Shown here: positions 1-64,000 of the stretch, piece after piece
Layout of the letters: the number at the start of each line of letters is the position of its first letter
Numbering within the stretch: position 1 is the stretch's first letter
DNA from: Halomonas sp. HL-93
Lineage (GTDB): Bacteria; Pseudomonadota; Gammaproteobacteria; Pseudomonadales; Halomonadaceae
Assembly: GCF_900086985.1 (NCBI RefSeq)
Contig: NZ_LT593974.1
Span: forward strand, 1 to 64,000
DNA: 64,000 nt
Direction of reading: 5' to 3'
The notes under the pieces: model-generated
What the model was told of the DNA's origin: nothing
Database searches by the model: none
The model's input: only the letters and a program-made list of their open reading frames with translations
Made by a program: the position numbers and the translations under genes

Positions 1-485
1 CGGCCAACGCCATTACCGCCGTGGGCGGGCTAGGCACCATGGTGTCGGCGTTTTTCAATCTGCACAGCACTTGCATTGCTGCGCCAATGACAGGCGTATG
101 TTCCTCGCCAGAAGCGGGGACCCATGATAAGCGTTGGGTAGCGGCGGTGATCGCCGGGGCCATCTTTATCGTTGCCGCGCCTTTTTATGGCTATGTGGTG
201 AGCTTGCTGGAGGCAACGCCGGGCTACTTTATTGCCATTATTGCGGGCTTGGCGCTAATGCGTGTAATTACCTCGGCAATGGCCATCGCCTTTTCCGGCA
301 GGAAGCATGAAGTGGGTGCGCTGTTTGCTTTTTTGATCGCCGCCTCAGAGATTCAAATTTTTGAAATTGGCGCAACCTTCTGGGCATTGGTGCTAGGCGT
401 GGTGGTGTCGATGATGTTTGAAACGAAAGACTTTGATTTTGTGCTGAACCGTGGTGTCGTCAAGAAAGCGAGTGACACACCCTGA
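1..485 (+). CDS. BenE-family benzoate/H+ symporter, C-terminal part (cut by window edge)
   Basis: The reading frame is open from the first bases of the window and stops at 483-485, so only about the last 160 residues of an inner-membrane transporter are present. The visible part has about four hydrophobic segments and aligns by eye with the C-terminal half of the complete BenE-type protein that follows (shared pattern of an AAFFGG/SAFFN segment, then an Ala/Ile-rich helix, a TSxEA/SSPEA-type motif, DKRxVA, and a P-G-xF-A-I/V-A-GLAL helix). Family knowledge: BenE proteins import benzoate or similar aromatic acids with protons. The substrate here is not shown by the sequence. A GTG at 21 is internal, not a start. 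A terminator follows. Confidence 0.75.
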   Translation, partial: ANAITAVGGLGTMVSAFFNLHSTCIAAPMTGVCSSPEAGTHDKRWVAAVIAGAIFIVAAPFYGYVVSLLEATPGYFIAIIAGLALMRVITSAMAIAFSGRKHEVGALFAFLIAASEIQIFEIGATFWALVLGVVVSMMFETKDFDFVLNRGVVKKASDTP

Positions 486-516
486 CCTGCCGCTATTGAT
501 GGTGGTTATCCTCCTT

Positions 517-551
517 GGCCCGCGACTAGTGATAGCGAGCGGGTCTTTTTT
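517..551 (+). terminator. Rho-independent terminator after the first BenE gene
   Basis: CCCGC at 519-523 pairs with GCGGG at 539-543, with a further short CTA/TAG pairing inside the loop, followed by a TC and six T residues. It separates the two tandem BenE-type genes, so the second is probably transcribed from its own promoter. Confidence 0.7.
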
Positions 552-679
552 GTGCGCCCTTACCCTCTTCGCGTCCTGTCGCGGTGTTACCCAATAAAAT
601 ATCCGCGACCGATGAGCACCGCTTGCCAGCTTGGGTGATGGGCAAATAGTAAACTCAATGTTATTGGGGAATTTGTTGC

Positions 680-1852
680 ATGCAGCTTTACAAGGACGCT
701 TCGATACCCGCGATTACGGCTGGCTTCGTGGCGGTTCTCGTGTCTTACTCGGGTCCGCTGGCTATCTTTTTTCAGGCGGCCCACAGTGCGGAAATTTCGA
801 GTGCCATGATGACGTCTTGGGTTTGGGCGATCTCCATTGGCGCAGCTATTTCAGGAATTTTACTCAGTCTGTGGCTCAAGGTGCCGGTGGTGACCGCTTG
901 GTCGGCCCCCGGTACGGCACTGCTGGTGACCTTATTTCCAGGACTTTCGCTCAACGAAGCGATAGGTGCTTATTTAACCGCTTCGGCGGTGATTTTCGTG
1001 ATTGGTATTACCGGTTCTTTTGACCGGATTATTCAGATGATTCCGCCGGGTATTGCCAGTGCAATGATGGCGGGCATCCTGTTTCAGTTTGGGGTAGGGG
1101 TGTTTGATTCATTGGAAAGCGTGCCCGCGCTGGCGATTAGCATGATCATTGCCTATCTGGTCTTCAAACGTTTGACCCCGCGCTACAGCTTGGTGCTACT
1201 GCTGGTGGTGGGCGTTGTGTTGGCGGTGGGGTTGGAGGGAGCCAGTTTGCAGGGTGTCTCTATCCAACTGGCCGAGCCACAATTCATCCGCCCCGAATGG
1301 ACCTGGAATGCCACCTTGAGCTTGGCCATACCGCTGGTACTGGTGAGCTTGACGGGACAATTCTTGCCCGGCATGGCGATCCTGCGTACCTCTGGCTACT
1401 CAACTTCGGCCAAGCCGATTGTCACCGTCGCCAGTATGACCTCCTTTATGACCGCTTTTTTTGGTGGCATCACAACAGTGATTGCGGCGATTACAGCGGC
1501 GATATGTACCAGTAAAGAAGCCCATGAAGACCCGGATAAACGCTATGTAGCTGGCGTCGCCAACGGCGTTTTCTATTTGGTGGGTGGGTCCTTTGCAGGG
1601 ACGATTGTAGCGCTGTTCACCTCATTGCCAGGCGAGTTCGTCGCGGTGCTGGCGGGCCTGGCACTGATTGGCGCGATTACCAGTAACCTGAGCGCCTTTG
1701 CTGCCCATAAGGACCATCTGGAGGCCTCGGTTATTACCTTTATTGCCACGGCCTCCGGCATCAGCTTTTTAGGGCTTGGCTCGGCCTTCTGGGGTGTCAT
1801 TGTTGGGGTTCTTGCTTACAACGTACTGCATCGTCGCTTTACATCTGGTTGA
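680..1852 (+). CDS. benE: BenE-family benzoate/H+ symporter
   Basis: Complete 390-residue polytopic inner-membrane protein, the usual length for BenE, with about 11-12 hydrophobic segments and no signal peptide. Motifs seen: a VVTAWSAPGTALL segment near residue 75, PPGIASAMMAGILFQFG near residue 122, and a TSKEAHEDPDKRYVAG segment near residue 276, all characteristic of this family as I know it. The role inferred is proton-coupled uptake of benzoate or a related aromatic acid. A 154-residue relative precedes it, and a BenM/CatM-like LysR regulator faces it from the other side, which fits an aromatic-acid locus, although no ring-cleavage gene is in the window. Confidence 0.85.
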   Translation: MQLYKDASIPAITAGFVAVLVSYSGPLAIFFQAAHSAEISSAMMTSWVWAISIGAAISGILLSLWLKVPVVTAWSAPGTALLVTLFPGLSLNEAIGAYLTASAVIFVIGITGSFDRIIQMIPPGIASAMMAGILFQFGVGVFDSLESVPALAISMIIAYLVFKRLTPRYSLVLLLVVGVVLAVGLEGASLQGVSIQLAEPQFIRPEWTWNATLSLAIPLVLVSLTGQFLPGMAILRTSGYSTSAKPIVTVASMTSFMTAFFGGITTVIAAITAAICTSKEAHEDPDKRYVAGVANGVFYLVGGSFAGTIVALFTSLPGEFVAVLAGLALIGAITSNLSAFAAHKDHLEASVITFIATASGISFLGLGSAFWGVIVGVLAYNVLHRRFTSG

Positions 1853-1947
1853 AAGTGCAAAAGAGGTAACACCTTTCTGACAGTCGAAGATACGAGGTAT
1901 TTTGCCCCACTGGGTGACGCGGTCGAAGCGAGGACCTTCAACAGCGA

Positions 1948-2850
1948 TTAGGGATAGCGTCCGGAGCGGCGATTTTCGACCAGCACTTCTAAAATCGCGT
2001 TGGCCTCCTTCATAAGAGGCGAGGGTTTTTCACCGCGTCGGCGGCTACAGATCACTGGGGTTACAAGGGTTTTGTCTGCCAGCGTAATATAAGTAATGCC
2101 CTCGCGCTGAACGCGCTTGACCTGCTCGGGCACCAGGGTGATGCCGATGCCGGAGGCCACCAGGCTGAGCGCTGTCTGCAGTTCGTTGGCCTCTTGCACG
2201 ACCTCTACCTTTAATCCCTGTCGGCGGAAAATGCCAAGTATCATGTCCGCCATGCTCGGGCGAGGCTTGGCCGGGAAGAGAATTAGCGGGTAGCGCGCGA
2301 GTTCTTCACAGCTCGGGGACGTGCCTTCTAAAGGGTGACCATTAGGTAACGCTGCAATTAACGGCTCATCAAAAAGAATCTCTTGTTCGACGTCAGGGTC
2401 ATCGAGTCGTAAACGGCCAAACCCGATATCAATACGGCCAGCTTTGAGGGCCTGAATTTGCTGGACAGTGGTGAGCTCTGCTAAAGAAAGCTCGACATTA
2501 TCCTTTTGGCGCAGGTCGCGCACCATCATCGGCAACTGGCCATAAAACACGGAGGGTACAAAACCAATGCCAAAGAGCATACGTTTGCTGCGTGCCATGC
2601 GGCGCGTAGCATCAATGGTTACGTCGACTTTTTCTAATATTTGTAGCGCATGCTGCTGAAAAAATACGCCAGCGGGGGTCAAGCGCAGGCCCCTCGTGCT
2701 GCGCTCAAATAGTTCAGCGCCTACTTCTTGTTCCAGTTGTTTGATTTGGCGAGATAAAGGCGGCTGCGACATGTGCAGGCGCTCGGCTGCGCAGGTGAGG
2801 TTAAGCTCCTCAGCAACGATACAAAAATACCTCAAATGGCGCAGTTCCAT
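1948..2850 (-). CDS. LysR-family regulator, BenM/CatM-like
   Basis: A 300-residue LysR transcription factor. Residues 1-60 form the winged helix-turn-helix (MELRHLRYFCIVAEELNLT start, then RLHMSQPPLSRQIKQLE), and residues about 90-295 form the periplasmic-binding-protein-like effector domain. The N-terminus and a GFVPSVFYGQLP segment resemble the BenM/CatM/CatR group that senses muconate or benzoate. The start is supported by GGAGGTATC directly before the ATG on the minus strand. It is convergent with benE. Likely role (inference): control of an aromatic-acid locus, possibly the BenE genes; the effector cannot be read from sequence. Confidence 0.85.
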   Translation of the reverse strand: MELRHLRYFCIVAEELNLTCAAERLHMSQPPLSRQIKQLEQEVGAELFERSTRGLRLTPAGVFFQQHALQILEKVDVTIDATRRMARSKRMLFGIGFVPSVFYGQLPMMVRDLRQKDNVELSLAELTTVQQIQALKAGRIDIGFGRLRLDDPDVEQEILFDEPLIAALPNGHPLEGTSPSCEELARYPLILFPAKPRPSMADMILGIFRRQGLKVEVVQEANELQTALSLVASGIGITLVPEQVKRVQREGITYITLADKTLVTPVICSRRRGEKPSPLMKEANAILEVLVENRRSGRYP

Positions 2851-3064
2851 GATACCTCCAGGGTATGAGCGGCTGCTTAAACAATATTGGTTTTATCATT
2901 TTGTTGGCAGCAGGCTATTTATCGTTGGATGGCAAGACAACGCCGCTGTTGCGTCAGATTCACTTGCTGGTCTTATCATACAATTTTTCGACCGTTAGCG
3001 ATGAAATGCTGTCTAGCGAAAAAACGTACTGACAAAACAAACCTACTAAGAAGGTAATTTCATT

Positions 3065-3508
3065 ATGTATAACCGTATTCTCGTTCCCATTGATGGTTCG
3101 GAAAATGCAAAGCAAGCACTATCCGTCGCTTGCAGGCTGTTGGGCCAAAACGATGCAACGCTTTATTTGCTGCATATACCCCAAGCGCTGGCCTACGAGG
3201 CTACCTTGGTATGGGGGGTAGGCGCACTTAATGCTGAAACCTCCCTTGACGAACGCCGGAAGGCAGGCGAGCAGTTACTTGAGCAAGCGCTCGCGTCAGC
3301 GCGCGAGCAAGGTGCTCAGCAGGCTGAAAAGCATCTTGTACAAGGTGACCCGGTGAGAGTGATTTTGGATACTGCCAACGAACTGAGAGTCGATACGATT
3401 GTTATGGGAAGCCGTGGCCTAAGCGATTTGGCTGGTGTCATGATTGGCAGCGTTTCCCACAAGGTAAGCCATTCCGCGAAGTGTCGGGTCATCACCGTCA
3501 GCCAGTAG
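3065..3508 (+). CDS. Universal stress protein, UspA family
   Basis: A 147-residue single-domain Usp protein. It begins with the typical MYNRILVPIDGSENAKQAL strand-loop and carries the ATP-binding pattern G-2x-G-9x-G(S) near residues 119-133 (GSRGLSDLAGVMIGSVS), which suggests an ATP-binding type. It is transcribed away from the LysR gene, with an AAGAAGG ribosome site ahead of the ATG. It is monocistronic as far as can be seen, with mscL starting 180 bases further on. Its particular role is unknown; Usp proteins in halophiles often accompany transporters. Confidence 0.85.
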   Translation: MYNRILVPIDGSENAKQALSVACRLLGQNDATLYLLHIPQALAYEATLVWGVGALNAETSLDERRKAGEQLLEQALASAREQGAQQAEKHLVQGDPVRVILDTANELRVDTIVMGSRGLSDLAGVMIGSVSHKVSHSAKCRVITVSQ

Positions 3509-3689
3509 GGCCATGCTGGTATTAAGCCAACAGCTCTCCTGCATATTGAAGTGTGCCTGAGTCCACGCCACCGCTTGGTGCTTTGTTCATGCACCAGGAA
3601 AAAATTGCGTTTAATGAAATAAACGTTGATAAATTCGCTGGATGAGGTAGTTGTGACGGCCTGAATGGGCATTTTTAAAGGGCATCGCA

Positions 3690-4181
3690 ATGGCAAAGAT
3701 TTTCAAGGAATTCCGTGAGTTTGCTGTGAGAGGCAACGTCGTGGATATGGCCGTGGGTATTATCATTGGCGGGGCATTTACACTGATCGTGCAAAGCCTG
3801 GTGGCCGACGTGATGAATCCGCTAATCGGTTTGCTGGTGGGCGGTATTGATTTTTCGAACCTGTTTATTGTTCTGCGCGAGGGGGTTACCGATGGCCCTT
3901 ATGCAACGCTTGCCGAGGCCCAGGCCGCGGGGGCCGTGACCTTGAACGTCGGGCTATTTGTCAACGCGGTGGTCAGTTTTACGATTGTTGCTTTTGTGGT
4001 GTTTCTACTGGTGCGTACCATCAATCGCTTAAAACGTGAAGAAGCAGTGGCGCCAGCAAGCCCTACGGAGCAGCCCTGCCCTTATTGCTTGATGATCGTG
4101 CCCATCAAGGCAACGCGCTGCGGTCATTGCACGGCGATGTTGCCGGGGAGTGACGCCGCTGGGCACCAGGCAGACAGCTGA
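3690..4181 (+). CDS. mscL: Large-conductance mechanosensitive channel MscL with C-terminal zinc-ribbon-like tail
   Basis: MscL opens under membrane tension to release solutes on hypo-osmotic shock. The sequence shows the conserved N-terminal [23 protein letters not shown], the first transmembrane helix at about residues 18-45, a periplasmic loop and the second helix at about residues 85-109. At 163 residues it is longer than the roughly 136-residue E. coli protein. The extra tail holds two CxxC pairs (Cys130/Cys133 and Cys144/Cys147) forming a zinc-ribbon-like module. Such tails occur in some MscL homologues; whether metal is bound here is inference. A bidirectional terminator follows at once. 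Confidence 0.93.
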
Positions 4182-4197
4182 GCGTTTTACAAGCCAT

Positions 4198-4225
4198 AAA
4201 AAAGGTGCCGGGGGGCACCTTTTTT
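4198..4225. terminator. Bidirectional Rho-independent terminator between mscL and hemY
   Basis: Six A residues, GGTGCC (4204-4209), a G4 loop, GGCACC (4214-4219) and six T residues. The A-run and T-run make it work in both directions, serving mscL on the plus strand and the hemCDXY operon on the minus strand. Confidence 0.9.
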
Positions 4226-4243
4226 AGTGGCAACGGGCCGTCA

Positions 4244-5503
4244 CTAAGCGCGCTTGGCGGCTTTTTTGTCGCCCGGCTGGCTGTCGCTTGCATCGCTGGG
4301 TTGGGGTAGCGAAGGCAGCGATTTCGCCAGCATTTCCACGCTGTGGCGGTAGTAAAGCTGGCTCTTGTTATGCTCGCCTAGGCTTGCATAGAGGCGGGCA
4401 AGTTCGGCACACACCACGCCGCTGGGGCGCTGGCGCTGGCTGGCCTCAAAGTACTCTTGTGCTTTGGTCCATTTGCCGGTGCGTAGCGACAGTCGACCGC
4501 AGGCAAGCAGCAACTCAGGGTCGTTGGGCCGCTCCTGAAGCCACTTTTCGGCCTTGGCAAGCTGGCGCCCTGGATCAACATTCAACAGCCCATAGCGTTT
4601 CACAAGGCGGGCATCCCAGTGGTGGTCGAGGGAATGGTTGAGTAACCGCTCGGCAATGGTGTCTTCGTTGGCCTGCAGCAGTGCTTCGGTGTAAAGCACG
4701 ATGAGCTCGGTCTTGCCGCGCAGGTAGTCGGGCATGTCGGCCCATAGGCTGCGTACGCGTTCGATATCGCTGGGGTTTTTGGCCTCGAAGATAATCAATT
4801 CGCGATAGGCCTTAAACTCAAGCTCCTCGCGTTCCTGCGGTGAAATCAGCTTTTGCGCCGCTAAACGGGGGATCAATCGACGTAGCCCTTCCCAGTCGTT
4901 GACGCTCAGGTACACCTGTTTAAGCAGCTTGAGCACCTGCGGGTGATTGGAAAGTTGCTTATCCAGTCGGTTAAGAATCGCAAGCGCTTCTTCGGGCTGT
5001 TGGCGGTCGATTAATAGCTGGGCTTGCATTAAGCCAATTGCCGTATCGGCGCCCTCGGTGGTCAGTTGGGCCTGATTGATGTGTTCCTGCGACTGGGTAT
5101 AGCGTCCTTGGTAGTGTGCCGCCAAGGCAGCCGATAGGTAGTTGACCAGCGGGGTGCTGGAGTCGTCGGCGGCTTTGACCAGGGTTTTTTCGGCGCGCTT
5201 CCAGCGTCCTTCGGTCATGGCCACTAGGCCGCGAACGGTACGTTTCATGGCGCGACGGTTGCGGGCGCGGCTATTCCAGGTGCGAAAACGGCCGACCGGG
5301 CGAATCATGCCGCTTAGCAGACGCAGCACAAAATGCACCACCAGGAAGGCGGCTAACAGCAGTACCAGACCGAACCAAAAGGACGTTTGTACGGAGGTAT
5401 CGCCGACGCGGATCAACCAATAGCCGGGTACCGACATCATCAGGTGTCCGAACAGCGCGCCAATGGCGAGCCCGGCAACAATTAGCAGGATGAGCTTTCT
5501 CAT
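4244..5503 (-). CDS. hemY: HemY-like TPR membrane protein of the haem operon
   Basis: A 419-residue protein with two N-terminal transmembrane helices (about residues 3-24 and 40-63) followed by a cytoplasmic or periplasmic helical-repeat region of TPR type, the layout of gammaproteobacterial HemY. Despite the name it is not protoporphyrinogen oxidase; its exact role in tetrapyrrole synthesis is unsettled. It is the last gene of hemC-hemD-hemX-hemY and its ATG overlaps the hemX stop by four bases, with GGAGGTGAGTC as ribosome site. The C-terminus is lysine-rich. Transcription ends at the shared terminator before mscL. Confidence 0.9.
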   Translation of the reverse strand: MRKLILLIVAGLAIGALFGHLMMSVPGYWLIRVGDTSVQTSFWFGLVLLLAAFLVVHFVLRLLSGMIRPVGRFRTWNSRARNRRAMKRTVRGLVAMTEGRWKRAEKTLVKAADDSSTPLVNYLSAALAAHYQGRYTQSQEHINQAQLTTEGADTAIGLMQAQLLIDRQQPEEALAILNRLDKQLSNHPQVLKLLKQVYLSVNDWEGLRRLIPRLAAQKLISPQEREELEFKAYRELIIFEAKNPSDIERVRSLWADMPDYLRGKTELIVLYTEALLQANEDTIAERLLNHSLDHHWDARLVKRYGLLNVDPGRQLAKAEKWLQERPNDPELLLACGRLSLRTGKWTKAQEYFEASQRQRPSGVVCAELARLYASLGEHNKSQLYYRHSVEMLAKSLPSLPQPSDASDSQPGDKKAAKRA

Positions 5504-7017
5504 GACTCACCTCCCTCTTGTTGACGCGACTCGTGACGGTTCTCGATAAACTCCGCCATGGCCTGTTGTGAGGCGCTGATATCCGGCAGTTCGGGTTCAA
5601 CGGTCACCTCTTTGAGCTCTTCAAGGCGTTCGATAACCCGCTGGGCTTCTTCGCGAGAGGTATCGTAGTAGCCATCGATCAGATCTAACGCCTTATCGAT
5701 ACTTGCTTCATAGAGCGACTGCTCTTCTTTGAGCAGGGCTAACTGTGACTGTTCGAGGATCAAGCGTAGGCTTTGGCGCAGATAAGACTCTTGTTCCGGC
5801 GTGACGAGCGCTTCAAGGGCTTCGTCATGGTGACGGATCATTACCAAGTCTTTCAGCTCTTCGCCTAAGCGAGCCAGCTGGCGTTGGAAGGTGCCCGTGG
5901 GAGGTTCTTCAATGCTCGATGTGACGGCACTCTCTTCCACGTCTTGGGAAAGCCGCAATCCAGCCACGCGCTCTTGCTGGGCATTGAGAGCCAGGTAAAC
6001 CCCGGTGCGGTCCAGGCGGGGAACGGCGTCAAGCGCGGCCAGCTCGTTGGCGATTTCACGCCGAACGGGGGTCAGCGCGGGATTATCGGCATCTACTAAG
6101 CGTGCATCGGCAGTGCGCAGCAGTGCAGCGGCACCTTCAACGTCACCCTCTAACTGTAAACGTTGATTGGCAAGGCGCAGCAAATAGGCGGCCTCGGCAT
6201 GCAGCCAGTCACGCTCATCGGTTTCCTGCTCTTGAGAGAGCTGGTCCAGTACGTCGTCAAGGGTGTCGTCGACGTTGCTACGGTAGTCGGTGAACTCATC
6301 GCGCAGGTCGCTCACGGTGTTATCGAGCGCTTGCTCGCGCTCGGCTTCGCCGCTTTCAAGCTGTGAGGCAAGGTCGTCGACGGACTGCTGTGAGGCGCTG
6401 CTTTCGGCGCGCTCGGTGAGCTCATTGAGGCGTTGCTGCTGGGCTTCCAAACGCAGCCAGCCCTGCCAAGCGATCACGCCCACGGCGATGGCCAGTAACA
6501 CCACCAGGACTATCGCGAAACCGCCTTTCCCCTTGCCGCCGCCAGTGGTCGTGGTGGTTTGGGGGGGAGGGCTTTGCTTGCTGCCCGATGAGGACGTTGA
6601 GGATGAAGCCGCTGCACTGTTGGAAGACTTATCCTGTGTGGAGGACGTCGTCTTGGGCTTGCTGGCAGGTGGCGTAGTTTTCGTCCCATTGCTTGACTGG
6701 CTCGCCGTTGATTCGTTTTGCTGGGCGGAGCTTGTGGGCGTACTTTGTTTTTTTGCCTGTGTTGTGTCCTGGGCCGCGTTTTTGGCGCTTTTTTGACGTC
6801 GCCGTGAGCGCTGGCCATTGGATGAGGAAGCAGGCGTCTGCGGCGACGTTGAGGCGGACGTTTCTGTCGTGGGGCTGGAATCGTCGCCCCTACTATCAGA
6901 GGGGCTGGTAGCCGGGGAATCGGTCGTGGAAGATGACGGCGGGGTCGCCTTGTGCTCATCGACGTTATTCGCCGCGTTTTTCTGGGTGTCGTCCTGATCG
7001 CTTGTTTGTTTGCTCAT
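5500..7017 (-). CDS. hemX: HemX-like membrane protein with long low-complexity N-terminus
   Basis: A 505-residue protein, longer than the roughly 393 residues of E. coli HemX. Residues 1-165 are almost entirely Ser, Thr, Pro, Gln, Asn and Lys and look disordered. A single transmembrane helix follows (about 167-185), then a coiled coil (about 188-270) and a helical C-terminal domain typical of the HemX family. The methyltransferase name attached to this family is not supported by a SAM-binding motif. It lies between hemD and hemY in the haem operon, which suggests a structural or scaffolding role in tetrapyrrole synthesis. Confidence 0.88.
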   Translation of the reverse strand: MSKQTSDQDDTQKNAANNVDEHKATPPSSSTTDSPATSPSDSRGDDSSPTTETSASTSPQTPASSSNGQRSRRRQKSAKNAAQDTTQAKKQSTPTSSAQQNESTASQSSNGTKTTPPASKPKTTSSTQDKSSNSAAASSSTSSSGSKQSPPPQTTTTTGGGKGKGGFAIVLVVLLAIAVGVIAWQGWLRLEAQQQRLNELTERAESSASQQSVDDLASQLESGEAEREQALDNTVSDLRDEFTDYRSNVDDTLDDVLDQLSQEQETDERDWLHAEAAYLLRLANQRLQLEGDVEGAAALLRTADARLVDADNPALTPVRREIANELAALDAVPRLDRTGVYLALNAQQERVAGLRLSQDVEESAVTSSIEEPPTGTFQRQLARLGEELKDLVMIRHHDEALEALVTPEQESYLRQSLRLILEQSQLALLKEEQSLYEASIDKALDLIDGYYDTSREEAQRVIERLEELKEVTVEPELPDISASQQAMAEFIENRHESRQQEGGES

Positions 7018-7068
7018 CTGTCGCTAGCCCTTGTTAAGTTCCTTGATCGACATCGGCACCCGCTGGGT

Positions 7069-7812
7069 CTAGGTCCGAGCCAACGCGGCGATTAACGCCG
7101 GTGGTGTGGCTCCTGACGCCACGATGGGGGCACAAAACCCCAGTCTTTCAGCCAGTGTAGCCAAACGGCGACTGGAAACGATTAGCGGTTGGTTCAACGC
7201 TGCCGGTTGGCACCATTTTGCCAGATGTTCTAAGAGTTCGCCGCTGGTGACGATCAACGCCCGGTAATTGCCTGCGGCAAGACGGGCTTGCATGGGTCCC
7301 GTGGGTGCCAGCAAGCGGCGTCGATACACGGCCAAGGGCGTTACCCGGGCGCCCCGCTCGGCAAGCGTATCGGCCAGCAGCGAACGCCCGCCTTCCCCTG
7401 CCACGATTAGGACGCGTTGTTGGCTTAGCGCTTGAAGCGAAGCTAGACGAAGCAGGGATTCGCTGGTGTCCTCGCCATCGCTCGACGGTGGAACATGTAC
7501 CCGAACCCCTAGCTGTTCGTAAAGCATCGCCGCAGTACTTTGCCCCACGCTGTAGTAGTCAATGCCAATCGGTAACTGTGGCCAGTAGCGATCAAGCGCC
7601 TCGCTCAAACAGTCAGCCGCAAAGGGGCTGATGACGACTATCTTATGGTACTGATCAATATCTAGCCAAACTTGGCGCATGGCGGCGTCTTCAGGCAACG
7701 CCTGGAGCTGCATCACGTCAAGCACTTCAACGTTGCTGCCCTCGCGGCGCAGCGCTTCGGCAAGGGCCGCCCCGCGTGACCCCGGGCGGGTGATAAGCAC
7801 CGGTAGCGTCAT
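7069..7812 (-). CDS. hemD: Uroporphyrinogen-III synthase
   Basis: A 247-residue soluble enzyme that closes hydroxymethylbilane with inversion of ring D to give uroporphyrinogen III. Two alternating alpha/beta domains are apparent ([22 protein letters not shown] at the N-terminus, [22 protein letters not shown] near residue 135, and an [13 protein letters not shown] segment near residue 185). The family is weakly conserved, so the operon position directly after hemC is important evidence. Its start overlaps the hemC stop by four bases, indicating translational coupling. Confidence 0.93.
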
Positions 7813-8753
7813 ACGTTGTTGCCGTACACCTCGGCCAAAATCTTACCTGCCCCTTGATCCAGCAGTTCTTCGGCAATTCGGATACCCAGCGCTTCTGGCT
7901 CATGCATTGAACCGCTACCTTCCGCGCGAAGCACCTCAGTGCCTTCCGGGTTGCCCACAAGGCCGCGTAGCCACATCGTTTCGTGCTCGAGGTTAAGCAC
8001 CGCATGGCCGGCAATGGGCACCTGGCAGCCGCCTTCAAGGCGCGTATTCATCGCTCTTTCCGCGCGAACGCGTGTTGCGGTATCAGCATCGTCTAACGGC
8101 GCTAGGAGTGCAATTAATTCAGGATCATGAAGACGGCATTCAATGCCCAGTGCGCCCTGACCGCAGGCAGGTAAGCATATTTCAGGTGGCAGGGCTTGAG
8201 TAATGCGGGCGTCAAGGCCTAGCCGTTTGAGGCCCGAGGTCGCCAGGATAATCGCATCGAATTCGCCGCTATCCAGCTTGCCCAGACGGGTTTGCACATT
8301 GCCGCGCAGGTTCAGGATGCTGAGGTCGGGTCGTGCCTCACGCATCTGCAGGCCACGGCGTAGGCTGGCTGTACCCACGCGCGCGCCTTCCGGTAGCTCG
8401 TCTATACTGTGGTAATGGTTTGAGACAAACGCATCGGTGGGGTCGGCGCCTTCTAAAATTACCGACAGGCCCAAGCCTTCGGGAAAATGCATGGGCACGT
8501 CTTTCATGGAATGAACGGCAATATCGGCACGCCCATCCAGCATGGCGTCTTCCAGTTCTTTAACAAATAATCCCTTGCCGCCAATTTTGGAGAGTGGCGT
8601 GTCGGTGATCTTGTCACCCTTGGTTGATAGTGGCACAAGCTCCACCTCAAGCCCGCTGTGCACCGCCATCAGGCGGTCGCGAACATGCTCTGCTTGCCAC
8701 ATCGCCAGTTGGCTTTTCCGCGTGGCGATGCGTAATTTGGTGATAGATGCCAC
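7809..8753 (-). CDS. hemC: Hydroxymethylbilane synthase (porphobilinogen deaminase)
   Basis: A 314-residue enzyme that polymerises four porphobilinogens. Seen: the N-terminal [35 protein letters not shown], and the [10 protein letters not shown] motif whose Cys243 carries the dipyrromethane cofactor. I chose the GTG at 8753 because AAGGAG lies seven bases upstream and the protein then starts like other HemC proteins; an in-frame ATG at 8816 would add 21 unlike residues. It is first in the hemCDXY operon and is divergent from the LOV-GGDEF-EAL gene, so the promoter must lie in about 8754-8860. Confidence 0.95.
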
Positions 8754-8859
8754 GTTATTCTCCTTATTGCCGCTTACACGGCGCGTCAAACTATGATAAT
8801 TCTCATCATAAAGCACCCGGCGACACAGTAAAAATAGCCAACGCCGTAGGCGGCCTTAT

Positions 8860-10944
8860 ATGCGCCCCACGTTGCTTACCCTAGGATACCCTATGACGCC
8901 CGCCGCACCGCATGGACAGCTGGATCAGTTTTTCTTGCTCTCTCATGATTTATTTTGTTGCATCGACCTGGAAGGGCGGTTGCTGCAGGTAAACCCTGCT
9001 TTTGAGACCCTACTGGGGTATTCAGCCGACGCGTTGTTGGGCAAGCGATGCGGCAAGGTGATTGATGAGCGTGACCATGGCGTCATTGAGGCAATGCTTG
9101 AGCGCTTAACTCAGGGGCAGGAGGTTGCCACCTTCGAAGTGCGGGCGCGTTCGGCCTCGCAGGTGCTGCACTGGCTGGAGGTCGCCCCGTCCCTGGGCGA
9201 GGGGGTTGTTTACGTGGTGGCACGGGTGGTGACGGATCGCAACGCCACTGAACATCAGTTAAAACTGTTGGAACGAAGCGTTCAGTCAAGCACCAACGGC
9301 ATGATGATCGTGGATGCGGTACATGCCGACCTGCCTATTGTATATGTTAATACTGCCTTTGAGCGAATCACCGGCTTTAGTCGCGCCGAGGCGCTGGGCC
9401 GTAACTGTCGGTTTTTACAAGGCGAGGGCACCGATCCCAACACAATCAAACAGCTTCGTCAGGGCATAGCGGCCGAGTCCGAAGTGCATGTTGTGATTCG
9501 CAATTACCGGCGTAGCGGCGCGCCGTTTTGGAACGACCTTTACATCTCCCCAGTGCGTGATGAGATGGGTCAATTGACCCATTTTATTGGCGTACAAAAC
9601 GATATTTCCGAGCAGCGCGAGTACCAAGCTCAGCTTGCGTATAACGCTAGTCACGATGCCCTCACAGGGCTACCGAATCGCATGCTGTTGACGCAACGCC
9701 TAGAGCAAGGGTGCTTGGTAGCGCGCCGCTATAAGCGCCATATGGCGGTTCTATTTATCGACTTGGATGACTTTAAGCCCATCAACGATACCCTCGGGCA
9801 CGATGTAGGCGACTTCATCCTGGTGGAGGTCGCCAAGCGGCTGGAGGAGGAACTGCGCCCCTGGGATACCGTGGCCCGCTTCGGTGGCGATGAATTCGTG
9901 GTGCTGCTGCCGGATCTGGCCGCCCCAAATGATGTCATTCAGGTGGTGGAGCGGATCCTCAAGCGTCTAGCGACTCCCTACTGGCAGCGCGGCAGTGAAT
10001 TGCGAATTACCGCGAGTATCGGCGTGGCGATCAACGATGGCTCGATCAGCGACCCGCCCCAGCTCATTCAACAGGCCGATTTGGCGATGTTCAAAGCCAA
10101 GCGGCGCGGGCGTAATACCTGTCAATGGTATACCGAGGATCTCAACCGCAAAGTCAGCGAGCGGGTTAGCCTGCGTAACTCGCTGCAGCAAGCGATTGAG
10201 CAGCAGCAGTTTGAGCTTTATTTTCAGCCGCAAATGCATGGGCCCAGCGGTAAGGTGGTGGGCGTGGAAGCGCTGATCCGCTGGTCGCTCCCCGAGCGCG
10301 GTTTCGTTCCGCCGGGCGATTTTATTGGCCTGGCAGAAGACACCGGGCAAATCATCCCGATTAGTGACTGGGTACTCGACACCGCCTGCCGCGTCGCCAA
10401 ACAGCTCAATGAGCTGGGCCTTGGGCGCATTACCATGGCAGTGAACGTCTCGCCGATGCATTTCCAACGCCCGGGCTTTCTGGAAACGATTGAACGAGTG
10501 CTGGAGGAAAGCGGCCTGGCCCCGGACCTGCTTGAGCTTGAGCTGACCGAAGGCGTGCTGATGGATAGCGCGGAGCAGGCCATTCAAGCCCTGCAGAACA
10601 TACGGCAGTTGGGCGTGCACATCGCGTTGGATGATTTTGGCACCGGTTTTTCTAGCCTGAGTTACCTGAAGCGCCTGCCCATTAACAGAATCAAAATTGA
10701 CCGTTCATTTGTGCGGGATGTGATTACCGATCGCTACGATGCTGCCATTATTGACGGCGTTGTTGCCATGGCGGGAAAAATGGGGCTAGAGGTGCTGGTC
10801 GAGGGCGTGGAAACCGCTGATCAGTTTGCCTATCTTGCTCAACACCAGTGTGACTATTTTCAAGGCTACTACTTCGCTTACCCCATGCCATTAAACGTTC
10901 TGCTGGCTTTTTTAGCGTCACCCCCTGCGGTGACTACACCATAG
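8860..10944 (+). CDS. PAS-LOV-GGDEF-EAL protein, probable blue-light-responsive cyclic-di-GMP enzyme
   Basis: A 694-residue cytoplasmic protein (683 if the ATG at 8893 is used; neither start has a strong ribosome site). Domain order: PAS at about 22-130; a LOV-type PAS at about 138-252 with GRNCRFLQG, in which Cys183 is the flavin-adduct cysteine, plus the conserved Asn215, Asn225 and Gln246 positions expected to contact FMN; GGDEF at 342-346; EAL at 470-472 with DDFGTGFSS at about 591-599. Both output motifs look intact, so it may make, degrade or do both to cyclic-di-GMP. There is no transmembrane segment. It is divergent from hemC and followed by argH. Confidence 0.9.
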   Translation: MRPTLLTLGYPMTPAAPHGQLDQFFLLSHDLFCCIDLEGRLLQVNPAFETLLGYSADALLGKRCGKVIDERDHGVIEAMLERLTQGQEVATFEVRARSASQVLHWLEVAPSLGEGVVYVVARVVTDRNATEHQLKLLERSVQSSTNGMMIVDAVHADLPIVYVNTAFERITGFSRAEALGRNCRFLQGEGTDPNTIKQLRQGIAAESEVHVVIRNYRRSGAPFWNDLYISPVRDEMGQLTHFIGVQNDISEQREYQAQLAYNASHDALTGLPNRMLLTQRLEQGCLVARRYKRHMAVLFIDLDDFKPINDTLGHDVGDFILVEVAKRLEEELRPWDTVARFGGDEFVVLLPDLAAPNDVIQVVERILKRLATPYWQRGSELRITASIGVAINDGSISDPPQLIQQADLAMFKAKRRGRNTCQWYTEDLNRKVSERVSLRNSLQQAIEQQQFELYFQPQMHGPSGKVVGVEALIRWSLPERGFVPPGDFIGLAEDTGQIIPISDWVLDTACRVAKQLNELGLGRITMAVNVSPMHFQRPGFLETIERVLEESGLAPDLLELELTEGVLMDSAEQAIQALQNIRQLGVHIALDDFGTGFSSLSYLKRLPINRIKIDRSFVRDVITDRYDAAIIDGVVAMAGKMGLEVLVEGVETADQFAYLAQHQCDYFQGYYFAYPMPLNVLLAFLASPPAVTTP

Positions 10945-11048
10945 GCTTGGATGCCATCGTTATAAAAACGGCGTGCCGCTCCCCACGGCGACTCTGTTAC
11001 ACTTTCCGCTATCGACTTTAATTGTTTTGTCAGCAGGATATGCCTCCG

Positions 11049-12455
11049 ATGAGCCAAGCTACGAACCAGTCTTGGGGCGGTCGCTTCAGCGAGCCCACCG
11101 ACGCCTTTGTTGAACGCTTTACCGCGTCCGTCAATTTTGATCAGCGCCTGGCGCGCCAGGATATCCAGGGCTCTATTGCCCACGCGACCATGCTGGCCCG
11201 CGTCGGTGTACTCACCGATGACGAACGCGACGCCATTATTAATGGCCTGAGTGAGATTAAAGGCGAGATCGAGCGTGGCGAGTTTGAATGGTCGGTGCCG
11301 CTGGAAGACGTGCACATGAACATCGAAGCGCGGCTGACAGACAAAATCGGCATTACCGGCAAAAAGCTGCACACTGGCCGTTCGCGCAATGACCAGGTGG
11401 CCACCGACATTCGCCTGTTCATGCGCGACGAAATCGATGTGATTGAAGCCGAACTGATCCGCCTGCGTGAGGGCATGATTGAGCTTGCCGACCGCGAGGC
11501 CGAGACCATCATGCCGGGCTTTACCCACTTGCAAACTGCCCAGCCGGTAACCTTTGGCCACCATCTGCTTGCCTGGCATGAGATGATCGCCCGCGATCAC
11601 GAGCGCTTGCTGGACTGCCGCAAGCGCATCAACGTGATGCCGCTGGGCGCCGCCGCGTTGGCTGGCACCACCTACCCGATCGACCGCCATGTCACGGCAG
11701 AACTGTTGGGCTTTGATCGCCCGGCGGAAAATTCGTTGGACGCGGTCTCCGATCGTGACTTCGCCATCGAATTCACCAGCTTTGCCAGCATCCTGCTGAT
11801 GCACCTGTCGCGCATGAGTGAAGAGCTGGTGCTGTGGACCAGCGCCCAGTTTGACTTCATCGACCTGCCCGACCGCTTCTGCACTGGCTCGTCGATCATG
11901 CCGCAAAAGAAAAACCCAGACGTGCCCGAGTTGGTGCGCGGCAAGACGGGCCGCGTGTATGGCCACCTGATGAGCCTGCTGACGCTGATGAAGTCCCAGC
12001 CGCTGGCCTACAACAAAGATAACCAGGAAGATAAAGAGCCACTGTTTGATGCTGTGGACACCGTGCGTGACTGCTTGAAAGCCTTTGCCGATATGGTGCC
12101 CGCCATCGAGCCCAAAAAAGCCAGCATGTTCGAAGCGGCGCGCAAGGGCTTTTCCACGGCCACTGACTTGGCCGACTACCTGGTGCGCAAGGGTGTGGCC
12201 TTTCGTGATGCCCATGAAATCGTCGGCCAGTCAGTGGCCTACGGCCTAAAGACTGAAAAAGACCTGTCAGAAATGACGCTTGATGAACTCAAGCAGTTCT
12301 CGGCGACCATTGAGCAGGACGTGTTCGAGGTGTTGACGCTTGAAGGCTCTGTGGCCGCGCGTAATCACATCGGCGGTACCGCCCCCGACCAGGTGCGCGC
12401 TGCTGCCCAACGCGCCCGTGAAGCCTTGGCGTCGGTGAAGGAGAATACACAATGA
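11049..12455 (+). CDS. argH: Argininosuccinate lyase
   Basis: Splits argininosuccinate into arginine and fumarate, the last step of arginine synthesis. The fumarase/aspartase-superfamily signature [12 protein letters not shown] is present at about residue 281 (numbering from the chosen start), and the N-terminal [20 protein letters not shown] is typical of ArgH. I prefer the ATG at 11049 (468 residues); in-frame ATGs at 11040 and 11022 are possible. The stop overlaps the start of the small lipoprotein gene lptM. A long open frame on the opposite strand is a codon-bias shadow. Confidence 0.95.
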
Positions 12456-12562
12456 AAAAAATCGCCTTACTCGCCGTGGTCGCGCTGCTGCTCGTGGGTT
12501 GCGGGCAAAAGGGGCCGCTCTATCTGCCCGATGACGATAATGTCGATCAGCAGGAGGGTTAA
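12452..12562 (+). CDS. lptM: Small lipoprotein LptM (YifL family)
   Basis: A 36-residue lipoprotein, [21 protein letters not shown] then PLYLPDDD. The LVGC lipobox places the lipidated cysteine at residue 17, and the [10 protein letters not shown] start of the mature part is the hallmark of YifL/LptM, which assists LptD maturation in E. coli. Its ATG overlaps the argH stop, and lysA begins directly after its own stop codon, the same argH/yifL/lysA neighbourhood as in other gammaproteobacteria. Confidence 0.93.
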
Positions 12563-13834
12563 GTGGATCATTTTAACGACCGTGACGGCCTGCTTTTCGC
12601 TGAGGATGTCCCGCTTGACCGTATCGCCGAAACCTACGGCACGCCATGTTACGTCTATTCAAAAGCGACGTTAACGCGCCATTTTCGCGCCTACACCGAA
12701 GCGCTGGGCAGCCACCCGCATTTGATTTGTTACGCGGTGAAGGCCAACTCCAATATCGCCGTGCTGGGGCTTTTAGCCAAGCTTGGGGCGGGTTTCGATA
12801 TTGTCTCGCTGGGCGAGCTTGAGCGTGTACTCAAGGCCGGAGGTGATCCGGCTAAAGTGGTGTTTTCCGGGGTCGCCAAGCAGCCCCAGGAAATGGCCCG
12901 TGCGCTTGAGGTGGGCATCAAATGCTTCAACGTCGAATCACGCCCCGAACTTGAGCGGCTTAACGCTGTGGCGGGCGAGCTGGGCAAGGTGGCGCCGGTG
13001 TCGTTGCGGGTCAATCCCGATGTGGATGCCGGCACCCATCCGTATATTTCCACCGGCCTTAAAGACAACAAGTTCGGTATTCCCGTTGATGACGCCCTGG
13101 CGGTCTACGAACTGGCGGCGAGCCTGCCCAACCTCAAGGTCAAGGGCCTGGATTGCCATATTGGTTCGCAGCTCACCGAAACCGCGCCATTTCTGGACGC
13201 CCTGGAGCGGTTGCTGGTGCTCATGGAGCGACTGCGCGAGCGCGGCATTGAGATCGACCATCTGGACCTGGGCGGCGGTCTTGGCGTGCCCTACCGCGAT
13301 GAAACGCCGCCCCACCCGTTTGACTACGCCAGCCAATTGCTTAACCGGCTATCGCGCTGGGAAGGCGGCGGGCAACTGACATTGTTGTTCGAACCGGGTC
13401 GTTCGATTGCCGCCAACGCCGGGGTGATGCTGACCCGCGTAGAGTTTTTAAAGCCCGGCGAAACCAAGAGCTTTGCCATCGTTGACGCCGCCATGAACGA
13501 CTTGATTCGCCCGGCGCTTTATCAGGCGTGGCAGGCCATTGTGCCGGTGGACACGCGCCATCAGCGCGAAACTGCCACCTACGACGTTGTGGGCCCGGTG
13601 TGTGAAACGGGGGACTTCCTCGGCCAAGAGCGCGAATTGGCGATTGCGGCGGGCGATTTGCTTGCCGTGCGTTCCGCCGGTGCCTACGGGTTTGTCATGG
13701 CCTCCAACTACAACAGCCGCCCGCGCCCCGCCGAAGTGATGGTGGACGGTGAGCACTGTCACCTGGTGCGTGCCCGTGAAACGCTGGAAAGCTTGTGGGC
13801 CGGCGAAGCGCTGCTGCCCGAAGGAGCCTACTAA
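12563..13834 (+). CDS. lysA: Diaminopimelate decarboxylase
   Basis: A PLP-dependent fold-III decarboxylase, 423 residues, which makes lysine from meso-diaminopimelate. Seen: YAVKANSN near residue 54 with the PLP-binding Lys, the HIGSQ motif near residue 200, the [10 protein letters not shown] glycine loop, and FEPGRSI. The start is GTG immediately after the lptM stop, with AGGAGG inside the lptM end acting as ribosome site. The stop overlaps the ATG of dapF by one base, so lptM-lysA-dapF are translationally coupled. Confidence 0.96.
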
Positions 13835-14667
13835 TGCTGTTGCACTTCACCAAAATGCACGGTTTGGGCAACGACTTTATGGTGGTCGACTTGGTCACCC
13901 AGCGGGCTAGTCTGCGCAATGAGCAAATCCGTCAGTTGGCGGATCGGCGCTTTGGTGTCGGCTTTGATCAACTGCTAGTGGTGGAGCCGCCCCGCGACCC
14001 AGATATGGACTTTCGTTACCGGATTTACAACGCCGACGGCAGCGAAGTCGAAAACTGCGGTAACGGCGCACGCTGTTTTGCGCGCTTTGTGCGCGAGCAG
14101 CGCCTGACCCACAAGCATGAAATCTGTGTGGAAACCGCGGGTGGCCCGCTGGTGTTGAATGTACAGCACGACGGTATGGTGCGAGTCGACATGGGCCAGC
14201 CGCGTTTTAACCCGGCGACTGTGCCGTTCGACGCGCCTGGTGATCAACCGTTACACGACGTTGAGGTAGACGGGGAAACGCTGGCGATGAGTGTTGTATC
14301 GATGGGCAATCCTCACGCGGTGATACAGGTTGAAAGCGTTGATGCCGCGCCGGTGGCGCGCCTCGGTCCGTTGATTGAAGCGCATCCGCGCTTCCCCAGC
14401 CGAGTGAACGTAGGCTTTATGCAGGTGCTGTCCGCCAGTGAAATTCGTCTGCGGGTATTTGAACGCGGCAGTGGTGAAACGCTAGCCTGTGGGACGGGTG
14501 CCTGCGCCGCAGTCGCCAGCGGTATTCGCCAGGGGATATTAAAAAGCCCGGTACGGGTGCATTTGCTTGGCGGTGAACTAAGCATCGAGTGGCCGTCACC
14601 CGAGTCACCGTTGATCATGGTAGGCCCGGCAACCCGTGTTTTCGACGGCCGGGTGGTGATTAACTAA
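13834..14667 (+). CDS. dapF: Diaminopimelate epimerase
   Basis: A 277-residue cofactor-independent racemase converting LL- to meso-diaminopimelate. N-terminal [15 protein letters not shown], the first active cysteine in [17 protein letters not shown] and the second in [15 protein letters not shown] are all present. AAGGAG lies eight bases before the chosen ATG; the frame extends upstream into lysA but those codons are not part of the family. It is coupled to lysA, which uses its product. Confidence 0.96.
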
Positions 14668-14733
14668 GCTGCCACAGCGCTTGCTAACCGGCGATAAAGC
14701 GAACAGTCTTTCATTAACCCAAGGAGAACGGCG

Positions 14734-15444
14734 ATGTCTCAAGCCCCCGAACCTCGCAAAACGCTCGACCCGGATCAAGTCGCGTTTTGGCTGGCTCGTC
14801 ATCCCGATTTTTTTGTGGGTCGGGAAGGGTTATTGCAGCAATTGCAAGTTCCCCATCCGCATATCGACGGGGCGGTGTCGCTGCTTGAACGGTTAGTGAT
14901 CGATTTACGCCAACGCGCTGAAACCGCCGAAGGGCGTCTTGAACATTTGCTGGAAACCGCCCGCCATAACGAGGCCCAGTACCGCCGGCTGCGCGAAACA
15001 CTGCTGGCGCTGGTGGAAGCCGATACCCGTGATGCTCTGGCCCAGGCGCTGGCCACGCAGCTTAGTGAGCGCTTCAACACACCCGCCATGGCGCTATGGT
15101 GCCCCGCCACCTTGAGCGATAGCGAACCCTCGCCGCCGCAGCCGCCGCGCCACGTTCTGGACCAGCACGCGGGCGCACGACTGTCGGCGCTGCTGGATGG
15201 GCGCACAAGCCGTTGCGCCAAGCTCAGCGTGAGCGACTGGAAGTGTTTATTGCCCCACATCAAGGCACCTCGTAAAGCAGGCTCGTGCGCGATCTCCCGG
15301 CTTTCGGCGGGTGAACCGTTGGGCTATCTGCTGCTCGCAAGCCCCGATGCGGAGCAGTACCGCGCCAGCATGGATACGCTGTTTACCGAGTATCTGGGCG
15401 ACATCGTCGCGCGGCTGCTGATTCGCCTAACCCCGCATGAATGA
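14734..15444 (+). CDS. DUF484 family protein
   Basis: A 236-residue soluble protein. The N-terminal DPDQVAFWLARHPDFFVGREGLL and the following PHPHIDGAVSLLERLVIDLRQR are typical of DUF484 (YigA), which has a GAF-like fold. Its function is not established. A clear AAGGAG precedes the ATG, and its end overlaps the start of xerC by eight bases, the same dapF-DUF484-xerC order as in Pseudomonas and E. coli. Confidence 0.9.
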   Translation: MSQAPEPRKTLDPDQVAFWLARHPDFFVGREGLLQQLQVPHPHIDGAVSLLERLVIDLRQRAETAEGRLEHLLETARHNEAQYRRLRETLLALVEADTRDALAQALATQLSERFNTPAMALWCPATLSDSEPSPPQPPRHVLDQHAGARLSALLDGRTSRCAKLSVSDWKCLLPHIKAPRKAGSCAISRLSAGEPLGYLLLASPDAEQYRASMDTLFTEYLGDIVARLLIRLTPHE

Positions 15445-16348
15445 CACCGCAGTACGCCATTACGCGGAGGCGTTTCTGGCCTCGCTGGCGCGCCACTCAA
15501 GCCCGGCGACCGTTGCCGCGTATCGTCAGGATATCGCCTCGCTCGTGGCATTTATTGATCGCCAAGCGGATGAGGCGCCTGGGCTATTTGATCAGCACTT
15601 ATTGCGTGCGTTTCTGGGTGCGGAGCGACGCCGGGGACTCGCGCCGCGCAGCTTAGCGAGGCGACGGGCGGCGCTATCGCGCTTCGCCGGTTACTTGGTG
15701 ACGCAAGGGGTCATCGACGATAATCCGCTGGACTTGGTGCGTACCCCCAAGCAACCCAAACACCTACCCCGCCCGGTGGATGTGGATACGCTGGCGCGCT
15801 TTCTGGATACGCCACACGATGACTCGCCATTGGCGCGTCGTGATCAGGCGATGCTGGAGCTGCTGTATTCAAGTGGGCTACGCTTGGCGGAGCTAGCCGG
15901 GCTAGACATCGACGCCTTGCAGGAGCGCCGCGTGCGCGTGCTGGGTAAGGGCGGCAAGCCGCGTCAAGTGCCAGTGGGCCGCCGAGCCCAGCAGGCGCTG
16001 GCGGCGTGGCTGAGTGCTCGGCCGAGTCTGGCGCGTGACGATGAAGCGGCGCTGTTTGTCGGCCAGCGCGGTGCACGCCTAGGCCACCGGGCGATCCAAA
16101 AGCGCTTGGCGCAGCTTTCCATCGAGCGGGGGTTGCCCGAACACTTGCATCCCCATCGACTGCGCCACTCATTTGCCAGCCATTTGCTGGAATCTAGCCA
16201 GGACCTGCGCGCGGTGCAGGAGTTGCTTGGCCATGCCAACCTGTCGACCACCCAGGTCTATACGCGGCTTGACTGGCAACACTTGGCGACCAGCTACGAT
16301 GCCGCGCATCCTCGGGCGAAACGCCGCCCCTCACGGAGCGAGCCATGA
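15437..16348 (+). CDS. xerC: Tyrosine recombinase XerC
   Basis: A 303-residue site-specific recombinase that, with XerD, resolves chromosome dimers at dif. The N-terminal SAM-like DNA-binding domain covers about residues 1-100. The catalytic set is complete: Arg149 (SSGLRLAEL), Lys171 or Lys174 (LGKGGKPRQVP), His240 and Arg243 (HPHRLRHSFASH), His266 (LLGHANLSTTQ) and Tyr275 (VYTRLD). The dapF-DUF484-xerC-HAD context argues for the housekeeping enzyme, not an integrase of a mobile element. Confidence 0.95.
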   Translation: MNDTAVRHYAEAFLASLARHSSPATVAAYRQDIASLVAFIDRQADEAPGLFDQHLLRAFLGAERRRGLAPRSLARRRAALSRFAGYLVTQGVIDDNPLDLVRTPKQPKHLPRPVDVDTLARFLDTPHDDSPLARRDQAMLELLYSSGLRLAELAGLDIDALQERRVRVLGKGGKPRQVPVGRRAQQALAAWLSARPSLARDDEAALFVGQRGARLGHRAIQKRLAQLSIERGLPEHLHPHRLRHSFASHLLESSQDLRAVQELLGHANLSTTQVYTRLDWQHLATSYDAAHPRAKRRPSRSEP

Positions 16349-17082
16349 CCCCTCTCAAGGCGATTACCTTCGATTTAGATGATACGTTATGGGATAACAG
16401 CGGCGTGATGGCACGCACGGAAACCGGGCATTACGGCTGGTTGCTGGAAGCCCTTGAGACGTGGTTGGCCGAGCGCCGCTGGTCACCCGTGGTGTTACGC
16501 TTTGAAGACGGGTTACAGGACTACCTAAAGCGCCGCCAGCAGTTGGCGGTTGAGGTGCCCGAGCGGCGCGGAGACTTCACTTGGTTGCGTTTGCGCGCAC
16601 TGGAAGGCCAGTTAGAAGCCCAGGGCCTGCCGCGCAGTGCTGCCCAGCTGTGGGCGGCAGCGGCAATGAACGAATTCCATCGCCTGCGCGTGCAGGTGAC
16701 GCCCCACCCAGAGGCCGCCGAGCTATTGGCAGCCTTGAGGCAACGCTATCAGCTAGCGGCAATTACCAACGGCAATATCCATCTCAAACGCCAACCTTTA
16801 GCCAGCTACTTTCATGTGGCGATTGCTGCCGGCGAGCTTTTGACCCCTAAGCCCGACCCTTCGGCGTTTCTCACCGCACTGGCACGTCTTAACGTCGCGC
16901 CGCAAAACGCCATGCACGTGGGCGATTCGTGGGAAGAAGACATAGTACCGGCACAGCGGCTGGGTATGCAGGCGGTGTGGGTTAGCGAGACGCGCTTTGA
17001 TGCGTTGCCTGAGGGTATCCACCAGATTGCACATATCAAGGAGCTGCCGGGTGTGCTGGCAACGCTCAACGCCTCTTATTGA
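16345..17082 (+). CDS. HAD-superfamily hydrolase, YigB-like phosphatase
   Basis: A 245-residue haloacid-dehalogenase-type hydrolase. Motif [12 protein letters not shown] gives the nucleophile Asp, motif II is [10 protein letters not shown], the motif III lysine is in [11 protein letters not shown], and motif IV is [14 protein letters not shown]. coli YigB, found in the same place next to xerC, dephosphorylates FMN, so flavin phosphatase is the best guess; the substrate is inferred. The start overlaps the xerC stop by four bases and the 3' end overlaps yihA on the other strand by seven bases. Confidence 0.88.
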
Positions 17083-17711
17083 GGCGTTTGCAGCCATTGA
17101 TCCAGGCGTTGAGCCAGAGTATCGACGCCATCGCGCTTGAGCGACGAAAACAGCTGAACCGATACCAGGTCCTCCCACTCTTTCAGGCGTGAACGCACCT
17201 TCTGCAGCGCTGCATTGGCGGGGCCTTTCTTAAGCTTATCGGCTTTGGTAAGTAGAATATGCACCGGCATGTCGCGCTGATCGGCAAACTCAAGCATCAT
17301 TTGGTCAAACTCGGTGAGCGGGTGGCGTACATCCATTAGCAGCACTAATCCGCGGAGGCTGAAGCGGCCGCGCAGATAGTCAGACATGTGCTGCTGCCAC
17401 TCCAACTTGACGGTTTCGGGCACTTTGGCGTAACCGTAGCCAGGCAGGTCGACCAAGCGACAGGCCTCGTTGTTCATTAGGCTAAAAAAGTTGATCAACT
17501 GGGTGCGCCCCGGTGTGCGCGAAGTACGGGCAAGCGCTTTCTGCTGGGTGAGCGCATTGATTGCGCTGGACTTTCCCGCGTTCGAGCGTCCTGCAAACGC
17601 CACTTCGGCGCCGCTATCGTCCGGGCAGAGGGCAAGCGTGGGTGCGCTGATCATAAACTGTGCGGTGGGGTAATTAAGTCGCACAGCTGGACTATCATGG
17701 TAGGAAGGCAT
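17076..17711 (-). CDS. yihA: Ribosome biogenesis GTP-binding protein YihA/YsxC (EngB)
   Basis: A 211-residue small GTPase needed for large-subunit assembly and cell division. G1 is [10 protein letters not shown]3 is [11 protein letters not shown] and G4 is LLTKADKL. The ATG at 17711 has AGGATC upstream and gives the normal family length; the frame runs on to 17876 but that extension is unlike the family. It is divergent from the cytochrome c4 gene, the arrangement also known in Pseudomonas. Confidence 0.95.
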
Positions 17712-17929
17712 GGCATTGATCCTGACAAACAAAGATAAAAAACAAGAAATAAGGTGGCCATGAATGCGCGATGACATTTCTGCTATTCGGGGGGCTTCGC
17801 TATACTGCACGCAGATGGGTGTCTGTGACCTAAGGGTAGTGTACCACTGTGCTCTGCCGGGCAGCGACCAACGCATCAGCTTGTGCGTCGTGCGTGGTCT
17901 TCGATAATACTAACCATAATGGGATTGCG

Positions 17930-18550
17930 ATGAGAACGTTACTGGCAAGCTTGGCCATTATCTTGGGTGCCGTGGGAACCGCCACAGCGAATCCTCGAGC
18001 AGATGCCGATGCGTCTGCTGGTGAATCCCTGGCACAGCCCTGTGCGGCTTGCCATGGGCAAGCCGGCATTAGTTCTACGGGTACGTTTCCACATTTGGCG
18101 GGTCAACAAATGTCCTACCTCGCCAAGCAAATCATGGATATTCGTGATGGCCACCGTGAAGTGCCGCAAATGGAGGGCCAGGTGGATGACTATGAAGACC
18201 AGGACGCCTGGGACGTTGCGGCATTTTACGCCGAGCAGGAGCCTCATTTAGGCCAGGCCGAGGATGATGCCGAACTGCTGGCCCGTGGTGAAGCGCTATA
18301 TCGGGCAGGTGATCAAGAAAAAGGCATTCCTGCCTGTAGCGCTTGCCACACCCCTACCGGTGGGGGAATTGGCAGCGCGGCTTACCCGGCGCTCTCGGGG
18401 CTGCAAACCGATTATACGATTAGCGCCCTGCAAGATTTTGCCGCTGGTGATCGGGATAACGACCCCAATGGTGTGATGCGCGACATCGCTACGAAAATGA
18501 ACGATGACGATATGCAAGCGATTGCGAATTATCTGCTTGGTTTGAATTAA
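17930..18550 (+). CDS. Dihaem cytochrome c4
   Basis: A 206-residue periplasmic protein with a Sec signal peptide (about residues 1-20, cleavage after TATA) and two haem-binding motifs, CAACH at 38-42 and CSACH at 136-140, in two homologous halves. This is the cytochrome c4 architecture; it carries electrons to terminal oxidases. The mature part is rich in Asp and Glu, as is usual for exported proteins of halophiles. I chose the ATG at 17930 because it begins the signal peptide; it lies next to yihA and dsbA, a conserved neighbourhood. Confidence 0.92.
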   Translation: MRTLLASLAIILGAVGTATANPRADADASAGESLAQPCAACHGQAGISSTGTFPHLAGQQMSYLAKQIMDIRDGHREVPQMEGQVDDYEDQDAWDVAAFYAEQEPHLGQAEDDAELLARGEALYRAGDQEKGIPACSACHTPTGGGIGSAAYPALSGLQTDYTISALQDFAAGDRDNDPNGVMRDIATKMNDDDMQAIANYLLGLN

Positions 18551-18659
18551 ACGGCCACCCTCAATAAGCTCATGGTTTTCATCGTTTGTATGGTCAAGCG
18601 CGGAACCCCAACTGAGCGTTGGGGTCATACTGATCGCTTTCCCACGGAGAATAGTCACT

Positions 18660-19292
18660 ATGTTGAAAACATTGATGGTCGCGGTTGCTGGATTGGGTTT
18701 GTCGGCTGCGGTCGGTGCCCAGGAGTTGGTTGAAGGCGAGCAATACGAAGCCCTTGAGGAGCCGGTAGAGACCCAGGTAGAGGACGGGCAAATCGAAGTG
18801 CTTGAGGTTTTTTGGTTCGGCTGCCCGCATTGTTATGGCCTGCAACCCCACGTTAACGAGTGGTATGAAGCCCTTGATGACGACGTGACGATTGAAAAGA
18901 TGCCCGCGACCATGGGTGGCGATTGGAACACTCATGCCAATGCGTTCTATGCCGCTAAAGAGTTAGGTATCGAGGAAGACCTACACGCTGACTTCTTTGA
19001 CGCGATTCACCAAGACGAGCGTTCGCTGACAGAGGAAGATGATATCGCCGCTTTCTTCTCCGATTATGGTGTCAGTGAAGATGAAGCCAAAGAAGCGCTA
19101 ACGGCGTTCAACGTACGTAGCAACGTGAATAAGGCCAATAGCCGTATGCGCGATATGCGCTTGATGGGCGTACCCGCAATTGTGGTCGATGGCCAATATG
19201 TCGTCACACCGAGCAGCGCCGGTAGCCTGGAAAACATGCCCAGCGTCGCCGATGATCTGGTCGAGAAAGTGCGTGAAGCGCGCGATGAGTAA
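18660..19292 (+). CDS. dsbA: Thiol:disulfide interchange protein DsbA
   Basis: A 210-residue periplasmic oxidase that introduces disulfide bonds. It has a signal peptide at residues 1-20, the thioredoxin-fold active site FWFGCPHCYG (Cys55, Cys58) and the cis-proline loop GVPAIVVDGQY near residue 170. The protein is strongly acidic. It follows the c4 cytochrome with a 109-base gap and is probably co-transcribed with the EEP hydrolase gene behind it. Confidence 0.94.
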   Translation: MLKTLMVAVAGLGLSAAVGAQELVEGEQYEALEEPVETQVEDGQIEVLEVFWFGCPHCYGLQPHVNEWYEALDDDVTIEKMPATMGGDWNTHANAFYAAKELGIEEDLHADFFDAIHQDERSLTEEDDIAAFFSDYGVSEDEAKEALTAFNVRSNVNKANSRMRDMRLMGVPAIVVDGQYVVTPSSAGSLENMPSVADDLVEKVREARDE

Positions 19293-19327
19293 CGCCGTTT
19301 AACGCCGTATTCGGCATGGGATTTAGC

Positions 19328-20134
19328 ATGAGTGAGTTGGAGGCTCGTAAGCCGTTGCTAAGCAGCGGCCATTTGCGTCTGTTAACGTTTAATCTCCAGG
19401 TAGGCATCCAAACCTCGGCGTACCATCATTACGTGACGCGCAGCTGGCAGCATTTTTTGCCCCATCCCCGCCGGTTGCAGCGACTGGAGCTGATGGCCGA
19501 GGTGATGGGCAAGTTTGATGTGGTCGGGCTACAAGAAGTTGATGGCGGCAGCTTTCGCTCAAGCCGCATCAACCAAGTTGAATACCTGGCCACTAAAGCG
19601 GGCTTGCCTCACCATTTTCAGCAACTCAATCGCAATCTGGGGCGCATTGCCCAGCATAGCAATGGACTGTTGTCGCGGTTGGTTCCCAGTCAAGTAGAGG
19701 AGCACCGCTTGCCGGGCGCGATGCCCGGGCGCGGTGCTATTCATGCTCGCTTTGGAGAGGGGCCGGATGCACTGCATATTTTTGTCGCGCATTTGGCGCT
19801 GAGTCACCGCGGGCGTGTGCGGCAGTTGAATTACCTTAGCGATATTATTCAGCCGCTGCGCCATGTGGTGGTGATGGGGGATTTGAACTGCACGCCGGAC
19901 CAACTTCACGCCCACGAGCGCTTCAATGACTCGCTGCCGCTACACCCAGTGAAGCCCCTGCTTAGCTACCCTTCCTGGCAGCCACGGCGCGCACTGGATC
20001 ATATTCTGCTTTCCCAATCTCTTGAGGTGGCGGACGTGCAGGTGTTGGATCACCTGTTCTCTGATCACCTGCCGATTGCCGTTGATTTGCCGCTACCCGA
20101 GGCGTGTTTGGCGGCGATTCGCTCAAGCGTTTAA
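19328..20134 (+). CDS. Endonuclease/exonuclease/phosphatase (EEP) family hydrolase
   Basis: About 268 residues with the EEP metal-dependent phosphodiesterase motifs in order: LTFNLQVG, VVGLQEVDGG with the metal-binding Glu, VVVMGDLNCTPD, and the final DHILLS...FSDHLPIAVDL with the catalytic Asp-His. There is no signal peptide. Family members cut DNA, sphingomyelin or phosphoinositides, and this one cannot be assigned. An in-frame ATG four codons upstream (19316) is equally usable. Confidence 0.82.
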   Translation: MSELEARKPLLSSGHLRLLTFNLQVGIQTSAYHHYVTRSWQHFLPHPRRLQRLELMAEVMGKFDVVGLQEVDGGSFRSSRINQVEYLATKAGLPHHFQQLNRNLGRIAQHSNGLLSRLVPSQVEEHRLPGAMPGRGAIHARFGEGPDALHIFVAHLALSHRGRVRQLNYLSDIIQPLRHVVVMGDLNCTPDQLHAHERFNDSLPLHPVKPLLSYPSWQPRRALDHILLSQSLEVADVQVLDHLFSDHLPIAVDLPLPEACLAAIRSSV

Positions 20135-20236
20135 TAATAAGCACATCTGGCTGCGCGCGGCCGCTGCATTGTCTGCGTATATGCGCTATTGTCTGGGTCG
20201 CTGACTCCCCTTAGCCGTATTACGCGAGACACCTCC

Positions 20237-20797
20237 ATGTCGGACACAACACAAATACCTGCGTTTATTGGTGCGCTGGACCGCGCTTCAGAGTGGTTCG
20301 GGCGCACCCTTGCGTGGCTGATCATCATTATGATGTTAATTCAGTTCGCGATTGTACTACTCCGCTATGCCTTCAGCGTGAACAGCATTTTTATGCAAGA
20401 GCTGGTGATGTACATGCATGCCAGCGTCTTTATGCTCGCTGCCGCCTATACCTTTCGCCACGATGGCCATGTGCGGGTCGATATCTTTTATCGAGGCATG
20501 TCGCCGCGCCGCCAAGCATTAATCAATATCGCCGGTATTATAACGCTACTGATGCCGGTGATGATCTTCGTCATCGCCTCCAGTCTGGGTTACGTGGCCA
20601 ACTCCTGGCGCATCATGGAAACCTCTTCAGATCACGGTGGTATTCCGGCCGTCTTCGTACTGAAAACCTTAATACCGCTGTTTGCATTGTTAATGATCGT
20701 GCAAGGCGCGATTGAGATTGTACGGAATGGCTACGTGTTGGCTGGCCGAATAGCGCCGCCTGCCAAGGATGATAACCATCTTGAGGAGCGCGTTTGA
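20237..20797 (+). CDS. TRAP transporter small permease (DctQ type)
   Basis: A 186-residue inner-membrane protein with four hydrophobic segments, the DctQ layout. QELVMYMHASVFMLAAAYTFRHDGHVRVDI near residue 50 is the characteristic region. It pairs with the large permease whose ATG overlaps its stop by four bases. The frame is open from 20189, but the ATG at 20237 gives the usual N-terminus. The gene order here is Q-M-P, unlike the P-Q-M order of the other two TRAP sets in the window. Confidence 0.9.
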   Translation: MSDTTQIPAFIGALDRASEWFGRTLAWLIIIMMLIQFAIVLLRYAFSVNSIFMQELVMYMHASVFMLAAAYTFRHDGHVRVDIFYRGMSPRRQALINIAGIITLLMPVMIFVIASSLGYVANSWRIMETSSDHGGIPAVFVLKTLIPLFALLMIVQGAIEIVRNGYVLAGRIAPPAKDDNHLEERV

Positions 20798-22203
20798 TGC
20801 TCGAGTTCATGCCGATTATTTTATTTGCCGCCATCTGCATTGTGTTGATGTTCGGTTTCCCCGTCGCGCTTTCATTGGCGGGCACAGCGCTATTATTTGC
20901 CGGGATGGGGCTTGGCCTGGAAGCGATGGGCATCGATGCCAACTTCGATAGTGGCTATCTTGCCGCCTTGCCTAACCGGCTCTACGGCATTATGACCAAC
21001 CAAACCCTGTTGGCAGTGCCACTGTTTGTACTCATGGGCGTGTTGCTTGAGAAATCTAAAGTGGCGGAAACGCTGCTCGATGCCATGGCGTTGCTGTTTG
21101 GTGCCATGCGCGGCGGTTTGGGCATTTCGGTAACGCTGGTGGGCATGCTGATGGCCGCTTCCACCGGCATCGTGGGGGCCACTGTGGTTACCATGGGCTT
21201 GATGTCACTGCCTACCATGCTGAAACGTGGCTACAGCACCTCGCTCGCGACGGGCACCATCTGCGCCACCGGTACGCTGGGGCAAATTATTCCGCCTTCT
21301 ATCGCGCTAGTATTGCTCGGTGATGTGTTGTCATCGGCGTATCAGCAAGCCCAGTTGGATATGGGCATTTTTAGCCCCAAGACGGTATCGGTGGGCGATC
21401 TGTTCATGGGCGCGCTGGTGCCAGGGTTACTCCTGGTCGTGATGTACATGATTTACGTAGCGCTCGTGGCGTGGCTGCGTCCCAGTATGGCGCCTGCGGC
21501 GGATCGAAAGGAATTGATGGAGGAGCTTGGCCACACCACGGGGCTGGGCATGCTGCTGCTCAAAGGTTTGGTGCCGCCAGTGGTGCTGATTGTGGCAGTG
21601 CTGGGGTCGATTTTGAGCGGCTTTGCCACGCCCACCGAGGCTTCGGCGGTCGGTGCGTTTGGTGCTCTAGTGTTGGCACTGGCCTACCGCCAGCTCGACA
21701 TGGCCACCTTAAAGGATGTACTGCGCTCGACGACCAACGTCACTACCATGGTGTTTCTGATTCTGATCGGCGCGGCGCTGTTCTCGCTGGTCTTCAGGGC
21801 CTACGGTGGCGAGCACATGGTCACGGAGCTATTCGAGGGCATGCCTGGCGGCGTAGTGGGCGCAACGATTATCGTGATGCTGGTGATCTTTCTACTCGGC
21901 TTCATTCTCGACTTTATCGAAATCACCTTTGTGGTGGTGCCCATTGTCGGGCCGATTTTACTTGCCATGGGCCTCGATCCGATTTGGCTGGGTATTATGA
22001 TCGCGATTAATCTGCAAACGTCCTTCCTGACGCCGCCATTTGGTTTTGCACTGTTTTATCTGCGCGGAGTGGCACCCCCGTCGGTGTCCACCTCAGCGAT
22101 TTATCTCGGCGTTATTCCGTTTATTCTGATGCAGCTGGGCATGTTGCTCCTACTGGCGTTCTTTCCCCAGTTGGCGACGTGGCTGCCCACGCAGTTTGGC
22201 TAA
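20794..22203 (+). CDS. TRAP transporter large permease (DctM type)
   Basis: A 469-residue protein with 12 or more hydrophobic segments, the sodium-driven transport subunit of a TRAP system. The length exceeds the usual 425 residues because of inserted segments around residues 165-215, a feature of the large-permease group that works with TakP-type binding proteins. Motifs GILVGATVVTMGLMSLPTML and GQIIPPSIALVLLGD are present. It overlaps dctQ by four bases and is separated from its binding-protein gene by a strong stem-loop. Confidence 0.92.
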   Translation: MMLEFMPIILFAAICIVLMFGFPVALSLAGTALLFAGMGLGLEAMGIDANFDSGYLAALPNRLYGIMTNQTLLAVPLFVLMGVLLEKSKVAETLLDAMALLFGAMRGGLGISVTLVGMLMAASTGIVGATVVTMGLMSLPTMLKRGYSTSLATGTICATGTLGQIIPPSIALVLLGDVLSSAYQQAQLDMGIFSPKTVSVGDLFMGALVPGLLLVVMYMIYVALVAWLRPSMAPAADRKELMEELGHTTGLGMLLLKGLVPPVVLIVAVLGSILSGFATPTEASAVGAFGALVLALAYRQLDMATLKDVLRSTTNVTTMVFLILIGAALFSLVFRAYGGEHMVTELFEGMPGGVVGATIIVMLVIFLLGFILDFIEITFVVVPIVGPILLAMGLDPIWLGIMIAINLQTSFLTPPFGFALFYLRGVAPPSVSTSAIYLGVIPFILMQLGMLLLLAFFPQLATWLPTQFG

Positions 22204-22296
22204 CCGATGATAGGTTGAAACGCGGTGCTGCTATCAACGCAAGTAAGTGGCAGTCTTACCATCATTATTAAAACAACCGATTGATTTTGCAGTAAG

Positions 22297-22332
22297 CCGC
22301 CCAGTGCTGGGGTCGTACCCGGCGCTGGGCGG
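22297..22332 (+). terminator. Stem-loop between dctM and the binding-protein gene
   Basis: CCGCCCAGTGC (22297-22307) pairs with GCGCTGGGCGG (22322-22332) with one wobble, and GGGT/ACCC pair again inside the loop. Only four T residues follow after TG, so it is more likely a partial terminator or RNA-stability element than a full stop. Confidence 0.55.
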
Positions 22333-22380
22333 TGTTTTCCCTACCCATAAAAGAAATAATAGAAAGTAGAGGGTTCTTGC

Positions 22381-23493
22381 ATGAAAGCTAAAACGCTTCC
22401 CGTCGCCATTGCCATGACGACCGCTATGTCCGCCAGTTTGCTGGTGGTTTCAAGTATCGATAACCACGCCCAGGCGCAAGAAGAGGAATTTCGTTGGAAA
22501 ATGGTCACCTCCTGGCCGAAAAACTTCCCAGGTGTGGGCCAAGGCCCTGAACGTCTCGCGGAGCTGGTTGATGAAATGTCGAATGGCCGCTTAACCATCG
22601 AAGTGTTTGGTGCTGGTCAACTGGTGCCGGGGTTTGAGGTATTTGACGCCGTTTCCGACGGCACCGCCGAGTTGGGTCACTCCGCTTCCTATTACTGGAA
22701 AGGTAAAGCCCCGGCAGCCCAGTTCTTTGCTGCCGTACCGTTTGGCATGAATGCTCAGGAAATGAACGCCTGGCTGCACTTTGGCGGCGGCATGGAGTTG
22801 TGGAACGAGCTTTACGATGAATTCGGCGTCGACGTATTGGTGGCGGGTGCCTCAGGCGTGCAAATGGGCGGCTGGTACAACAAAGAGATCAATTCGGTTG
22901 ATGATCTCGATGGCCTGAAAATGCGCATGCCCGGTCTGGGTGGTGAAGTGATGAACCGCATGGGGGTGGCGATCGTTAATATGCCGGGCGGCGAGATTTT
23001 CACGTCGCTACAGTCGGGTGCGATTGATGCGACCGAGTGGATTGGCCCGTATAACGATCTGGCCTTTGGACTGCACCAGGCGGCGGATTACTACTACTAC
23101 CCGGGCTGGCACGAGCCGACCGTGATGTTCGAAGCCATCGTCAATGAAGAGGCGATGGCCGAACTGCCCGCGGACCTGCAGGCGATCCTGACGACGGCCA
23201 TACGCGACGTCAATGCCAACGTGCTGGATGAGTATACGGCACGTAACAATGATGCGCTGGAAACGCTGGTCAACGAGCATGAGGTTGAGCTGCGCCGCAT
23301 TCCTGACGACGTGCTGGCCCAGGCGCGCGAGCATTCGGAAGATGTCATCGCGGAACTGGCAGAATCCAGCGAGCTGGCGACACGGATCTACGAGTCCTAC
23401 CGGGCTTTCCAGGATAAGGTCGAGGATTACCACGCGATCTCTGAGCAGGCTTACTACAACGCTCGTAACCCCGAAGGCGATAACGCGCAATAA
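22381..23493 (+). CDS. TRAP transporter substrate-binding protein, TakP-like
   Basis: A 370-residue periplasmic binding protein with a Sec signal peptide (about residues 1-32). Mature motifs FRWKMVTSWPKNFPGVGQGPERLAE, ASYYWKGKAP and ATEWIGPYNDLAFGLHQAADYYYYPGWHEP are characteristic of the TakP branch, whose studied members bind 2-oxo acids (Rhodobacter TakP) or lactate with calcium (a Thermus homologue). The Arg, Trp and Glu residues of that pocket appear kept. A 2-oxo acid or related monocarboxylate is therefore the probable ligand (inference). It is the third gene of the Q-M-P set. Confidence 0.87.
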   Translation: MKAKTLPVAIAMTTAMSASLLVVSSIDNHAQAQEEEFRWKMVTSWPKNFPGVGQGPERLAELVDEMSNGRLTIEVFGAGQLVPGFEVFDAVSDGTAELGHSASYYWKGKAPAAQFFAAVPFGMNAQEMNAWLHFGGGMELWNELYDEFGVDVLVAGASGVQMGGWYNKEINSVDDLDGLKMRMPGLGGEVMNRMGVAIVNMPGGEIFTSLQSGAIDATEWIGPYNDLAFGLHQAADYYYYPGWHEPTVMFEAIVNEEAMAELPADLQAILTTAIRDVNANVLDEYTARNNDALETLVNEHEVELRRIPDDVLAQAREHSEDVIAELAESSELATRIYESYRAFQDKVEDYHAISEQAYYNARNPEGDNAQ

Positions 23494-23516
23494 CGCGAGT
23501 ATTAGCGCGCAATGCT

Positions 23517-23541
23517 ATGGCCGCCTACGGGCGGCCATTTG
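23517..23541 (+). terminator. Terminator after the TakP-like gene
   Basis: ATGGCCGCC (23517-23525), a TACG loop, and GGCGGCCAT (23530-23538), followed by a short T-run. The nine-pair stem with a UNCG-type tetraloop is very stable and ends the TRAP operon before thiD. Confidence 0.7.
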
Positions 23542-23614
23542 CGTGTTTGGGGCAGCACAAAAGGCTCAGCTTGGGTATCCTAGATGAATATTGATTACTT
23601 TGCCGAGGGGCACC

Positions 23615-24445
23615 ATGTCTACCGATACCCGCTTGCGTAATGTGCTTACCATTGCTGGCTCCGACCCGTCAGGTGGCGCTGGGCTGCAGGGTGATTTGAA
23701 AACCTTCTCGGCACTTGGTGTCTACGGCACGAATGTGATCACCGCAGTGATCGCCCAGAATACCTGCGGCGTGGCCTCGGTATACCCGGTGTCGCCCCAG
23801 GTGATTCGCGAGCAGTTGGAAAACTTGCTCGACGATGTCGAGATCGATGCGGTCAAGATTGGCATGGTCGCCAGTCGCGACGTGGCTGAGGTGATCGCCG
23901 ACGTGCTGCGTCGGTGTCGGCCGCGTTGGATCGTCCTCGACCCGGTGATGGTGGCCAAAAGCGGCGATATTCTGGTCGATAATGACGGCATCCGCGCGGT
24001 GCGCGATATCCTCGTGCCGCTGGCGGACGTGATTACCCCCAACCTGCCCGAAGCTGCGGTGCTGCTTGACGCATCATCGCCCACCGGTCTGGATGAAATG
24101 GAGGCAATGCTGCCTGGCCTAACGCAGCTTGGCGCGCCTTATGTGGTACTCAAAGGGGGTCATCTGCGTGGCGAGACCTGCCCTGACTTGCTGGCGACCC
24201 CCAGCGAGCACCGCTGGTTGCCCGCATCGCGTATTGACACCGAGAATTTGCACGGCACCGGCTGTGCGCTGTCGTCGGCGATTGCCGCCTGCCTGGCCAA
24301 GCTCCCGCCAGATGCTGAGACAGATGCGCCGGTCGCCGCCATTGCTGAGGCCAAACAGTGGCTGCATGCTGGCCTGGAAGCCAGCGTAAGGCTGAATGTG
24401 GGTCACGGGCGCGGCCCGGTGCACCACTTTCACGCTTGGTGGTAA
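23615..24445 (+). CDS. thiD: Hydroxymethylpyrimidine/phosphomethylpyrimidine kinase
   Basis: A 276-residue ribokinase-family enzyme that phosphorylates HMP twice for thiamine synthesis. N-terminal VLTIAGSDPSGGAGLQGDLKTF, VLDPVMVAKSGD and the C-terminal NLHGTGCALSSAIAA anion-hole motif are diagnostic. The ATG at 23615 has GAGGGG upstream; a TTG at 23591 is less likely. It lies alone, away from thiSG at the far end of the window, and I see no TPP riboswitch ahead of it. Confidence 0.93.
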   Translation: MSTDTRLRNVLTIAGSDPSGGAGLQGDLKTFSALGVYGTNVITAVIAQNTCGVASVYPVSPQVIREQLENLLDDVEIDAVKIGMVASRDVAEVIADVLRRCRPRWIVLDPVMVAKSGDILVDNDGIRAVRDILVPLADVITPNLPEAAVLLDASSPTGLDEMEAMLPGLTQLGAPYVVLKGGHLRGETCPDLLATPSEHRWLPASRIDTENLHGTGCALSSAIAACLAKLPPDAETDAPVAAIAEAKQWLHAGLEASVRLNVGHGRGPVHHFHAWW

Positions 24446-24578
24446 GCACCCCAGCGCTTCCAGCCAGTTAATGCGGCTTGCCTGGCTTGCGCAATAGGCC
24501 ATTGCGCACCATGCTGAAGGGTGTTCGCTTGCAGGCTGGCTAAACAAGGCTGAGTTGCTCGGCCGAGGAGCGTTTGCG

Positions 24579-25421
24579 ATGACCCGTACCGTGCTGTTTG
24601 CCACTGACCTCTCCGCCGATAATCGTGCCGCCTTTGCTAGGGCGTTGCGCTTGGCTTATGCCGACGGTGCTCAACTCGATATTATCCACGTGCTTGACCC
24701 CTATTTACCTCGACGCGTGTTTCACGATGTTGAAGCAGCGGTGGTGGATGATATCGCCGCAACCCTCAAAGATATTCGCGAAGATTACGCGCTTGAAGAA
24801 CCCAAAACGCTGATCCAGACCGTTGCCGGAGCGCCGTACGTCGAGATCATTCGCGAAGCCCACGAGCGTCAAGCAGATCTGGTGGTCGTGGGCATGCACC
24901 GCAAACGTGGCCAGAAAGACCTGCTCGCGGGGGCCACGTCGATGCGCATTATCCGCAGCGCCCCCTGCCCTGTGGTGGTTGCTTCGCAGCCGCCAACCCA
25001 GCCCTGGCGTTCGATACTGGTGCCGGTCGATTTTTCCCTGACCGCTCGTCATAGCCTGCGCGAGGCCTTGCAACGTTTTCCTGACGCCTCCTTAACGCTT
25101 TTGCATGCATGGAGCTTACCGGGAGAGCGCGAACTTGGCTCGCATCCTTACTATGCCCAATGGCGCGATCATGAGGTGGCGCGACTGCGCGAACGGCTCG
25201 CCCAGGAAGTCGACAGCTTGATGAACGAACTGGCGGGCGTGCCTGACGTTGAATTAGTGCTGGAGCATGGCCCACCGTGCGATGTCTTGAGTGCATATAT
25301 CAAGCGTCACACCCCTGACCTGGTGGTGATCGGTAGCCGAGACCAACCGCATCATGCGAGCCAATTGACCGATATGCTGTTAAGTGAGCCTCACTGTGAC
25401 GTAATGCTGTGCAGAGCATAG
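24579..25421 (+). CDS. Tandem universal stress protein (two UspA domains)
   Basis: A 280-residue protein with two Usp domains, at about 1-142 and 147-280. The first has the ATP-binding-type run GMHRKRGQKDLLAGATSMRIIRSAPCPVVVA; the second ends GSRDQPHHASQLTDMLLSEPHCDVMLCRA and lacks the full glycine pattern, so it may not bind nucleotide. GAGGAG eight bases before the ATG at 24579 sets the start. Its role is unknown; it appears monocistronic, preceded by a small inverted repeat at 24488-24508. Confidence 0.88.
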   Translation: MTRTVLFATDLSADNRAAFARALRLAYADGAQLDIIHVLDPYLPRRVFHDVEAAVVDDIAATLKDIREDYALEEPKTLIQTVAGAPYVEIIREAHERQADLVVVGMHRKRGQKDLLAGATSMRIIRSAPCPVVVASQPPTQPWRSILVPVDFSLTARHSLREALQRFPDASLTLLHAWSLPGERELGSHPYYAQWRDHEVARLRERLAQEVDSLMNELAGVPDVELVLEHGPPCDVLSAYIKRHTPDLVVIGSRDQPHHASQLTDMLLSEPHCDVMLCRA

Positions 25422-25491
25422 CTATACGGAACTTTTATTTAATTAATGTGTAGTATAGGTACCGTATTGTAATATCAAGAGGTGCCTGGCT

Positions 25492-26145
25492 ATGCCTTCA
25501 CTAAGCAATGTTTTTATAACTAATGCTTTTATAAGCAGGGTTTTTATAAGCATAGTTTTTATAAGCAATAGTTTGATGCGGCGAATGTCTCGCGTCGCGG
25601 TTTGGCTGGTCGGCGGTCTGTTGTTGCTCGGCTCCCCTATGCTCTGGGCGCAAACGGTGAGCGAAGAGGGTGAACGCTTCGAGCGAACCGTGGAAGAAAA
25701 CGGCCAGCGCTATGAGCTCATCGGTAGTGGTGTTTTCACCTACATGATCTGGACCGCCTATGCCGGGGCGTATTACCAAGCAGAGGGGGAAACGGATCCA
25801 CAGCCGCAAAGCGACATTCCCCGCCGTCTGGAATTGGCCTATTTCCACGGCATCGAAGCTGAAGAGTTTGCCGACGCCACCACAGAAACATTGCAAGATA
25901 CGCTTAGCAGCAGCGACTATAGCGCGCTAGAACGTGATCTTGAGGCCTTCAACGACAGCTATCGCGATGTTAGCCCCGGTGATCGCTATGTGCTGAGCTG
26001 GGATGGTGACGATTTGCGGCTAGTGCTCAATGGCGAAACGTTGTTTGAAGGCGGCGATGCCGACTTGGCCAATGCTATGTTTGGCATCTGGCTAGGCGAA
26101 GAACCGCTTGGGGAAGACTTCCGCGACGCATTGTTAGGTCGGTAA
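25492..26145 (+). CDS. Chalcone-isomerase-like exported protein with repeat-encoded N-terminus
   Basis: A 217-residue protein. From about residue 60 it matches the bacterial chalcone-isomerase-like family (GSGVFTYMIWTAYAGAYY, LELAYFHGIEAEEFADAT, and a C-terminal FGIWLGEEPLGEDFRDALLG); these are not proven isomerases and their role is unknown. A signal peptide is visible at about residues 29-53 (MRRMSRVAVWLVGGLLLLGSPMLWAQ). Before it come 28 residues made largely of a five-residue repeat (VFIT, AFIS, VFIS, VFIS). An AAGAGGT site eight bases before the ATG at 25492 supports this long start; ATGs at 25576 and 25585 give a normal signal peptide. Confidence 0.75.
   Translation: MPSLSNVFITNAFISRVFISIVFISNSLMRRMSRVAVWLVGGLLLLGSPMLWAQTVSEEGERFERTVEENGQRYELIGSGVFTYMIWTAYAGAYYQAEGETDPQPQSDIPRRLELAYFHGIEAEEFADATTETLQDTLSSSDYSALERDLEAFNDSYRDVSPGDRYVLSWDGDDLRLVLNGETLFEGGDADLANAMFGIWLGEEPLGEDFRDALLGR
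25507..25566 (+). repeat. Four tandem 15-bp repeats inside the chalcone-isomerase-like gene
   Basis: Units at 25507-25521, 25522-25536, 25537-25551 and 25552-25566 share the core TTTTATAAGC with variable first bases; a fifth partial unit follows. Because 15 is a multiple of three, copy-number change keeps the frame. The run is much richer in A and T than the flanking coding sequence. Confidence 0.9.
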
Positions 26146-26196
26146 TCACGCGCCCGCAAGCACGTTATACTGATGTTTTTGCGAGAGTGGCATAGC

Positions 26197-26634
26197 GTGA
26201 AAGCACTGATTCAGCGGGTAACGCGGGCAAGCGTCGAGGTTGAGGGCGCCACGGTTGGCGCCATCGACCATGGGCTGCTGGCACTGGTGGGGGTCGAAAA
26301 GGGCGATAGCGAAGCGGCGGCTGACAAACTACTGCACAAGCTGCTTCACTACCGTGTATTCAACGATGCCGACGGTAAGATGAACCATAACCTTCAGCAG
26401 GCCGGTGGGGGATTGCTGCTGGTATCGCAGTTCACCCTGGCCGCTGAGACGCATAAAGGGTTGCGGCCCGGTTTTTCAAGCGCCGCGCCCCCCGCGGAAG
26501 GCGAGCGGCTATTTAATTATCTGGTGACGCAGTCACATAACGCCTGGCAATACGTGGCCACCGGCGAATTTGGTGCCAATATGCAGGTCTCGCTGGTTAA
26601 CGATGGGCCGGTAACGTTTTTATTGGAAAGCTAG
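26197..26634 (+). CDS. dtd: D-aminoacyl-tRNA deacylase
   Basis: A 145-residue enzyme, the exact usual length, that clears D-amino acids mischarged on tRNA. Motifs: [17 protein letters not shown] at the N-terminus, [21 protein letters not shown] (SQFTL active-site motif) near residue 73, and the [15 protein letters not shown] end with the NxGP-like motif. The GTG at 26197 is chosen over an ATG at 26173 because it restores the normal start. It overlaps the ABC-F gene on the other strand by four bases. Confidence 0.94.
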
Positions 26635-28589
26635 CCTTCTTCACTGGTCAGCAGCTCGGCTTCCATTGCCTCTAAGGCTTCTTCTGCGGCCAGCCATTCG
26701 GCTTCGGCATCGTTGAGGCGCGTTTTGATATCGGCTTGGCGGGCCAGGATGTCGGTTAGTTCCGCTTTACGCGCTGCATCGGTATACAGCGCAGGGTCGG
26801 CCAGCGTTTCTTCTAACGTCACCAGCGCCGCTTGTTCGCGCTCCATCGCCTTTTCTGCCTGGTCGCGCGCTTTTTTCAAGGGGCGCAGCTTTTCGCGTAG
26901 CCCGGCGGCGGCCTTACGCGCTGCCTTACGTGCTTCGCGGTTATCGCCGCTTGGCTGCTGACCTTGGCGCTCGCTTTTTTCGCTACGATTATCGCGGCGG
27001 CTTTCTTCCAGGCGGGCCTTTAACCAGGCCCGATAATCGTCCAGATCGCCGTCAAAGGGTTCAACACGGTGGTCGGCTACCCGCCAGAATTCATCTACCG
27101 TAGCGCGCAACAGGTGGCGGTCGTGGGATACCAAAATCACGGTGCCCTCAAAACTGGCCAGCGCCTGGGTGAGCGCCTCACGCATTTCCAAATCCAGGTG
27201 GTTGGTGGGTTCGTCCAACAACAACAGGTTGGGCTTTTGCCATGCCACCAAAGCCAACGCCAGGCGTGCCTTCTCACCGCCTGAAAAAGTGGCGACCGAG
27301 CCAAAGGCATCGTCGCCTTTAAAACCAAAGCCCCCCAGAAAATTGCGAATATCCTGGTCGCTGGCAGTAGGCGAAAGCCGCTGTACATGCACAAACGGCG
27401 TAGTCGAGACGTCTAGCCCTTCCAACTGATGCTGAGCAAAATAGCCAATGGCCAGATGCTCGCCAGGTACGCGTTTGCCCTCCAGCAGTTCGAGCTCGCC
27501 GGTAAGCGATTTGATCAGCGTTGATTTACCCGCGCCGTTGGGGCCTAAAAGACCGATTCGGCTACCCGGTAACAGGGTGATGTTGACCTTTTCCAATTGG
27601 GCGACATCGCCTGCGTCGCCGCTATAGCCCAGTGTGGCTTGGTCGAGTACCAACAGCGGGTGCGAGGTTTTATCAGCCGCAGGCAGGGTAAAATGAAAGG
27701 GCGAGTCAACGTGGGCGACGGCAATATCTTCCATGCGCTCGAGCATTTTGACGCGGCTTTGTGCCTGTTTTGCCTTGGTCGCTTGAGCACGAAAGCGTGC
27801 GATAAAACGCTCTATTTCCTCGCGCCGAGCCTGCTGCTTGGCGGCTTCGGCCTGCTGAAGCGCGAGTTTTTCGCCACGGGTGCGTTCAAAGCGCGAGTAG
27901 TTGCCGCGGTACAGCTCTAGCGTTTGATGATGCATATGGACGATGTGGTTACACACGGCATCCAGGAAATCACGGTCGTGGGAAATCAACAGTAGCGTGC
28001 CGGGATATCGGGTAAGCCACTGCTCCAGCCACAGCAGTGCATCCAGGTCCAAGTGGTTGGTGGGCTCATCCAGTAGCAGCAGGTCGGAGGGCATAAACAG
28101 CGTGCGGGCCAGGTTGACGCGCATCCGCCAGCCGCCAGAAAATGCCGACAGCGGGCGACTGAGATCGGTTTGTACAAAGCCTAGCCCGACCAGCAATTGC
28201 GCAGCGCGCGACGCCGCGCGATAACCATCGAGGGTTTCAATCAAGCCGTGTAGTTCGGCTTCGCGGTGGGCTTCACCCGCTTCTCTGGCGGCCAGTAAGT
28301 CAGCTTCAGCTTGGCGTAGCGCCAGGTCACCATCGAGGACATACTCGATAATCGGTCGATCCAACGCATCGACTTCCTGGGCCATGTGCGCGATACGTTG
28401 CCCGCCACTTAACTCAACGTCGCCCTGGTCAGGGCCGAGCTCGCCTAGCAGCAGTTTAAAGAGGCTCGATTTGCCTGCACCGTTAGCTCCGATAATCCCC
28501 GCTTTCACCCCATCGGGTAGGGTGAGGTCGGCGTTGTCGAGTAGCGTTTGCGTGCCGCGTTGCAGGGCGACTTGGCGCAGTGCGATCAT
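26631..28589 (-). CDS. ABC-F family ATPase, YheS-like
   Basis: A 652-residue soluble protein with two ABC domains and no membrane part. Walker A motifs GANGAGKSS (about residue 35) and GPNGAGKST (about 345), signature motifs FSGGWRMR and [10 protein letters not shown], Walker B segments ending [12 protein letters not shown] in both, a linker between them and a charged coiled-coil C-terminus (about 540-652). Length and features fit the YheS branch, which acts on ribosomes. The gene ends within dtd on the other strand and is divergent from the TIGR02444 gene, with only 29 bases between starts. Confidence 0.92.
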
Positions 28590-28618
28590 GCGTTCTCCCG
28601 AAAAGGATGGGTCATACG

Positions 28619-29206
28619 ATGTCAGAGTCTACTACGCTTGATTCTACCCGATTCGCAGCGTTACAGCAGATACCGCTGTGGGATTTTGCGTTAGCTTTTT
28701 ATGCGCGTCCTGGGGTGGAGCAGGCGTGTTTGACGCTTCAGGATGAAGCCGCGGTGGATGTATGCGAGCTGTTGTTTCATGGCTGGCTTTTTGCCCATGG
28801 GCTGGATGCTATGCCTCAGCCTTTATCGGCGCTGCGCCGGGAACGCCAAGAATGGCAGGCTGGGGTTACCGACGTGTTGCGTACCTTGCGGCGCAATTTA
28901 AAGCATACCGACTCGCCTAGCGAGACCATTACAACCCTACGCGAACGGGTTAAACAGGCGGAGCTGCTCGCGGAACGTGAAAACCTTCAACGTTGGCAAA
29001 CATGGGCCTGGGACGCTGATCAGCCTTTTATGCGTTTGAGAAATATGCCGAAGACGCCGCATGATACTGGGAGATGGCTGCAAAAACGCCTTTTATTGCC
29101 ACACAATTTGGTATTGCGTGGTTTTGAGCCAAAAGCCGAACAGACCCTTCAGCGCGCCTTCAGTGTGCTAGGTCAGCAGCTTGACCCCTTACAGCGAGCG
29201 CGCTAG
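28619..29206 (+). CDS. TIGR02444 family protein
   Basis: A 195-residue soluble protein beginning after AAGGAT with LWDFALAFYARPGVEQACLTLQD and CELLFHGWLFAHGL, the hallmark of the TIGR02444/DUF2390 family. These are found beside the ABC-F gene in many gammaproteobacteria. Function is unknown. The remainder is helical and rich in Arg and Gln. The start chosen is the ATG at 28619; the frame runs upstream into the ABC-F gene. Confidence 0.85.
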   Translation: MSESTTLDSTRFAALQQIPLWDFALAFYARPGVEQACLTLQDEAAVDVCELLFHGWLFAHGLDAMPQPLSALRRERQEWQAGVTDVLRTLRRNLKHTDSPSETITTLRERVKQAELLAERENLQRWQTWAWDADQPFMRLRNMPKTPHDTGRWLQKRLLLPHNLVLRGFEPKAEQTLQRAFSVLGQQLDPLQRAR

Positions 29207-29225
29207 CCTAAAATTAACTGCTTTT

Positions 29226-29244
29226 GAATAACCGACTGTTATTC
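29226..29244 (+). promoter_or_regulatory. Inverted repeat upstream of teaA
   Basis: GAATAAC (29226-29232), five bases, GTTATTC (29238-29244), with a third GAATAAC at about 29289. It lies in the 171-base space before teaA. It could be an operator or part of a terminator for the preceding gene; there is no T-run directly behind it. Confidence 0.35.
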
Positions 29245-29377
29245 GGCCTTTAAGGCGTGAAATGCTACAGAGTGTTTGCGCCATTGCGAATAACAATAGC
29301 GCGTTGCCTAACGCGCCGATCAAAGCAGATTTCTGCGCACTCGTACAGCGCGCTTACCACTGCAAGGGGAACACCGC

Positions 29378-30400
29378 ATGAAGGCAAGCAAATTAGTCAC
29401 GACGGCGAGCATTGGCGCACTGTTAGTTGGTATGTCGGCCTCAGCTCAGGCAGAAAACTGGCGCTATGCCCACGAAGAATATGAAGGCGACGTACAAGAC
29501 GTATTTGCCTACGCATTTAAAGATTACATTGAAGAAAACTCTGACCACACTGTTAAGGTTTACCGCTTTGGCGAGTTGGGTGAATCTGACGACATCATGG
29601 AGCAGACCCAAAACGGGATTCTTCAGTTCGTGAACCAGTCGCCCGGTTTTACCGGTTCACTGATTCCTGAAGCGCAAATCTTCTTTATTCCTTATCTGCT
29701 GCCCACCGATGAAGAAACCGTTTTAGAGTTCTTCGACGAGAGCAAAGCCATCAACGAGATGTTCCCAGAGCTTTATGCGGAGCAAGATCTCGAACTGCTC
29801 AAGATGTATCCAGAAGGTGAGATGGTGATCACCACCGATGAGAAGATCAGCTCGCCGGACGACCTGGATAACAAGAAAATCCGCACCATGACCAACCCGT
29901 TGCTGTCGGAAACCTACGAGGCCTTTGGCGCGTCGCCAACGCCGCTGCCTTGGGGTGAAGTCTACGGTGGCCTGGAAACTGGCGTGATTGACGGCCAGGA
30001 AAACCCGATTTTCTGGATTGAGTCTGGTGGTCTGTACGAAGTGTCTCCGCACCTGACCTTCACCGGCCACGGCTGGTTCACCACCGCCATGATGGCTAAT
30101 CAGGAGTTCTACGACGGCTTGTCTGACGAAGACAAAGAGCTGGTTCAAGAGGCGTCCGCTGAAGCTTACGACCACACCATTGAGCACATCAAAGGTTTGG
30201 CCGACGAAGCACTGGAAAAAATCCAGGAAGATTCCGATGAAGTAACGGTAACTCGCTTGGACGAAGATCAGATCCAGGCTTTCCGTGACCGCGCGCCGCA
30301 GGTTGAAGAAGAGTTCCTGGATATGACCGGTGATCGCGGTAAAGAGCTGCTTGAGCAGTTTAAAGCCGATCTGGAGGCAGTATCCAGCGACGACGAATAA
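29378..30400 (+). CDS. teaA: Ectoine/5-hydroxyectoine TRAP binding protein TeaA
   Basis: A 340-residue periplasmic binding protein with a signal peptide at about residues 1-25. The mature N-terminus ENWRYAHEEYEGDVQDVFAYAFK, RFGELGESDDIMEQTQNG, FVNQSPGFTGSLIP and NPIFWIESGGLYEVSPHLTF match Halomonas elongata TeaA nearly residue for residue as I recall it, including the Trp, Phe and Arg positions that hold ectoine. TeaA captures ectoine for the TeaBC permease, recovering leaked solute. It is the first gene of teaABCD and is separated from teaB by a terminator-like hairpin. Confidence 0.94.
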   Translation: MKASKLVTTASIGALLVGMSASAQAENWRYAHEEYEGDVQDVFAYAFKDYIEENSDHTVKVYRFGELGESDDIMEQTQNGILQFVNQSPGFTGSLIPEAQIFFIPYLLPTDEETVLEFFDESKAINEMFPELYAEQDLELLKMYPEGEMVITTDEKISSPDDLDNKKIRTMTNPLLSETYEAFGASPTPLPWGEVYGGLETGVIDGQENPIFWIESGGLYEVSPHLTFTGHGWFTTAMMANQEFYDGLSDEDKELVQEASAEAYDHTIEHIKGLADEALEKIQEDSDEVTVTRLDEDQIQAFRDRAPQVEEEFLDMTGDRGKELLEQFKADLEAVSSDDE

Positions 30401-30439
30401 GTAGTCCTCGCTGAGAAAGCATTGTAGTTGAAGCACCTA

Positions 30440-30462
30440 GGGCGGCCAGCGGCCGCCCTTTT
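30440..30462 (+). terminator. Stem-loop with T-tail between teaA and teaB
   Basis: GGGCGGCC (30440-30447), AGC loop, GGCCGCCC (30451-30458) and four T residues. It probably ends part of the transcripts after teaA so that binding protein is made in excess of permease. Confidence 0.75.
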
Positions 30463-30653
30463 CATATAATAGATGGGAACATTAATTTGTTAGGGTGAAT
30501 TAACCTTCGTCCATCTAGCGTTGAACCAGTAACGTCGGGTTACCGCTAGGCTAGACATATTAGTTTTGGGTGGCTCGACAACCCAGCGTTTAGATCGGTT
30601 TGGAAACGTGAAATCGGCAGTATTAAGGCTGCTGTGATTAAAGGAGTCCGGCC

Positions 30654-31232
30654 ATGACCGAAGATGAGTCTGAAAAAAACTACCGCTCTGGGTTGCCAGG
30701 CATCCTTGGAATATTAGATACCACGATCAGCAAAATCGAGTCAGTAATTCTGGCGCTTGGCGTGTTATTGATGGCGCTGAATACCGTTACCAATGTGGTA
30801 TCTCGCTTTGTGTTTGGTAACAGCATCATGTTCTCAGAGGAGCTCAACCGCATTCTGATTATCATGATCACCTTCGCGGGTATTGGCTATGCGGCGCGGC
30901 ACGGGCGGCATATTCGCATGTCGGCGATCTACGATGCGCTACCCACCGGGGGGCGCAGGGTGTTAATGATAGCCATTGCCCTATTCACCTCGTTGGTGAT
31001 GTTCTTTTTGTTGTATTACTCGGTGGTCTACATCCACGGTATGTACAGCAAAGGGCGCGTGCTGCCTTCCTTGGGGATGCCGATTTGGATTATTTACCTG
31101 TGGGTGCCTCTGGGTTTTTTCATTACCGGGGTCCAGTACCTGCTAACGGCAATCAAAAACATGACCTCCCGGGATGTATGGCTGTCTACCGGGGTGGTGG
31201 ATGGCTACAAAGATACCGAAACGGAAGTCTGA
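30654..31232 (+). CDS. teaB: TRAP small permease TeaB
   Basis: A 192-residue DctQ-type membrane protein with four hydrophobic helices; [35 protein letters not shown] is the family core. It matches the position and size of TeaB in the H. elongata ectoine transporter. AAAGGAG lies before the ATG. The 250 bases between teaA and this gene hold the hairpin at 30440 and further short inverted repeats (for example CTAGCG at 30517 with CGCTAG near 30546), leaving room for an internal promoter. Confidence 0.92.
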
Positions 31233-31259
31233 CGCAGGGCACAACTTAAGGAAATCGCA

Positions 31260-32543
31260 ATGACGACAATAATGGTCTCTACGATGATTGTCCTGCTGTT
31301 GCTGGGCTTTCCAATGATGATCCCGTTGATCACCGCCTCGGCCATTGGCTTTTTCATGATGTTCGACGGGTTTGGCCAAATGGATACCTTGATTCAGCAG
31401 ATGATGGCGGGTGTTCGTCCGGCCTCGCTGATCGCGGTGCCGATGTTCATTCTGGCGGCGGACATTATGACCCGCGGCCAGTCGGCCGGTCGCCTAATCG
31501 ACATGGTGATGGCGTTTATCGGCCATGTAAAAGGTGGGTTGGCTGTTAGTACAGCGGCATCGTGTACGCTGTTTGGTGCTGTTTCAGGGTCAACCCAGGC
31601 CACCGTGGTGGCGGTAGGCTCGCCACTGCGCCCGCGCATGCTAAAAGCGGGGTATTCGGACTCGTTCACCCTGGCGCTGATTATCAACGCCAGCGATATC
31701 GCCTTTTTGATTCCGCCCAGCATCGGGATGATCATTTATGGGGTAATTTCGGGCACCTCCATCGGCGAGCTTTTCATTGCCGGTATTGGTCCCGGGTTGA
31801 TGATCTTGCTGATGTTCTCCGCCTACAGCATGGTATATGCGACGGTGAAAAACGTACCCACCGAGCCAAAAGCCAGCTGGAGAGAGCGCGGCAAAGCCGT
31901 CCAGCAGGCACTGTGGCCGCTGGGCTTCCCGGTGATTATTGTGGGCGGTATTTACGGCGGTATTTTCAGCCCCACAGAAGCCGCTGCCGCCTGCGTGCTG
32001 TACGCCTTCTTTCTTGAGTTTTTGGTGTTCCGTTCGCTGAAAATGCACAACATCTACGCGATTGCAAAATCCACTGGCCTGATTACCGCCGTGGTATTTA
32101 TCTTGGTAGCGGTGGGCAATAGCTTCTCGTGGATTATTTCGTTTGCGCAAATTCCTCAGACCATTCTTGAGGCAGTGGGCGTGAATGATGCAGGCCCCAC
32201 CGGCGTCTTGATTGCTATCTGCGTGGCCTTCTTTGTGGCCTGTATGTTTGTCGACCCGATTGTGGTCATTTTGGTGTTAACGCCGATTTTCGCCCCGGCC
32301 GTTGAGGCCACTGGGCTCGACCCGGTACTGGTGGGTATCTTGATTACCCTGCAGGTAGCGATTGGCTCGGCAACGCCGCCCTTTGGCTGCGATATCTTCA
32401 CCGCGATTGCCATCTTCAAGCGCCCTTATTGGGACGTGATCAAAGGCACCCCACCGTTTATCTTTATGCTGATTTTGGCGGCGGCGTTGCTGATTATGTT
32501 CCCGCAGATTGCACTGTTCCTGCGCGATGTGGCCTCTGGCTAA
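31260..32543 (+). CDS. teaC: TRAP large permease TeaC
   Basis: A 427-residue DctM-type permease with about 12 hydrophobic segments. It carries ASCTLFGAVSGSTQATVVAVGSPLRPRML and IPPSIGMIIYGVISGTSIGELFIAGIGPG, the usual DctM signature. Together with TeaB it moves ectoines inward using the sodium gradient, without ATP. It follows teaB by 27 bases and precedes teaD by 21. Confidence 0.94.
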   Translation: MTTIMVSTMIVLLLLGFPMMIPLITASAIGFFMMFDGFGQMDTLIQQMMAGVRPASLIAVPMFILAADIMTRGQSAGRLIDMVMAFIGHVKGGLAVSTAASCTLFGAVSGSTQATVVAVGSPLRPRMLKAGYSDSFTLALIINASDIAFLIPPSIGMIIYGVISGTSIGELFIAGIGPGLMILLMFSAYSMVYATVKNVPTEPKASWRERGKAVQQALWPLGFPVIIVGGIYGGIFSPTEAAAACVLYAFFLEFLVFRSLKMHNIYAIAKSTGLITAVVFILVAVGNSFSWIISFAQIPQTILEAVGVNDAGPTGVLIAICVAFFVACMFVDPIVVILVLTPIFAPAVEATGLDPVLVGILITLQVAIGSATPPFGCDIFTAIAIFKRPYWDVIKGTPPFIFMLILAAALLIMFPQIALFLRDVASG

Positions 32544-32564
32544 CGGGCGGAAAGGAGAACGCCA

Positions 32565-33008
32565 ATGTTTAACCGCATTTTAGTGCCGGTGGATGGCTCC
32601 AAGGGCGCCCTAAAGGCACTTGAAAAGGCCGTTGGCCTGCATATGTTAACCGGCGCGGAGCTGTACTTACTGTGTGTGTTCAAACACCACAGTTTACTTG
32701 AAGCGTCGCTTTCCATGGTGCGTCCCAACCAACTTGATATACCCGACGATGCGCTAAAAGAGTACGCCACAGAAATTGCTGTACATGCTAAATCCCATGC
32801 GATTGAAATCGGTGCTGACAGTGCCCGTGTACGCGCCTTTGTTAAAGGCGGTAGGCCATCGCGCACAATCGTTCGCTTTGCTCGCAAGCGTGAGTGTGAT
32901 CTGATCGTCGTTGGTGCCCAAGGCACCAACGGCGATAAAAACCTGCTGTTGGGCAGTGTCTCCCAGCGGGTGGCAGGTGCGGCCCACTGCCCGACCATGG
33001 TGGTGTAA
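32565..33008 (+). CDS. teaD: Universal stress protein TeaD, regulator of ectoine uptake
   Basis: A 147-residue UspA protein starting [19 protein letters not shown]. The ATP motif [18 protein letters not shown] is complete (G-2x-G-9x-G-S). In H. elongata TeaD binds ATP and its loss raises ectoine uptake, so it is a negative regulator; that role is transferred here by synteny and similarity. AAAGGAG precedes the ATG, directly after teaC. Confidence 0.92.
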
Positions 33009-33036
33009 CGGCGCTATTCGATAAATAGTTTGTGGC

Positions 33037-33089
33037 TAACACCCGTCACCTCGGCAGATGCAGCTTGGGTCGGCGGGTGTTATTCTTTT
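33037..33089 (+). terminator. Terminator after teaD
   Basis: TAACACCCG (33037-33045) pairs with CGGGTGTTA (33074-33082) around a 28-base loop, followed by TTCTTTT. It closes the tea operon before the FKBP gene. Confidence 0.55.
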
Positions 33090-33134
33090 GAGAACCTCCC
33101 ATTAAGGTGCCTTGCACCGCAAAAAAGGTGTTTT

Positions 33135-33815
33135 ATGAAAGTAGCGATTTCGTCAACGGCGTTGATTAGTCTACTGCTGGTAGCTCCCTTAGCCGCTGCT
33201 GCACCGGAAACAGAAGAAGAGCGTTTAGCCTATAGCTTGGGCGTTACAATTGGCGAAAGCATGCAAGCCGATATCGAGGATCTGGATATCGATACCTTCA
33301 CCGACGGCATGCGCGATGTGTTTGAAGGCAAGGATCTAGCGCTCGATGAAGCTCAAATGAGCGAAGCCATTATGGCCTTCCAAGAGCAGTCAATGGCGGC
33401 CCGCGAATCTGAAGCGGCTGAGGCAAGTGAAGCAAACCGTGAAGAAGGCGAAGCCTTTCTCGCCGAAAACGCCGAGCGCGACGACGTCACGGTGATGGAC
33501 TCAGGGGTGCAATACGAAGTGCTTGAGTCTGGCGATGGCGAGTCTCCCGGCTCGGAAGATACGGTCGAGGTCAATTACGAAGGGACCCTGTTGGATGGCA
33601 CGGTGTTTGATAGTTCCTTCGAACGGGGCGAATCAGTCAGCTTCCAGGTCAATCAAGTGATTGAGGGCTGGCAAGAAGCACTCCAGGAAATGAGCGTGGG
33701 GGATACCTGGATGCTGTATATTCCCGCTGACTTGGCCTATGGCGAAAGCGGCCAAGGGCCGATTGGCCCGAATGAAGTGCTGACCTTCCGCGTTGAACTT
33801 CTGGACGTTGAGTAA
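33135..33815 (+). CDS. FKBP-type peptidyl-prolyl cis-trans isomerase, exported
   Basis: A 226-residue periplasmic foldase. Signal peptide at residues 1-22, an acidic helical dimerisation region (about 25-120) with ERLAYSLGVTIGES, and a C-terminal FKBP domain (about 125-226) with VEVNYEGTLLDGTVFDSSFERGESVSF and GWQEALQEMSVGDTWMLYIPADLAYGESG, as in FkpA/FklB/Mip. The mature protein is strongly acidic. The ATG at 33135 begins the signal peptide and has AAAGGTG upstream. The PHB-depolymerase-like gene starts three bases after its stop. Confidence 0.92.
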   Translation: MKVAISSTALISLLLVAPLAAAAPETEEERLAYSLGVTIGESMQADIEDLDIDTFTDGMRDVFEGKDLALDEAQMSEAIMAFQEQSMAARESEAAEASEANREEGEAFLAENAERDDVTVMDSGVQYEVLESGDGESPGSEDTVEVNYEGTLLDGTVFDSSFERGESVSFQVNQVIEGWQEALQEMSVGDTWMLYIPADLAYGESGQGPIGPNEVLTFRVELLDVE

Positions 33816-33818
33816 TTT

Positions 33819-34871
33819 ATGCCCTTGCCGTCGCGTCTAACCCCGCGTTGTTTAGCACGTGGGTTGCTGCTGCTCAGTAGCCCTCTAATGGCGACGGCTA
33901 CCCAGGCAGCCCCCGAGGCTTTGGCCGCCTTAGGCGCTGGTAAAGACGCCGTCAGCGTGGTCGGGGTTTCGTCCGGCGGTTACATGGCCACCCAACTGGC
34001 GGTGGCCTTCCCGGAACGCTTCAGCGCGGTGGGTGTGTTGGCCGCAGGCCCTTGGGGCTGCGCGGAAGGGTCATTAAGCCGAGCGCTAAATACCTGTATG
34101 TCGACCGCAAGCGGCGTGCCGTCTCTGGATAGGCTTGAAAATCGCCGCCGCCGTTATGAATCGGCCCAGCAGGTCGGCCCGCGGGAAACGCTCAGTCAGC
34201 TAAGGGTTTTTTTGTGGCACGGTGAAGACGACGATGTCGTGGAGCCTGAGGTAGGTGATTTATTGGCGGCCCAGTGGGAGCGCTGGCTGGCCACTAGCGA
34301 GCAACTGCGCGTGGTCCGGCGCGATGATACAGGCCACGGCTGGCCGGTGCGCTTACGGGCCGAAATGCCGTCTCCCCAGTCCCTAGGCGACTGCCAGCAA
34401 GGTGGGGGCAGTTACTTACTTGCCTGCGATGACGATGTGGCCGGGGAGATGCTGAGCTTTCTGCACCCCGATCGTGACGCAGATAGAGAAGGCCAGGGAG
34501 AATTACGCGCCTTTGACCAATCTGAATTTGCCGTAAGCGGCATGGCCGATAGCGGGTTTGTTTACACGCCCGAAGGGTGTGAGCAGGGCGGCTGCGACGT
34601 CACGCTGGCGCTTCACGGCTGCCAAATGAACGACGATGCGTTTGTGCGCCATAGCGGGCTCAACGACTGGGCGGCGACGCATCAGCAGATTGTGCTTTAT
34701 CCCCAGGCAAAGAGCAGCATGATGAACCCTCAGGGTTGCTGGGACTGGTGGGGATACGCCGAGGGTGCCTCGCAATTAACTCCGCTGCACGATACGCGTG
34801 AAGGCGCCCAGGTTCAGGCGTTGATGGCTATGCTGGGTCGCTTGCAAACACCGTCTGACCGGCAGGATTAA
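33819..34871 (+). CDS. Poly(3-hydroxybutyrate) depolymerase-like esterase, exported
   Basis: A 350-residue alpha/beta-hydrolase with an N-terminal signal peptide (about 1-30) and the lipase box GVSSGGY, nucleophile Ser51. A conserved cysteine-rich C-terminal half (CEQGGCDVTLALHGCQMNDDAF, then YPQAKSSMMNPQGCWDWWGY) is typical of the short-chain PHB depolymerase group with the lipase box near the N-terminus. Whether it acts on the polymer or on oligomers is unknown. No substrate-binding domain is seen. It overlaps the SCO1 gene on the opposite strand by four bases. Confidence 0.82.
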   Translation: MPLPSRLTPRCLARGLLLLSSPLMATATQAAPEALAALGAGKDAVSVVGVSSGGYMATQLAVAFPERFSAVGVLAAGPWGCAEGSLSRALNTCMSTASGVPSLDRLENRRRRYESAQQVGPRETLSQLRVFLWHGEDDDVVEPEVGDLLAAQWERWLATSEQLRVVRRDDTGHGWPVRLRAEMPSPQSLGDCQQGGGSYLLACDDDVAGEMLSFLHPDRDADREGQGELRAFDQSEFAVSGMADSGFVYTPEGCEQGGCDVTLALHGCQMNDDAFVRHSGLNDWAATHQQIVLYPQAKSSMMNPQGCWDWWGYAEGASQLTPLHDTREGAQVQALMAMLGRLQTPSDRQD

Positions 34872-35458
34872 CCATCCAGTGCCTGCTCCAGCGCAGCGCT
34901 AAGTCCTTGGGGAGTCGGGGAATACAGCACGCGTTGTAAAACGTCGCCATCACGATTGACTAAGTAAAGCGACGAACTATGGTCGATGGTGTATTCGATG
35001 GCGGAATCGGGCGCCTCAACGCGCCGCGTGATGACCCCATAACGGGACATCACATCATCCAGTTCGGACTGGTTTCCCCTGGCCCCGATAAAGTCTTCAC
35101 CGAAAAACGCCAGATACTCTTCGAGCCGTTCCAAGGTATCGCGTTCCGGGTCAACGGTGACCATGACAGGCACTACCTGTTCGCGTTGTGATGTCGAAAG
35201 CTCAGCCAGTGCCTGGCGTTTCACCGACTGCGTCATGGGGCATACGTCAGGGCAATATGTATAGCCGAACGACACCAGGGCAACTTGGTCGTCGGCAAGC
35301 TGGGAAAGCGAAAAATCGCCTTGGGTGGATGGTAGTTCAATCTCACCGCCGGGAGGTATGTCGCTTTGCGGAGATAGCGTGGCCTTGTAGAGTGCGACGC
35401 CACTCGCAACGACCAGTGCGGCGGCGCCGACACCAAGCCATAATTTTGGAAAGGCCAT
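34868..35458 (-). CDS. SCO1/SenC family copper-binding protein
   Basis: A 196-residue membrane-anchored, periplasm-facing thioredoxin-fold protein. One N-terminal transmembrane helix (about 4-24), then the copper site CPDVC (Cys69, Cys73) in FGYTYCPDVCPMT and a distal His in IDHSSSLYLV. SCO proteins load copper into cytochrome oxidase. The ATG at 35458 follows AGGGAG and is preferred to 35506. It is divergent from the AEC permease gene; no oxidase gene is nearby. Confidence 0.92.
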   Translation of the reverse strand: MAFPKLWLGVGAAALVVASGVALYKATLSPQSDIPPGGEIELPSTQGDFSLSQLADDQVALVSFGYTYCPDVCPMTQSVKRQALAELSTSQREQVVPVMVTVDPERDTLERLEEYLAFFGEDFIGARGNQSELDDVMSRYGVITRRVEAPDSAIEYTIDHSSSLYLVNRDGDVLQRVLYSPTPQGLSAALEQALDG

Positions 35459-35574
35459 GGTATCTCCCTGCAGGCGGTGTACCAGCATCTGCTGGCGACT
35501 GGACAACTATTCTCATAGTAACAGTAAACCCGTGACTGTCACGGCGAGGTCGAACAAAAGGATAAGGTACTCCA

Positions 35575-36492
35575 TTGGAAAGCATTAGCGGTGCCCTTGG
35601 CCCCTTGTTTCTATTGATATTACTGGGCGCGGCACTGGGCGTTAAACGCTGGCCCAGCGATACGTTCTGGCCGCATATAGAGCGGCTGATCTATTTTGTG
35701 CTGTTTCCTGCCATGCTGGTGGCGACGCTGGCAACAGCGGATGTAAGCCAAGTGCCCGTTACCCGCCTGGCCCTGGTACTGCTTGGCGCGATGGCCATAT
35801 TTGGCGTATTGCTGTGGCGGTTGAGAACACAGCTGAAGTTGACGCCAGCGGCGTTTACGTCGGTGTTTCAAGGTGCCGTGCGATTCAATACATACGTAGG
35901 GGTGGCCGGGGCGGCGGCTTTGCACGGCAGCGCAGGCGCTACCACTGCCGCCGTTGCGGTGGCGCTGATGGTGCCGGTGGTCAACATCATGTGCGTGGCC
36001 AGCTTTGTGGCCGCAGGTACGCTGGGTAACACCAGCCTCGGCAAAAGCATTATGGCGCTGATCAAAAACCCTTTGATTCTGGCGTGTTTACTGGGCATTG
36101 CGCTGAATCTTTCAGGCATAGGGCTTCCGGGTTGGAGCCACGCTACCGTCGACCTATTAGGCCGCGCTGCTTTGCCGCTTGGTCTGGTCGCTGTCGGCGT
36201 GGCGTTGCGCCCGGCCGCGCTGCTGCGTGTTGACCGCGGTGTGCTGGCCACTAACAGTGTCAAGCTGATACTCATGCCGGCACTGGTGCTGGGGCTCTCT
36301 TGGCTAGTAGGTCTGGATACGGTGAGCCGTGATGTCGCGTTGCTGTTTGCCGCGCTGCCTACCGCTACGTCGGCGTATATTTTGGCCCGCCAACTGGGCG
36401 GCGATGCTGAATTGATGGCGGCGATTATTACCGGTCAAACGCTGTTGGCGATGCTGACGCTGCCCGTTTGGCTTCAACTGGCGAGCGGATGA
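35575..36492 (+). CDS. AEC-family transporter
   Basis: A 305-residue inner-membrane protein with about ten helices of the auxin-efflux-carrier/bile-acid-transporter fold. IYFVLFPAMLVATLA near residue 38 and an inverted-repeat architecture are typical; bacterial relatives carry malate, malonate or other small acids, and the substrate here is unknown. The start is a TTG preceded by AAGG; no ATG lies near the expected N-terminus. The gene ends just before the candidate Fur-regulated RNA. Confidence 0.83.
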   Translation: MESISGALGPLFLLILLGAALGVKRWPSDTFWPHIERLIYFVLFPAMLVATLATADVSQVPVTRLALVLLGAMAIFGVLLWRLRTQLKLTPAAFTSVFQGAVRFNTYVGVAGAAALHGSAGATTAAVAVALMVPVVNIMCVASFVAAGTLGNTSLGKSIMALIKNPLILACLLGIALNLSGIGLPGWSHATVDLLGRAALPLGLVAVGVALRPAALLRVDRGVLATNSVKLILMPALVLGLSWLVGLDTVSRDVALLFAALPTATSAYILARQLGGDAELMAAIITGQTLLAMLTLPVWLQLASG

Positions 36493-36522
36493 AAAACTAA
36501 ATAAAAAATATTCGTGTTTGTG

Positions 36523-36551
36523 TTGACGCGGTAAATGAGAACGATTACATT
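36523..36551 (+). promoter_or_regulatory. Strong sigma-70 promoter overlapped by a Fur-box-like operator
   Basis: TTGACG (36523-36528), a 17-base spacer, TACATT (36546-36551). The spacer and -10 hold GTAAATGAGAACGATTACA (36531-36549), which by my count matches 12 of 19 positions of the Fur consensus GATAATGATAATCATTATC, including the core AATGA..A...ATTA. An operator covering the -10 region would block transcription when iron is plentiful. Confidence 0.65.
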
Positions 36552-36557
36552 GTGGTT

Positions 36558-36676
36558 GTGGCGTTTGATGAGACGCCACAGACCACGACAGAAAGCGACA
36601 GTTTCCTGTCATGGTTTCTCCCTCTCATTGCTAGTCACGGTCTTTTGCCGCTCCTTTGGAGCGGCTTTCTTTTTTC
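36558..36676 (+). ncRNA. Candidate iron-responsive small RNA (RyhB/PrrF-like by position and form)
   Basis: About 119 nucleotides from the predicted start to a textbook terminator, with no convincing ORF. It opens with a perfect hairpin, TGTGGCGT (36557-36564) and ACGCCACA (36573-36580) around an eight-base loop. A single-stranded-looking central region follows (about 36581-36646) with a pyrimidine-rich stretch and CTCATTGCT at 36624-36632, reminiscent of the target-pairing core of RyhB, which contains CATTGCT. It ends with GCCGCTCC, TTT, GGAGCGGC and TTTCTTTTTT. The promoter carries a Fur-like box. The call is inference from structure; no homology search was possible. Confidence 0.6.
36647..36676 (+). 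terminator. Rho-independent terminator of the candidate small RNA
   Basis: GCCGCTCC (36647-36654), TTT loop, GGAGCGGC (36658-36665) and a T-rich tail of ten T in eleven bases. It is one of the strongest terminators in the window and does not belong to the AEC gene, which ended 155 bases earlier. Confidence 0.9.
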
Positions 36677-36791
36677 TAATCTCTGTTAGTGCCTCTCTTC
36701 TTATGCTGCCTCTTTGGCTACTTATCTTCGCTTAGCAGCTGATTTTAAACGCATGCATAGCTGAAACGTTTCTAACGCGGATAGGGCGTCA

Positions 36792-36820
36792 TTGCTGAGG
36801 CGTGTTTTGGCGTCTACGTT
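36792..36820 (+). promoter_or_regulatory. Possible ectD promoter
   Basis: TTGCTG (36792-36797), 17 bases, TACGTT (36815-36820), about 55 bases before the ectD start. The match to consensus is moderate; a stress-sigma-type promoter is also possible for an osmolyte gene. Confidence 0.3.
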
Positions 36821-36876
36821 TTAAAAGTGGCGCCTGAACGCGCTTTCTGACATGCATACTAACGGAGGAGTTTGCC

Positions 36877-37788
36877 ATGAATGATACCCAAGATCTTTTC
36901 CCCACTCGCTTGGAACGAAAGTTGGGAATGTTTGAGCGCATCGACCCAGTGGTATATGGCGATGAGTCTCAGCTTGCGAATGGCCCATTGGACAGGTCGC
37001 AAATTGATGAGTATGAGAGAAAAGGCTTCCTCTCATTTGAAGGGTTTTATGATGCTGACGATATGCAGGCTTTTCTTCAAGAGCTACGTGAGTATGAAGA
37101 CGATGCTGATCTGAAGCTCTCCGAAGGGACTATTCTTGAACCAGGGCGTGAAGAGATACGCACGGTGTTCGGTATCCATCAAGTATCAAAACGCTTCCAG
37201 CGCCTGACTCGAGATCCAAAGTTGCTGGCGATCGTTAAGCAATTGCTGGGCAGTGATGTCTATATCCATCAGTCACGGATCAACTATAAGCCAGGGTTCA
37301 AAGGTAAGGGGTTTGAGTGGCATTCGGACTTTGAAACATGGCATAGCGAAGACGGCATGCCGCGTATGCGTGCGCTAAGTTGTTCAATCGTCCTCACTGA
37401 CAACGGCGAGTTTAACGGTCCGCTGATGCTGATTCCCGGCTCGCACCGGTACTTTGTTCCCTGTGTGGGACGAACGCCGGAAAATAACTACAAAGAGTCG
37501 CTGAAAAGCCAAGAGGTAGGGGTGCCGCCCGCGAGCAGCCTTCGCGAGATAATGCTTGAAAACGATATTGAAGCACCCAAAGGCCCAGCAGGGTCTCTGG
37601 TAATTTTCGAAAGCAATACCATGCACGGCTCCAATATCAACATGTCCTGCTGGCCAAGAAGTAACCTGTTCTTTGTCTACAATAGTGTTGAAAATACACT
37701 TCACGACCCTTACTGCGGTAACCGGCCTCGCCCAGAATTTCTGGCCAACCGCACCGAGTGGGAGCCCCTTGAGCCCCTTCAGGAGTAA
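36877..37788 (+). CDS. ectD: Ectoine hydroxylase
   Basis: A 303-residue iron/2-oxoglutarate-dependent dioxygenase of the phytanoyl-CoA hydroxylase superfamily that converts ectoine to 5-hydroxyectoine. The EctD signature FEWHSDFETWHSEDGMP is intact; His149, Asp151 and His250 (in NTMHGSN) form the iron triad, and Arg260/Ser261 lie near the 2-oxoglutarate site. The start has a strong GGAGGAG site. It stands alone: no ectABC genes are in the window, so it is not part of an ect operon here, but it is 7 kb from the ectoine uptake genes. Confidence 0.95.
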   Translation: MNDTQDLFPTRLERKLGMFERIDPVVYGDESQLANGPLDRSQIDEYERKGFLSFEGFYDADDMQAFLQELREYEDDADLKLSEGTILEPGREEIRTVFGIHQVSKRFQRLTRDPKLLAIVKQLLGSDVYIHQSRINYKPGFKGKGFEWHSDFETWHSEDGMPRMRALSCSIVLTDNGEFNGPLMLIPGSHRYFVPCVGRTPENNYKESLKSQEVGVPPASSLREIMLENDIEAPKGPAGSLVIFESNTMHGSNINMSCWPRSNLFFVYNSVENTLHDPYCGNRPRPEFLANRTEWEPLEPLQE

Positions 37789-37800
37789 CCTCTTGTACAT

Positions 37801-37857
37801 TGCCGTATTGAGCGCAAAACCTGACGGTGGCAATTGCTGACTTGCGCCAATACGGCA
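37801..37857. other. Long imperfect hairpin downstream of ectD
   Basis: TGCCGTATTG-A-GCGCAA (37801-37817) pairs with TTGCGC-CAATACGGCA (37842-37857): about 16 pairs with one bulged base around a 24-base loop. A second hairpin, CCCCCTG/CAGGGGG, lies at 37938-37957. Neither has a T-tail. The first could be an RNA-stability element for ectD or a relic of a small inverted-repeat element. The 535 bases between ectD and kdgD otherwise show no gene I can support, only the regulatory palindromes near 38230. Confidence 0.6.
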
Positions 37858-38228
37858 CTTCGCGAGATTTTCGAGATTTTGAACCGCCTTCTGGACGTTG
37901 ATCAAAAAATGACGCGCCTAGGATACGCACTTACAGGCCCCCTGATGCAGCAGGGGGTCGCGAATGCTAGATGTTTACCTTCCCTTCATGATTTTCTAAT
38001 AAATAACGTTAGCTCCAAGGTATGAGCAAAAAATACCCCGAAACCGCCCACACTCCCTTAGCAGAGTGCGGCGCTGACTATAAACGCCTAAGTCGCTGTT
38101 AATGGTTGAATTGCGTGATATGAGGCTGCATAAGCGTCGCGCTTAGCCTATGGGAGAGGTGGTTAAACTTTGGTTGTATTTTGCGATGGCCGACTTGCTT
38201 AACCCGACGGGGGCGATTAGTTTTTAAC

Positions 38229-38260
38229 TTGTATGATGTATGACAACTAAGAGGTTGTCA
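38229..38260. promoter_or_regulatory. Overlapping palindromes before kdgD copy 1, probable GntR operator
   Basis: TTGTATGATGTATGACAA (38229-38246) is followed, overlapping, by TGACAAC-N6-GTTGTCA (38241-38260), a perfect seven-base inverted repeat. The first element recurs before the second kdgD copy. Its size and TTGT...ACAA ends fit FadR-type GntR operators; the island encodes such a regulator. Confidence 0.6.
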
Positions 38261-38307
38261 CGATTTTAAGCCTCGCGAATGGGTGTTGGCACACTTCTAC
38301 GAGGGAA

Positions 38308-39171
38308 GCATGAGGATGGTGGCGTGAAGTTTTCCAAACAAGACGTAATACAAGCGATCGGTGATGGCCTACTCTCGTTCCCGATCACCGACTTCGACGA
38401 TAACGGCCAGTTCGATGAAGCCAGCTACCGCGAGCGGCTTGCCTGGTTTATTAGCCACGACATTTCAGCGGTATTCGTGGCCGGCGGCACCGGTGAGTTT
38501 TTTAACCTATCGCTGGAAGAATACCGCCAGGTGGTACGTGCAGCTGTCGATGTGGTCGATGGCAAGCTCCCGGTGATTGCCAGCGCGGGGTTAAGCGTGG
38601 CCTCGGGAAAAGCCTTCGCCAGAGCCGCGGAAGAAGCCGGCGCCGACGGCATTCTGCTAATGCCGCCCTACTTAACCGAATGCCCACAGGAAGGCCTGGT
38701 GGCCTATGCAAAGCAAATTTGCGACGCCACACCGATCAACGTTATCTACTACAACCGGGGTAACGGCATCCTCAACGCGGCGTCTGTCCAGACGTTGGCC
38801 GATGCCTGCCCGAACTTGATCGGTCTGAAAGACGGCAAGGGCGATATTCAAGCGCTGAATAAAATCATCAAGACTGTGGGCGACCGTCTGACCTATATCG
38901 GTGGCGTGCCTACCGCCGAGATTTTCGCCGAAGCGTATCTGTCGATTGGCGTTAACACATACTCCTCGGCCGTCTTCAATTTTGTTCCCGATATGGCGGT
39001 GGCCTTCTATCGAGCCCTCCGTGCTGGGGACAGCCACATCGTTAAGCAAATTACCCAAGAGTTTTTTATTCCGTTTATCGATTTACGGGATCAAAAAGCG
39101 GGGTATGCCGTGAGCCTGGTTAAGGCGGGTGCCGAGATTATCGGTCGCCCGGCCGGAGACGTTCGCGCGCC
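38308..39171 (+). repeat. Long direct repeat, copy 1 (kdgD)
   Basis: An 864-base segment nearly identical to 49451-50314, offset 11,143 bases. I count eight substitutions in the coding part, and none in roughly the first 260 bases of kdgD. Similarity falls sharply at both ends. Confidence 0.93.
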
Positions 39172-39235
39172 ATTGACGATGCCGTCTGCCGACGAGTGTC
39201 GGCAATTAAAGCAACTAATCGATAATACGAAGTAA
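38324..39235 (+). CDS. kdgD: 5-dehydro-4-deoxyglucarate dehydratase, copy 1
   Basis: A 303-residue DapA-superfamily TIM-barrel enzyme that dehydrates and decarboxylates 5-keto-4-deoxyglucarate to 2-oxoglutarate semialdehyde. The Schiff-base Lys169 is in LIGLKDGKGD and Tyr143 in IYYNRG; the length and VFVAGGTGEFFNLS segment fit KdgD. Unlike DapA it lies among hexarate genes. The start is GTG with GAGGATGG upstream, shared with copy 2. The last about 20 residues (ADECRQLKQLIDNTK) differ completely from copy 2. It heads the module kdgD-tctCBA-garD-gudD-gudD. Confidence 0.93.
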   Translation: MKFSKQDVIQAIGDGLLSFPITDFDDNGQFDEASYRERLAWFISHDISAVFVAGGTGEFFNLSLEEYRQVVRAAVDVVDGKLPVIASAGLSVASGKAFARAAEEAGADGILLMPPYLTECPQEGLVAYAKQICDATPINVIYYNRGNGILNAASVQTLADACPNLIGLKDGKGDIQALNKIIKTVGDRLTYIGGVPTAEIFAEAYLSIGVNTYSSAVFNFVPDMAVAFYRALRAGDSHIVKQITQEFFIPFIDLRDQKAGYAVSLVKAGAEIIGRPAGDVRAPLTMPSADECRQLKQLIDNTK

Positions 39236-39294
39236 AAATCCTTATCAAACCGCAAAGTGATAACAAATTAACAACGAGCGAATGAGGTGAAGTT

Positions 39295-40344
39295 ATGATC
39301 GTATCCAAAAAAATGATGACAGGCGTAGGTTCGGTAGCGCTTATGGCGGCAATAAGCGCCAGCTCTGGTACTGTCCTGGCCCAGGAACTACGCGGGAATG
39401 TCCGCGTTGTCATCGGCTCTACGTCGACCGGGGCAGACACCTATCAGAACTCCAGTTTCGTAGTGGACAAGCTAGCCGAGCATCTAGATATCAACATGAA
39501 GGTCGATGCGGTTGGGGCGAACGCGGCATTTCGCACTCTGGACCGAGATCCGCGCGGTAATACCCTGATGATCTTCCATGATTATGCCTATTTAGGCCAC
39601 TTATACGGCGTGGAAGGCTTCAGCGATATCTTCGAGAAGTACGCCATTGGGCCTGCCGTATCTATTAACCCAGGCAATGCTTATCTGGTACCCAAGGACT
39701 CGCCCTACGAGAATCTGGAGGACATCATCGCTGCCGCAGGTGAAGGCGAGACAATACGTGTTGCGATCCAGCCGGGTGGCGTTTCCGAGATCGGTTTTAG
39801 CGCTTTGAAGAACGCTATCGCCATTGAGCATCCGGGGCAGGAAGATAATCTGGTCGCTGTGAACACAGGCTCCCAGTCGGACAAGAATCAGCAGCTGTTC
39901 GATGATCAAGTCGACGTTATTAATGGCTCCGTGCAAGCTAACGAGCAGTTCACTCGCTTGCCTGAAGATGATCAAAAGGCCATGCGTTTCGTTTGGTTGA
40001 CGGCGAGTGAGGAAACCATAGAACAAGCGCCTGAAGATGGGCTGGGCGAAACATCGCGTGAACAGTTGTTGGAGTATGTTGAGCCTAACGTCAACGTCAC
40101 CATGGGCGATGACGAAAGTTTCACTTTCGATAAGGAGTTCTTCTTCCTTTATAACAAAGACATGGACCCTGCTATCGTTGAGCAAATCGATGAGGCGCTG
40201 GCCGAGATCTACGATGAGGGCGAGATTCAGGAAACCCTGAAAGACAGTTTCTTCATCCCCAACTTCATGCCATCTGATGAAGCTGAAGCGCACTTTAAAG
40301 AGAAGGCAGAGCGTTACGCAAGTATCATCGAAAACATCAAATAA
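39295..40344 (+). CDS. Tripartite tricarboxylate transporter binding protein (TctC/Bug family)
   Basis: A 349-residue periplasmic binding protein with a signal peptide (about 1-29, ending VLAQ). GNVRVVIGSTSTGADTYQNSSFVVDKLAEHL is the TctC-type N-terminal lobe, followed by a VDAVGANAAFRTL loop. It belongs with the TctB and TctA genes behind it. By operon context the ligand is probably galactarate or glucarate (inference). GAGGTG precedes the ATG. Confidence 0.85.
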   Translation: MIVSKKMMTGVGSVALMAAISASSGTVLAQELRGNVRVVIGSTSTGADTYQNSSFVVDKLAEHLDINMKVDAVGANAAFRTLDRDPRGNTLMIFHDYAYLGHLYGVEGFSDIFEKYAIGPAVSINPGNAYLVPKDSPYENLEDIIAAAGEGETIRVAIQPGGVSEIGFSALKNAIAIEHPGQEDNLVAVNTGSQSDKNQQLFDDQVDVINGSVQANEQFTRLPEDDQKAMRFVWLTASEETIEQAPEDGLGETSREQLLEYVEPNVNVTMGDDESFTFDKEFFFLYNKDMDPAIVEQIDEALAEIYDEGEIQETLKDSFFIPNFMPSDEAEAHFKEKAERYASIIENIK

Positions 40345-40351
40345 ATCCTTT

Positions 40352-40385
40352 GGGCACTGGTGGCTTAGTTCTACCAGTGCCCTTT
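40352..40385 (+). terminator. Stem-loop between tctC and tctB
   Basis: GGGCACTGGT (40352-40361) pairs perfectly with ACCAGTGCCC (40373-40382) around 11 bases, followed by TTT C ATT. Probably a partial terminator setting binding-protein excess. Confidence 0.7.
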
Positions 40386-40452
40386 CATTCAGGTAGAACC
40401 GATAGAGAATAATACAGAGACAGGGTGTCTCCTGCTTATTTCCGGAGCGATT

Positions 40453-40896
40453 ATGGAATCAGGTATATCAAGTCTGCTCAGCATCTCGGTCGATTTCGAG
40501 AACTCGCATTTGTTCTTCCCAACCATTATCAGTTGGATCATGGCCGTTTTGTTTGCCATTGTTCTAGTGGCAAAAGTAGCTCCTTTTCTAGTTGCTGTTA
40601 AGAGAGGAGAACGTTCTCTGCCTATTGTAGGTGAACCCATGGATGGATGGCGTTTTTTCGGCACGCTTGCGCTGATCGTCGCTTATTTCTATCTAATGGC
40701 TGTAGTGGGCAATCTATTCCCCTATACAGGGTATGGTTTTTTATTTGTTTCAATATTGTTCGTTCTTTTGATGTCTCTTATGTATATGCATAAGTGGACA
40801 AAGAAATCGCTCATTATTGTGGTCATTAATGCCGTTGTTGCACCTAGCTTAGTTTGGTTGATCCTTGCCAAGCTGTTTGCTATTACCCTGCCGTGA
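40453..40896 (+). CDS. Tripartite tricarboxylate transporter small subunit (TctB family)
   Basis: A 147-residue membrane protein with four hydrophobic helices. TctB proteins are poorly conserved, so the call leans on the position between tctC and tctA. A GGAG site precedes the ATG, and tctA begins 17 bases after the stop. Confidence 0.82.
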   Translation: MESGISSLLSISVDFENSHLFFPTIISWIMAVLFAIVLVAKVAPFLVAVKRGERSLPIVGEPMDGWRFFGTLALIVAYFYLMAVVGNLFPYTGYGFLFVSILFVLLMSLMYMHKWTKKSLIIVVINAVVAPSLVWLILAKLFAITLP

Positions 40897-40912
40897 TTAA
40901 AGCGAGTGCCCT

Positions 40913-42421
40913 ATGGAATTCTTATCCTTATTTGACATAACTTTCTTTTTGCTGGCCGGGTTTGGCACGCTAGTCGGCATTATTTTTGGCGCAATTCCTG
41001 GTATGACCGCTACTATGGCGGTCGCCGTATGTTTGCCGCTAACCTATGCTCTAGGACTTCATAACGGTCTGGCTTTATTACTTGGTTTGTATGTGGGAGG
41101 CATCTCGGGTGGCATGGTGCCAGCGGTACTCATCAATATTCCCGGCACACCATCATCTATCACTACTACTTTCGATGGTTACCCGATGGCGCAAAAAGGG
41201 GAGGGAGAAAAGGCCCTGCGAATTTGTGTCATTGCTTCTGTTTTTGGTGGCCTGCTAAGTGCCGCAGTGCTTTTTCTCTTTGCGCCTTTATTGGCGGATT
41301 TTTCGATTAAGTTCTCCTATGTAGAGAAGTTCTTGATAATCCTGCTGGCACTGAGTGTCATCGCCTCGCTGTCAAACAGCATGCTGGTGGGCATTTTTAG
41401 TGGTGTGATTGGCATCTGGCTCAGCCTGATTGGTGACTACAGCACGACTGATGGTGGTAACGGCAAGACTCGCTTGATGTTTGACTTTATGGAGCCTTAC
41501 CTCTTTGAAGGGTTTTCTCTGTTGCCCGTGCTGATAGGGATTTTCGGTATCTCCACAATTTTTTTAGAGGCTGAAAAGGGTGTTAAAAGTGAAGTGTCTG
41601 GAAAAAGCGTGAAGGTTAGTAAAGATTCTGGTTTTTCTTTATCAATCTTCAAAGGTAGCCTGACAAACCTTACCCGTTCTTCTTTTATAGGCACCTTTGT
41701 CGGCTTGTTGCCAGGCGTGGGTGGCAGCGCCGCCTCAGTGTTAGCGTATACCCAAGAGAAAAACTTGGCGCGTGACTCTTCTCAAATGGGTAAAGGGGCT
41801 CCCCAAGGTATTATTGCGTCAGAGTCAGCCAACAATGCGTTAACCGGCGGTGCACTGATTCCATTGTTATCGCTTGGGATTCCAGGTGACTCTACCACAG
41901 CGGTTCTAATTGGTGCTTTCACGTTGCAGGGTATTCAGGTAGGACCATTGTTCATTCCTGAAAATACTGAAACATGGTACGTCATGATGACGGCATTAGT
42001 GTTTGCCAATATCGTCATGTTTTTCCTGATGTTCTATGCCATCAAGCACATTGCCAAGGTCGTGCTGGTGCCCAAGCATATTCTCTTCCCCATTATTGTG
42101 ATGATGTGTGTTGTGGGTGCTTACGCCATCAATTACGGCATTATGTTCGATGTCTGGACGCTGCTGATTTTTGGTGTAGTGGGGTACTTGATACAGAAGG
42201 TTGGATTGGAAGTGGCACCTTTGATCATTGGTTTTATCCTCGGTAGCCAAGCAGAGGTCTACTTTGTCAAAAGCCTTGAGTCGGCTGGCACATTTACCAC
42301 CTTCTTCACTAAAAGCCCCATTGCCGTAGTGCTGTGGCTGCTTATTCTTGCCTCCGTGGTGTTCTCGCTCATGATGAGCCGGAAAAATCGCGCCAAGCAT
42401 CAACATAACGCTGTGGGCTAG
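40913..42421 (+). CDS. Tripartite tricarboxylate transporter large permease (TctA family)
   Basis: A 502-residue inner-membrane permease, the normal TctA length, with about 12 helices. GTLVGIIFGAIPGMTATMAVAVCLPLTYAL near residue 18 and GLLPGVGGSAASVLAYTQEKNLA near residue 264 are the two family motifs (GxxPGxG type). It drives uptake by an ion gradient. The following garD gene supports a hexarate substrate. Confidence 0.94.
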   Translation: MEFLSLFDITFFLLAGFGTLVGIIFGAIPGMTATMAVAVCLPLTYALGLHNGLALLLGLYVGGISGGMVPAVLINIPGTPSSITTTFDGYPMAQKGEGEKALRICVIASVFGGLLSAAVLFLFAPLLADFSIKFSYVEKFLIILLALSVIASLSNSMLVGIFSGVIGIWLSLIGDYSTTDGGNGKTRLMFDFMEPYLFEGFSLLPVLIGIFGISTIFLEAEKGVKSEVSGKSVKVSKDSGFSLSIFKGSLTNLTRSSFIGTFVGLLPGVGGSAASVLAYTQEKNLARDSSQMGKGAPQGIIASESANNALTGGALIPLLSLGIPGDSTTAVLIGAFTLQGIQVGPLFIPENTETWYVMMTALVFANIVMFFLMFYAIKHIAKVVLVPKHILFPIIVMMCVVGAYAINYGIMFDVWTLLIFGVVGYLIQKVGLEVAPLIIGFILGSQAEVYFVKSLESAGTFTTFFTKSPIAVVLWLLILASVVFSLMMSRKNRAKHQHNAVG

Positions 42422-42445
42422 TACGAATATTAAACAGGAACGCTC

Positions 42446-44011
42446 ATGACAAATGTTGAAAGCAAAATCATAAAAGTACACCCCGACGATAATGTCGCCA
42501 TCGTGGTAGAGGCTGAAGGCATCGCAGAGGGCCAGGTGCTAGGCACCGGCGGCTTGGTTGCTAAAGGGCGCATACCCCAAGGGCATAAGTTGGCGCTCAC
42601 TGATATTGCGGATAATGCGCCTATTATTCGCTACGGTGAAATTATTGGTCATGCGCTTGCCGCTATTGCCAGAGGGGAGCACGTTGATGAATCCAAAGTG
42701 CGCCTACCCACAGCACCTGCTTTAGAAGAGTTGCCGCTGGCCACTCGCCCGGCCCCTGATGTTGAGCCCCTTGAAGGCTATACCTTTGAAGGGTTTCGCA
42801 ACCCCGATGGCAGTGTGGGCACTAAGAACGTGCTTGGGATCACTACCAGCGTGCAGTGTGTAGCGGGCACTGTGGATTATGTGGTGGAACGCATAAAGCG
42901 TGAATTACTACCACGCTACCCCTATGTTGATGATGTCGTAGGGCTCAACCATAGCTATGGATGTGGCGTCGCTATCAACGCGCCTGCGGCGATTATCCCC
43001 ATTCGCACGCTTAAGAACATTGCCCTAAACCCGAACTTTGGCAATGAAGTGATGGTGATCGGCTTGGGGTGCGAAAAACTCCAGCCTTCAACGTTGCTCG
43101 ATGACCAGCCCGTCAAAATTTATCAAAACACAGAAGCGGCGGATCCTGATGCCAATGTACTGAGCCTTCAGGATGAGAGCTTTCAGGGTTTTGGTGAGAT
43201 GGTCGAGGGTATCCTGGCCATGGCTGAACGCCATCTGGAGCGTTTGAATCGCCGCCGTCGTGAAACCTGCCCCGCCTCTGAACTAAGCATCGGTATGCAG
43301 TGCGGTGGCAGTGATGCTTTTTCAGGGGTGACCGCCAACCCTGCAGTTGGCTTTGCGACCGACCTGATTGTGCGAGCCGGGGGCAGCGTTATGTTCTCGG
43401 AGGTCACCGAAGTACGTGATGCTATTCATCTGCTGACGCCTCGCGCGATTAACCAAGATGTCGGAAGGGCGCTTATTGAGCAGATGGCATGGTACGACGA
43501 CTATTTGGCTCAAGGGCAAGCAGACCGCAGTGCTAATCCCTCGCCGGGCAATAAGCGCGGTGGACTCTCCAATGTGGTCGAAAAAGCGCTGGGCTCAATT
43601 ATCAAATCAGGTAATTCCCCCATCGCAGATGTTATCGGGCCGGGTGAACGGCTGAGGCGCAAAGGGCTTACGTTTGCCGCCACCCCCGCCAGTGACTTCA
43701 TTTGTGGAACGTTGCAACTGGCTGCCGGGATGAACTTGCAAGTGTTTACCACTGGTCGTGGTACACCTTATGGGTTGTCCATGGTGCCGGTGCTCAAGGT
43801 TTCCACCAATTCTCGGCTAGGCCAGCGCTGGCACGACATTATTGATCTGGATGCTGGGCGTATTGCGACGGGCGAGGCCAGCATCGAAGAGGTGGGTTGG
43901 GAGCTGTTCCACCTGATCCTCGATGTGGCGAGCGGGCGTAAGCAGGCTGCTGCCGACCGGCTGGGTATTCATAACGACTTGGTTCTATTCAATCCGGCGC
44001 CTGTGACCTGA
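42446..44011 (+). CDS. garD: Galactarate dehydratase
   Basis: A 521-residue member of the UxaA/GarD family that removes water from meso-galactarate to give 5-keto-4-deoxyglucarate. The N-terminal SAF-like domain (about 1-90, [24 protein letters not shown]) is followed by [40 protein letters not shown] and [17 protein letters not shown], which match E. coli GarD far better than altronate dehydratase. It ends in the family's NDLVLFNP segment. It lies between the Tct permease and the gudD pair. Confidence 0.93.
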
Positions 44012-44063
44012 AATTAATCGGTATGCCATCAGGTGGTCTCAATTATTTACGAGGTAAAAGCTG

Positions 44064-45389
44064 ATGTTTCCTTCTATTAAGAAAATGCGTGTGGTGCCGG
44101 TAGCGGGTTATGACGGTTTCCTATTGAACTTGAGTGGTGGGCATGCGCCCTGGTTTATTCGCTGTGTGGTCATACTAGAGGATGATGCCGGTAATCAGGG
44201 GGTTGGCGAAATCCCTTCAAGTGCTGGCATTCTTAAGGGGCTCGAGCAATGCCGGTCCCTTATACAAGGCTCTAAAGTTAGTGATATTAAGCAGACGCTA
44301 AATAAAGCGCGCTTACTGTTAGCCAAAAATGGGCGAGAAGAGCGAGGCCGCCAGACATTTGATTTACGCGTTGCCGTACATGTCATTACGGGCCTTGAGG
44401 CGGCGTTATTTGATCTGTTTGGACAAACGTTGCAGATACCTGTTGCCGATTTACTTGGTCAATATGGCCGTCAACGCGATGAGGTTGAAGCGTTGGGCTA
44501 TTTATTCCTGCTCGGTGATCCAGCAAAAACCGATTTGCCTTATCCCAAAACGAGTACCCCGAAAGACGCCTGGGACGAAGTGCGCTATCAGGAAGCGTTA
44601 ACCCCGGATGCAGTCGCAAACCTAGCTAAAGCGGCTTACGAACGCTACGGCTTCAAGGACTTTAAGCTCAAAGGCGGTGTGTTGCGTGGCGAAGAAGAGG
44701 CCGATTGTATCCGCGCTTTGCATGATGCCTTCCCTGAGGCGCGCTTGACCCTTGATCCAAACGGCGCCTGGACGCTTGACGAGGCGGTCAGGGTACTAGA
44801 CCCCATCAAGCACTTGCTTAGTTATGCTGAGGATCCTTGCGGCCAAGAAGAAAGCTACTCAGGCCGAGAAACCATGGCCGAGTTTAAAAAGCGTACCGGG
44901 CTGCCCACCGCGACCAATATGATTGCAACTGATTTTAAGCAATTGCAGTATGCCGTTCAGCTCAATGCCGTGGATATCCCGCTCGCCGACTGTCATTTCT
45001 GGACCATGCAGGGAGCCGTATCGGTAGGTGAGCTTTGCAATGAGTGGGGGATGACCTGGGGGTCACACAGCAACAATCACTTCGATATTTCGCTGGCCAT
45101 GATGACCCACGTGGCAGCCGCCTGTCCGGGGGAAATCACCGCTATTGATACCCACTGGATTTGGCAAGATGGCCAACGTATCACCAAGGATCCGTTCCAG
45201 ATACGTGACGGGAAAATACAGGTGCCTTCAACGCCAGGCCTTGGCGTTGAGCTGGATGAGGACAAGTTGATGGAAGCCCATCGACTCTATCAAAGCCTCG
45301 ACGTTACCCAGCGCAACGATGCCGCGGCCATGCAGTTCTTAATTCCAGGGTGGGAGTTCAATCCCAAAAAGCCTGCGCTTGTTCGCTAA
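44064..45389 (+). CDS. gudD: Glucarate dehydratase paralogue 1 (enolase superfamily)
   Basis: A 441-residue enolase-superfamily enzyme. The GudD catalytic set is intact: FKLKGG (general-base Lys), DPNGAW and YAEDPCG metal ligands, [20 protein letters not shown] (His) and AIDTHWIW (Asp). It departs from E. coli GudD at several usually fixed points (GGHAPWFIR for GAHAPFFTR, and DCHFWTMQG for DPHFWTMQG), so it may prefer another hexarate such as idarate; this is inference. GC content is similar to the neighbours. Its 3' flank resembles that of the next gene. Confidence 0.88.
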
Positions 45390-45455
45390 ACATTAATAAT
45401 CGGTTGCATCCACACCTTTTAAAAATTAGTGGAACATGCGAATAGTTACTAGTCT

Positions 45456-45483
45456 TTGCCATTATAGGCGAATGATATATTAA
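45456..45483 (+). promoter_or_regulatory. Possible promoter for the second gudD
   Basis: TTGCCA (45456-45461), 16 bases, TATTAA (45478-45483) in a very A+T-rich stretch between the two paralogues. It suggests separate transcription of the second gudD. Confidence 0.35.
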
Positions 45484-45513
45484 ATATTATTAGATATACT
45501 GAGGTTAAGCTTC

Positions 45514-46857
45514 ATGGTTATTAGTACTCATACTCCTACGATTGTTGAGTATCAAGTTATTCCAGTTGCTGGTCGTGACAGTATGCTGCTCAATATTGGT
45601 GGTGCGCATGCCCCTTTTTTTACTCGCAACATTCTTGTTCTTAAAGATAGTTCAGGGAATCTGGGTGTTGGCGAAGCGCCTGGTGGGGAAACTATTCTGC
45701 ACTCGCTTGAAAAAGCCAAACCTTTTATTGAAGGGCAATCAATCGGAAAGCTGCGCTCGATAGTGGCTTCTGTTAGTAAGCAAGGTCAAATGGCTGATTT
45801 TGAGGCTTTTGGTAAGGGAGCGTGGACGTTTGAGTTAAGAGTAAATGCAGTTGCTGCCCTTGAAGCGGCTTTACTCGATCTTATGGGTAAGCACCTTGGT
45901 GTACCGGTGGCAGAGTTACTTGGGGAAGGTAAACAGCGTAACAGAGTTGATGTGTTAGGTTACCTATTCTTTATCGGTGATGGAAGCGCTACTCCACTAG
46001 ATTTTCGGCAATGTAGAACATCTAAGGGCCACGAATGGTATCGGATGCGGGATAAAAAGGCGCTTACATCATCAAGTATTGTCGAGCTTGCTCAGGCCGC
46101 ACAAGATAGATATGGTTTTCGTGACTTTAAACTTAAGGGCGGGGTGCTGGCCGGAGAAGACGAGATTGAAGCAGTTACTTCTCTTTCAAAAGCCTTTCCA
46201 AACGCTCGCACCACGATTGACCCAAATGGTGCATGGTATCTTGAAGAAGCAATACAATTATGCCGTGGTATGAAGGATGTTTTGGCTTATGTAGAAGACC
46301 CTTGTGGTGCAGAACAGGGATTCTCGGGGAGGGAGATATTATCGGAATTTCGTCAGGCCACAGGTATACCGGTAGCTACTAACATGGTGGCAACCAACTG
46401 GCGGGAAATGGCGCATGCTTTAATGCTGCGATCAATAGATATTCCACTCGCGGATCCTCATTTTTGGACATTATCCGGCGCCGTTCGTGTATCGCAGCTC
46501 TGTGCCAATCACGGCATGGTGTGGGGATCGCACTCTAACAATCACTTTGATATTTCGTTGGCAATGTTTGCTCATGTTGGGGCTGCTGCAGTGGGAGAAA
46601 TTACGGCGCTTGATACACATTGGATTTGGCAAGAGGGAGATGTCCAGTTAACCAAAAAGCCACTTGAAATTATCAATGGCAGCATTGAAGTTGTTGATGA
46701 ACCTGGCTTGGGGGTTGAAATTGATATGGAAGCTGTCATGCAGGCTAATAAGCTTTATCGTTCGCTATCTAGCGGGGCGAGAGATGACTCAAAGACAATG
46801 CAATACTTGATTAATAATTGGTCTTTCGATGCCAAAAAACCCGCGCTTGTCCGCTAA
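45514..46857 (+). CDS. gudD: Glucarate dehydratase paralogue 2 (enolase superfamily)
   Basis: A 447-residue protein closer to E. coli GudD than its neighbour is: [86 protein letters not shown] and ALDTHWIWQ keep all catalytic residues. It likely converts D-glucarate to 5-keto-4-deoxyglucarate. The gene is visibly richer in A+T at third positions than the genes around it, and an IS66 element inserted 76 bases after its stop. The end of the gene and about 30 bases beyond resemble the end of the first copy. Confidence 0.92.
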
Positions 46858-47013
46858 ATATTAATATTCGGTCGTATCCACACCTTAGTATCCTCCGGCT
46901 ATAGAGACCGGGGTATTACCATACTAATTTTATGTAAGCGATCCAATAAACCCATCTACCTAATCTCGTGAGGGCTGATCACACTGGTGATCTCTTTGGT
47001 TTTGGAGATCGTC

Positions 47014-47226
47014 ATGACCTGTGAACTCAACCCCACTCAGGCCTTTTGGTTGGGCCATCTCTATCATGCCTCAGCGCTGAATATGCCGTTAAGTGATTAC
47101 GCCGACTCACAAGCGTTACCCCTCACCGACCTGCTGACATGGGAGAAGCGGTTAAGCGTGCAAGGCTTGCCGGTGCCACCACGCTGCCGTCCCGCGCGGT
47201 TTTTGTCGGTGGAGGTGGTGACATGA
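47014..47226 (+). CDS. tnpA: IS66 accessory protein TnpA
   Basis: A 70-residue small protein, first gene of the IS66 element, with GGAG seven bases before the ATG. It is compositionally ordinary and weakly conserved; IS66 TnpA is required for transposition but its function is unclear. Its TGA overlaps the ATG of tnpB (ATGA), typical of the coupled tnpA-tnpB pair. Confidence 0.8.
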   Translation: MTCELNPTQAFWLGHLYHASALNMPLSDYADSQALPLTDLLTWEKRLSVQGLPVPPRCRPARFLSVEVVT

Positions 47227-47579
47227 TCCGCCCTGGTACCGACCTGACGGTTTATTTATGCCGCGAACCCGTGGATATGCGCAAGCAAATCGATGGGTTG
47301 GCCTTGCTGGTCCAGGAGGCCATGGACTTGAACCCGTTCGATCAGGCGCTGTTTGTGTTCGGCAACCGCCAACGCGATAAGGTGAAGCTGCTATTCTGGG
47401 AACGTAACGGCTTTGTGGTGTGGTACAAGCGCCTGGAGCGCGAGCGATTTAAATGGCCAACGCATCTGGAAGGCGACACGGTGACGCTGACCGGTCAGGA
47501 ACTGAACTGGCTGCTGGATGGCGTTAACCTTAAGGCCATGCAACCTCATAAAGCGTTGTATTTTCAGCAGGTTGGTTAG
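47223..47579 (+). CDS. tnpB: IS66 accessory protein TnpB
   Basis: A 118-residue protein matching the IS66 Orf2 (TnpB) family strongly: VYLCREPVDMRKQIDGLALLVQE, NPFDQALFVFGNRQRDKVKLLFWERNGFVVWYKRLE, and RFKWP near residue 77. It is full length. It is translationally coupled to tnpA and precedes the transposase by 43 bases. Confidence 0.94.
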   Translation: MIRPGTDLTVYLCREPVDMRKQIDGLALLVQEAMDLNPFDQALFVFGNRQRDKVKLLFWERNGFVVWYKRLERERFKWPTHLEGDTVTLTGQELNWLLDGVNLKAMQPHKALYFQQVG

Positions 47580-47622
47580 TTTTTTCTCCTGTCTCAGCGG
47601 TGTTTTTGGTATACTCGGTAGT

Positions 47623-49221
47623 ATGCAAAACGCCGATTCTTCCTCGCCAACGATCTCCCAGCTTGAGCGCAAGCTGGCCGCTGCTGACGCTGAAAATGCG
47701 CGGCTATTGGCGTTGATGGAGAAAAAAGAAGCCCAGTGGGAAGCCACCAAACAATCGCTGTTTGAACAGTTCCGGCTGGCCCTGGAGCGTCAGTTCGGTC
47801 CTTCCACCGAGAAGTATCAGGTGGATCAAAAGGACCTGCTGATCAACGAAGCCGAAGTGGCGGTTGACGAGGAAGACGGCGACACCGACGCAGCGGACAA
47901 CGAGGCGGTTAATGACACCGTGGCCGAGCCCACGGCGCCGGCGAAGAAACGCCGCTCTCGGGGTGGCCGGGTAGCGTTGCCGCCCGAGCTTCCACGGGTT
48001 GAGGTGGTGCATGATCTCCCTGAAGAGGCACGTCACTGTCAGGATGATGGCACCGCGCTCACGGTCATCGGCGAAGAAGTGAGCGAGGAACTGCACGTCG
48101 TGCCCGCCTGGGTGGAGGTGATCCGTCATGTGCGACGTAAGTATGCGTGCCGAACCTGCGAAGACGGCGTCAAGACTGCCCCGGCGCCCGCTAAGTTACT
48201 GCCGAAAAGCAATGCCAGCGCCACGCTGCTGGCCTATGTCGCCACCGCCAAGTACCAAGACGCCTTGCCGCTGTATCGGCAAAGCCAGATTTTTGCCCGC
48301 CATGGGGCGGAGATCCCCCGCAATACGCTGGCCCGGTGGATGGTGCAGGCCGGTGAACGCATCGCCCCGCTGATCGAGACGCTACGCCGACACCTGCTCC
48401 GTTCCCTGCTGATCCATATGGATGAAACGACGCTCCAGGTGAACCAAGAAGCGGATCGCAAAGCCAGTGCCACCTCTTACATGTGGGTGCAGCGCGGGGG
48501 GCCGCCAGGCCAACAGGTGGTCTTGTTCGATTATGACGCCAGCCGTGCCGGGCGAGTGCCTGTGCGCCTGTTGGGTGACTATGCAGGTCGCTTGGTCACC
48601 GATGGCTACGAAGGCTACGCCGAGGTGGTGCGTCGCAATGGGATCACCCAGGCGGGCTGTTGGGCACATGCACGGCGCAAGTTCGTCGAGGCGCAAAAAG
48701 TGCAGCCCAAAGGCAAAACCGGCAAAGCGGACTGGGCGCTGAACCAGATCCGTAAGCTGTACGGCGTGGAAAAACAGGCCAAAGCACTTGAGCCCGAAGC
48801 ACGCCACAGGCTGCGTGAGCAGAAGAGCCAACCCTTAATCGCTCAACTGCGCACCTGGCTCGACAAGTCACTGGCGCAGGTGCTGCCTAAAAGTGCGCTG
48901 GGAAAAGCCCTGCACTACCTGGATCATCAGTGGCCGCGCCTGACCCGGTTCCTCGATGATGGCCTGATCCCGCTGGACAACAACCCGGCCGAAAATGCCA
49001 TCCGCCCGTTCGTCGTCGGCCGCAAAAACTGGCTGTTCAGCCATACGCAGAGCGGCGCTCACGCCAGTGCGGCGATCTACAGCCTGATCGAAACCGCGAA
49101 AGCCAATGGCCTCTCGCCCTACGACTACTTACAACACGTCTTCAAGACACTGCCCACCCTCAACGATGATGAACTGACGACGCTGCTGCCCTGGCAGTGG
49201 AAAGAGACCTTACCGGTCTAA
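47623..49221 (+). CDS. tnpC: IS66-family transposase TnpC
   Basis: A 532-residue DDE transposase. Order: N-terminal leucine-zipper-like coil (LERKLAAADAENARLLALMEKKE), a basic linker (KKRRSRGGR), a zinc-finger-like region with CRTCEDG, then the catalytic core with HMDETTLQV, VTDGYEGYAEVV, GCWAHARRKF and LDNNPAENAIRPFVVGRKNWLF, giving the D, D and E residues. No interruption is visible, so the element could be autonomous. The ATG at 47623 is preferred to earlier in-frame starts. Confidence 0.95.
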   Translation: MQNADSSSPTISQLERKLAAADAENARLLALMEKKEAQWEATKQSLFEQFRLALERQFGPSTEKYQVDQKDLLINEAEVAVDEEDGDTDAADNEAVNDTVAEPTAPAKKRRSRGGRVALPPELPRVEVVHDLPEEARHCQDDGTALTVIGEEVSEELHVVPAWVEVIRHVRRKYACRTCEDGVKTAPAPAKLLPKSNASATLLAYVATAKYQDALPLYRQSQIFARHGAEIPRNTLARWMVQAGERIAPLIETLRRHLLRSLLIHMDETTLQVNQEADRKASATSYMWVQRGGPPGQQVVLFDYDASRAGRVPVRLLGDYAGRLVTDGYEGYAEVVRRNGITQAGCWAHARRKFVEAQKVQPKGKTGKADWALNQIRKLYGVEKQAKALEPEARHRLREQKSQPLIAQLRTWLDKSLAQVLPKSALGKALHYLDHQWPRLTRFLDDGLIPLDNNPAENAIRPFVVGRKNWLFSHTQSGAHASAAIYSLIETAKANGLSPYDYLQHVFKTLPTLNDDELTTLLPWQWKETLPV

Positions 49222-49380
49222 GCGAAGCTTGCATAGATGGGGTTTATGGCGCGCTTACAATTTTATTATCAGATAGTTATCTCTTGCTCTGCGGTTTTTT
49301 AAGCAATTCGCGGGGTTAAACTTTGGTCGTGTTTTACCCATCGCGACTTGCCTAACGACAGGCGTGTGACTAGCTTTCAT

Positions 49381-49398
49381 TTGTATGATGTATTACAA
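49381..49398. promoter_or_regulatory. Palindrome before kdgD copy 2, probable GntR operator
   Basis: TTGTATGATGTATTACAA, with TTGTA and TACAA arms. It differs by one base from the element at 38229-38246 before copy 1. Upstream, 49312-49398 aligns loosely with 38163-38246 (shared GGTTAAACTTTGGT and CGACTTGC segments), so the control region was duplicated with the gene. The second palindrome of copy 1 is absent here. Confidence 0.6.
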
Positions 49399-49450
49399 CT
49401 GCTGCTTTGCGTAGAGTCTAACCTCGACGCGACGCACTTGGACAAGGACG

Positions 49451-50314
49451 GCATGAGGATGGTGGCGTGAAGTTTTCCAAACAAGACGTAATACAAGCGA
49501 TCGGTGATGGCCTACTCTCGTTCCCGATCACCGACTTCGACGATAACGGCCAGTTCGATGAAGCCAGCTACCGCGAGCGGCTTGCCTGGTTTATTAGCCA
49601 CGACATTTCAGCGGTATTCGTGGCCGGCGGCACCGGTGAGTTTTTTAACCTATCGCTGGAAGAATACCGCCAGGTGGTACGTGCAGCTGTCGATGTGGTC
49701 GATGGCAAGCTCCCGGTGATTGCCAGCGCGGGGATAAGCGTGGCCTCGGGAAAAGCCTTCGCCAGAGCCGCGGAAGAAGCCGGCGCCGACGGCATTCTGC
49801 TAATGCCGCCCTACTTAACCGAATGCCCACAGGAAGGCCTGGTGGCCTATGCAAAGCAAATTTGCGATGCCACACCGATCAACGTTATCTACTACAACCG
49901 GGGTAACGGCATCCTCAACGCGGCGTCTGTCCAGGCGTTGGCCGATGCCTGCCCGAACTTGATCGGTCTGAAAGACGGCAAGGGCGATATTCAAGCGCTG
50001 AATAAAATCATCAAGACCGTGGGCGACCGTCTGACGTATATCGGTGGCGTACCTACCGCCGAGATTTTCGCCGAAGCGTATCTGTCGATTGGCGTTAACA
50101 CTTACTCCTCGGCCGTCTTCAATTTTGTTCCCGATATGGCGGTGGCCTTCTATCGAGCCCTCCGCGCTGGGGACAGCCACATCGTTAAGCAAATTACCCA
50201 AGAGTTTTTTATTCCGTTTATCGATTTACGGGATCAAAAAGCGGGGTATGCCGTGAGCCTGGTTAAGGCGGGTGCCGAGATTATCGGTCGCCCGGCCGGA
50301 GACGTTCGCGCGCC
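49451..50314 (+). repeat. Long direct repeat, copy 2 (kdgD)
   Basis: Partner of 38308-39171 in the same orientation. Recombination between the two could delete or amplify the 11.1 kb between them, which includes the Tct transporter, garD, both gudD genes and the IS66 element. Confidence 0.93.
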
Positions 50315-50384
50315 TTTAACGATGCCAACGATGGCAGAGCGCCAAACACTTGCGCGCATCATTGAAAGCCAGAAAAGCAACTAG
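49467..50384 (+). CDS. kdgD: 5-dehydro-4-deoxyglucarate dehydratase, copy 2
   Basis: A 305-residue protein with the same catalytic Lys169 and Tyr143 as copy 1; over the first about 285 residues only two differences are seen (Leu to Ile at ASAGxSV, and Thr to Ala at SVQxLAD). The tail is different, ending TMAERQTLARIIESQKSN. GTG start with the same ribosome site. It heads the second module kdgD-dctPQM-gci-gli, so each hexarate module carries its own kdgD. Confidence 0.93.
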   Translation: MKFSKQDVIQAIGDGLLSFPITDFDDNGQFDEASYRERLAWFISHDISAVFVAGGTGEFFNLSLEEYRQVVRAAVDVVDGKLPVIASAGISVASGKAFARAAEEAGADGILLMPPYLTECPQEGLVAYAKQICDATPINVIYYNRGNGILNAASVQALADACPNLIGLKDGKGDIQALNKIIKTVGDRLTYIGGVPTAEIFAEAYLSIGVNTYSSAVFNFVPDMAVAFYRALRAGDSHIVKQITQEFFIPFIDLRDQKAGYAVSLVKAGAEIIGRPAGDVRAPLTMPTMAERQTLARIIESQKSN

Positions 50385-50418
50385 TACTTAACAATAACTG
50401 ACGCTAAGAGGAAACATC

Positions 50419-51411
50419 ATGCATAACTACAAATCTAATATTAAGCGCCTTACTCTTGTTTCTGTGGGCGCACTCAGCGTGCTCTCGTTATCTGTTCAAG
50501 CGGCTGAATGGCGAGGCTGGAATATCCATCCTGAGGGTTATCCTAACTCTGACGCGCTGGAGTCGTTTGCTGAAAAAGTGGCAGAACGTACCGAAAACCG
50601 CATTGAGCCACGCGTGTACCACAATGCCGTTTTAGGCGATCAGCCTGATGCGATTGAGCAAACGCGTAATGGCGCTCTTGATTTCGCTAACTTCAACATG
50701 GGGCCAATGGGGCCGATCGTAAAAGAGACCAATGTGCTCTCGCTGCCCTTTTTGTTTACCGGCCGCGAGCATATGTATGAAGTGATGGATGGTGAGATTG
50801 GCGACCGGTTTGCCGATGCGTTGGAAGAAGAAGGGTTGGTCGCGCTGTCCTGGTTTGAGTCCGGCGCACGCAGCTTATATAACACCGAAAAAGCGATTGA
50901 GACGCCCGAAGACGTAGAGGGTTTGAAAATTCGGGTAATGAACAATGACCTGTATGTCGACATGATTGAGGCATTGGACGGTAACGCAACCCCCATGTCA
51001 TACGGTGAAGTTTATCAATCTTTGACAACCGGGGTGCTGGATGGCGCAGAGAATAACTTTCCATCATTTGAATCAAGTAACCACTACGAGGTTTCACAAT
51101 ATTATTCGTTAACGGAGCACTTGATTATTCCTGAGTGCCTATGTATTGCAAAATCCAAGTGGGACGAACTCTCAGACGAAGATAAAAAGATTGTTGAAGA
51201 AGAGGCCTTAGCCGCTGCTGAGTTACAGCGTGAGCTATGGTCCGAAGGCTCAAAAGAAAGCCGCAAGATTGTAGAAGACGCTGGTGTTGAAATTAACGAA
51301 GTCGAAGACAAAGAAGCATTCCAAGAAAAGATGCAGCCTCTTTATGATGAGTTTATCGAAGAGAATCCAGATCTCGAGTCGTTGATTACCGATATTCAAG
51401 ACACGATCTGA
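50419..51411 (+). CDS. TRAP transporter binding protein of the uronate module
   Basis: A 330-residue DctP-family periplasmic protein with a signal peptide (about 1-28, ending SVQA). RVYHNAVLGDQPDAIEQTRNGALDFANFN and ARSLYNTEKAIETPEDVEGLKIRVMNNDLYVDMIEALDGNATPMSYGEVYQSL TTGVLDGAENN-type segments are typical, with the ligand-carboxylate Arg in KIRVMNN. Adjacent gci, gli and udh point to galacturonate, glucuronate or their aldarates as substrate (inference). GAGG lies before the ATG. Confidence 0.9.
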   Translation: MHNYKSNIKRLTLVSVGALSVLSLSVQAAEWRGWNIHPEGYPNSDALESFAEKVAERTENRIEPRVYHNAVLGDQPDAIEQTRNGALDFANFNMGPMGPIVKETNVLSLPFLFTGREHMYEVMDGEIGDRFADALEEEGLVALSWFESGARSLYNTEKAIETPEDVEGLKIRVMNNDLYVDMIEALDGNATPMSYGEVYQSLTTGVLDGAENNFPSFESSNHYEVSQYYSLTEHLIIPECLCIAKSKWDELSDEDKKIVEEEALAAAELQRELWSEGSKESRKIVEDAGVEINEVEDKEAFQEKMQPLYDEFIEENPDLESLITDIQDTI

Positions 51412-51422
51412 TTATCAGGACA

Positions 51423-51449
51423 TGCCCCCTGGCGTTTTTCCAGGGGGCA
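51423..51449 (+). terminator. Stem-loop between dctP and dctQ
   Basis: TGCCCCCTGG (51423-51432), a T-rich seven-base loop, and CCAGGGGGCA (51440-51449). Ten perfect pairs, but no T-run follows, so it is better seen as an RNA-stability or attenuation element. Confidence 0.6.
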
Positions 51450-51462
51450 GTAGGAGGCTAAT

Positions 51463-51990
51463 GTGAACGACATCTCCGAGACTCATCCAGACCCGGCCGA
51501 TAAAGAGCCAAGCTTGCTAGACAAAGTGCTAGACGGGGCAGCTAGGACCTGTTTAATCATTGCAGGTGTTTTATTAGTGTTGCTGATTATTTTATTTGGT
51601 TGGCTTGTGTTTGGACGCTATGTACTAAATAACACGCCAACGTGGGTAGAGCAGGCGTCACTATTAATTGTTGTTTATATTACTTTTCTTGGGGCAGCAG
51701 CAGGCGTAAGAAATAATAGCCACTTAAATATTGAGTTTATTCGCGAAGGACTTCCCGCCTTTTGGAACAAGCTTTTCCATGCCATCGCTGATTTGTTTGT
51801 TATTGGTTTTGGCATCTTTATGACTCATCAGGGGTCGCTGTTGGTGCTTAACAACCTGGAGCGTGCCATCCCAATGATTGGTTTGTCTGAAAGCTGGAGA
51901 GCTGCGCCATTAGTCATTTGTGGTGTGCTGATGGTGGTGTTTGCGACTGCCGACATGTTGGGAAGAGTCACTAACAGCCGTCTTAAATAA
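51463..51990 (+). CDS. TRAP transporter small permease (DctQ type), uronate module
   Basis: A 175-residue membrane protein with four helices after an acidic N-terminus of about 25 residues. NTPTWVEQASLLIVVYITFLGAAAGVRNNSHLNIEFI is the DctQ core. It starts with GTG after a GGAGG site, and dctM follows nine bases behind its stop. Confidence 0.9.
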   Translation: MNDISETHPDPADKEPSLLDKVLDGAARTCLIIAGVLLVLLIILFGWLVFGRYVLNNTPTWVEQASLLIVVYITFLGAAAGVRNNSHLNIEFIREGLPAFWNKLFHAIADLFVIGFGIFMTHQGSLLVLNNLERAIPMIGLSESWRAAPLVICGVLMVVFATADMLGRVTNSRLK

Positions 51991-51999
51991 GGAGTCATC

Positions 52000-53280
52000 A
52001 TGGGCCTCGCTATTCTTTTCGGGCTGTTTTTTTTAGGCCTTATTGTAGGTGCTCCCGTCGCCTTCGCGGTTGGTTTGGCGGCAGCCGTCACCTTTATTTA
52101 TGAGGGCCTGCCTTTATTTGTGGCCTTCCAGCGCATTTTGTCGGGCATCTCAGTGTTTTCGCTGCTGGCGATACCGTTTTTTATCTTTGCGGGTGAATTG
52201 ATGCTTCAAGGCGGTATTTCAGTGCGCCTTGTGCGTTTAGCATCTGCCATGGTGGGTAAAGTCAGAGGCGGTTTGGGCCTAGTGAATGTCAGCTCATCAA
52301 TGCTGTTCGGAGGGATCTCAGGCTCGGCGGTGGCGGATACATCCGCGCTGGGTTCATTGCTGATCCCGGTGATGAAAGAAAAAGGTTATGACGCCGACTA
52401 TGCGGTCAATGTCACGGTGACCTCTTCCGTGGCCGGTGTCGTGATTCCCCCAAGCCACAATATGATCTTGTACGCCGTGGCGGCGGGTGGAGGCATTTCA
52501 GTCACCCAGCTATTCATTGCCGGCATAGTGCCAGGGATTTTAATGTGTTTGATCCTGGCAATTGCAGCCTACCTTGTGGCGGTAAAACGCGGCTATAAAG
52601 GGGAGGAATTTCCTGGCTGGCAGGCGTTGTTATTTAGCCTTGTTGCTGCTGTGCCTGGCTTATTAACGGCCGTCATTATTGTGGGAGGCGTACTCTCAGG
52701 CGTATTGACGGTGACCGAATCAGGCGCGTTTGGGGCGATCTACGCCATTCTCGTGACAGCATTCGTTTACCGTGAGCTACGTTGGGAATCCTTTAAAAAA
52801 GCTGTCTATCAAGCCGTTAAAACCACCGCACTAGTAATGATCTTAGTCGGTTGTGCGTCCGCGTTTTCCTACTTATTGGCGCTTTATAACGTCCCGGAAC
52901 TCCTGATGGACGCGTTATCGGCCATTTCCGATAACCCCATTGTCATTCTGTTGATGCTCAACCTGATTTTGCTAGGGCTAGGCATGATCATGGACATGGC
53001 AGCGCTGATTTTAATCTGTACGCCTATTTTCCTGCCAGTGGCAACACAGTCGGGCATGGACCCTATTCAGTTTGGTGTAATGCTGATGATGAATCTCGGT
53101 TTGGGGCTATGTACGCCGCCAGTAGGCGCTTGCCTTTATGTTGGGTGCGTGGTGGGCAAAATTCGTATTGAAAAAGCGGTTCGCACGATCTGGCCCTTCT
53201 ATTTAGCTCTGTTTGCAGCGTTGATGCTGGTGACTTACGTCCCCGCTGTTTCGCTTACGCTGCCCGGTTTTTTTGAGTAG
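52000..53280 (+). CDS. TRAP transporter large permease (DctM type), uronate module
   Basis: A 426-residue DctM permease, standard length. VNVSSSMLFGGISGSAVADTSALGSLLIPVM and PPSHNMILYAVAAGGGISVTQLFIAGIVPG are the characteristic motifs, and IPFFIFAGELM marks the N-terminal region. It completes the P-Q-M set and is followed 40 bases later by gci. Confidence 0.94.
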   Translation: MGLAILFGLFFLGLIVGAPVAFAVGLAAAVTFIYEGLPLFVAFQRILSGISVFSLLAIPFFIFAGELMLQGGISVRLVRLASAMVGKVRGGLGLVNVSSSMLFGGISGSAVADTSALGSLLIPVMKEKGYDADYAVNVTVTSSVAGVVIPPSHNMILYAVAAGGGISVTQLFIAGIVPGILMCLILAIAAYLVAVKRGYKGEEFPGWQALLFSLVAAVPGLLTAVIIVGGVLSGVLTVTESGAFGAIYAILVTAFVYRELRWESFKKAVYQAVKTTALVMILVGCASAFSYLLALYNVPELLMDALSAISDNPIVILLMLNLILLGLGMIMDMAALILICTPIFLPVATQSGMDPIQFGVMLMMNLGLGLCTPPVGACLYVGCVVGKIRIEKAVRTIWPFYLALFAALMLVTYVPAVSLTLPGFFE

Positions 53281-53320
53281 TTGTGCCGTTTACCCCCGCT
53301 TTTAATAAGGAATCTGCGAT

Positions 53321-54457
53321 ATGAAGGTGCAGTCCATTCGCACACACTTGCTGGATTACGCGCTCGGCACCCCTTTTGAGAGTGCTTCGATGCAGTTTTC
53401 CAGGCGTCAGCACTGCCTGGTCGAGATTATCTGTGACGATGGCACGGTGGGTTGGGGCGAGTGCCTAGGCCCGGCCAAGCTCAACGCCGCTGTAGTGGCG
53501 GCTTATGCGCAAAACTTAGTCGGGCAAGATCCACTACAAACAGAGCATATTTGGATAACTCTCTATAACCAGTTGCGTGACCAGGGTCAGCGCGGGCTCA
53601 CCGTGACGGCATTGAGCGGTATCGACATCGCGCTTTGGGATATCAAAGGCAAGCACTTTGGCGTGCCGATTTCCACCCTGCTAGGCGGCAGGGTGCGAGA
53701 AAGCGTGCGTGCTTACGCGACCGGCTCATTCCGGCGTTACGGGGTTGATCGTGTAACGGACGTGGCTGAAGAGGTAGCCGGTTATCGCCGTGAGGGATTT
53801 CATGCGGTGAAGGTGAAAATTGGCTTTGACGTTGAGGAAGACCTTGCGGTGATTGCCGCCGTCCGTGAAGCCATCGGCCCTGATATGCGCCTGATGATCG
53901 ATGCCAACCATGGTTACGACGTGTTGGAAGCCGTGGAGGTGGGCCAACGTGCGGCTCAATGGGGCGTCGATTGGTTTGAAGAGCCGGTGATTCCCGAGCA
54001 GCTATCAGCGTACCGCGCCGTGAAAGCAGGTCAGCCTATACCGGTGGCTGGCGGCGAAACGTGGCATGGTCGCTACGCGATGCAAGCGCCGCTTGAAACG
54101 CGGGCGGTGGACATCGTTCAGCCAGATATCTGTGGCGTTGGCGGTTTTACCGAGATACGTCGCGTGGCCGATATGGCGGATTTGCACGGCGTGCGTCTTA
54201 TCCCCCACGTGTGGGGGACGGCGGTGTGTATTGCCGCCAGCCTGCAATTTATGGCGGCGTTATTACCTAACCCGCCGCGGCGTGAACCACGCCCGCCCAT
54301 TCTCGAATTTGACCGTACGGAAAACCCTTTCCGGCAAGCCGTGGTGAAAACCCCGATCGAACACCACCAAGGTATTGTGAAAATACCCGACGGCCCAGGG
54401 TTGGGTATCGAAATTGATCGCCAGGCACTTGAAACCTATGCCATGAAGGAGGTGTAA
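53321..54457 (+). CDS. gci: D-galactarolactone cycloisomerase
   Basis: A 378-residue enolase-superfamily enzyme (muconate-lactonising subgroup) that opens D-galactaro-1,4-lactone to 3-deoxy-2-keto-hexarate. It matches the Agrobacterium enzyme very closely in length and sequence (HLLDYALGTPFESASM, GWGECLGPAKLNAAVV, LRDQGQRGLTVTALSGIDIALWDIKGKH). Catalytic features: Lys164 and Lys166 (KVKIG), metal ligands Asp194, Glu220 and Glu246, and His296. Coupled to gli: the next gene starts two bases after its stop. Confidence 0.93.
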   Translation: MKVQSIRTHLLDYALGTPFESASMQFSRRQHCLVEIICDDGTVGWGECLGPAKLNAAVVAAYAQNLVGQDPLQTEHIWITLYNQLRDQGQRGLTVTALSGIDIALWDIKGKHFGVPISTLLGGRVRESVRAYATGSFRRYGVDRVTDVAEEVAGYRREGFHAVKVKIGFDVEEDLAVIAAVREAIGPDMRLMIDANHGYDVLEAVEVGQRAAQWGVDWFEEPVIPEQLSAYRAVKAGQPIPVAGGETWHGRYAMQAPLETRAVDIVQPDICGVGGFTEIRRVADMADLHGVRLIPHVWGTAVCIAASLQFMAALLPNPPRREPRPPILEFDRTENPFRQAVVKTPIEHHQGIVKIPDGPGLGIEIDRQALETYAMKEV

Positions 54458-54458
54458 G

Positions 54459-55322
54459 TTGGCCCTCATTCCAGATAATACCCGGCCGCTCGACGGCCCT
54501 AAGCCAGCGTTAGCAACGCCGCCGGGGGCAACCGACTGCCATATCCATCTCTATCTCCCGGGCTACGAGGCACAGCCCGGCGGGCCTCAAATACCGGAGC
54601 TTGCAACCGTTGAGCACTACCGGCGCGTGCAGAAGCGTTTGGGCCTTGAGCGCGTTGTGGTTACCCAGCCGAATGCTTATCAATTTGATAATGCCGCCCT
54701 GCTTGAGAGCCTGAAAATACTTGGCCCGAGTGTGGCACGAGGCGTTGCCGTGGTAAGCCCCGATACACCCGTACAGAAGCTTGAGGAGTGGCATGCGGCG
54801 GGAGTCCGCGGGGCGCGCATTATGAACTTACCCGGTGGGGCGGTGACAACCGAGCAGATGCATGCGGTAGAGCGGCTTATTCGCCCGTTCGGCTGGCACT
54901 TAATGGTCCAGTTCAATGGATGCTATATCGATGATTACCTGGCGGACCTCAAGCGCATAGAGTGCGATTATATCATTGATCATATAGGTAAATTCATGCC
55001 CCCAGTGGGAGCAGATGACCCTCGCCTCGACGCTATTGTGGAACTGATGGACAGGGGCAATGCCTGGTTGAAAATTTGCGCGGGCTACGAGGCCAGCCAA
55101 CTGGGCGGGCCTGATTACGAGGATGTAGGCCCCATCGCCAAACGCCTCGTGGCGCACGCGCCCGAACGCACACTATGGGGCAGTAACTGGCCGCATGTTG
55201 GAGTTCCGAGAAGCGAATACCCAGATGACGCTGAACAGCTTGATGTTCTTTTAGCCTGGGCAAGCGAGCCTTTCCGGCAAAAAATATTGGTCGAAAACCC
55301 GGCCCGCCTTTATGGCTTTTAA
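54459..55322 (+). CDS. gli: D-galactarolactone isomerase, amidohydrolase superfamily
   Basis: A 287-residue TIM-barrel protein of the amidohydrolase-2 group that interconverts galactaro-1,5- and 1,4-lactone, feeding Gci. TDCHIHLYLPGYE gives the first metal-site-type HxH, IIDHIGKFMPP the mid-barrel His, and TLWGSNWPHVGVP the final conserved segment. The start is TTG, strongly backed by GGAGGTG five bases upstream inside the end of gci. The gene pair order gci-gli is the same as in Agrobacterium. Confidence 0.9.
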   Translation: MALIPDNTRPLDGPKPALATPPGATDCHIHLYLPGYEAQPGGPQIPELATVEHYRRVQKRLGLERVVVTQPNAYQFDNAALLESLKILGPSVARGVAVVSPDTPVQKLEEWHAAGVRGARIMNLPGGAVTTEQMHAVERLIRPFGWHLMVQFNGCYIDDYLADLKRIECDYIIDHIGKFMPPVGADDPRLDAIVELMDRGNAWLKICAGYEASQLGGPDYEDVGPIAKRLVAHAPERTLWGSNWPHVGVPRSEYPDDAEQLDVLLAWASEPFRQKILVENPARLYGF

Positions 55323-55376
55323 GTGATTTATCACGGTGTGTGGTGTGATTGATATATTTTATTCAAGGAGAACAAC

Positions 55377-56174
55377 ATGCTTGAACGTCTTTTAGTGACC
55401 GGCGCGGCAGGTGGTTTAGGTAGCAGCTTGCGTCCCCATCTGGCAACGCTAGCCAAACGGGTAAGGCTTTCAGATATTGCAGATTTGGGCACCGCCGATG
55501 CGCATGAAGAAGTCGTGCAGGCTGATTTATCTGACCCCCAGGCAGTAAATGCATTGGTAGAAGGCTGCGATGGGATTATTCACTTAGGCGGTATGTCGGT
55601 AGAGAGCCCCTGGGAGGCCATTCTCAGCGCCAATATTATGGGCACCTACCATCTCTACGAGGCAGCCAGAAAGCAGGGCAAGCCCCGCATCGTGTTTGCC
55701 AGTTCGAACCATGCTATCGGCTTTTATCCACGCACCACGCGAATTGATACCGACGTCGCGCACCGGCCTGACTCTCTCTACGGCGTCTCCAAGTGTTTTG
55801 GCGAAGACCTGGCCAGCCTGTATTTCCACAAGTTCAATATTGAGACGCTAAGTGTACGCATTGGCTCATGTTTCCCTGAACCAGCCGACGCGCGAATGAT
55901 GGCCACCTGGATGAGCGTCGAGGACTTTATGAGCTTGCTTGAACGCGCTTTTGTCGCGCCCAAGCTTGGCAATACAGTGATCTATGGTGCTTCCCATAAC
56001 CGAGAGTCCTGGTGGGATAATGGTAAGGTCGCCTTTCTCGGTTGGGCGCCTAAGGACAGCTCCGAGCCCTGGCGTGACAAGATCAACCAACAGCCTGCTC
56101 AGGATCCGGATGATCCGGCGGTTGTGTATCAGGGCGGCAAGTTCGTCGCTGCTGGCCACCCTGATGATGCCTGA
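55377..56174 (+). CDS. udh: Uronate dehydrogenase
   Basis: A 265-residue short-chain/extended SDR enzyme oxidising galacturonate or glucuronate with NAD to the aldarolactone. Rossmann motif GAAGGLG at 9-15, GIIHLGGMSVESPWE, FASSNHAIGFYPR with the catalytic Ser, and YGVSK with Tyr135 and Lys139. SCFPEPADARMMATWMS closely fits the Agrobacterium Udh. AAGGAG precedes the ATG. This enzyme supplies the lactone used by Gli and Gci, completing the oxidative uronate route. Confidence 0.93.
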   Translation: MLERLLVTGAAGGLGSSLRPHLATLAKRVRLSDIADLGTADAHEEVVQADLSDPQAVNALVEGCDGIIHLGGMSVESPWEAILSANIMGTYHLYEAARKQGKPRIVFASSNHAIGFYPRTTRIDTDVAHRPDSLYGVSKCFGEDLASLYFHKFNIETLSVRIGSCFPEPADARMMATWMSVEDFMSLLERAFVAPKLGNTVIYGASHNRESWWDNGKVAFLGWAPKDSSEPWRDKINQQPAQDPDDPAVVYQGGKFVAAGHPDDA

Positions 56175-56204
56175 AAATAGCGGGAAACTAGGCTAGGAGT
56201 GGAT

Positions 56205-56496
56205 ATGCAAAAAATGGCGAAACTCTCGCTCGATGAGGCCTGGGCCTTGAGCGTCAGCCTTCTTGAGGGTCATGGGTTTGCGGCTGTTCACGCATAGGCG
56301 ATTGCCCGCCGCGTGATGGCCGCACAGCGCGACGATTGCCACTCGCATGGTTTATACCGGCTTATCGAGCAAGGGGGCTCGCCTGCCGTCTCAGCGTCGT
56401 CACGAAGCAAGGCGTCGTAGCCAGCTTGAAGGCGTTGAAATTCCGGCTGAGCTACATGAAGCATTGACAAAGCTGCTTAACGCGGTGGCTCAATAG
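56205..56496 (+). pseudogene. Remnant of an Ldh2/MdhG-type NAD(P)-dependent oxidoreductase
   Basis: A GGAG site and ATG open a frame reading SLDEAWALSVSLLEGHGF then, after an in-frame TAG at 56295-56297, IARRVMAAQRDDCHSHGLYRL, the N-terminus of the malate/L-lactate dehydrogenase (Ldh2) family. The +1-shifted frame from about 56370 reads GARLPSQRRHEARRRS then EGVEIPAELHEALTKLL and stops at 56494-56496, the family's C-terminus. The roughly 250 residues between are gone, so this is an internal deletion plus a nonsense codon. Family members act on 2-hydroxy acids or cyclic imino acids. Confidence 0.85.
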
Positions 56497-56619
56497 CCTC
56501 GCTGATAAAGAAAACGGCTAGGCTTACAGACGAACAGCCTTCAGCCAGCTCAACAACTTATCTACGTTATTGGCAGGGTACTAGGTACCGTGCGGATAAT
56601 TTGGCAAAAGGGGATCATC

Positions 56620-57369
56620 ATGTCGACGGACCTAGCAAGCTTTAACGTCCACAAAGTCGCCAAGCAGGGTAGTCTTTCTACCCATGTCGCCGACCAGCTT
56701 GAATCGCTGATTGTGCAGGGCGATATCCCGGTGGGTGAAAAGCTGCCCACCGAGAACCGCTTGTGCGACTCATTTGGCGTTAGCCGCACGGTCATTCGCG
56801 AGGCGATCACCCATTTGAAGTCGCTGGGGATGGTGGAAACCCGCCGTGGCGTAGGTACCACCGTACTGCGCGCAACTGCGATTGAGGCGCGCCCCGCCGA
56901 GCGTATCAACCCCACCACGGTGGCCGATATTCTCCACGTGTTGGAACTGCGCCTAGCCATGGAGCCCGCGGCGGCAGAGCTTGCCGCGCTGCGCTATGAC
57001 GATAACGACGAGAAACGTCTGAAGCAGACCCATGTGGCTTTCATCGACGCCCACGCGGCGAAGTCCCAAGCGCGGGTGGAAGACTTTGAGTTTCACCATG
57101 CCATCGCCAAAGCCACCAAAAATCCCATCTTCGATACTTTTTACGAGCAGCTTAGCCAGAGCGTGATCCCCCGCGCCAAGCTGCTGAGTATCGATATTAA
57201 TCCGCAGGCCGCGGAGCGCTATCTGGAGCGCGTTCACGAAGAGCATACCTTCATTCTTGAAGCGATCTTGTCTCGTGATCCTGACGCGGCCAAAGAAACC
57301 ATGTTTCAGCACCTTAATCGGGCACGGAACATGTACGCGCAATATCAGCCAACCAAAGGGAGTGAATGA
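56620..57369 (+). CDS. FadR-type GntR regulator, probable controller of the sugar-acid island
   Basis: A 249-residue repressor-type regulator. Winged helix at about 15-85 ([60 protein letters not shown]), then an FCD effector domain (about 95-235) with the conserved metal-site pattern ([36 protein letters not shown]). The ATG at 56620 has AAAGGGG upstream; a GTG at 56590 is less likely. Its stop overlaps the dehydrogenase start. The TTGT...ACAA palindromes before both kdgD copies are its best candidate operators (inference). Confidence 0.9.
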
Positions 57370-58943
57370 TGACACTGCAAGGCACATCGCTGATTGGGCA
57401 GCAAGCAGTCAAAGGAAGCCGCGCGGTTATCCAAGCCGTGAACCCAGCCACAGGCGAGACACTGCCCCCTGAATACACCGGTCTCGGTCAAACGGAGGTG
57501 GAGCAGGCCTGCGCGCTGGCAGAGGAAGCCTTCGATAGTTACCGTGAGACCACACTAGACGCTCGCGCTACCTTCCTTGAGACCATTGCCAGCGAGATCG
57601 AAGCGTTGGGTAGTGAATTGGTCGAACGCGCCATGGCCGAAACCGGCCTGCCTCAAGCCCGTATCGAGGGCGAGCGCGGCCGCACCTGCGGCCAGTTGCG
57701 CCTGTTTGCCTCCGTGGTACGCGCGGGTGAGTGGCTGGACGTACGCATCGACCCGGCGCTGCCAGATCGCCAACCAATGCCGCGTGCCGATCTACGTCAG
57801 CGCCATATCGGCCTGGGGCCGGTAGCGGTGTTCGGTGCAAGCAACTTCCCGCTGGCCTTCTCGGTTGCCGGTGGCGATACCGCCTCGGCGCTCGCGGCGG
57901 GTTGTCCGGTGATTGTCAAAGGCCACTCGGCGCATCCGGGCACGTCCGAGCTGGTCGGCCATGCCATTCAAAAAGCGGTGAAAGCCTGCCAACTCCCCGA
58001 AGGCGTCTTTTCGCTGCTGTTTGGCGCGGGCAATGAGATTGGCCAGGCGCTGGTGGCCGACCCACGCATTCAGGCGGTCGGCTTTACCGGTTCGCGTAGC
58101 GGCGGAACCGCACTGATGAAAACCGCGCAAGCCCGCCCTCAGCCGATCCCCGTTTACGCTGAAATGAGCAGTATCAACCCGGTGTTCCTGCTCCCCGAAG
58201 CGCTTAAGGCACGAGGCAAAGCCCTGGGTGAAGCCTTTGTAGGCTCGTTGAACATGGGTGCCGGTCAGTTTTGTACCAACCCTGGGCTAGTGATCGCGGT
58301 CAAAGGCGCCTCGCTGGACGCCTTTATCGACGCCGCCCGCGATGCGGTAACGCAAAGCGGCGCGCAAACTATGCTGACACCAGGCATTCACCGTGCCTAC
58401 CAGCAAGGCGTTGAGGCCCTAAGCGGCGAAGGCAAGGTGCGCGAAATCGCCCGTGGCCAAAGCGGCGGTGACTATCAGTGCCAAACCGGCTTGTTTGCCA
58501 CCTCGGCGAGCGACTTCCTTGATTCAGAAGCGCTTCAAGCGGAAGTATTCGGCGCTAGCTCGCTGGTGATCGAGTGCAACGATGCAGCAGAAATGAAGCA
58601 GGTGGCCGAGCAGCTTGAGGGCCAACTGACCGTAACATTGCAGATGGACGATGCCGATATTGACGCGGCCAAAGCGCTGTTGCCTACCCTGGAGCGTAAG
58701 GCCGGGCGGATTCTCGCCAATGGCTGGCCAACGGGTGTTGAGGTGTGCCATGCCATGGTGCACGGCGGTCCGTACCCGTCTACCTCTGACAGCCGCACTA
58801 CCTCGGTGGGCAGTGCGGCGATTAAGCGCTTTTTGCGCCCGGTCTGCTATCAGTCGCTGCCAGCGGCGTTGCTGCCGGAGGCCCTGCAGGAAGACAACCC
58901 GCTTAAGGTCAGCCGCCTGGTGGACGGCAAACGCGAAGCCTAA
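57366..58943 (+). CDS. 2-oxoglutarate semialdehyde (2,5-dioxovalerate) dehydrogenase
   Basis: A 525-residue aldehyde dehydrogenase, the long form typical of the hexarate-linked type. [41 protein letters not shown] is diagnostic; catalytic Asn160, Glu266 ([11 protein letters not shown]) and Cys303 (GQFCTNPG) are present, and it ends with the [15 protein letters not shown] and FLRPVCYQ segments. It oxidises KdgD's product to 2-oxoglutarate with NAD(P). The start is ATG at 57366 or 57369, overlapping the regulator's stop, and a strong terminator follows. Confidence 0.94.
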
Positions 58944-58993
58944 GCAAGCCCATGGCGCTATCTGAAAAGCGCCGTTAGATAAGTACTCAACTA

Positions 58994-59016
58994 AGCGGCC
59001 TGCGGGCCGCTTTTTA
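58994..59016 (+). terminator. Rho-independent terminator closing the sugar-acid island
   Basis: AGCGGCC (58994-59000), TGCG loop, GGCCGCT (59005-59011) and a T-run. It ends the regulator-dehydrogenase operon. Confidence 0.85.
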
Positions 59017-59094
59017 TTGCTTTTTTGTTTAATAGGTCAGGTAATGACAATAAATGGCATCTTAATGCGAGATAATTTTTTACCCGCTAAACTG

Positions 59095-59979
59095 TCACTG
59101 CGATAAAAGCCAGTCGCGAAATTTCATTAAAGGAGAAAAATCCCGTTTTTCGGGTGGGTATAATAAATAATAACAACGGCTGCTATTGAGGCTGCTGACT
59201 AATGGAATCGTCAATCTTCCCTCCTGGAGCTCTTCCTCTACCAAGCAACGCGCGACTAAGGCAATCCCAATACCGGCTGTCGCCGCCTGTATTAAATGGG
59301 TTGAGAACTCAAAGTGTGGCCCGAGACGCATGTAAGCGAGTGGTAAACGCTGAGCAGTAAACCATTGATGCCAAGCTTCTGACCTAACCGCAATCTGTAG
59401 CAACAAATGATGACTAACATCAATTGGTTGTTTAATAGGGTGTTTTGCAAGAAGGCTTGGGCTCGCGACGAGCACCATTTCTTCCTTGATTAATGAATGC
59501 GACACCAGCCCGGGCCAAGGCTCAGTGCCTACATTAATGGCAGCATCCATGCCTGATTCGGCAAGGTCGTACTCGCCTATGCGTGTGTGGATATGGAGCA
59601 TGATGCCTGGATGATGTTGGTAAAACATCGCTAGGCGGGGTAGCAACCAGCGCGAACCAAACGTTGGCAGTATGGCAAGGTTGAGTGAACTCACTCCCTT
59701 TCGGAAAGCGCTTACGCGGGCCGTGGCCCCGTTAATACGCGCTAATGCGGAAGCAATGTCATGTGCATACATCGACCCAACGTCTGTTAGCTGGATGCTC
59801 TTGCCTTGACGTTCAAATAGCCTCACCTCCAGCTGGTTTTCAAGTGCTTGAATTTGGCGGCTAATAGCACTTTGGGTCAGGTTGAGCTCACTCGCAGCCC
59901 GGGTAAAGCTTTGGTGCCGAGCGGCGGCATCGAAGGCCAGTAGCATCGACATAGAAGGAGAGAGTCGATGTATATTCAT
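59095..59979 (-). CDS. LysR-family regulator, GcvA-like
   Basis: A 294-residue LysR protein. The N-terminal LSPSMSMLLAFDAAARHQSFTRAASELNLTQSAISRQIQALE helix-turn-helix and the SRWLLPRLAMFYQHHPGIMLHI effector-domain segment place it near GcvA and related regulators. It is divergent from the FMN-dependent dehydrogenase gene and probably controls it. A perfect ATTCAT-N11-ATGAAT palindrome spans its start codon. Confidence 0.88.
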   Translation of the reverse strand: MNIHRLSPSMSMLLAFDAAARHQSFTRAASELNLTQSAISRQIQALENQLEVRLFERQGKSIQLTDVGSMYAHDIASALARINGATARVSAFRKGVSSLNLAILPTFGSRWLLPRLAMFYQHHPGIMLHIHTRIGEYDLAESGMDAAINVGTEPWPGLVSHSLIKEEMVLVASPSLLAKHPIKQPIDVSHHLLLQIAVRSEAWHQWFTAQRLPLAYMRLGPHFEFSTHLIQAATAGIGIALVARCLVEEELQEGRLTIPLVSSLNSSRCYYLLYPPEKRDFSPLMKFRDWLLSQ

Positions 59980-59996
59980 TCGGAAACCTCATGAAT
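59974..59996. promoter_or_regulatory. LysR-type palindrome over the regulator start
   Basis: ATTCAT (59974-59979), 11 bases, ATGAAT (59991-59996). It fits the T-N11-A LysR box and overlaps the regulator's own start codon, so autorepression is likely along with control of the divergent gene. Confidence 0.5.
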
Positions 59997-60078
59997 AGGC
60001 TGAATAATGGTTGATTGTTGGAGGGTGGGGTGCTCTTTAAAATGACGTCACATCATTTAAGCATGTCTGGGTGAAATA

Positions 60079-61308
60079 ATGGCGTCTTCAGCTCCAACAA
60101 GTAAAAAAGTAGCTCCTTGGCCCTCTTTTCTGGCCTCTAGGCGATTATCGCGTATTTATTGCCTTGATGATTTTGAGCCAGCCGCTAGACGACATTTGCC
60201 GCGGCCAATTTTCGGCTATATCTCAGGCGCGGCTGAAACAGAAGCTTCTTACCGCGATAATCGAGCCGTTTTCGAAGAATATGGATTTATGCACCGCGTA
60301 TTACGCGACGTAAGCAAGCGCGAGACATCAGTCACATTATTCGGAAAAACGTATTCAGCACCTTTTGGTATTGCGCCAATGGGCATTTCATCCTTGTCCG
60401 GTTATCGAGGTGATCTCGCCCAGGCTCAAGCGGCTGAGCAAGCGGGCATACCGATGATCTTAAGTGGGTCATCTTTAATTCGCCTGGAGGAAGTCGTAGA
60501 AGCCGCGCCTGATACATGGTTTCAAGCTTATTTGCCTGCCGAGGTGAGTGACATCAATCGTTTGGTTGATCGAGTCGCTCAGGCGGGCGTAAAAACATTA
60601 GTCATCACCGTAGACTCGGCGGTAGTGCCTAATCGTGAGAATAATCTTCGCACCGGCTTTAAAACGCCACTTAAACCGAATCTAAAACTCTTTTGGGATG
60701 GTGTGACACACCCGAGCTGGAGCCTAGGCACTTTTTTACGCACGTTGGCGTGTCACGGCATGCCCTACTTTGAAAACAATGCCGCCGAGCGTGGGTCCGC
60801 GATCTTATCCCGCAGTGCGGTACGTGACTTTTCTGGCCGAGAACACCTAAATTGGGAAACGTTGCGGAGTATCAGACGTCGATGGCAAGGGCAACTGGTA
60901 ATTAAAGGGTTGCTGCACCCCGAAGATGTTGCCCTGGCAAGGGATCTTGGTGCGGATGGCGTCATCCTCTCAAATCATGGGGGACGTCAGTTGGATGGGG
61001 CTATTTCGCCGATGCGTGCACTCCCAAAGGCCATGGAAGTCTCAGGCGATATGAGCGTGATGGTCGATAGTGGTTTTAGACGGGCGACGGACGTCATCAA
61101 GGCACTGGCACTTGGCGCCAAGTTTGTATTTATTGGACGACCCTTCAATTATGCGGCCTCGGTAGGCGGTGAAGCTGGGGTACAGCATGCCATCGGATTA
61201 TTAATGTCCGAATTACGGGCGGACATGGGAATGCTAGGCATTAATCAATTGCATGAGCTACATCCTTCAATGCTGGTGCATCTGACTCGGCCAACGTCTG
61301 ATAATTAG
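60079..61308 (+). CDS. FMN-dependent alpha-hydroxy-acid dehydrogenase, LldD-like
   Basis: A 409-residue TIM-barrel flavoenzyme of the lactate/glycolate oxidase family. IYCLDDFEPAARRHLPRPIFGYISGAAETEASYRDNRAVFEE at the N-terminus, PFGIAPMGISSLSGYRGDL, LVITVDSAVVPNRENNLRTGF, LVIKGLLHPEDVALARDLGADGVILSNHGGRQLDGA with the catalytic His, and VMVDSGFRRATDVIKALALGAKFVFIGRPF with the FMN phosphate site. It is longer at the N-terminus than L-lactate dehydrogenase, and the substrate is unknown. It is divergent from the LysR gene. Confidence 0.9.
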   Translation: MASSAPTSKKVAPWPSFLASRRLSRIYCLDDFEPAARRHLPRPIFGYISGAAETEASYRDNRAVFEEYGFMHRVLRDVSKRETSVTLFGKTYSAPFGIAPMGISSLSGYRGDLAQAQAAEQAGIPMILSGSSLIRLEEVVEAAPDTWFQAYLPAEVSDINRLVDRVAQAGVKTLVITVDSAVVPNRENNLRTGFKTPLKPNLKLFWDGVTHPSWSLGTFLRTLACHGMPYFENNAAERGSAILSRSAVRDFSGREHLNWETLRSIRRRWQGQLVIKGLLHPEDVALARDLGADGVILSNHGGRQLDGAISPMRALPKAMEVSGDMSVMVDSGFRRATDVIKALALGAKFVFIGRPFNYAASVGGEAGVQHAIGLLMSELRADMGMLGINQLHELHPSMLVHLTRPTSDN

Positions 61309-61430
61309 TACCTGCCTGTGGCGAGTTTGGTCGCTGTAACATAGAGCCCGGTTACTTTGATCACTGCCGTATTGCGTTATGGGGATTTGCCACGCAAGCT
61401 GCGGTGAACGTGCCCTTCAAGGAGACCCCA

Positions 61431-62033
61431 ATGCAGCTCTACCTGAACGCGACGTCGCCCTACGCCCGTGTAGCTAGGATTTGCCTGTATGAAAAGCAGT
61501 TGATCGAGCGCACCGAACTTTGCTGGTGCGACCCCTGGGCGTCGGATAGCGATCTGTTACAAATTACCCCGCTTAGCCGTATCCCCACGCTGGTGACCGA
61601 TGAGGGCGAGGTGCTCACCGAGTCGCTGCTAATAGCGCTTTACCTAGACGCCCAAGGCGAGGGTGAATCTCTGCTGCCGCAAGCGGCTCTCGCGGAAACC
61701 CTGGCGTTCGCCGGGCTAGGACACGGCTTAATGGAGGCGGCGTTCAACGTGGTCATTGGCCGCAAGCACGGCGGCCATGAAGTCGATACAACGCTATTGG
61801 GCAGCCGTCGCTTAAAAGCCATTGAGCGCACGTTGGTCACCCTGAATGCGCACCCCAGCGTGCTGGCGGGTAATGCCGAGCGCACCCTGGGGGCGATTGT
61901 GGTGGCTGTGGCGCTGGCTTACATTAGCTTTCGCTTACCGGCCTTTGATTGGCAAAACCGCTTTCCGACGCTGCATGCCTGGCAGAGCCAGGTAGTGGAG
62001 AGCGAAAGCTTTGCGCTCACGGCGTTTGAATAG
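61431..62033 (+). CDS. Glutathione S-transferase family protein
   Basis: A 200-residue protein with an N-terminal thioredoxin-like GST domain (MQLYLNATSPYARVARICLYEK, then LSRIPTLVTDEGEVLTESLLIALYLD, which includes the cis-Pro and the Glu-Ser that bind glutathione) and a helical C-terminal domain. AAGGAG precedes the ATG at 61431. Substrate and role are unknown; it converges on trmB with six bases between stops. Confidence 0.88.
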   Translation: MQLYLNATSPYARVARICLYEKQLIERTELCWCDPWASDSDLLQITPLSRIPTLVTDEGEVLTESLLIALYLDAQGEGESLLPQAALAETLAFAGLGHGLMEAAFNVVIGRKHGGHEVDTTLLGSRRLKAIERTLVTLNAHPSVLAGNAERTLGAIVVAVALAYISFRLPAFDWQNRFPTLHAWQSQVVESESFALTAFE

Positions 62034-62039
62034 CTCGAA

Positions 62040-62783
62040 TTAGTGGCAGCGCTGGTAAATCAAATCCCACACCCCGTGACCGAGCTTTTCGCCGCGCGCT
62101 TCAAACTTGGTGAGCGGTCGAAACTCCGGGCGCGGCACATAAGGTGCCGTGTCAGCGCTGGCGGTATTCTCATAGCCGGGGGCGGCGTCCATCACCTCGG
62201 CCATCCACTCGGCATAAGCCTCCCAGTCGGTGGCCATGTGCAGGGTGCCGCCAGGCTTTAGGCGCGTGCGGATAAGCTCGACAAAGGCCGGCTGCACGAT
62301 GCGCCGTTTATGGTGTTTTTTCTTCGGCCAGGGGTCGGGGAAAAACAGCTGTAGCGTGGTCAGCGAGCCCTCTGGCAGGCACTGTTCGAGCACCGCCAGG
62401 GCATCTTCACGGTAGACGCGCAGGTTGTTGAGGCCGCGCTTATCCGCTTCATCCAGCAGCTTGCCCACGCCTGGGGCGTGTACTTCAATGCCGATAAAGT
62501 CGGTTTCCGGGTGGGTTTCTGCCTGCTCAATCAGCGAATTACCCATGCCAAAGCCAATTTCCACCACGCGGTGCGCTTGGCGGCCAAAGAGCGCGTCTAA
62601 GTCCTGGCGGCCGTCGGCAAGGGTAAGACCAAAACGTGGCCAAACGTCTTCTAATCCACGGTTTTGAGCCTGGGTCATACGACCAGCGCGGATAACGTAG
62701 CTTTTAATACCGCGGCGGTGCAGCGGTGCATCCGCGCCTTCCGGACCGGTGGTGGGAGCACCGCTATTATGTGATTCCGTCAT
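62040..62783 (-). CDS. trmB: tRNA (guanine-N7-)-methyltransferase
   Basis: A 247-residue SAM-dependent methyltransferase that makes m7G46 in t[38 protein letters not shown] forms the SAM site, [26 protein letters not shown] is the TrmB hallmark, and [11 protein letters not shown] follows. The family's TxFExRG end is seen as [17 protein letters not shown]. It is downstream of thiS-thiG with a 17-base gap, an order also found in Pseudomonas. Confidence 0.96.
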
Positions 62784-62800
62784 GGTGTCTCGACAATCAG

Positions 62801-63595
62801 TTAACCGTTAATACGGCCAGCAAAAGGGGTAGAGGGGTCGGCCGATTGGCGGCGCGGCATGCGGCCCGCCAAGAAGGCATCGCGGCCGGCTTCCACCGCA
62901 AGCTTCATGGCGTTGGCCATGCGCAACGGGTCACGGGCATGGGCAATCGCGCTGTTCAGTAATACGCCGTCGCAGCCCAGCTCCATCGCCATGGCCGCGT
63001 CTGAGGCGGTACCAATGCCGGCATCTACCAGCACCGGCACGCGGCTTTGTTCAACGATCAAGCTGACGTTGTGCGGGTTTTGAATACCGTGGCCTGAACC
63101 AATCAGCGAGCCCAGCGGCATGATGGCGCAGCAACCCATGGCTTCCAGCTCGCGTGCCACAATGGGGTCGTCGCTGGTGTAGACCATGACGTCAAAGCCG
63201 TCAGCGAGCAGCGTTTCGGCGGCCTTGAGCGTTTCGACCACATTGGGGTAGAGCGTGGCTTCGTCACCCAGTACTTCCAGCTTGACCAGATTATGGCCGT
63301 CAAGCAGCTCGCGGGCCAACCGGCAGGTGCGAACGGCGTCTTTGGCGGTGTAGCAGCCTGCGGTGTTGGGCAGCAGGGTATAGCGCTTGGGCGAGACCAC
63401 ATCCAACAGGTTGGGCGCCTCTGCATCCTGGCCCAGGTTGGTGCGGCGCACCGCAAAGGTGACGATCTCAGCGCCGCTTTGGGCAATGGCTGCGCCGGTT
63501 TCGTCGAAGTCTTTGTACTTGCCGGTGCCGACCAGCAGGCGAGAGCTGAAGTCGCGTCCGGCGATGGTGAACGGGGTGTCGGTTAGCTGGGTCAT
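62801..63595 (-). CDS. thiG: Thiazole synthase
   Basis: A 264-residue TIM-barrel enzyme that forms the thiazole phosphate of thiamine from deoxyxylulose phosphate, dehydroglycine and ThiS thiocarboxylate. Seen: [13 protein letters not shown], the Lys of [15 protein letters not shown], and [37 protein letters not shown]. The ATG at 63595 follows GAGGAAATACC; 63619 is an in-frame alternative. Ten bases separate it from thiS. Confidence 0.96.
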
Positions 63596-63605
63596 GGTAT
63601 TTCCT

Positions 63606-63827
63606 CTATCCGCCGCCAATGGCGTGGACGACTTCTATTTGATCGCCATCGGCCAAACGGGTGTCGGCAAGCTGGCTTTTGGGCACAATTTCTTCGTTGA
63701 TTTCCACGGCGATACGGCGCCCGCTTAGGCCTAGTTGTTCCACTAGGTCAGCGGCCGTCGCACCCGCAAGAAGGGAGTGCGGGTCACCGTTGAGCGTGAG
63801 CTGTATCAACTCATTAGGGGTAGACAT
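63606..63827 (-). CDS. thiS: Sulfur carrier protein ThiS
   Basis: About 73 residues with the beta-grasp fold of the ubiquitin-like carriers, ending in the required GG (VVHAIGGG) that is adenylated and thiocarboxylated. [12 protein letters not shown] and [31 protein letters not shown] are typical. The start is uncertain: ATGs at 63827, 63845 and 63857 are in frame and none has a strong ribosome site. No TPP riboswitch is seen upstream. Confidence 0.9.
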
Positions 63828-63967
63828 AAACTGGGCGCGTCCCATTGTGTGCAACAAAACGTGTGGGCTAAACGTCCTCTATTGTAGCGGTTTCGAGCCG
63901 CTCAAGGTATGTGGCAAGGTTAAACAGTGCAGCAAAATTGCCCAGAAAGTGCAGAAAGGAGACAGAC

Positions 63968-64000
63968 GTGCAGCAGGCAGATAAAGCGTGGTGGTGTGGC
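63968..64000 (+). CDS. Possible 5' end of a gene running off the window
   Basis: AAGGAG lies six bases before a GTG at 63968, and 11 codons (MQQADKAWWCG) are open to the window end. In Pseudomonas a peptidoglycan transglycosylase gene (mtgA) lies near thiS, so that is a guess only; too little is visible to identify it. The frame is open but no family match can be made. Confidence 0.35.
   Translation, partial: MQQADKAWWCG

Follow-up and report, generated by a model that had tools for sequence, protein, structure and literature searches.

Positions 36523-36676 (+) of the window, which is the whole 64,000-nucleotide stretch of Halomonas sp. HL-93 DNA that was analysed, very probably contain a single-copy gene for a trans-acting small RNA (sRNA) of ~119 nt that is of the PrrF type and repressed by Fur; judging from sequence comparison, the probability of this reading is put at about 0.9. 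By covariance homology, the gene is a divergent homologue of PrrF. It is ordinary in kind and new in place, namely a branch of PrrF that has gone unannotated in Halomonadaceae. A Fur-controlled sRNA had been proposed at this locus from the letters of the DNA alone (hereafter the original prediction), and this proposal is now supported by PrrF homology, covariation, conservation, operator matches at genes resembling TonB-dependent receptors, and a genome that contains Fur-family and hfq genes.

Parts of the gene and relationship to PrrF

The segment 36523-36676 (+) has a promoter with a Fur-like operator lying over it, followed by two hairpins, a core rich in pyrimidines and a terminator. The -35 hexamer TTGACG (36523-36528, +) is separated by a spacer of 17 nt from the -10 hexamer TACATT (36546-36551, +), which in relatives reads TATATT, TACATT and similar, and the Fur-like operator AAATGAGAACGATTACATT (36533-36551, +) spans the spacer and the -10 hexamer and, in the alignment to PrrF, falls on the Fur-box part of the model. 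The predicted sRNA of ~119 nt (36558-36676, +), the start of which was placed at 36558 from the promoter spacing, is predicted by folding to begin with a perfect hairpin of 10 bp and a 4-nt loop (hairpin 1; 36557-36580, +), followed by hairpin 2 (36581-36616, +), which is indicated by both folding and covariation. The most conserved block (36607-36651, +) contains the single-stranded core TTTCTCCCTCTCATTGCTAGTCACGGTCTTTT (36617-36646), the counterpart of GCUAAUCACGGU in PrrF; within the core lie CATTGCT (36626-36632) and the putative sdhC-pairing seed UUGCUAGUCACGGU (36628-36641, +). The transcript would end at an intrinsic terminator (36647-36675, +) with an 8-bp stem (36647-36665), a 3-nt loop and a T tract. 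The 120-nt segment 36557-36676 folds with -48.1 kcal/mol versus -29.4 kcal/mol (sd 3.6) for its shuffles (z -5.2), and none of 200 shuffles was as good. Thus the TTGACG-N17-TACATT promoter (36523-36551), the perfect 5′ hairpin, the pyrimidine-rich middle with CATTGCT, and the terminator closing a transcript of 119 nt (about 36558-36676) are all present as the original prediction had them, with hairpin 2 missing from its list of structures.

In a cmscan search, the locus matches the PrrF model (RF00444) over its entire length (1-150 of 150) with 48.3 bits (E 1.9e-7). This score is below the curated gathering cut-off of 90 bits, and for that reason the gene is not counted within RF00444 as the family is now delimited; a gathering-threshold Rfam search of the whole 64-kb window returned no family. 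Five other Rfam rows with E-values of 0.023-9.7 (mir-427, SQ1002, mir-548, HIV-1_SL3 and RAGATH-33) were taken as chance. The locus had been predicted to encode an RNA of the RyhB/PrrF type, of which the PrrF likeness is borne out by covariance homology in both directions, whereas the RyhB model gave no row among the six Rfam matches at E up to 10.

The reverse direction was examined with R1, a covariance model built from Halomonad transcripts alone and containing neither promoter nor operator. R1 matches Halomonas sp. HL-93 at 36557-36675 (144 bits) and finds all 10 RF00444-positive loci of family f21 on which it was run (E 5e-7 to 8e-5), together with one further weak match (E 0.92) in the f21 locus L092; on eight control loci it gave no match at E up to 10. 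From the RF00444 scores over the cut-off, we infer f21 to be the Pseudomonas family: a sample of 390 genomes of the order contains 58 with a match to RF00444, and the 17 of these that exceed the cut-off are all in f21. The scores are highest in f21 (127-163 bits) and grade down to Halomonadaceae, with other families in between, and the shared core in the further stretches that were read is CUCAUC-x-GCUARUCACGG or close to it. In the multi-genome searches of the family and the order with RF00444, which used stricter filters, Halomonas sp. HL-93 itself was not listed.

Like PrrF1 and PrrF2, the Halomonad gene combines a promoter with an overlapping Fur box, a 5′ hairpin, a core with GCUARUCACGG and a terminator, and the covariance models of the two groups detect each other. 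The lengths are also alike, ~119 nt in Halomonas sp. HL-93 compared with 116 and 114 nt for PrrF1 and PrrF2 of P. aeruginosa, as given in the available part of the source (PMC2851614). The gene differs from PrrF in its score (48.3 bits versus 127-163 bits for the f21 copies), in the upstream part of the core, which reads CUCCCUCUCAUU as opposed to CUCCUCAUCAG in the f21 copy L092, and in being present once in the genome. In the regulatory logic of RyhB, NrrF, BrrF, HrrF and IsrR, an sRNA is made when iron is low and represses the mRNAs of iron proteins. The same logic would be expected for the Halomonad sRNA, which differs from these RNAs, as far as Rfam holds them, in that PrrF is the only one listed for it at E up to 10. 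No native PrrF of Halomonas or its relatives appeared among the literature matches listed, which is a weak negative given their coverage. With the curated cut-off applied, the PrrF model leaves all 275 Halomonadaceae genomes searched without an annotation, whereas R1 finds the gene in 258 of them. Halomonads are industrial hosts in which, according to the accessible parts of two papers, engineered PrrF scaffolds serve for knock-down (PMC12164125, PMC13101641); the P. aeruginosa origin of the scaffold is read from the name PrrF1-2-HfqPa that appears there. A native PrrF relative could interfere with such engineered scaffolds or replace them.

Conservation, covariation and neighbouring genes

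The original prediction had named a lack of conservation in related genomes as a finding that would speak against it, and had proposed a covariance and conservation check across Halomonadaceae. Matching DNA was found in all 82 genomes of the genus and, when the lists of the R1 and RF00444 searches were read together, in 267 of the 275 genomes of the family; the hairpins, the core and the terminator are conserved, and the helices covary. Taken singly, R1 detected the gene in 258 of 275 Halomonadaceae genomes (22 of 24 genera), RF00444 in 157 (23 of 24 genera; none over the cut-off) and a plain DNA search in 236 (17 of 24 genera). The genomes missed by both R1 and RF00444 are G170, G171, G174, G180, G216, G217, G223 and G274.

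The locus set of the genus comprises 82 loci, from 81 genomes (G053 was left out) and a second locus of G026. Copies with operator and core were collected by loose patterns (at most 6 of 19 operator positions and 3 of 13 core positions changed), which gave 104 copies from 80 genomes and the second G026 locus, with none from G076, where the contig ends. Among these 104 copies, the columns of the -35 hexamer are 0.90-1.00 identical and those past the T tract fall to 0.30-0.58. The columns of the block 36607-36651 are mostly 0.97-1.00 identical (minimum 0.87), and 15 of the 19 operator columns reach at least 0.93 with the other four at 0.52-0.71, values that are favoured for operator and core because the copies were picked with a loose pattern of these same elements.

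Covariation was assessed in 47 non-redundant transcripts. All three helices covary, with two-sided changes in 9 of 23 pairs. Paired cells amount to 99.0% compared with 93.9% in shuffles, of which none of 500 was as good, and on the weakest measure, that of further pair types, 14 of 500 shuffles did as well; because the 47 rows are related, these counts are not probabilities, and the control with slid partners, in which pairing is at most 42.7%, agrees with them. Hairpin 1 shows two-sided changes in 5 of 6 modelled pairs (alignment A1), and hairpin 2 has 98.9% of its cells paired and two-sided changes in 2 of 10 pairs. The terminator stem also covaries, being GCCGCTCC/GGAGCGGC in some copies and GCCACTCC/GGAGTGGC in others. 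In one copy (L046, genome G045), most of hairpin 2 is lost and the operator, core and terminator are kept. In four copies (L050, G019; L084, G071; L085, G072; L043, G034), an insertion of 13 to ~37 nt splits the core between CTCATTG and CTAGTCACGG, and the insertion in G071 repeats part of the seed.

These data also bear on the reading of the locus as a short coding gene or as a chance arrangement of promoter, hairpin and terminator. An ORF of 66 aa does run through the locus (36535-36735), and promoter-like and terminator-like hits occur in shuffled sequence too (means 1.3 and 2.8). The locus, however, is conserved in 82 of 82 genomes, its helices covary and its indels are of many lengths, so that this reading is extremely improbable. 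The ORF itself was rejected as a gene, because it starts within the operator, upstream of the deduced transcription start, and relatives carry indels of many lengths; the original statement that no gene lies inside the unit therefore holds.

The gene is flanked upstream by an AEC-family permease gene (35575-36492, +; PF03547) and downstream by an ectD-like PhyH dioxygenase gene (36877-37788, +; PF05721). Both neighbours are as first described, but ectD is lineage-specific: the permease is found at 79 of 82 loci and ectD within the examined flank of only 16 of 82, and a link between the sRNA and this hydroxyectoine gene is therefore not general. In 77 of 79 loci, the permease stop codon is 38-63 bp upstream of the first Fur box, which would fit a reading of the element as part of the 3′ UTR of the permease gene or as an attenuator, rather than as an independent gene. 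That reading is very improbable, since the sRNA gene has its own conserved promoter and operator, the PrrF homology covers the promoter part, and second full copies that lie farther from the permease retain both promoter and operator.

Probable Fur operator, candidate targets and proposed mechanism

The element at 36533-36551 is probably a Fur operator that overlaps the promoter. The Fur-like box of the original prediction rested on a match of 12 of 19 positions to the textbook consensus, which by itself is at chance level: 94 positions in the 64-kb window, both strands together, match the consensus at 12 of 19 or better, and the count was rejected as proof. The box is instead supported by its conservation and by its likeness to sites at TonB-receptor-like genes. 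When the operator pattern derived from the family was searched in the 4.14-Mb genome, one exact site (this operator, by construction), two sites with one mismatch and three with two mismatches were found, and at up to three mismatches there were 27 sites versus 11 for the reversed control. Both one-mismatch sites are centred 33-34 nt before the first possible start of TonB-dependent-receptor-like genes, one of which is divergent from a gene for an iron-siderophore-type ABC ATPase (these genes were named by reading their translations rather than by a family search). The three two-mismatch sites fall within ORFs that are unrelated and give no hint of iron uptake. The genome has two Fur-family genes and one hfq gene (TIGR02383, 99.9 bits).

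Among the Fur-like sites noted in Halomonas sp. HL-93, the one at L103 (1035935) is 33 nt upstream of where a TonB-receptor-like gene could first start, and the one at L115 (1078358) is 32 nt upstream of the corresponding point of an iron-siderophore-type ABC ATPase gene; both are likely to belong to the Fur regulon. In the window, a site with three mismatches to the operator pattern (8790-8807) is found where a hemC-like gene, so named from its translation, begins; this gene is divergent from a PAS-domain-like gene.

Two candidate targets were chosen in advance, sdhC and sodB, and of these, pairing of the core with sdhC is probable. The start of sdhC reads GCC-GUG-AAU-AGC-AA, and the core UUGCUAGUCACGGU would cover 14 nt with one mismatch and one G-U pair. 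The search covered 31 genomes, 30 with a readable start and one (G053) with a fragment only, and the pairing spans the GUG start codon in all 30. The site is identical in 28 of the 30 genomes and has one base changed to a further G-U pair in the other two, a conservation that is partly due to the site being coding. Its score is -18.1 or better in 28 genomes and -14.6 in two, and -18.1 was reached by 94 of 12000 random 140-mers of the window and in 14 of 3000 shuffles of the core. With duplexfold energies, 163 of 500 shuffles were as good as the sdhC site in the genome of Halomonas sp. HL-93, and 7 to 46 of 100 in six other genomes; by this measure, no gene tested stood clearly above shuffles. 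The complement of a 17-nt stretch of the core occurs at five other sites in the whole genome versus nine in the reversed control, none of them at a gene start.

Other genes were considered in connection with the reading that this is a PrrF-derived, Fur-controlled sRNA the regulon of which has moved from iron sparing to, for example, respiration assembly (SCO1/SenC) or osmolytes (ectD). The ribosome site and start codon of a SCO1/SenC-type gene (34868-35458, -), 1.1 kb from the sRNA gene, match the 5′ part of the core at 12 of 13 positions; the core differs from that of Pseudomonas before the shared GCUARUCACGG; and sodB, a known PrrF target, has no good site in the genome of Halomonas sp. HL-93 (about -6, with 349 of 500 duplexfold shuffles as good). 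The SCO1/SenC site, however, although the strongest among 60 ORF starts of the window, has a strength at which ~0.5 sites would be expected by chance, and it is kept in 3 of the 5 loci with the gene in the flank, the locus of Halomonas sp. HL-93 included, so that SCO1/SenC was rejected as a target. EctD enzymes use iron, but the ectD site does no better than shuffles do (218 of 500 as good) and the gene is near in few loci, whereas the sdhC site is conserved. A moved regulon is accordingly regarded as unlikely.

For the preferred reading of a PrrF-type sRNA, an iron-sparing role is likely, and we infer from the sequence that the RNA responds to iron, uses Hfq and acts by repression. When iron is sufficient, Fur-Fe2+ bound to the operator would block sigma-70 RNA polymerase. 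When iron falls, Fur would leave the operator, and the RNA would be made and end at its terminator. Hfq would then present the single-stranded core, which may pair with the start region of mRNAs that encode dispensable iron proteins, sdhC first. Such pairing would block ribosomes and mark the mRNA for RNase E, and the outcome would be iron sparing.

Tandem copies and arrays in relatives

The number of units varies among the 82 loci of the genus: 53 have one unit with a Fur box, 18 have two and two have three, where the degenerate second and third boxes of G055 were counted as boxes. Six loci (L031, G048; L032, G043; L033, G002; L035, G078; L036, G080; L037, G065) carry arrays, in which a first unit with a Fur box is followed by one to four units without one. 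In the remaining loci, the box of G045 was missed by the script and is present by eye, and two loci have no scored unit. When a tree was built from the permease, five array genomes, all but G080, fell into one supported clade (99/88); G080 is placed in a wider supported group alongside genomes without an array.

Most downstream units of the arrays keep the core and the terminator, with a changed core base (TCACAG) in 2 of 15. Five downstream units (in G002, G048, G065 and G078) have an altered seed, and in these later units CTTTCCTTGC stands in place of CTCTCATTGC. No promoter-like site was found in the downstream units of G002, whereas in G048 every downstream unit contains a weak promoter-like site inside hairpin 2 (9/12; TTGGCA-16-AAAAAT); because of this difference, the downstream units may be silent, transcribed by read-through or transcribed from internal promoters.

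PrrH is the read-through RNA of the tandem prrF1-prrF2 locus, as described in the available parts of the sources (PMC2851614, PMC10597452), and tandem units likewise occur in some relatives of Halomonas sp. HL-93. In Halomonas sp. HL-93 itself no PrrH is expected, because there is only one copy. Both prrF genes of P. aeruginosa are Fur-repressed and, among pseudomonads, the tandem arrangement is confined to P. aeruginosa, according to the part of that paper at hand (PMC2851614); the arrays of the six genus genomes differ in that their downstream units have no Fur box. It is tentatively suggested that the arrays, which occur in a group of Vreelandella, work as a relay, in which one Fur-controlled promoter serves one to four further hairpin-core-terminator units that lack a Fur box. 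Polymerase passing one leaky terminator after another would produce a ladder of RNAs with several seeds, which would extend the principle of PrrH, and the units with an altered seed (CUUUCCUUGC instead of CUCUCAUUGC) might address a second set of targets; the gene of Halomonas sp. HL-93 would be the single-unit form. Recent amplification alone could also explain the likeness of the array units.

The tandem copies in Halomonadaceae and in other families offer independent cases in which the purpose of tandem PrrF genes can be tested. In other families of the order, three loci (L315, G523; L316, G624; L317, G374) have between three and five PrrF-like copies in tandem, all with operator-like boxes and with five copies in G523, and three such copies, also with operator-like boxes, were seen in another genus of Halomonadaceae (L319, G273).
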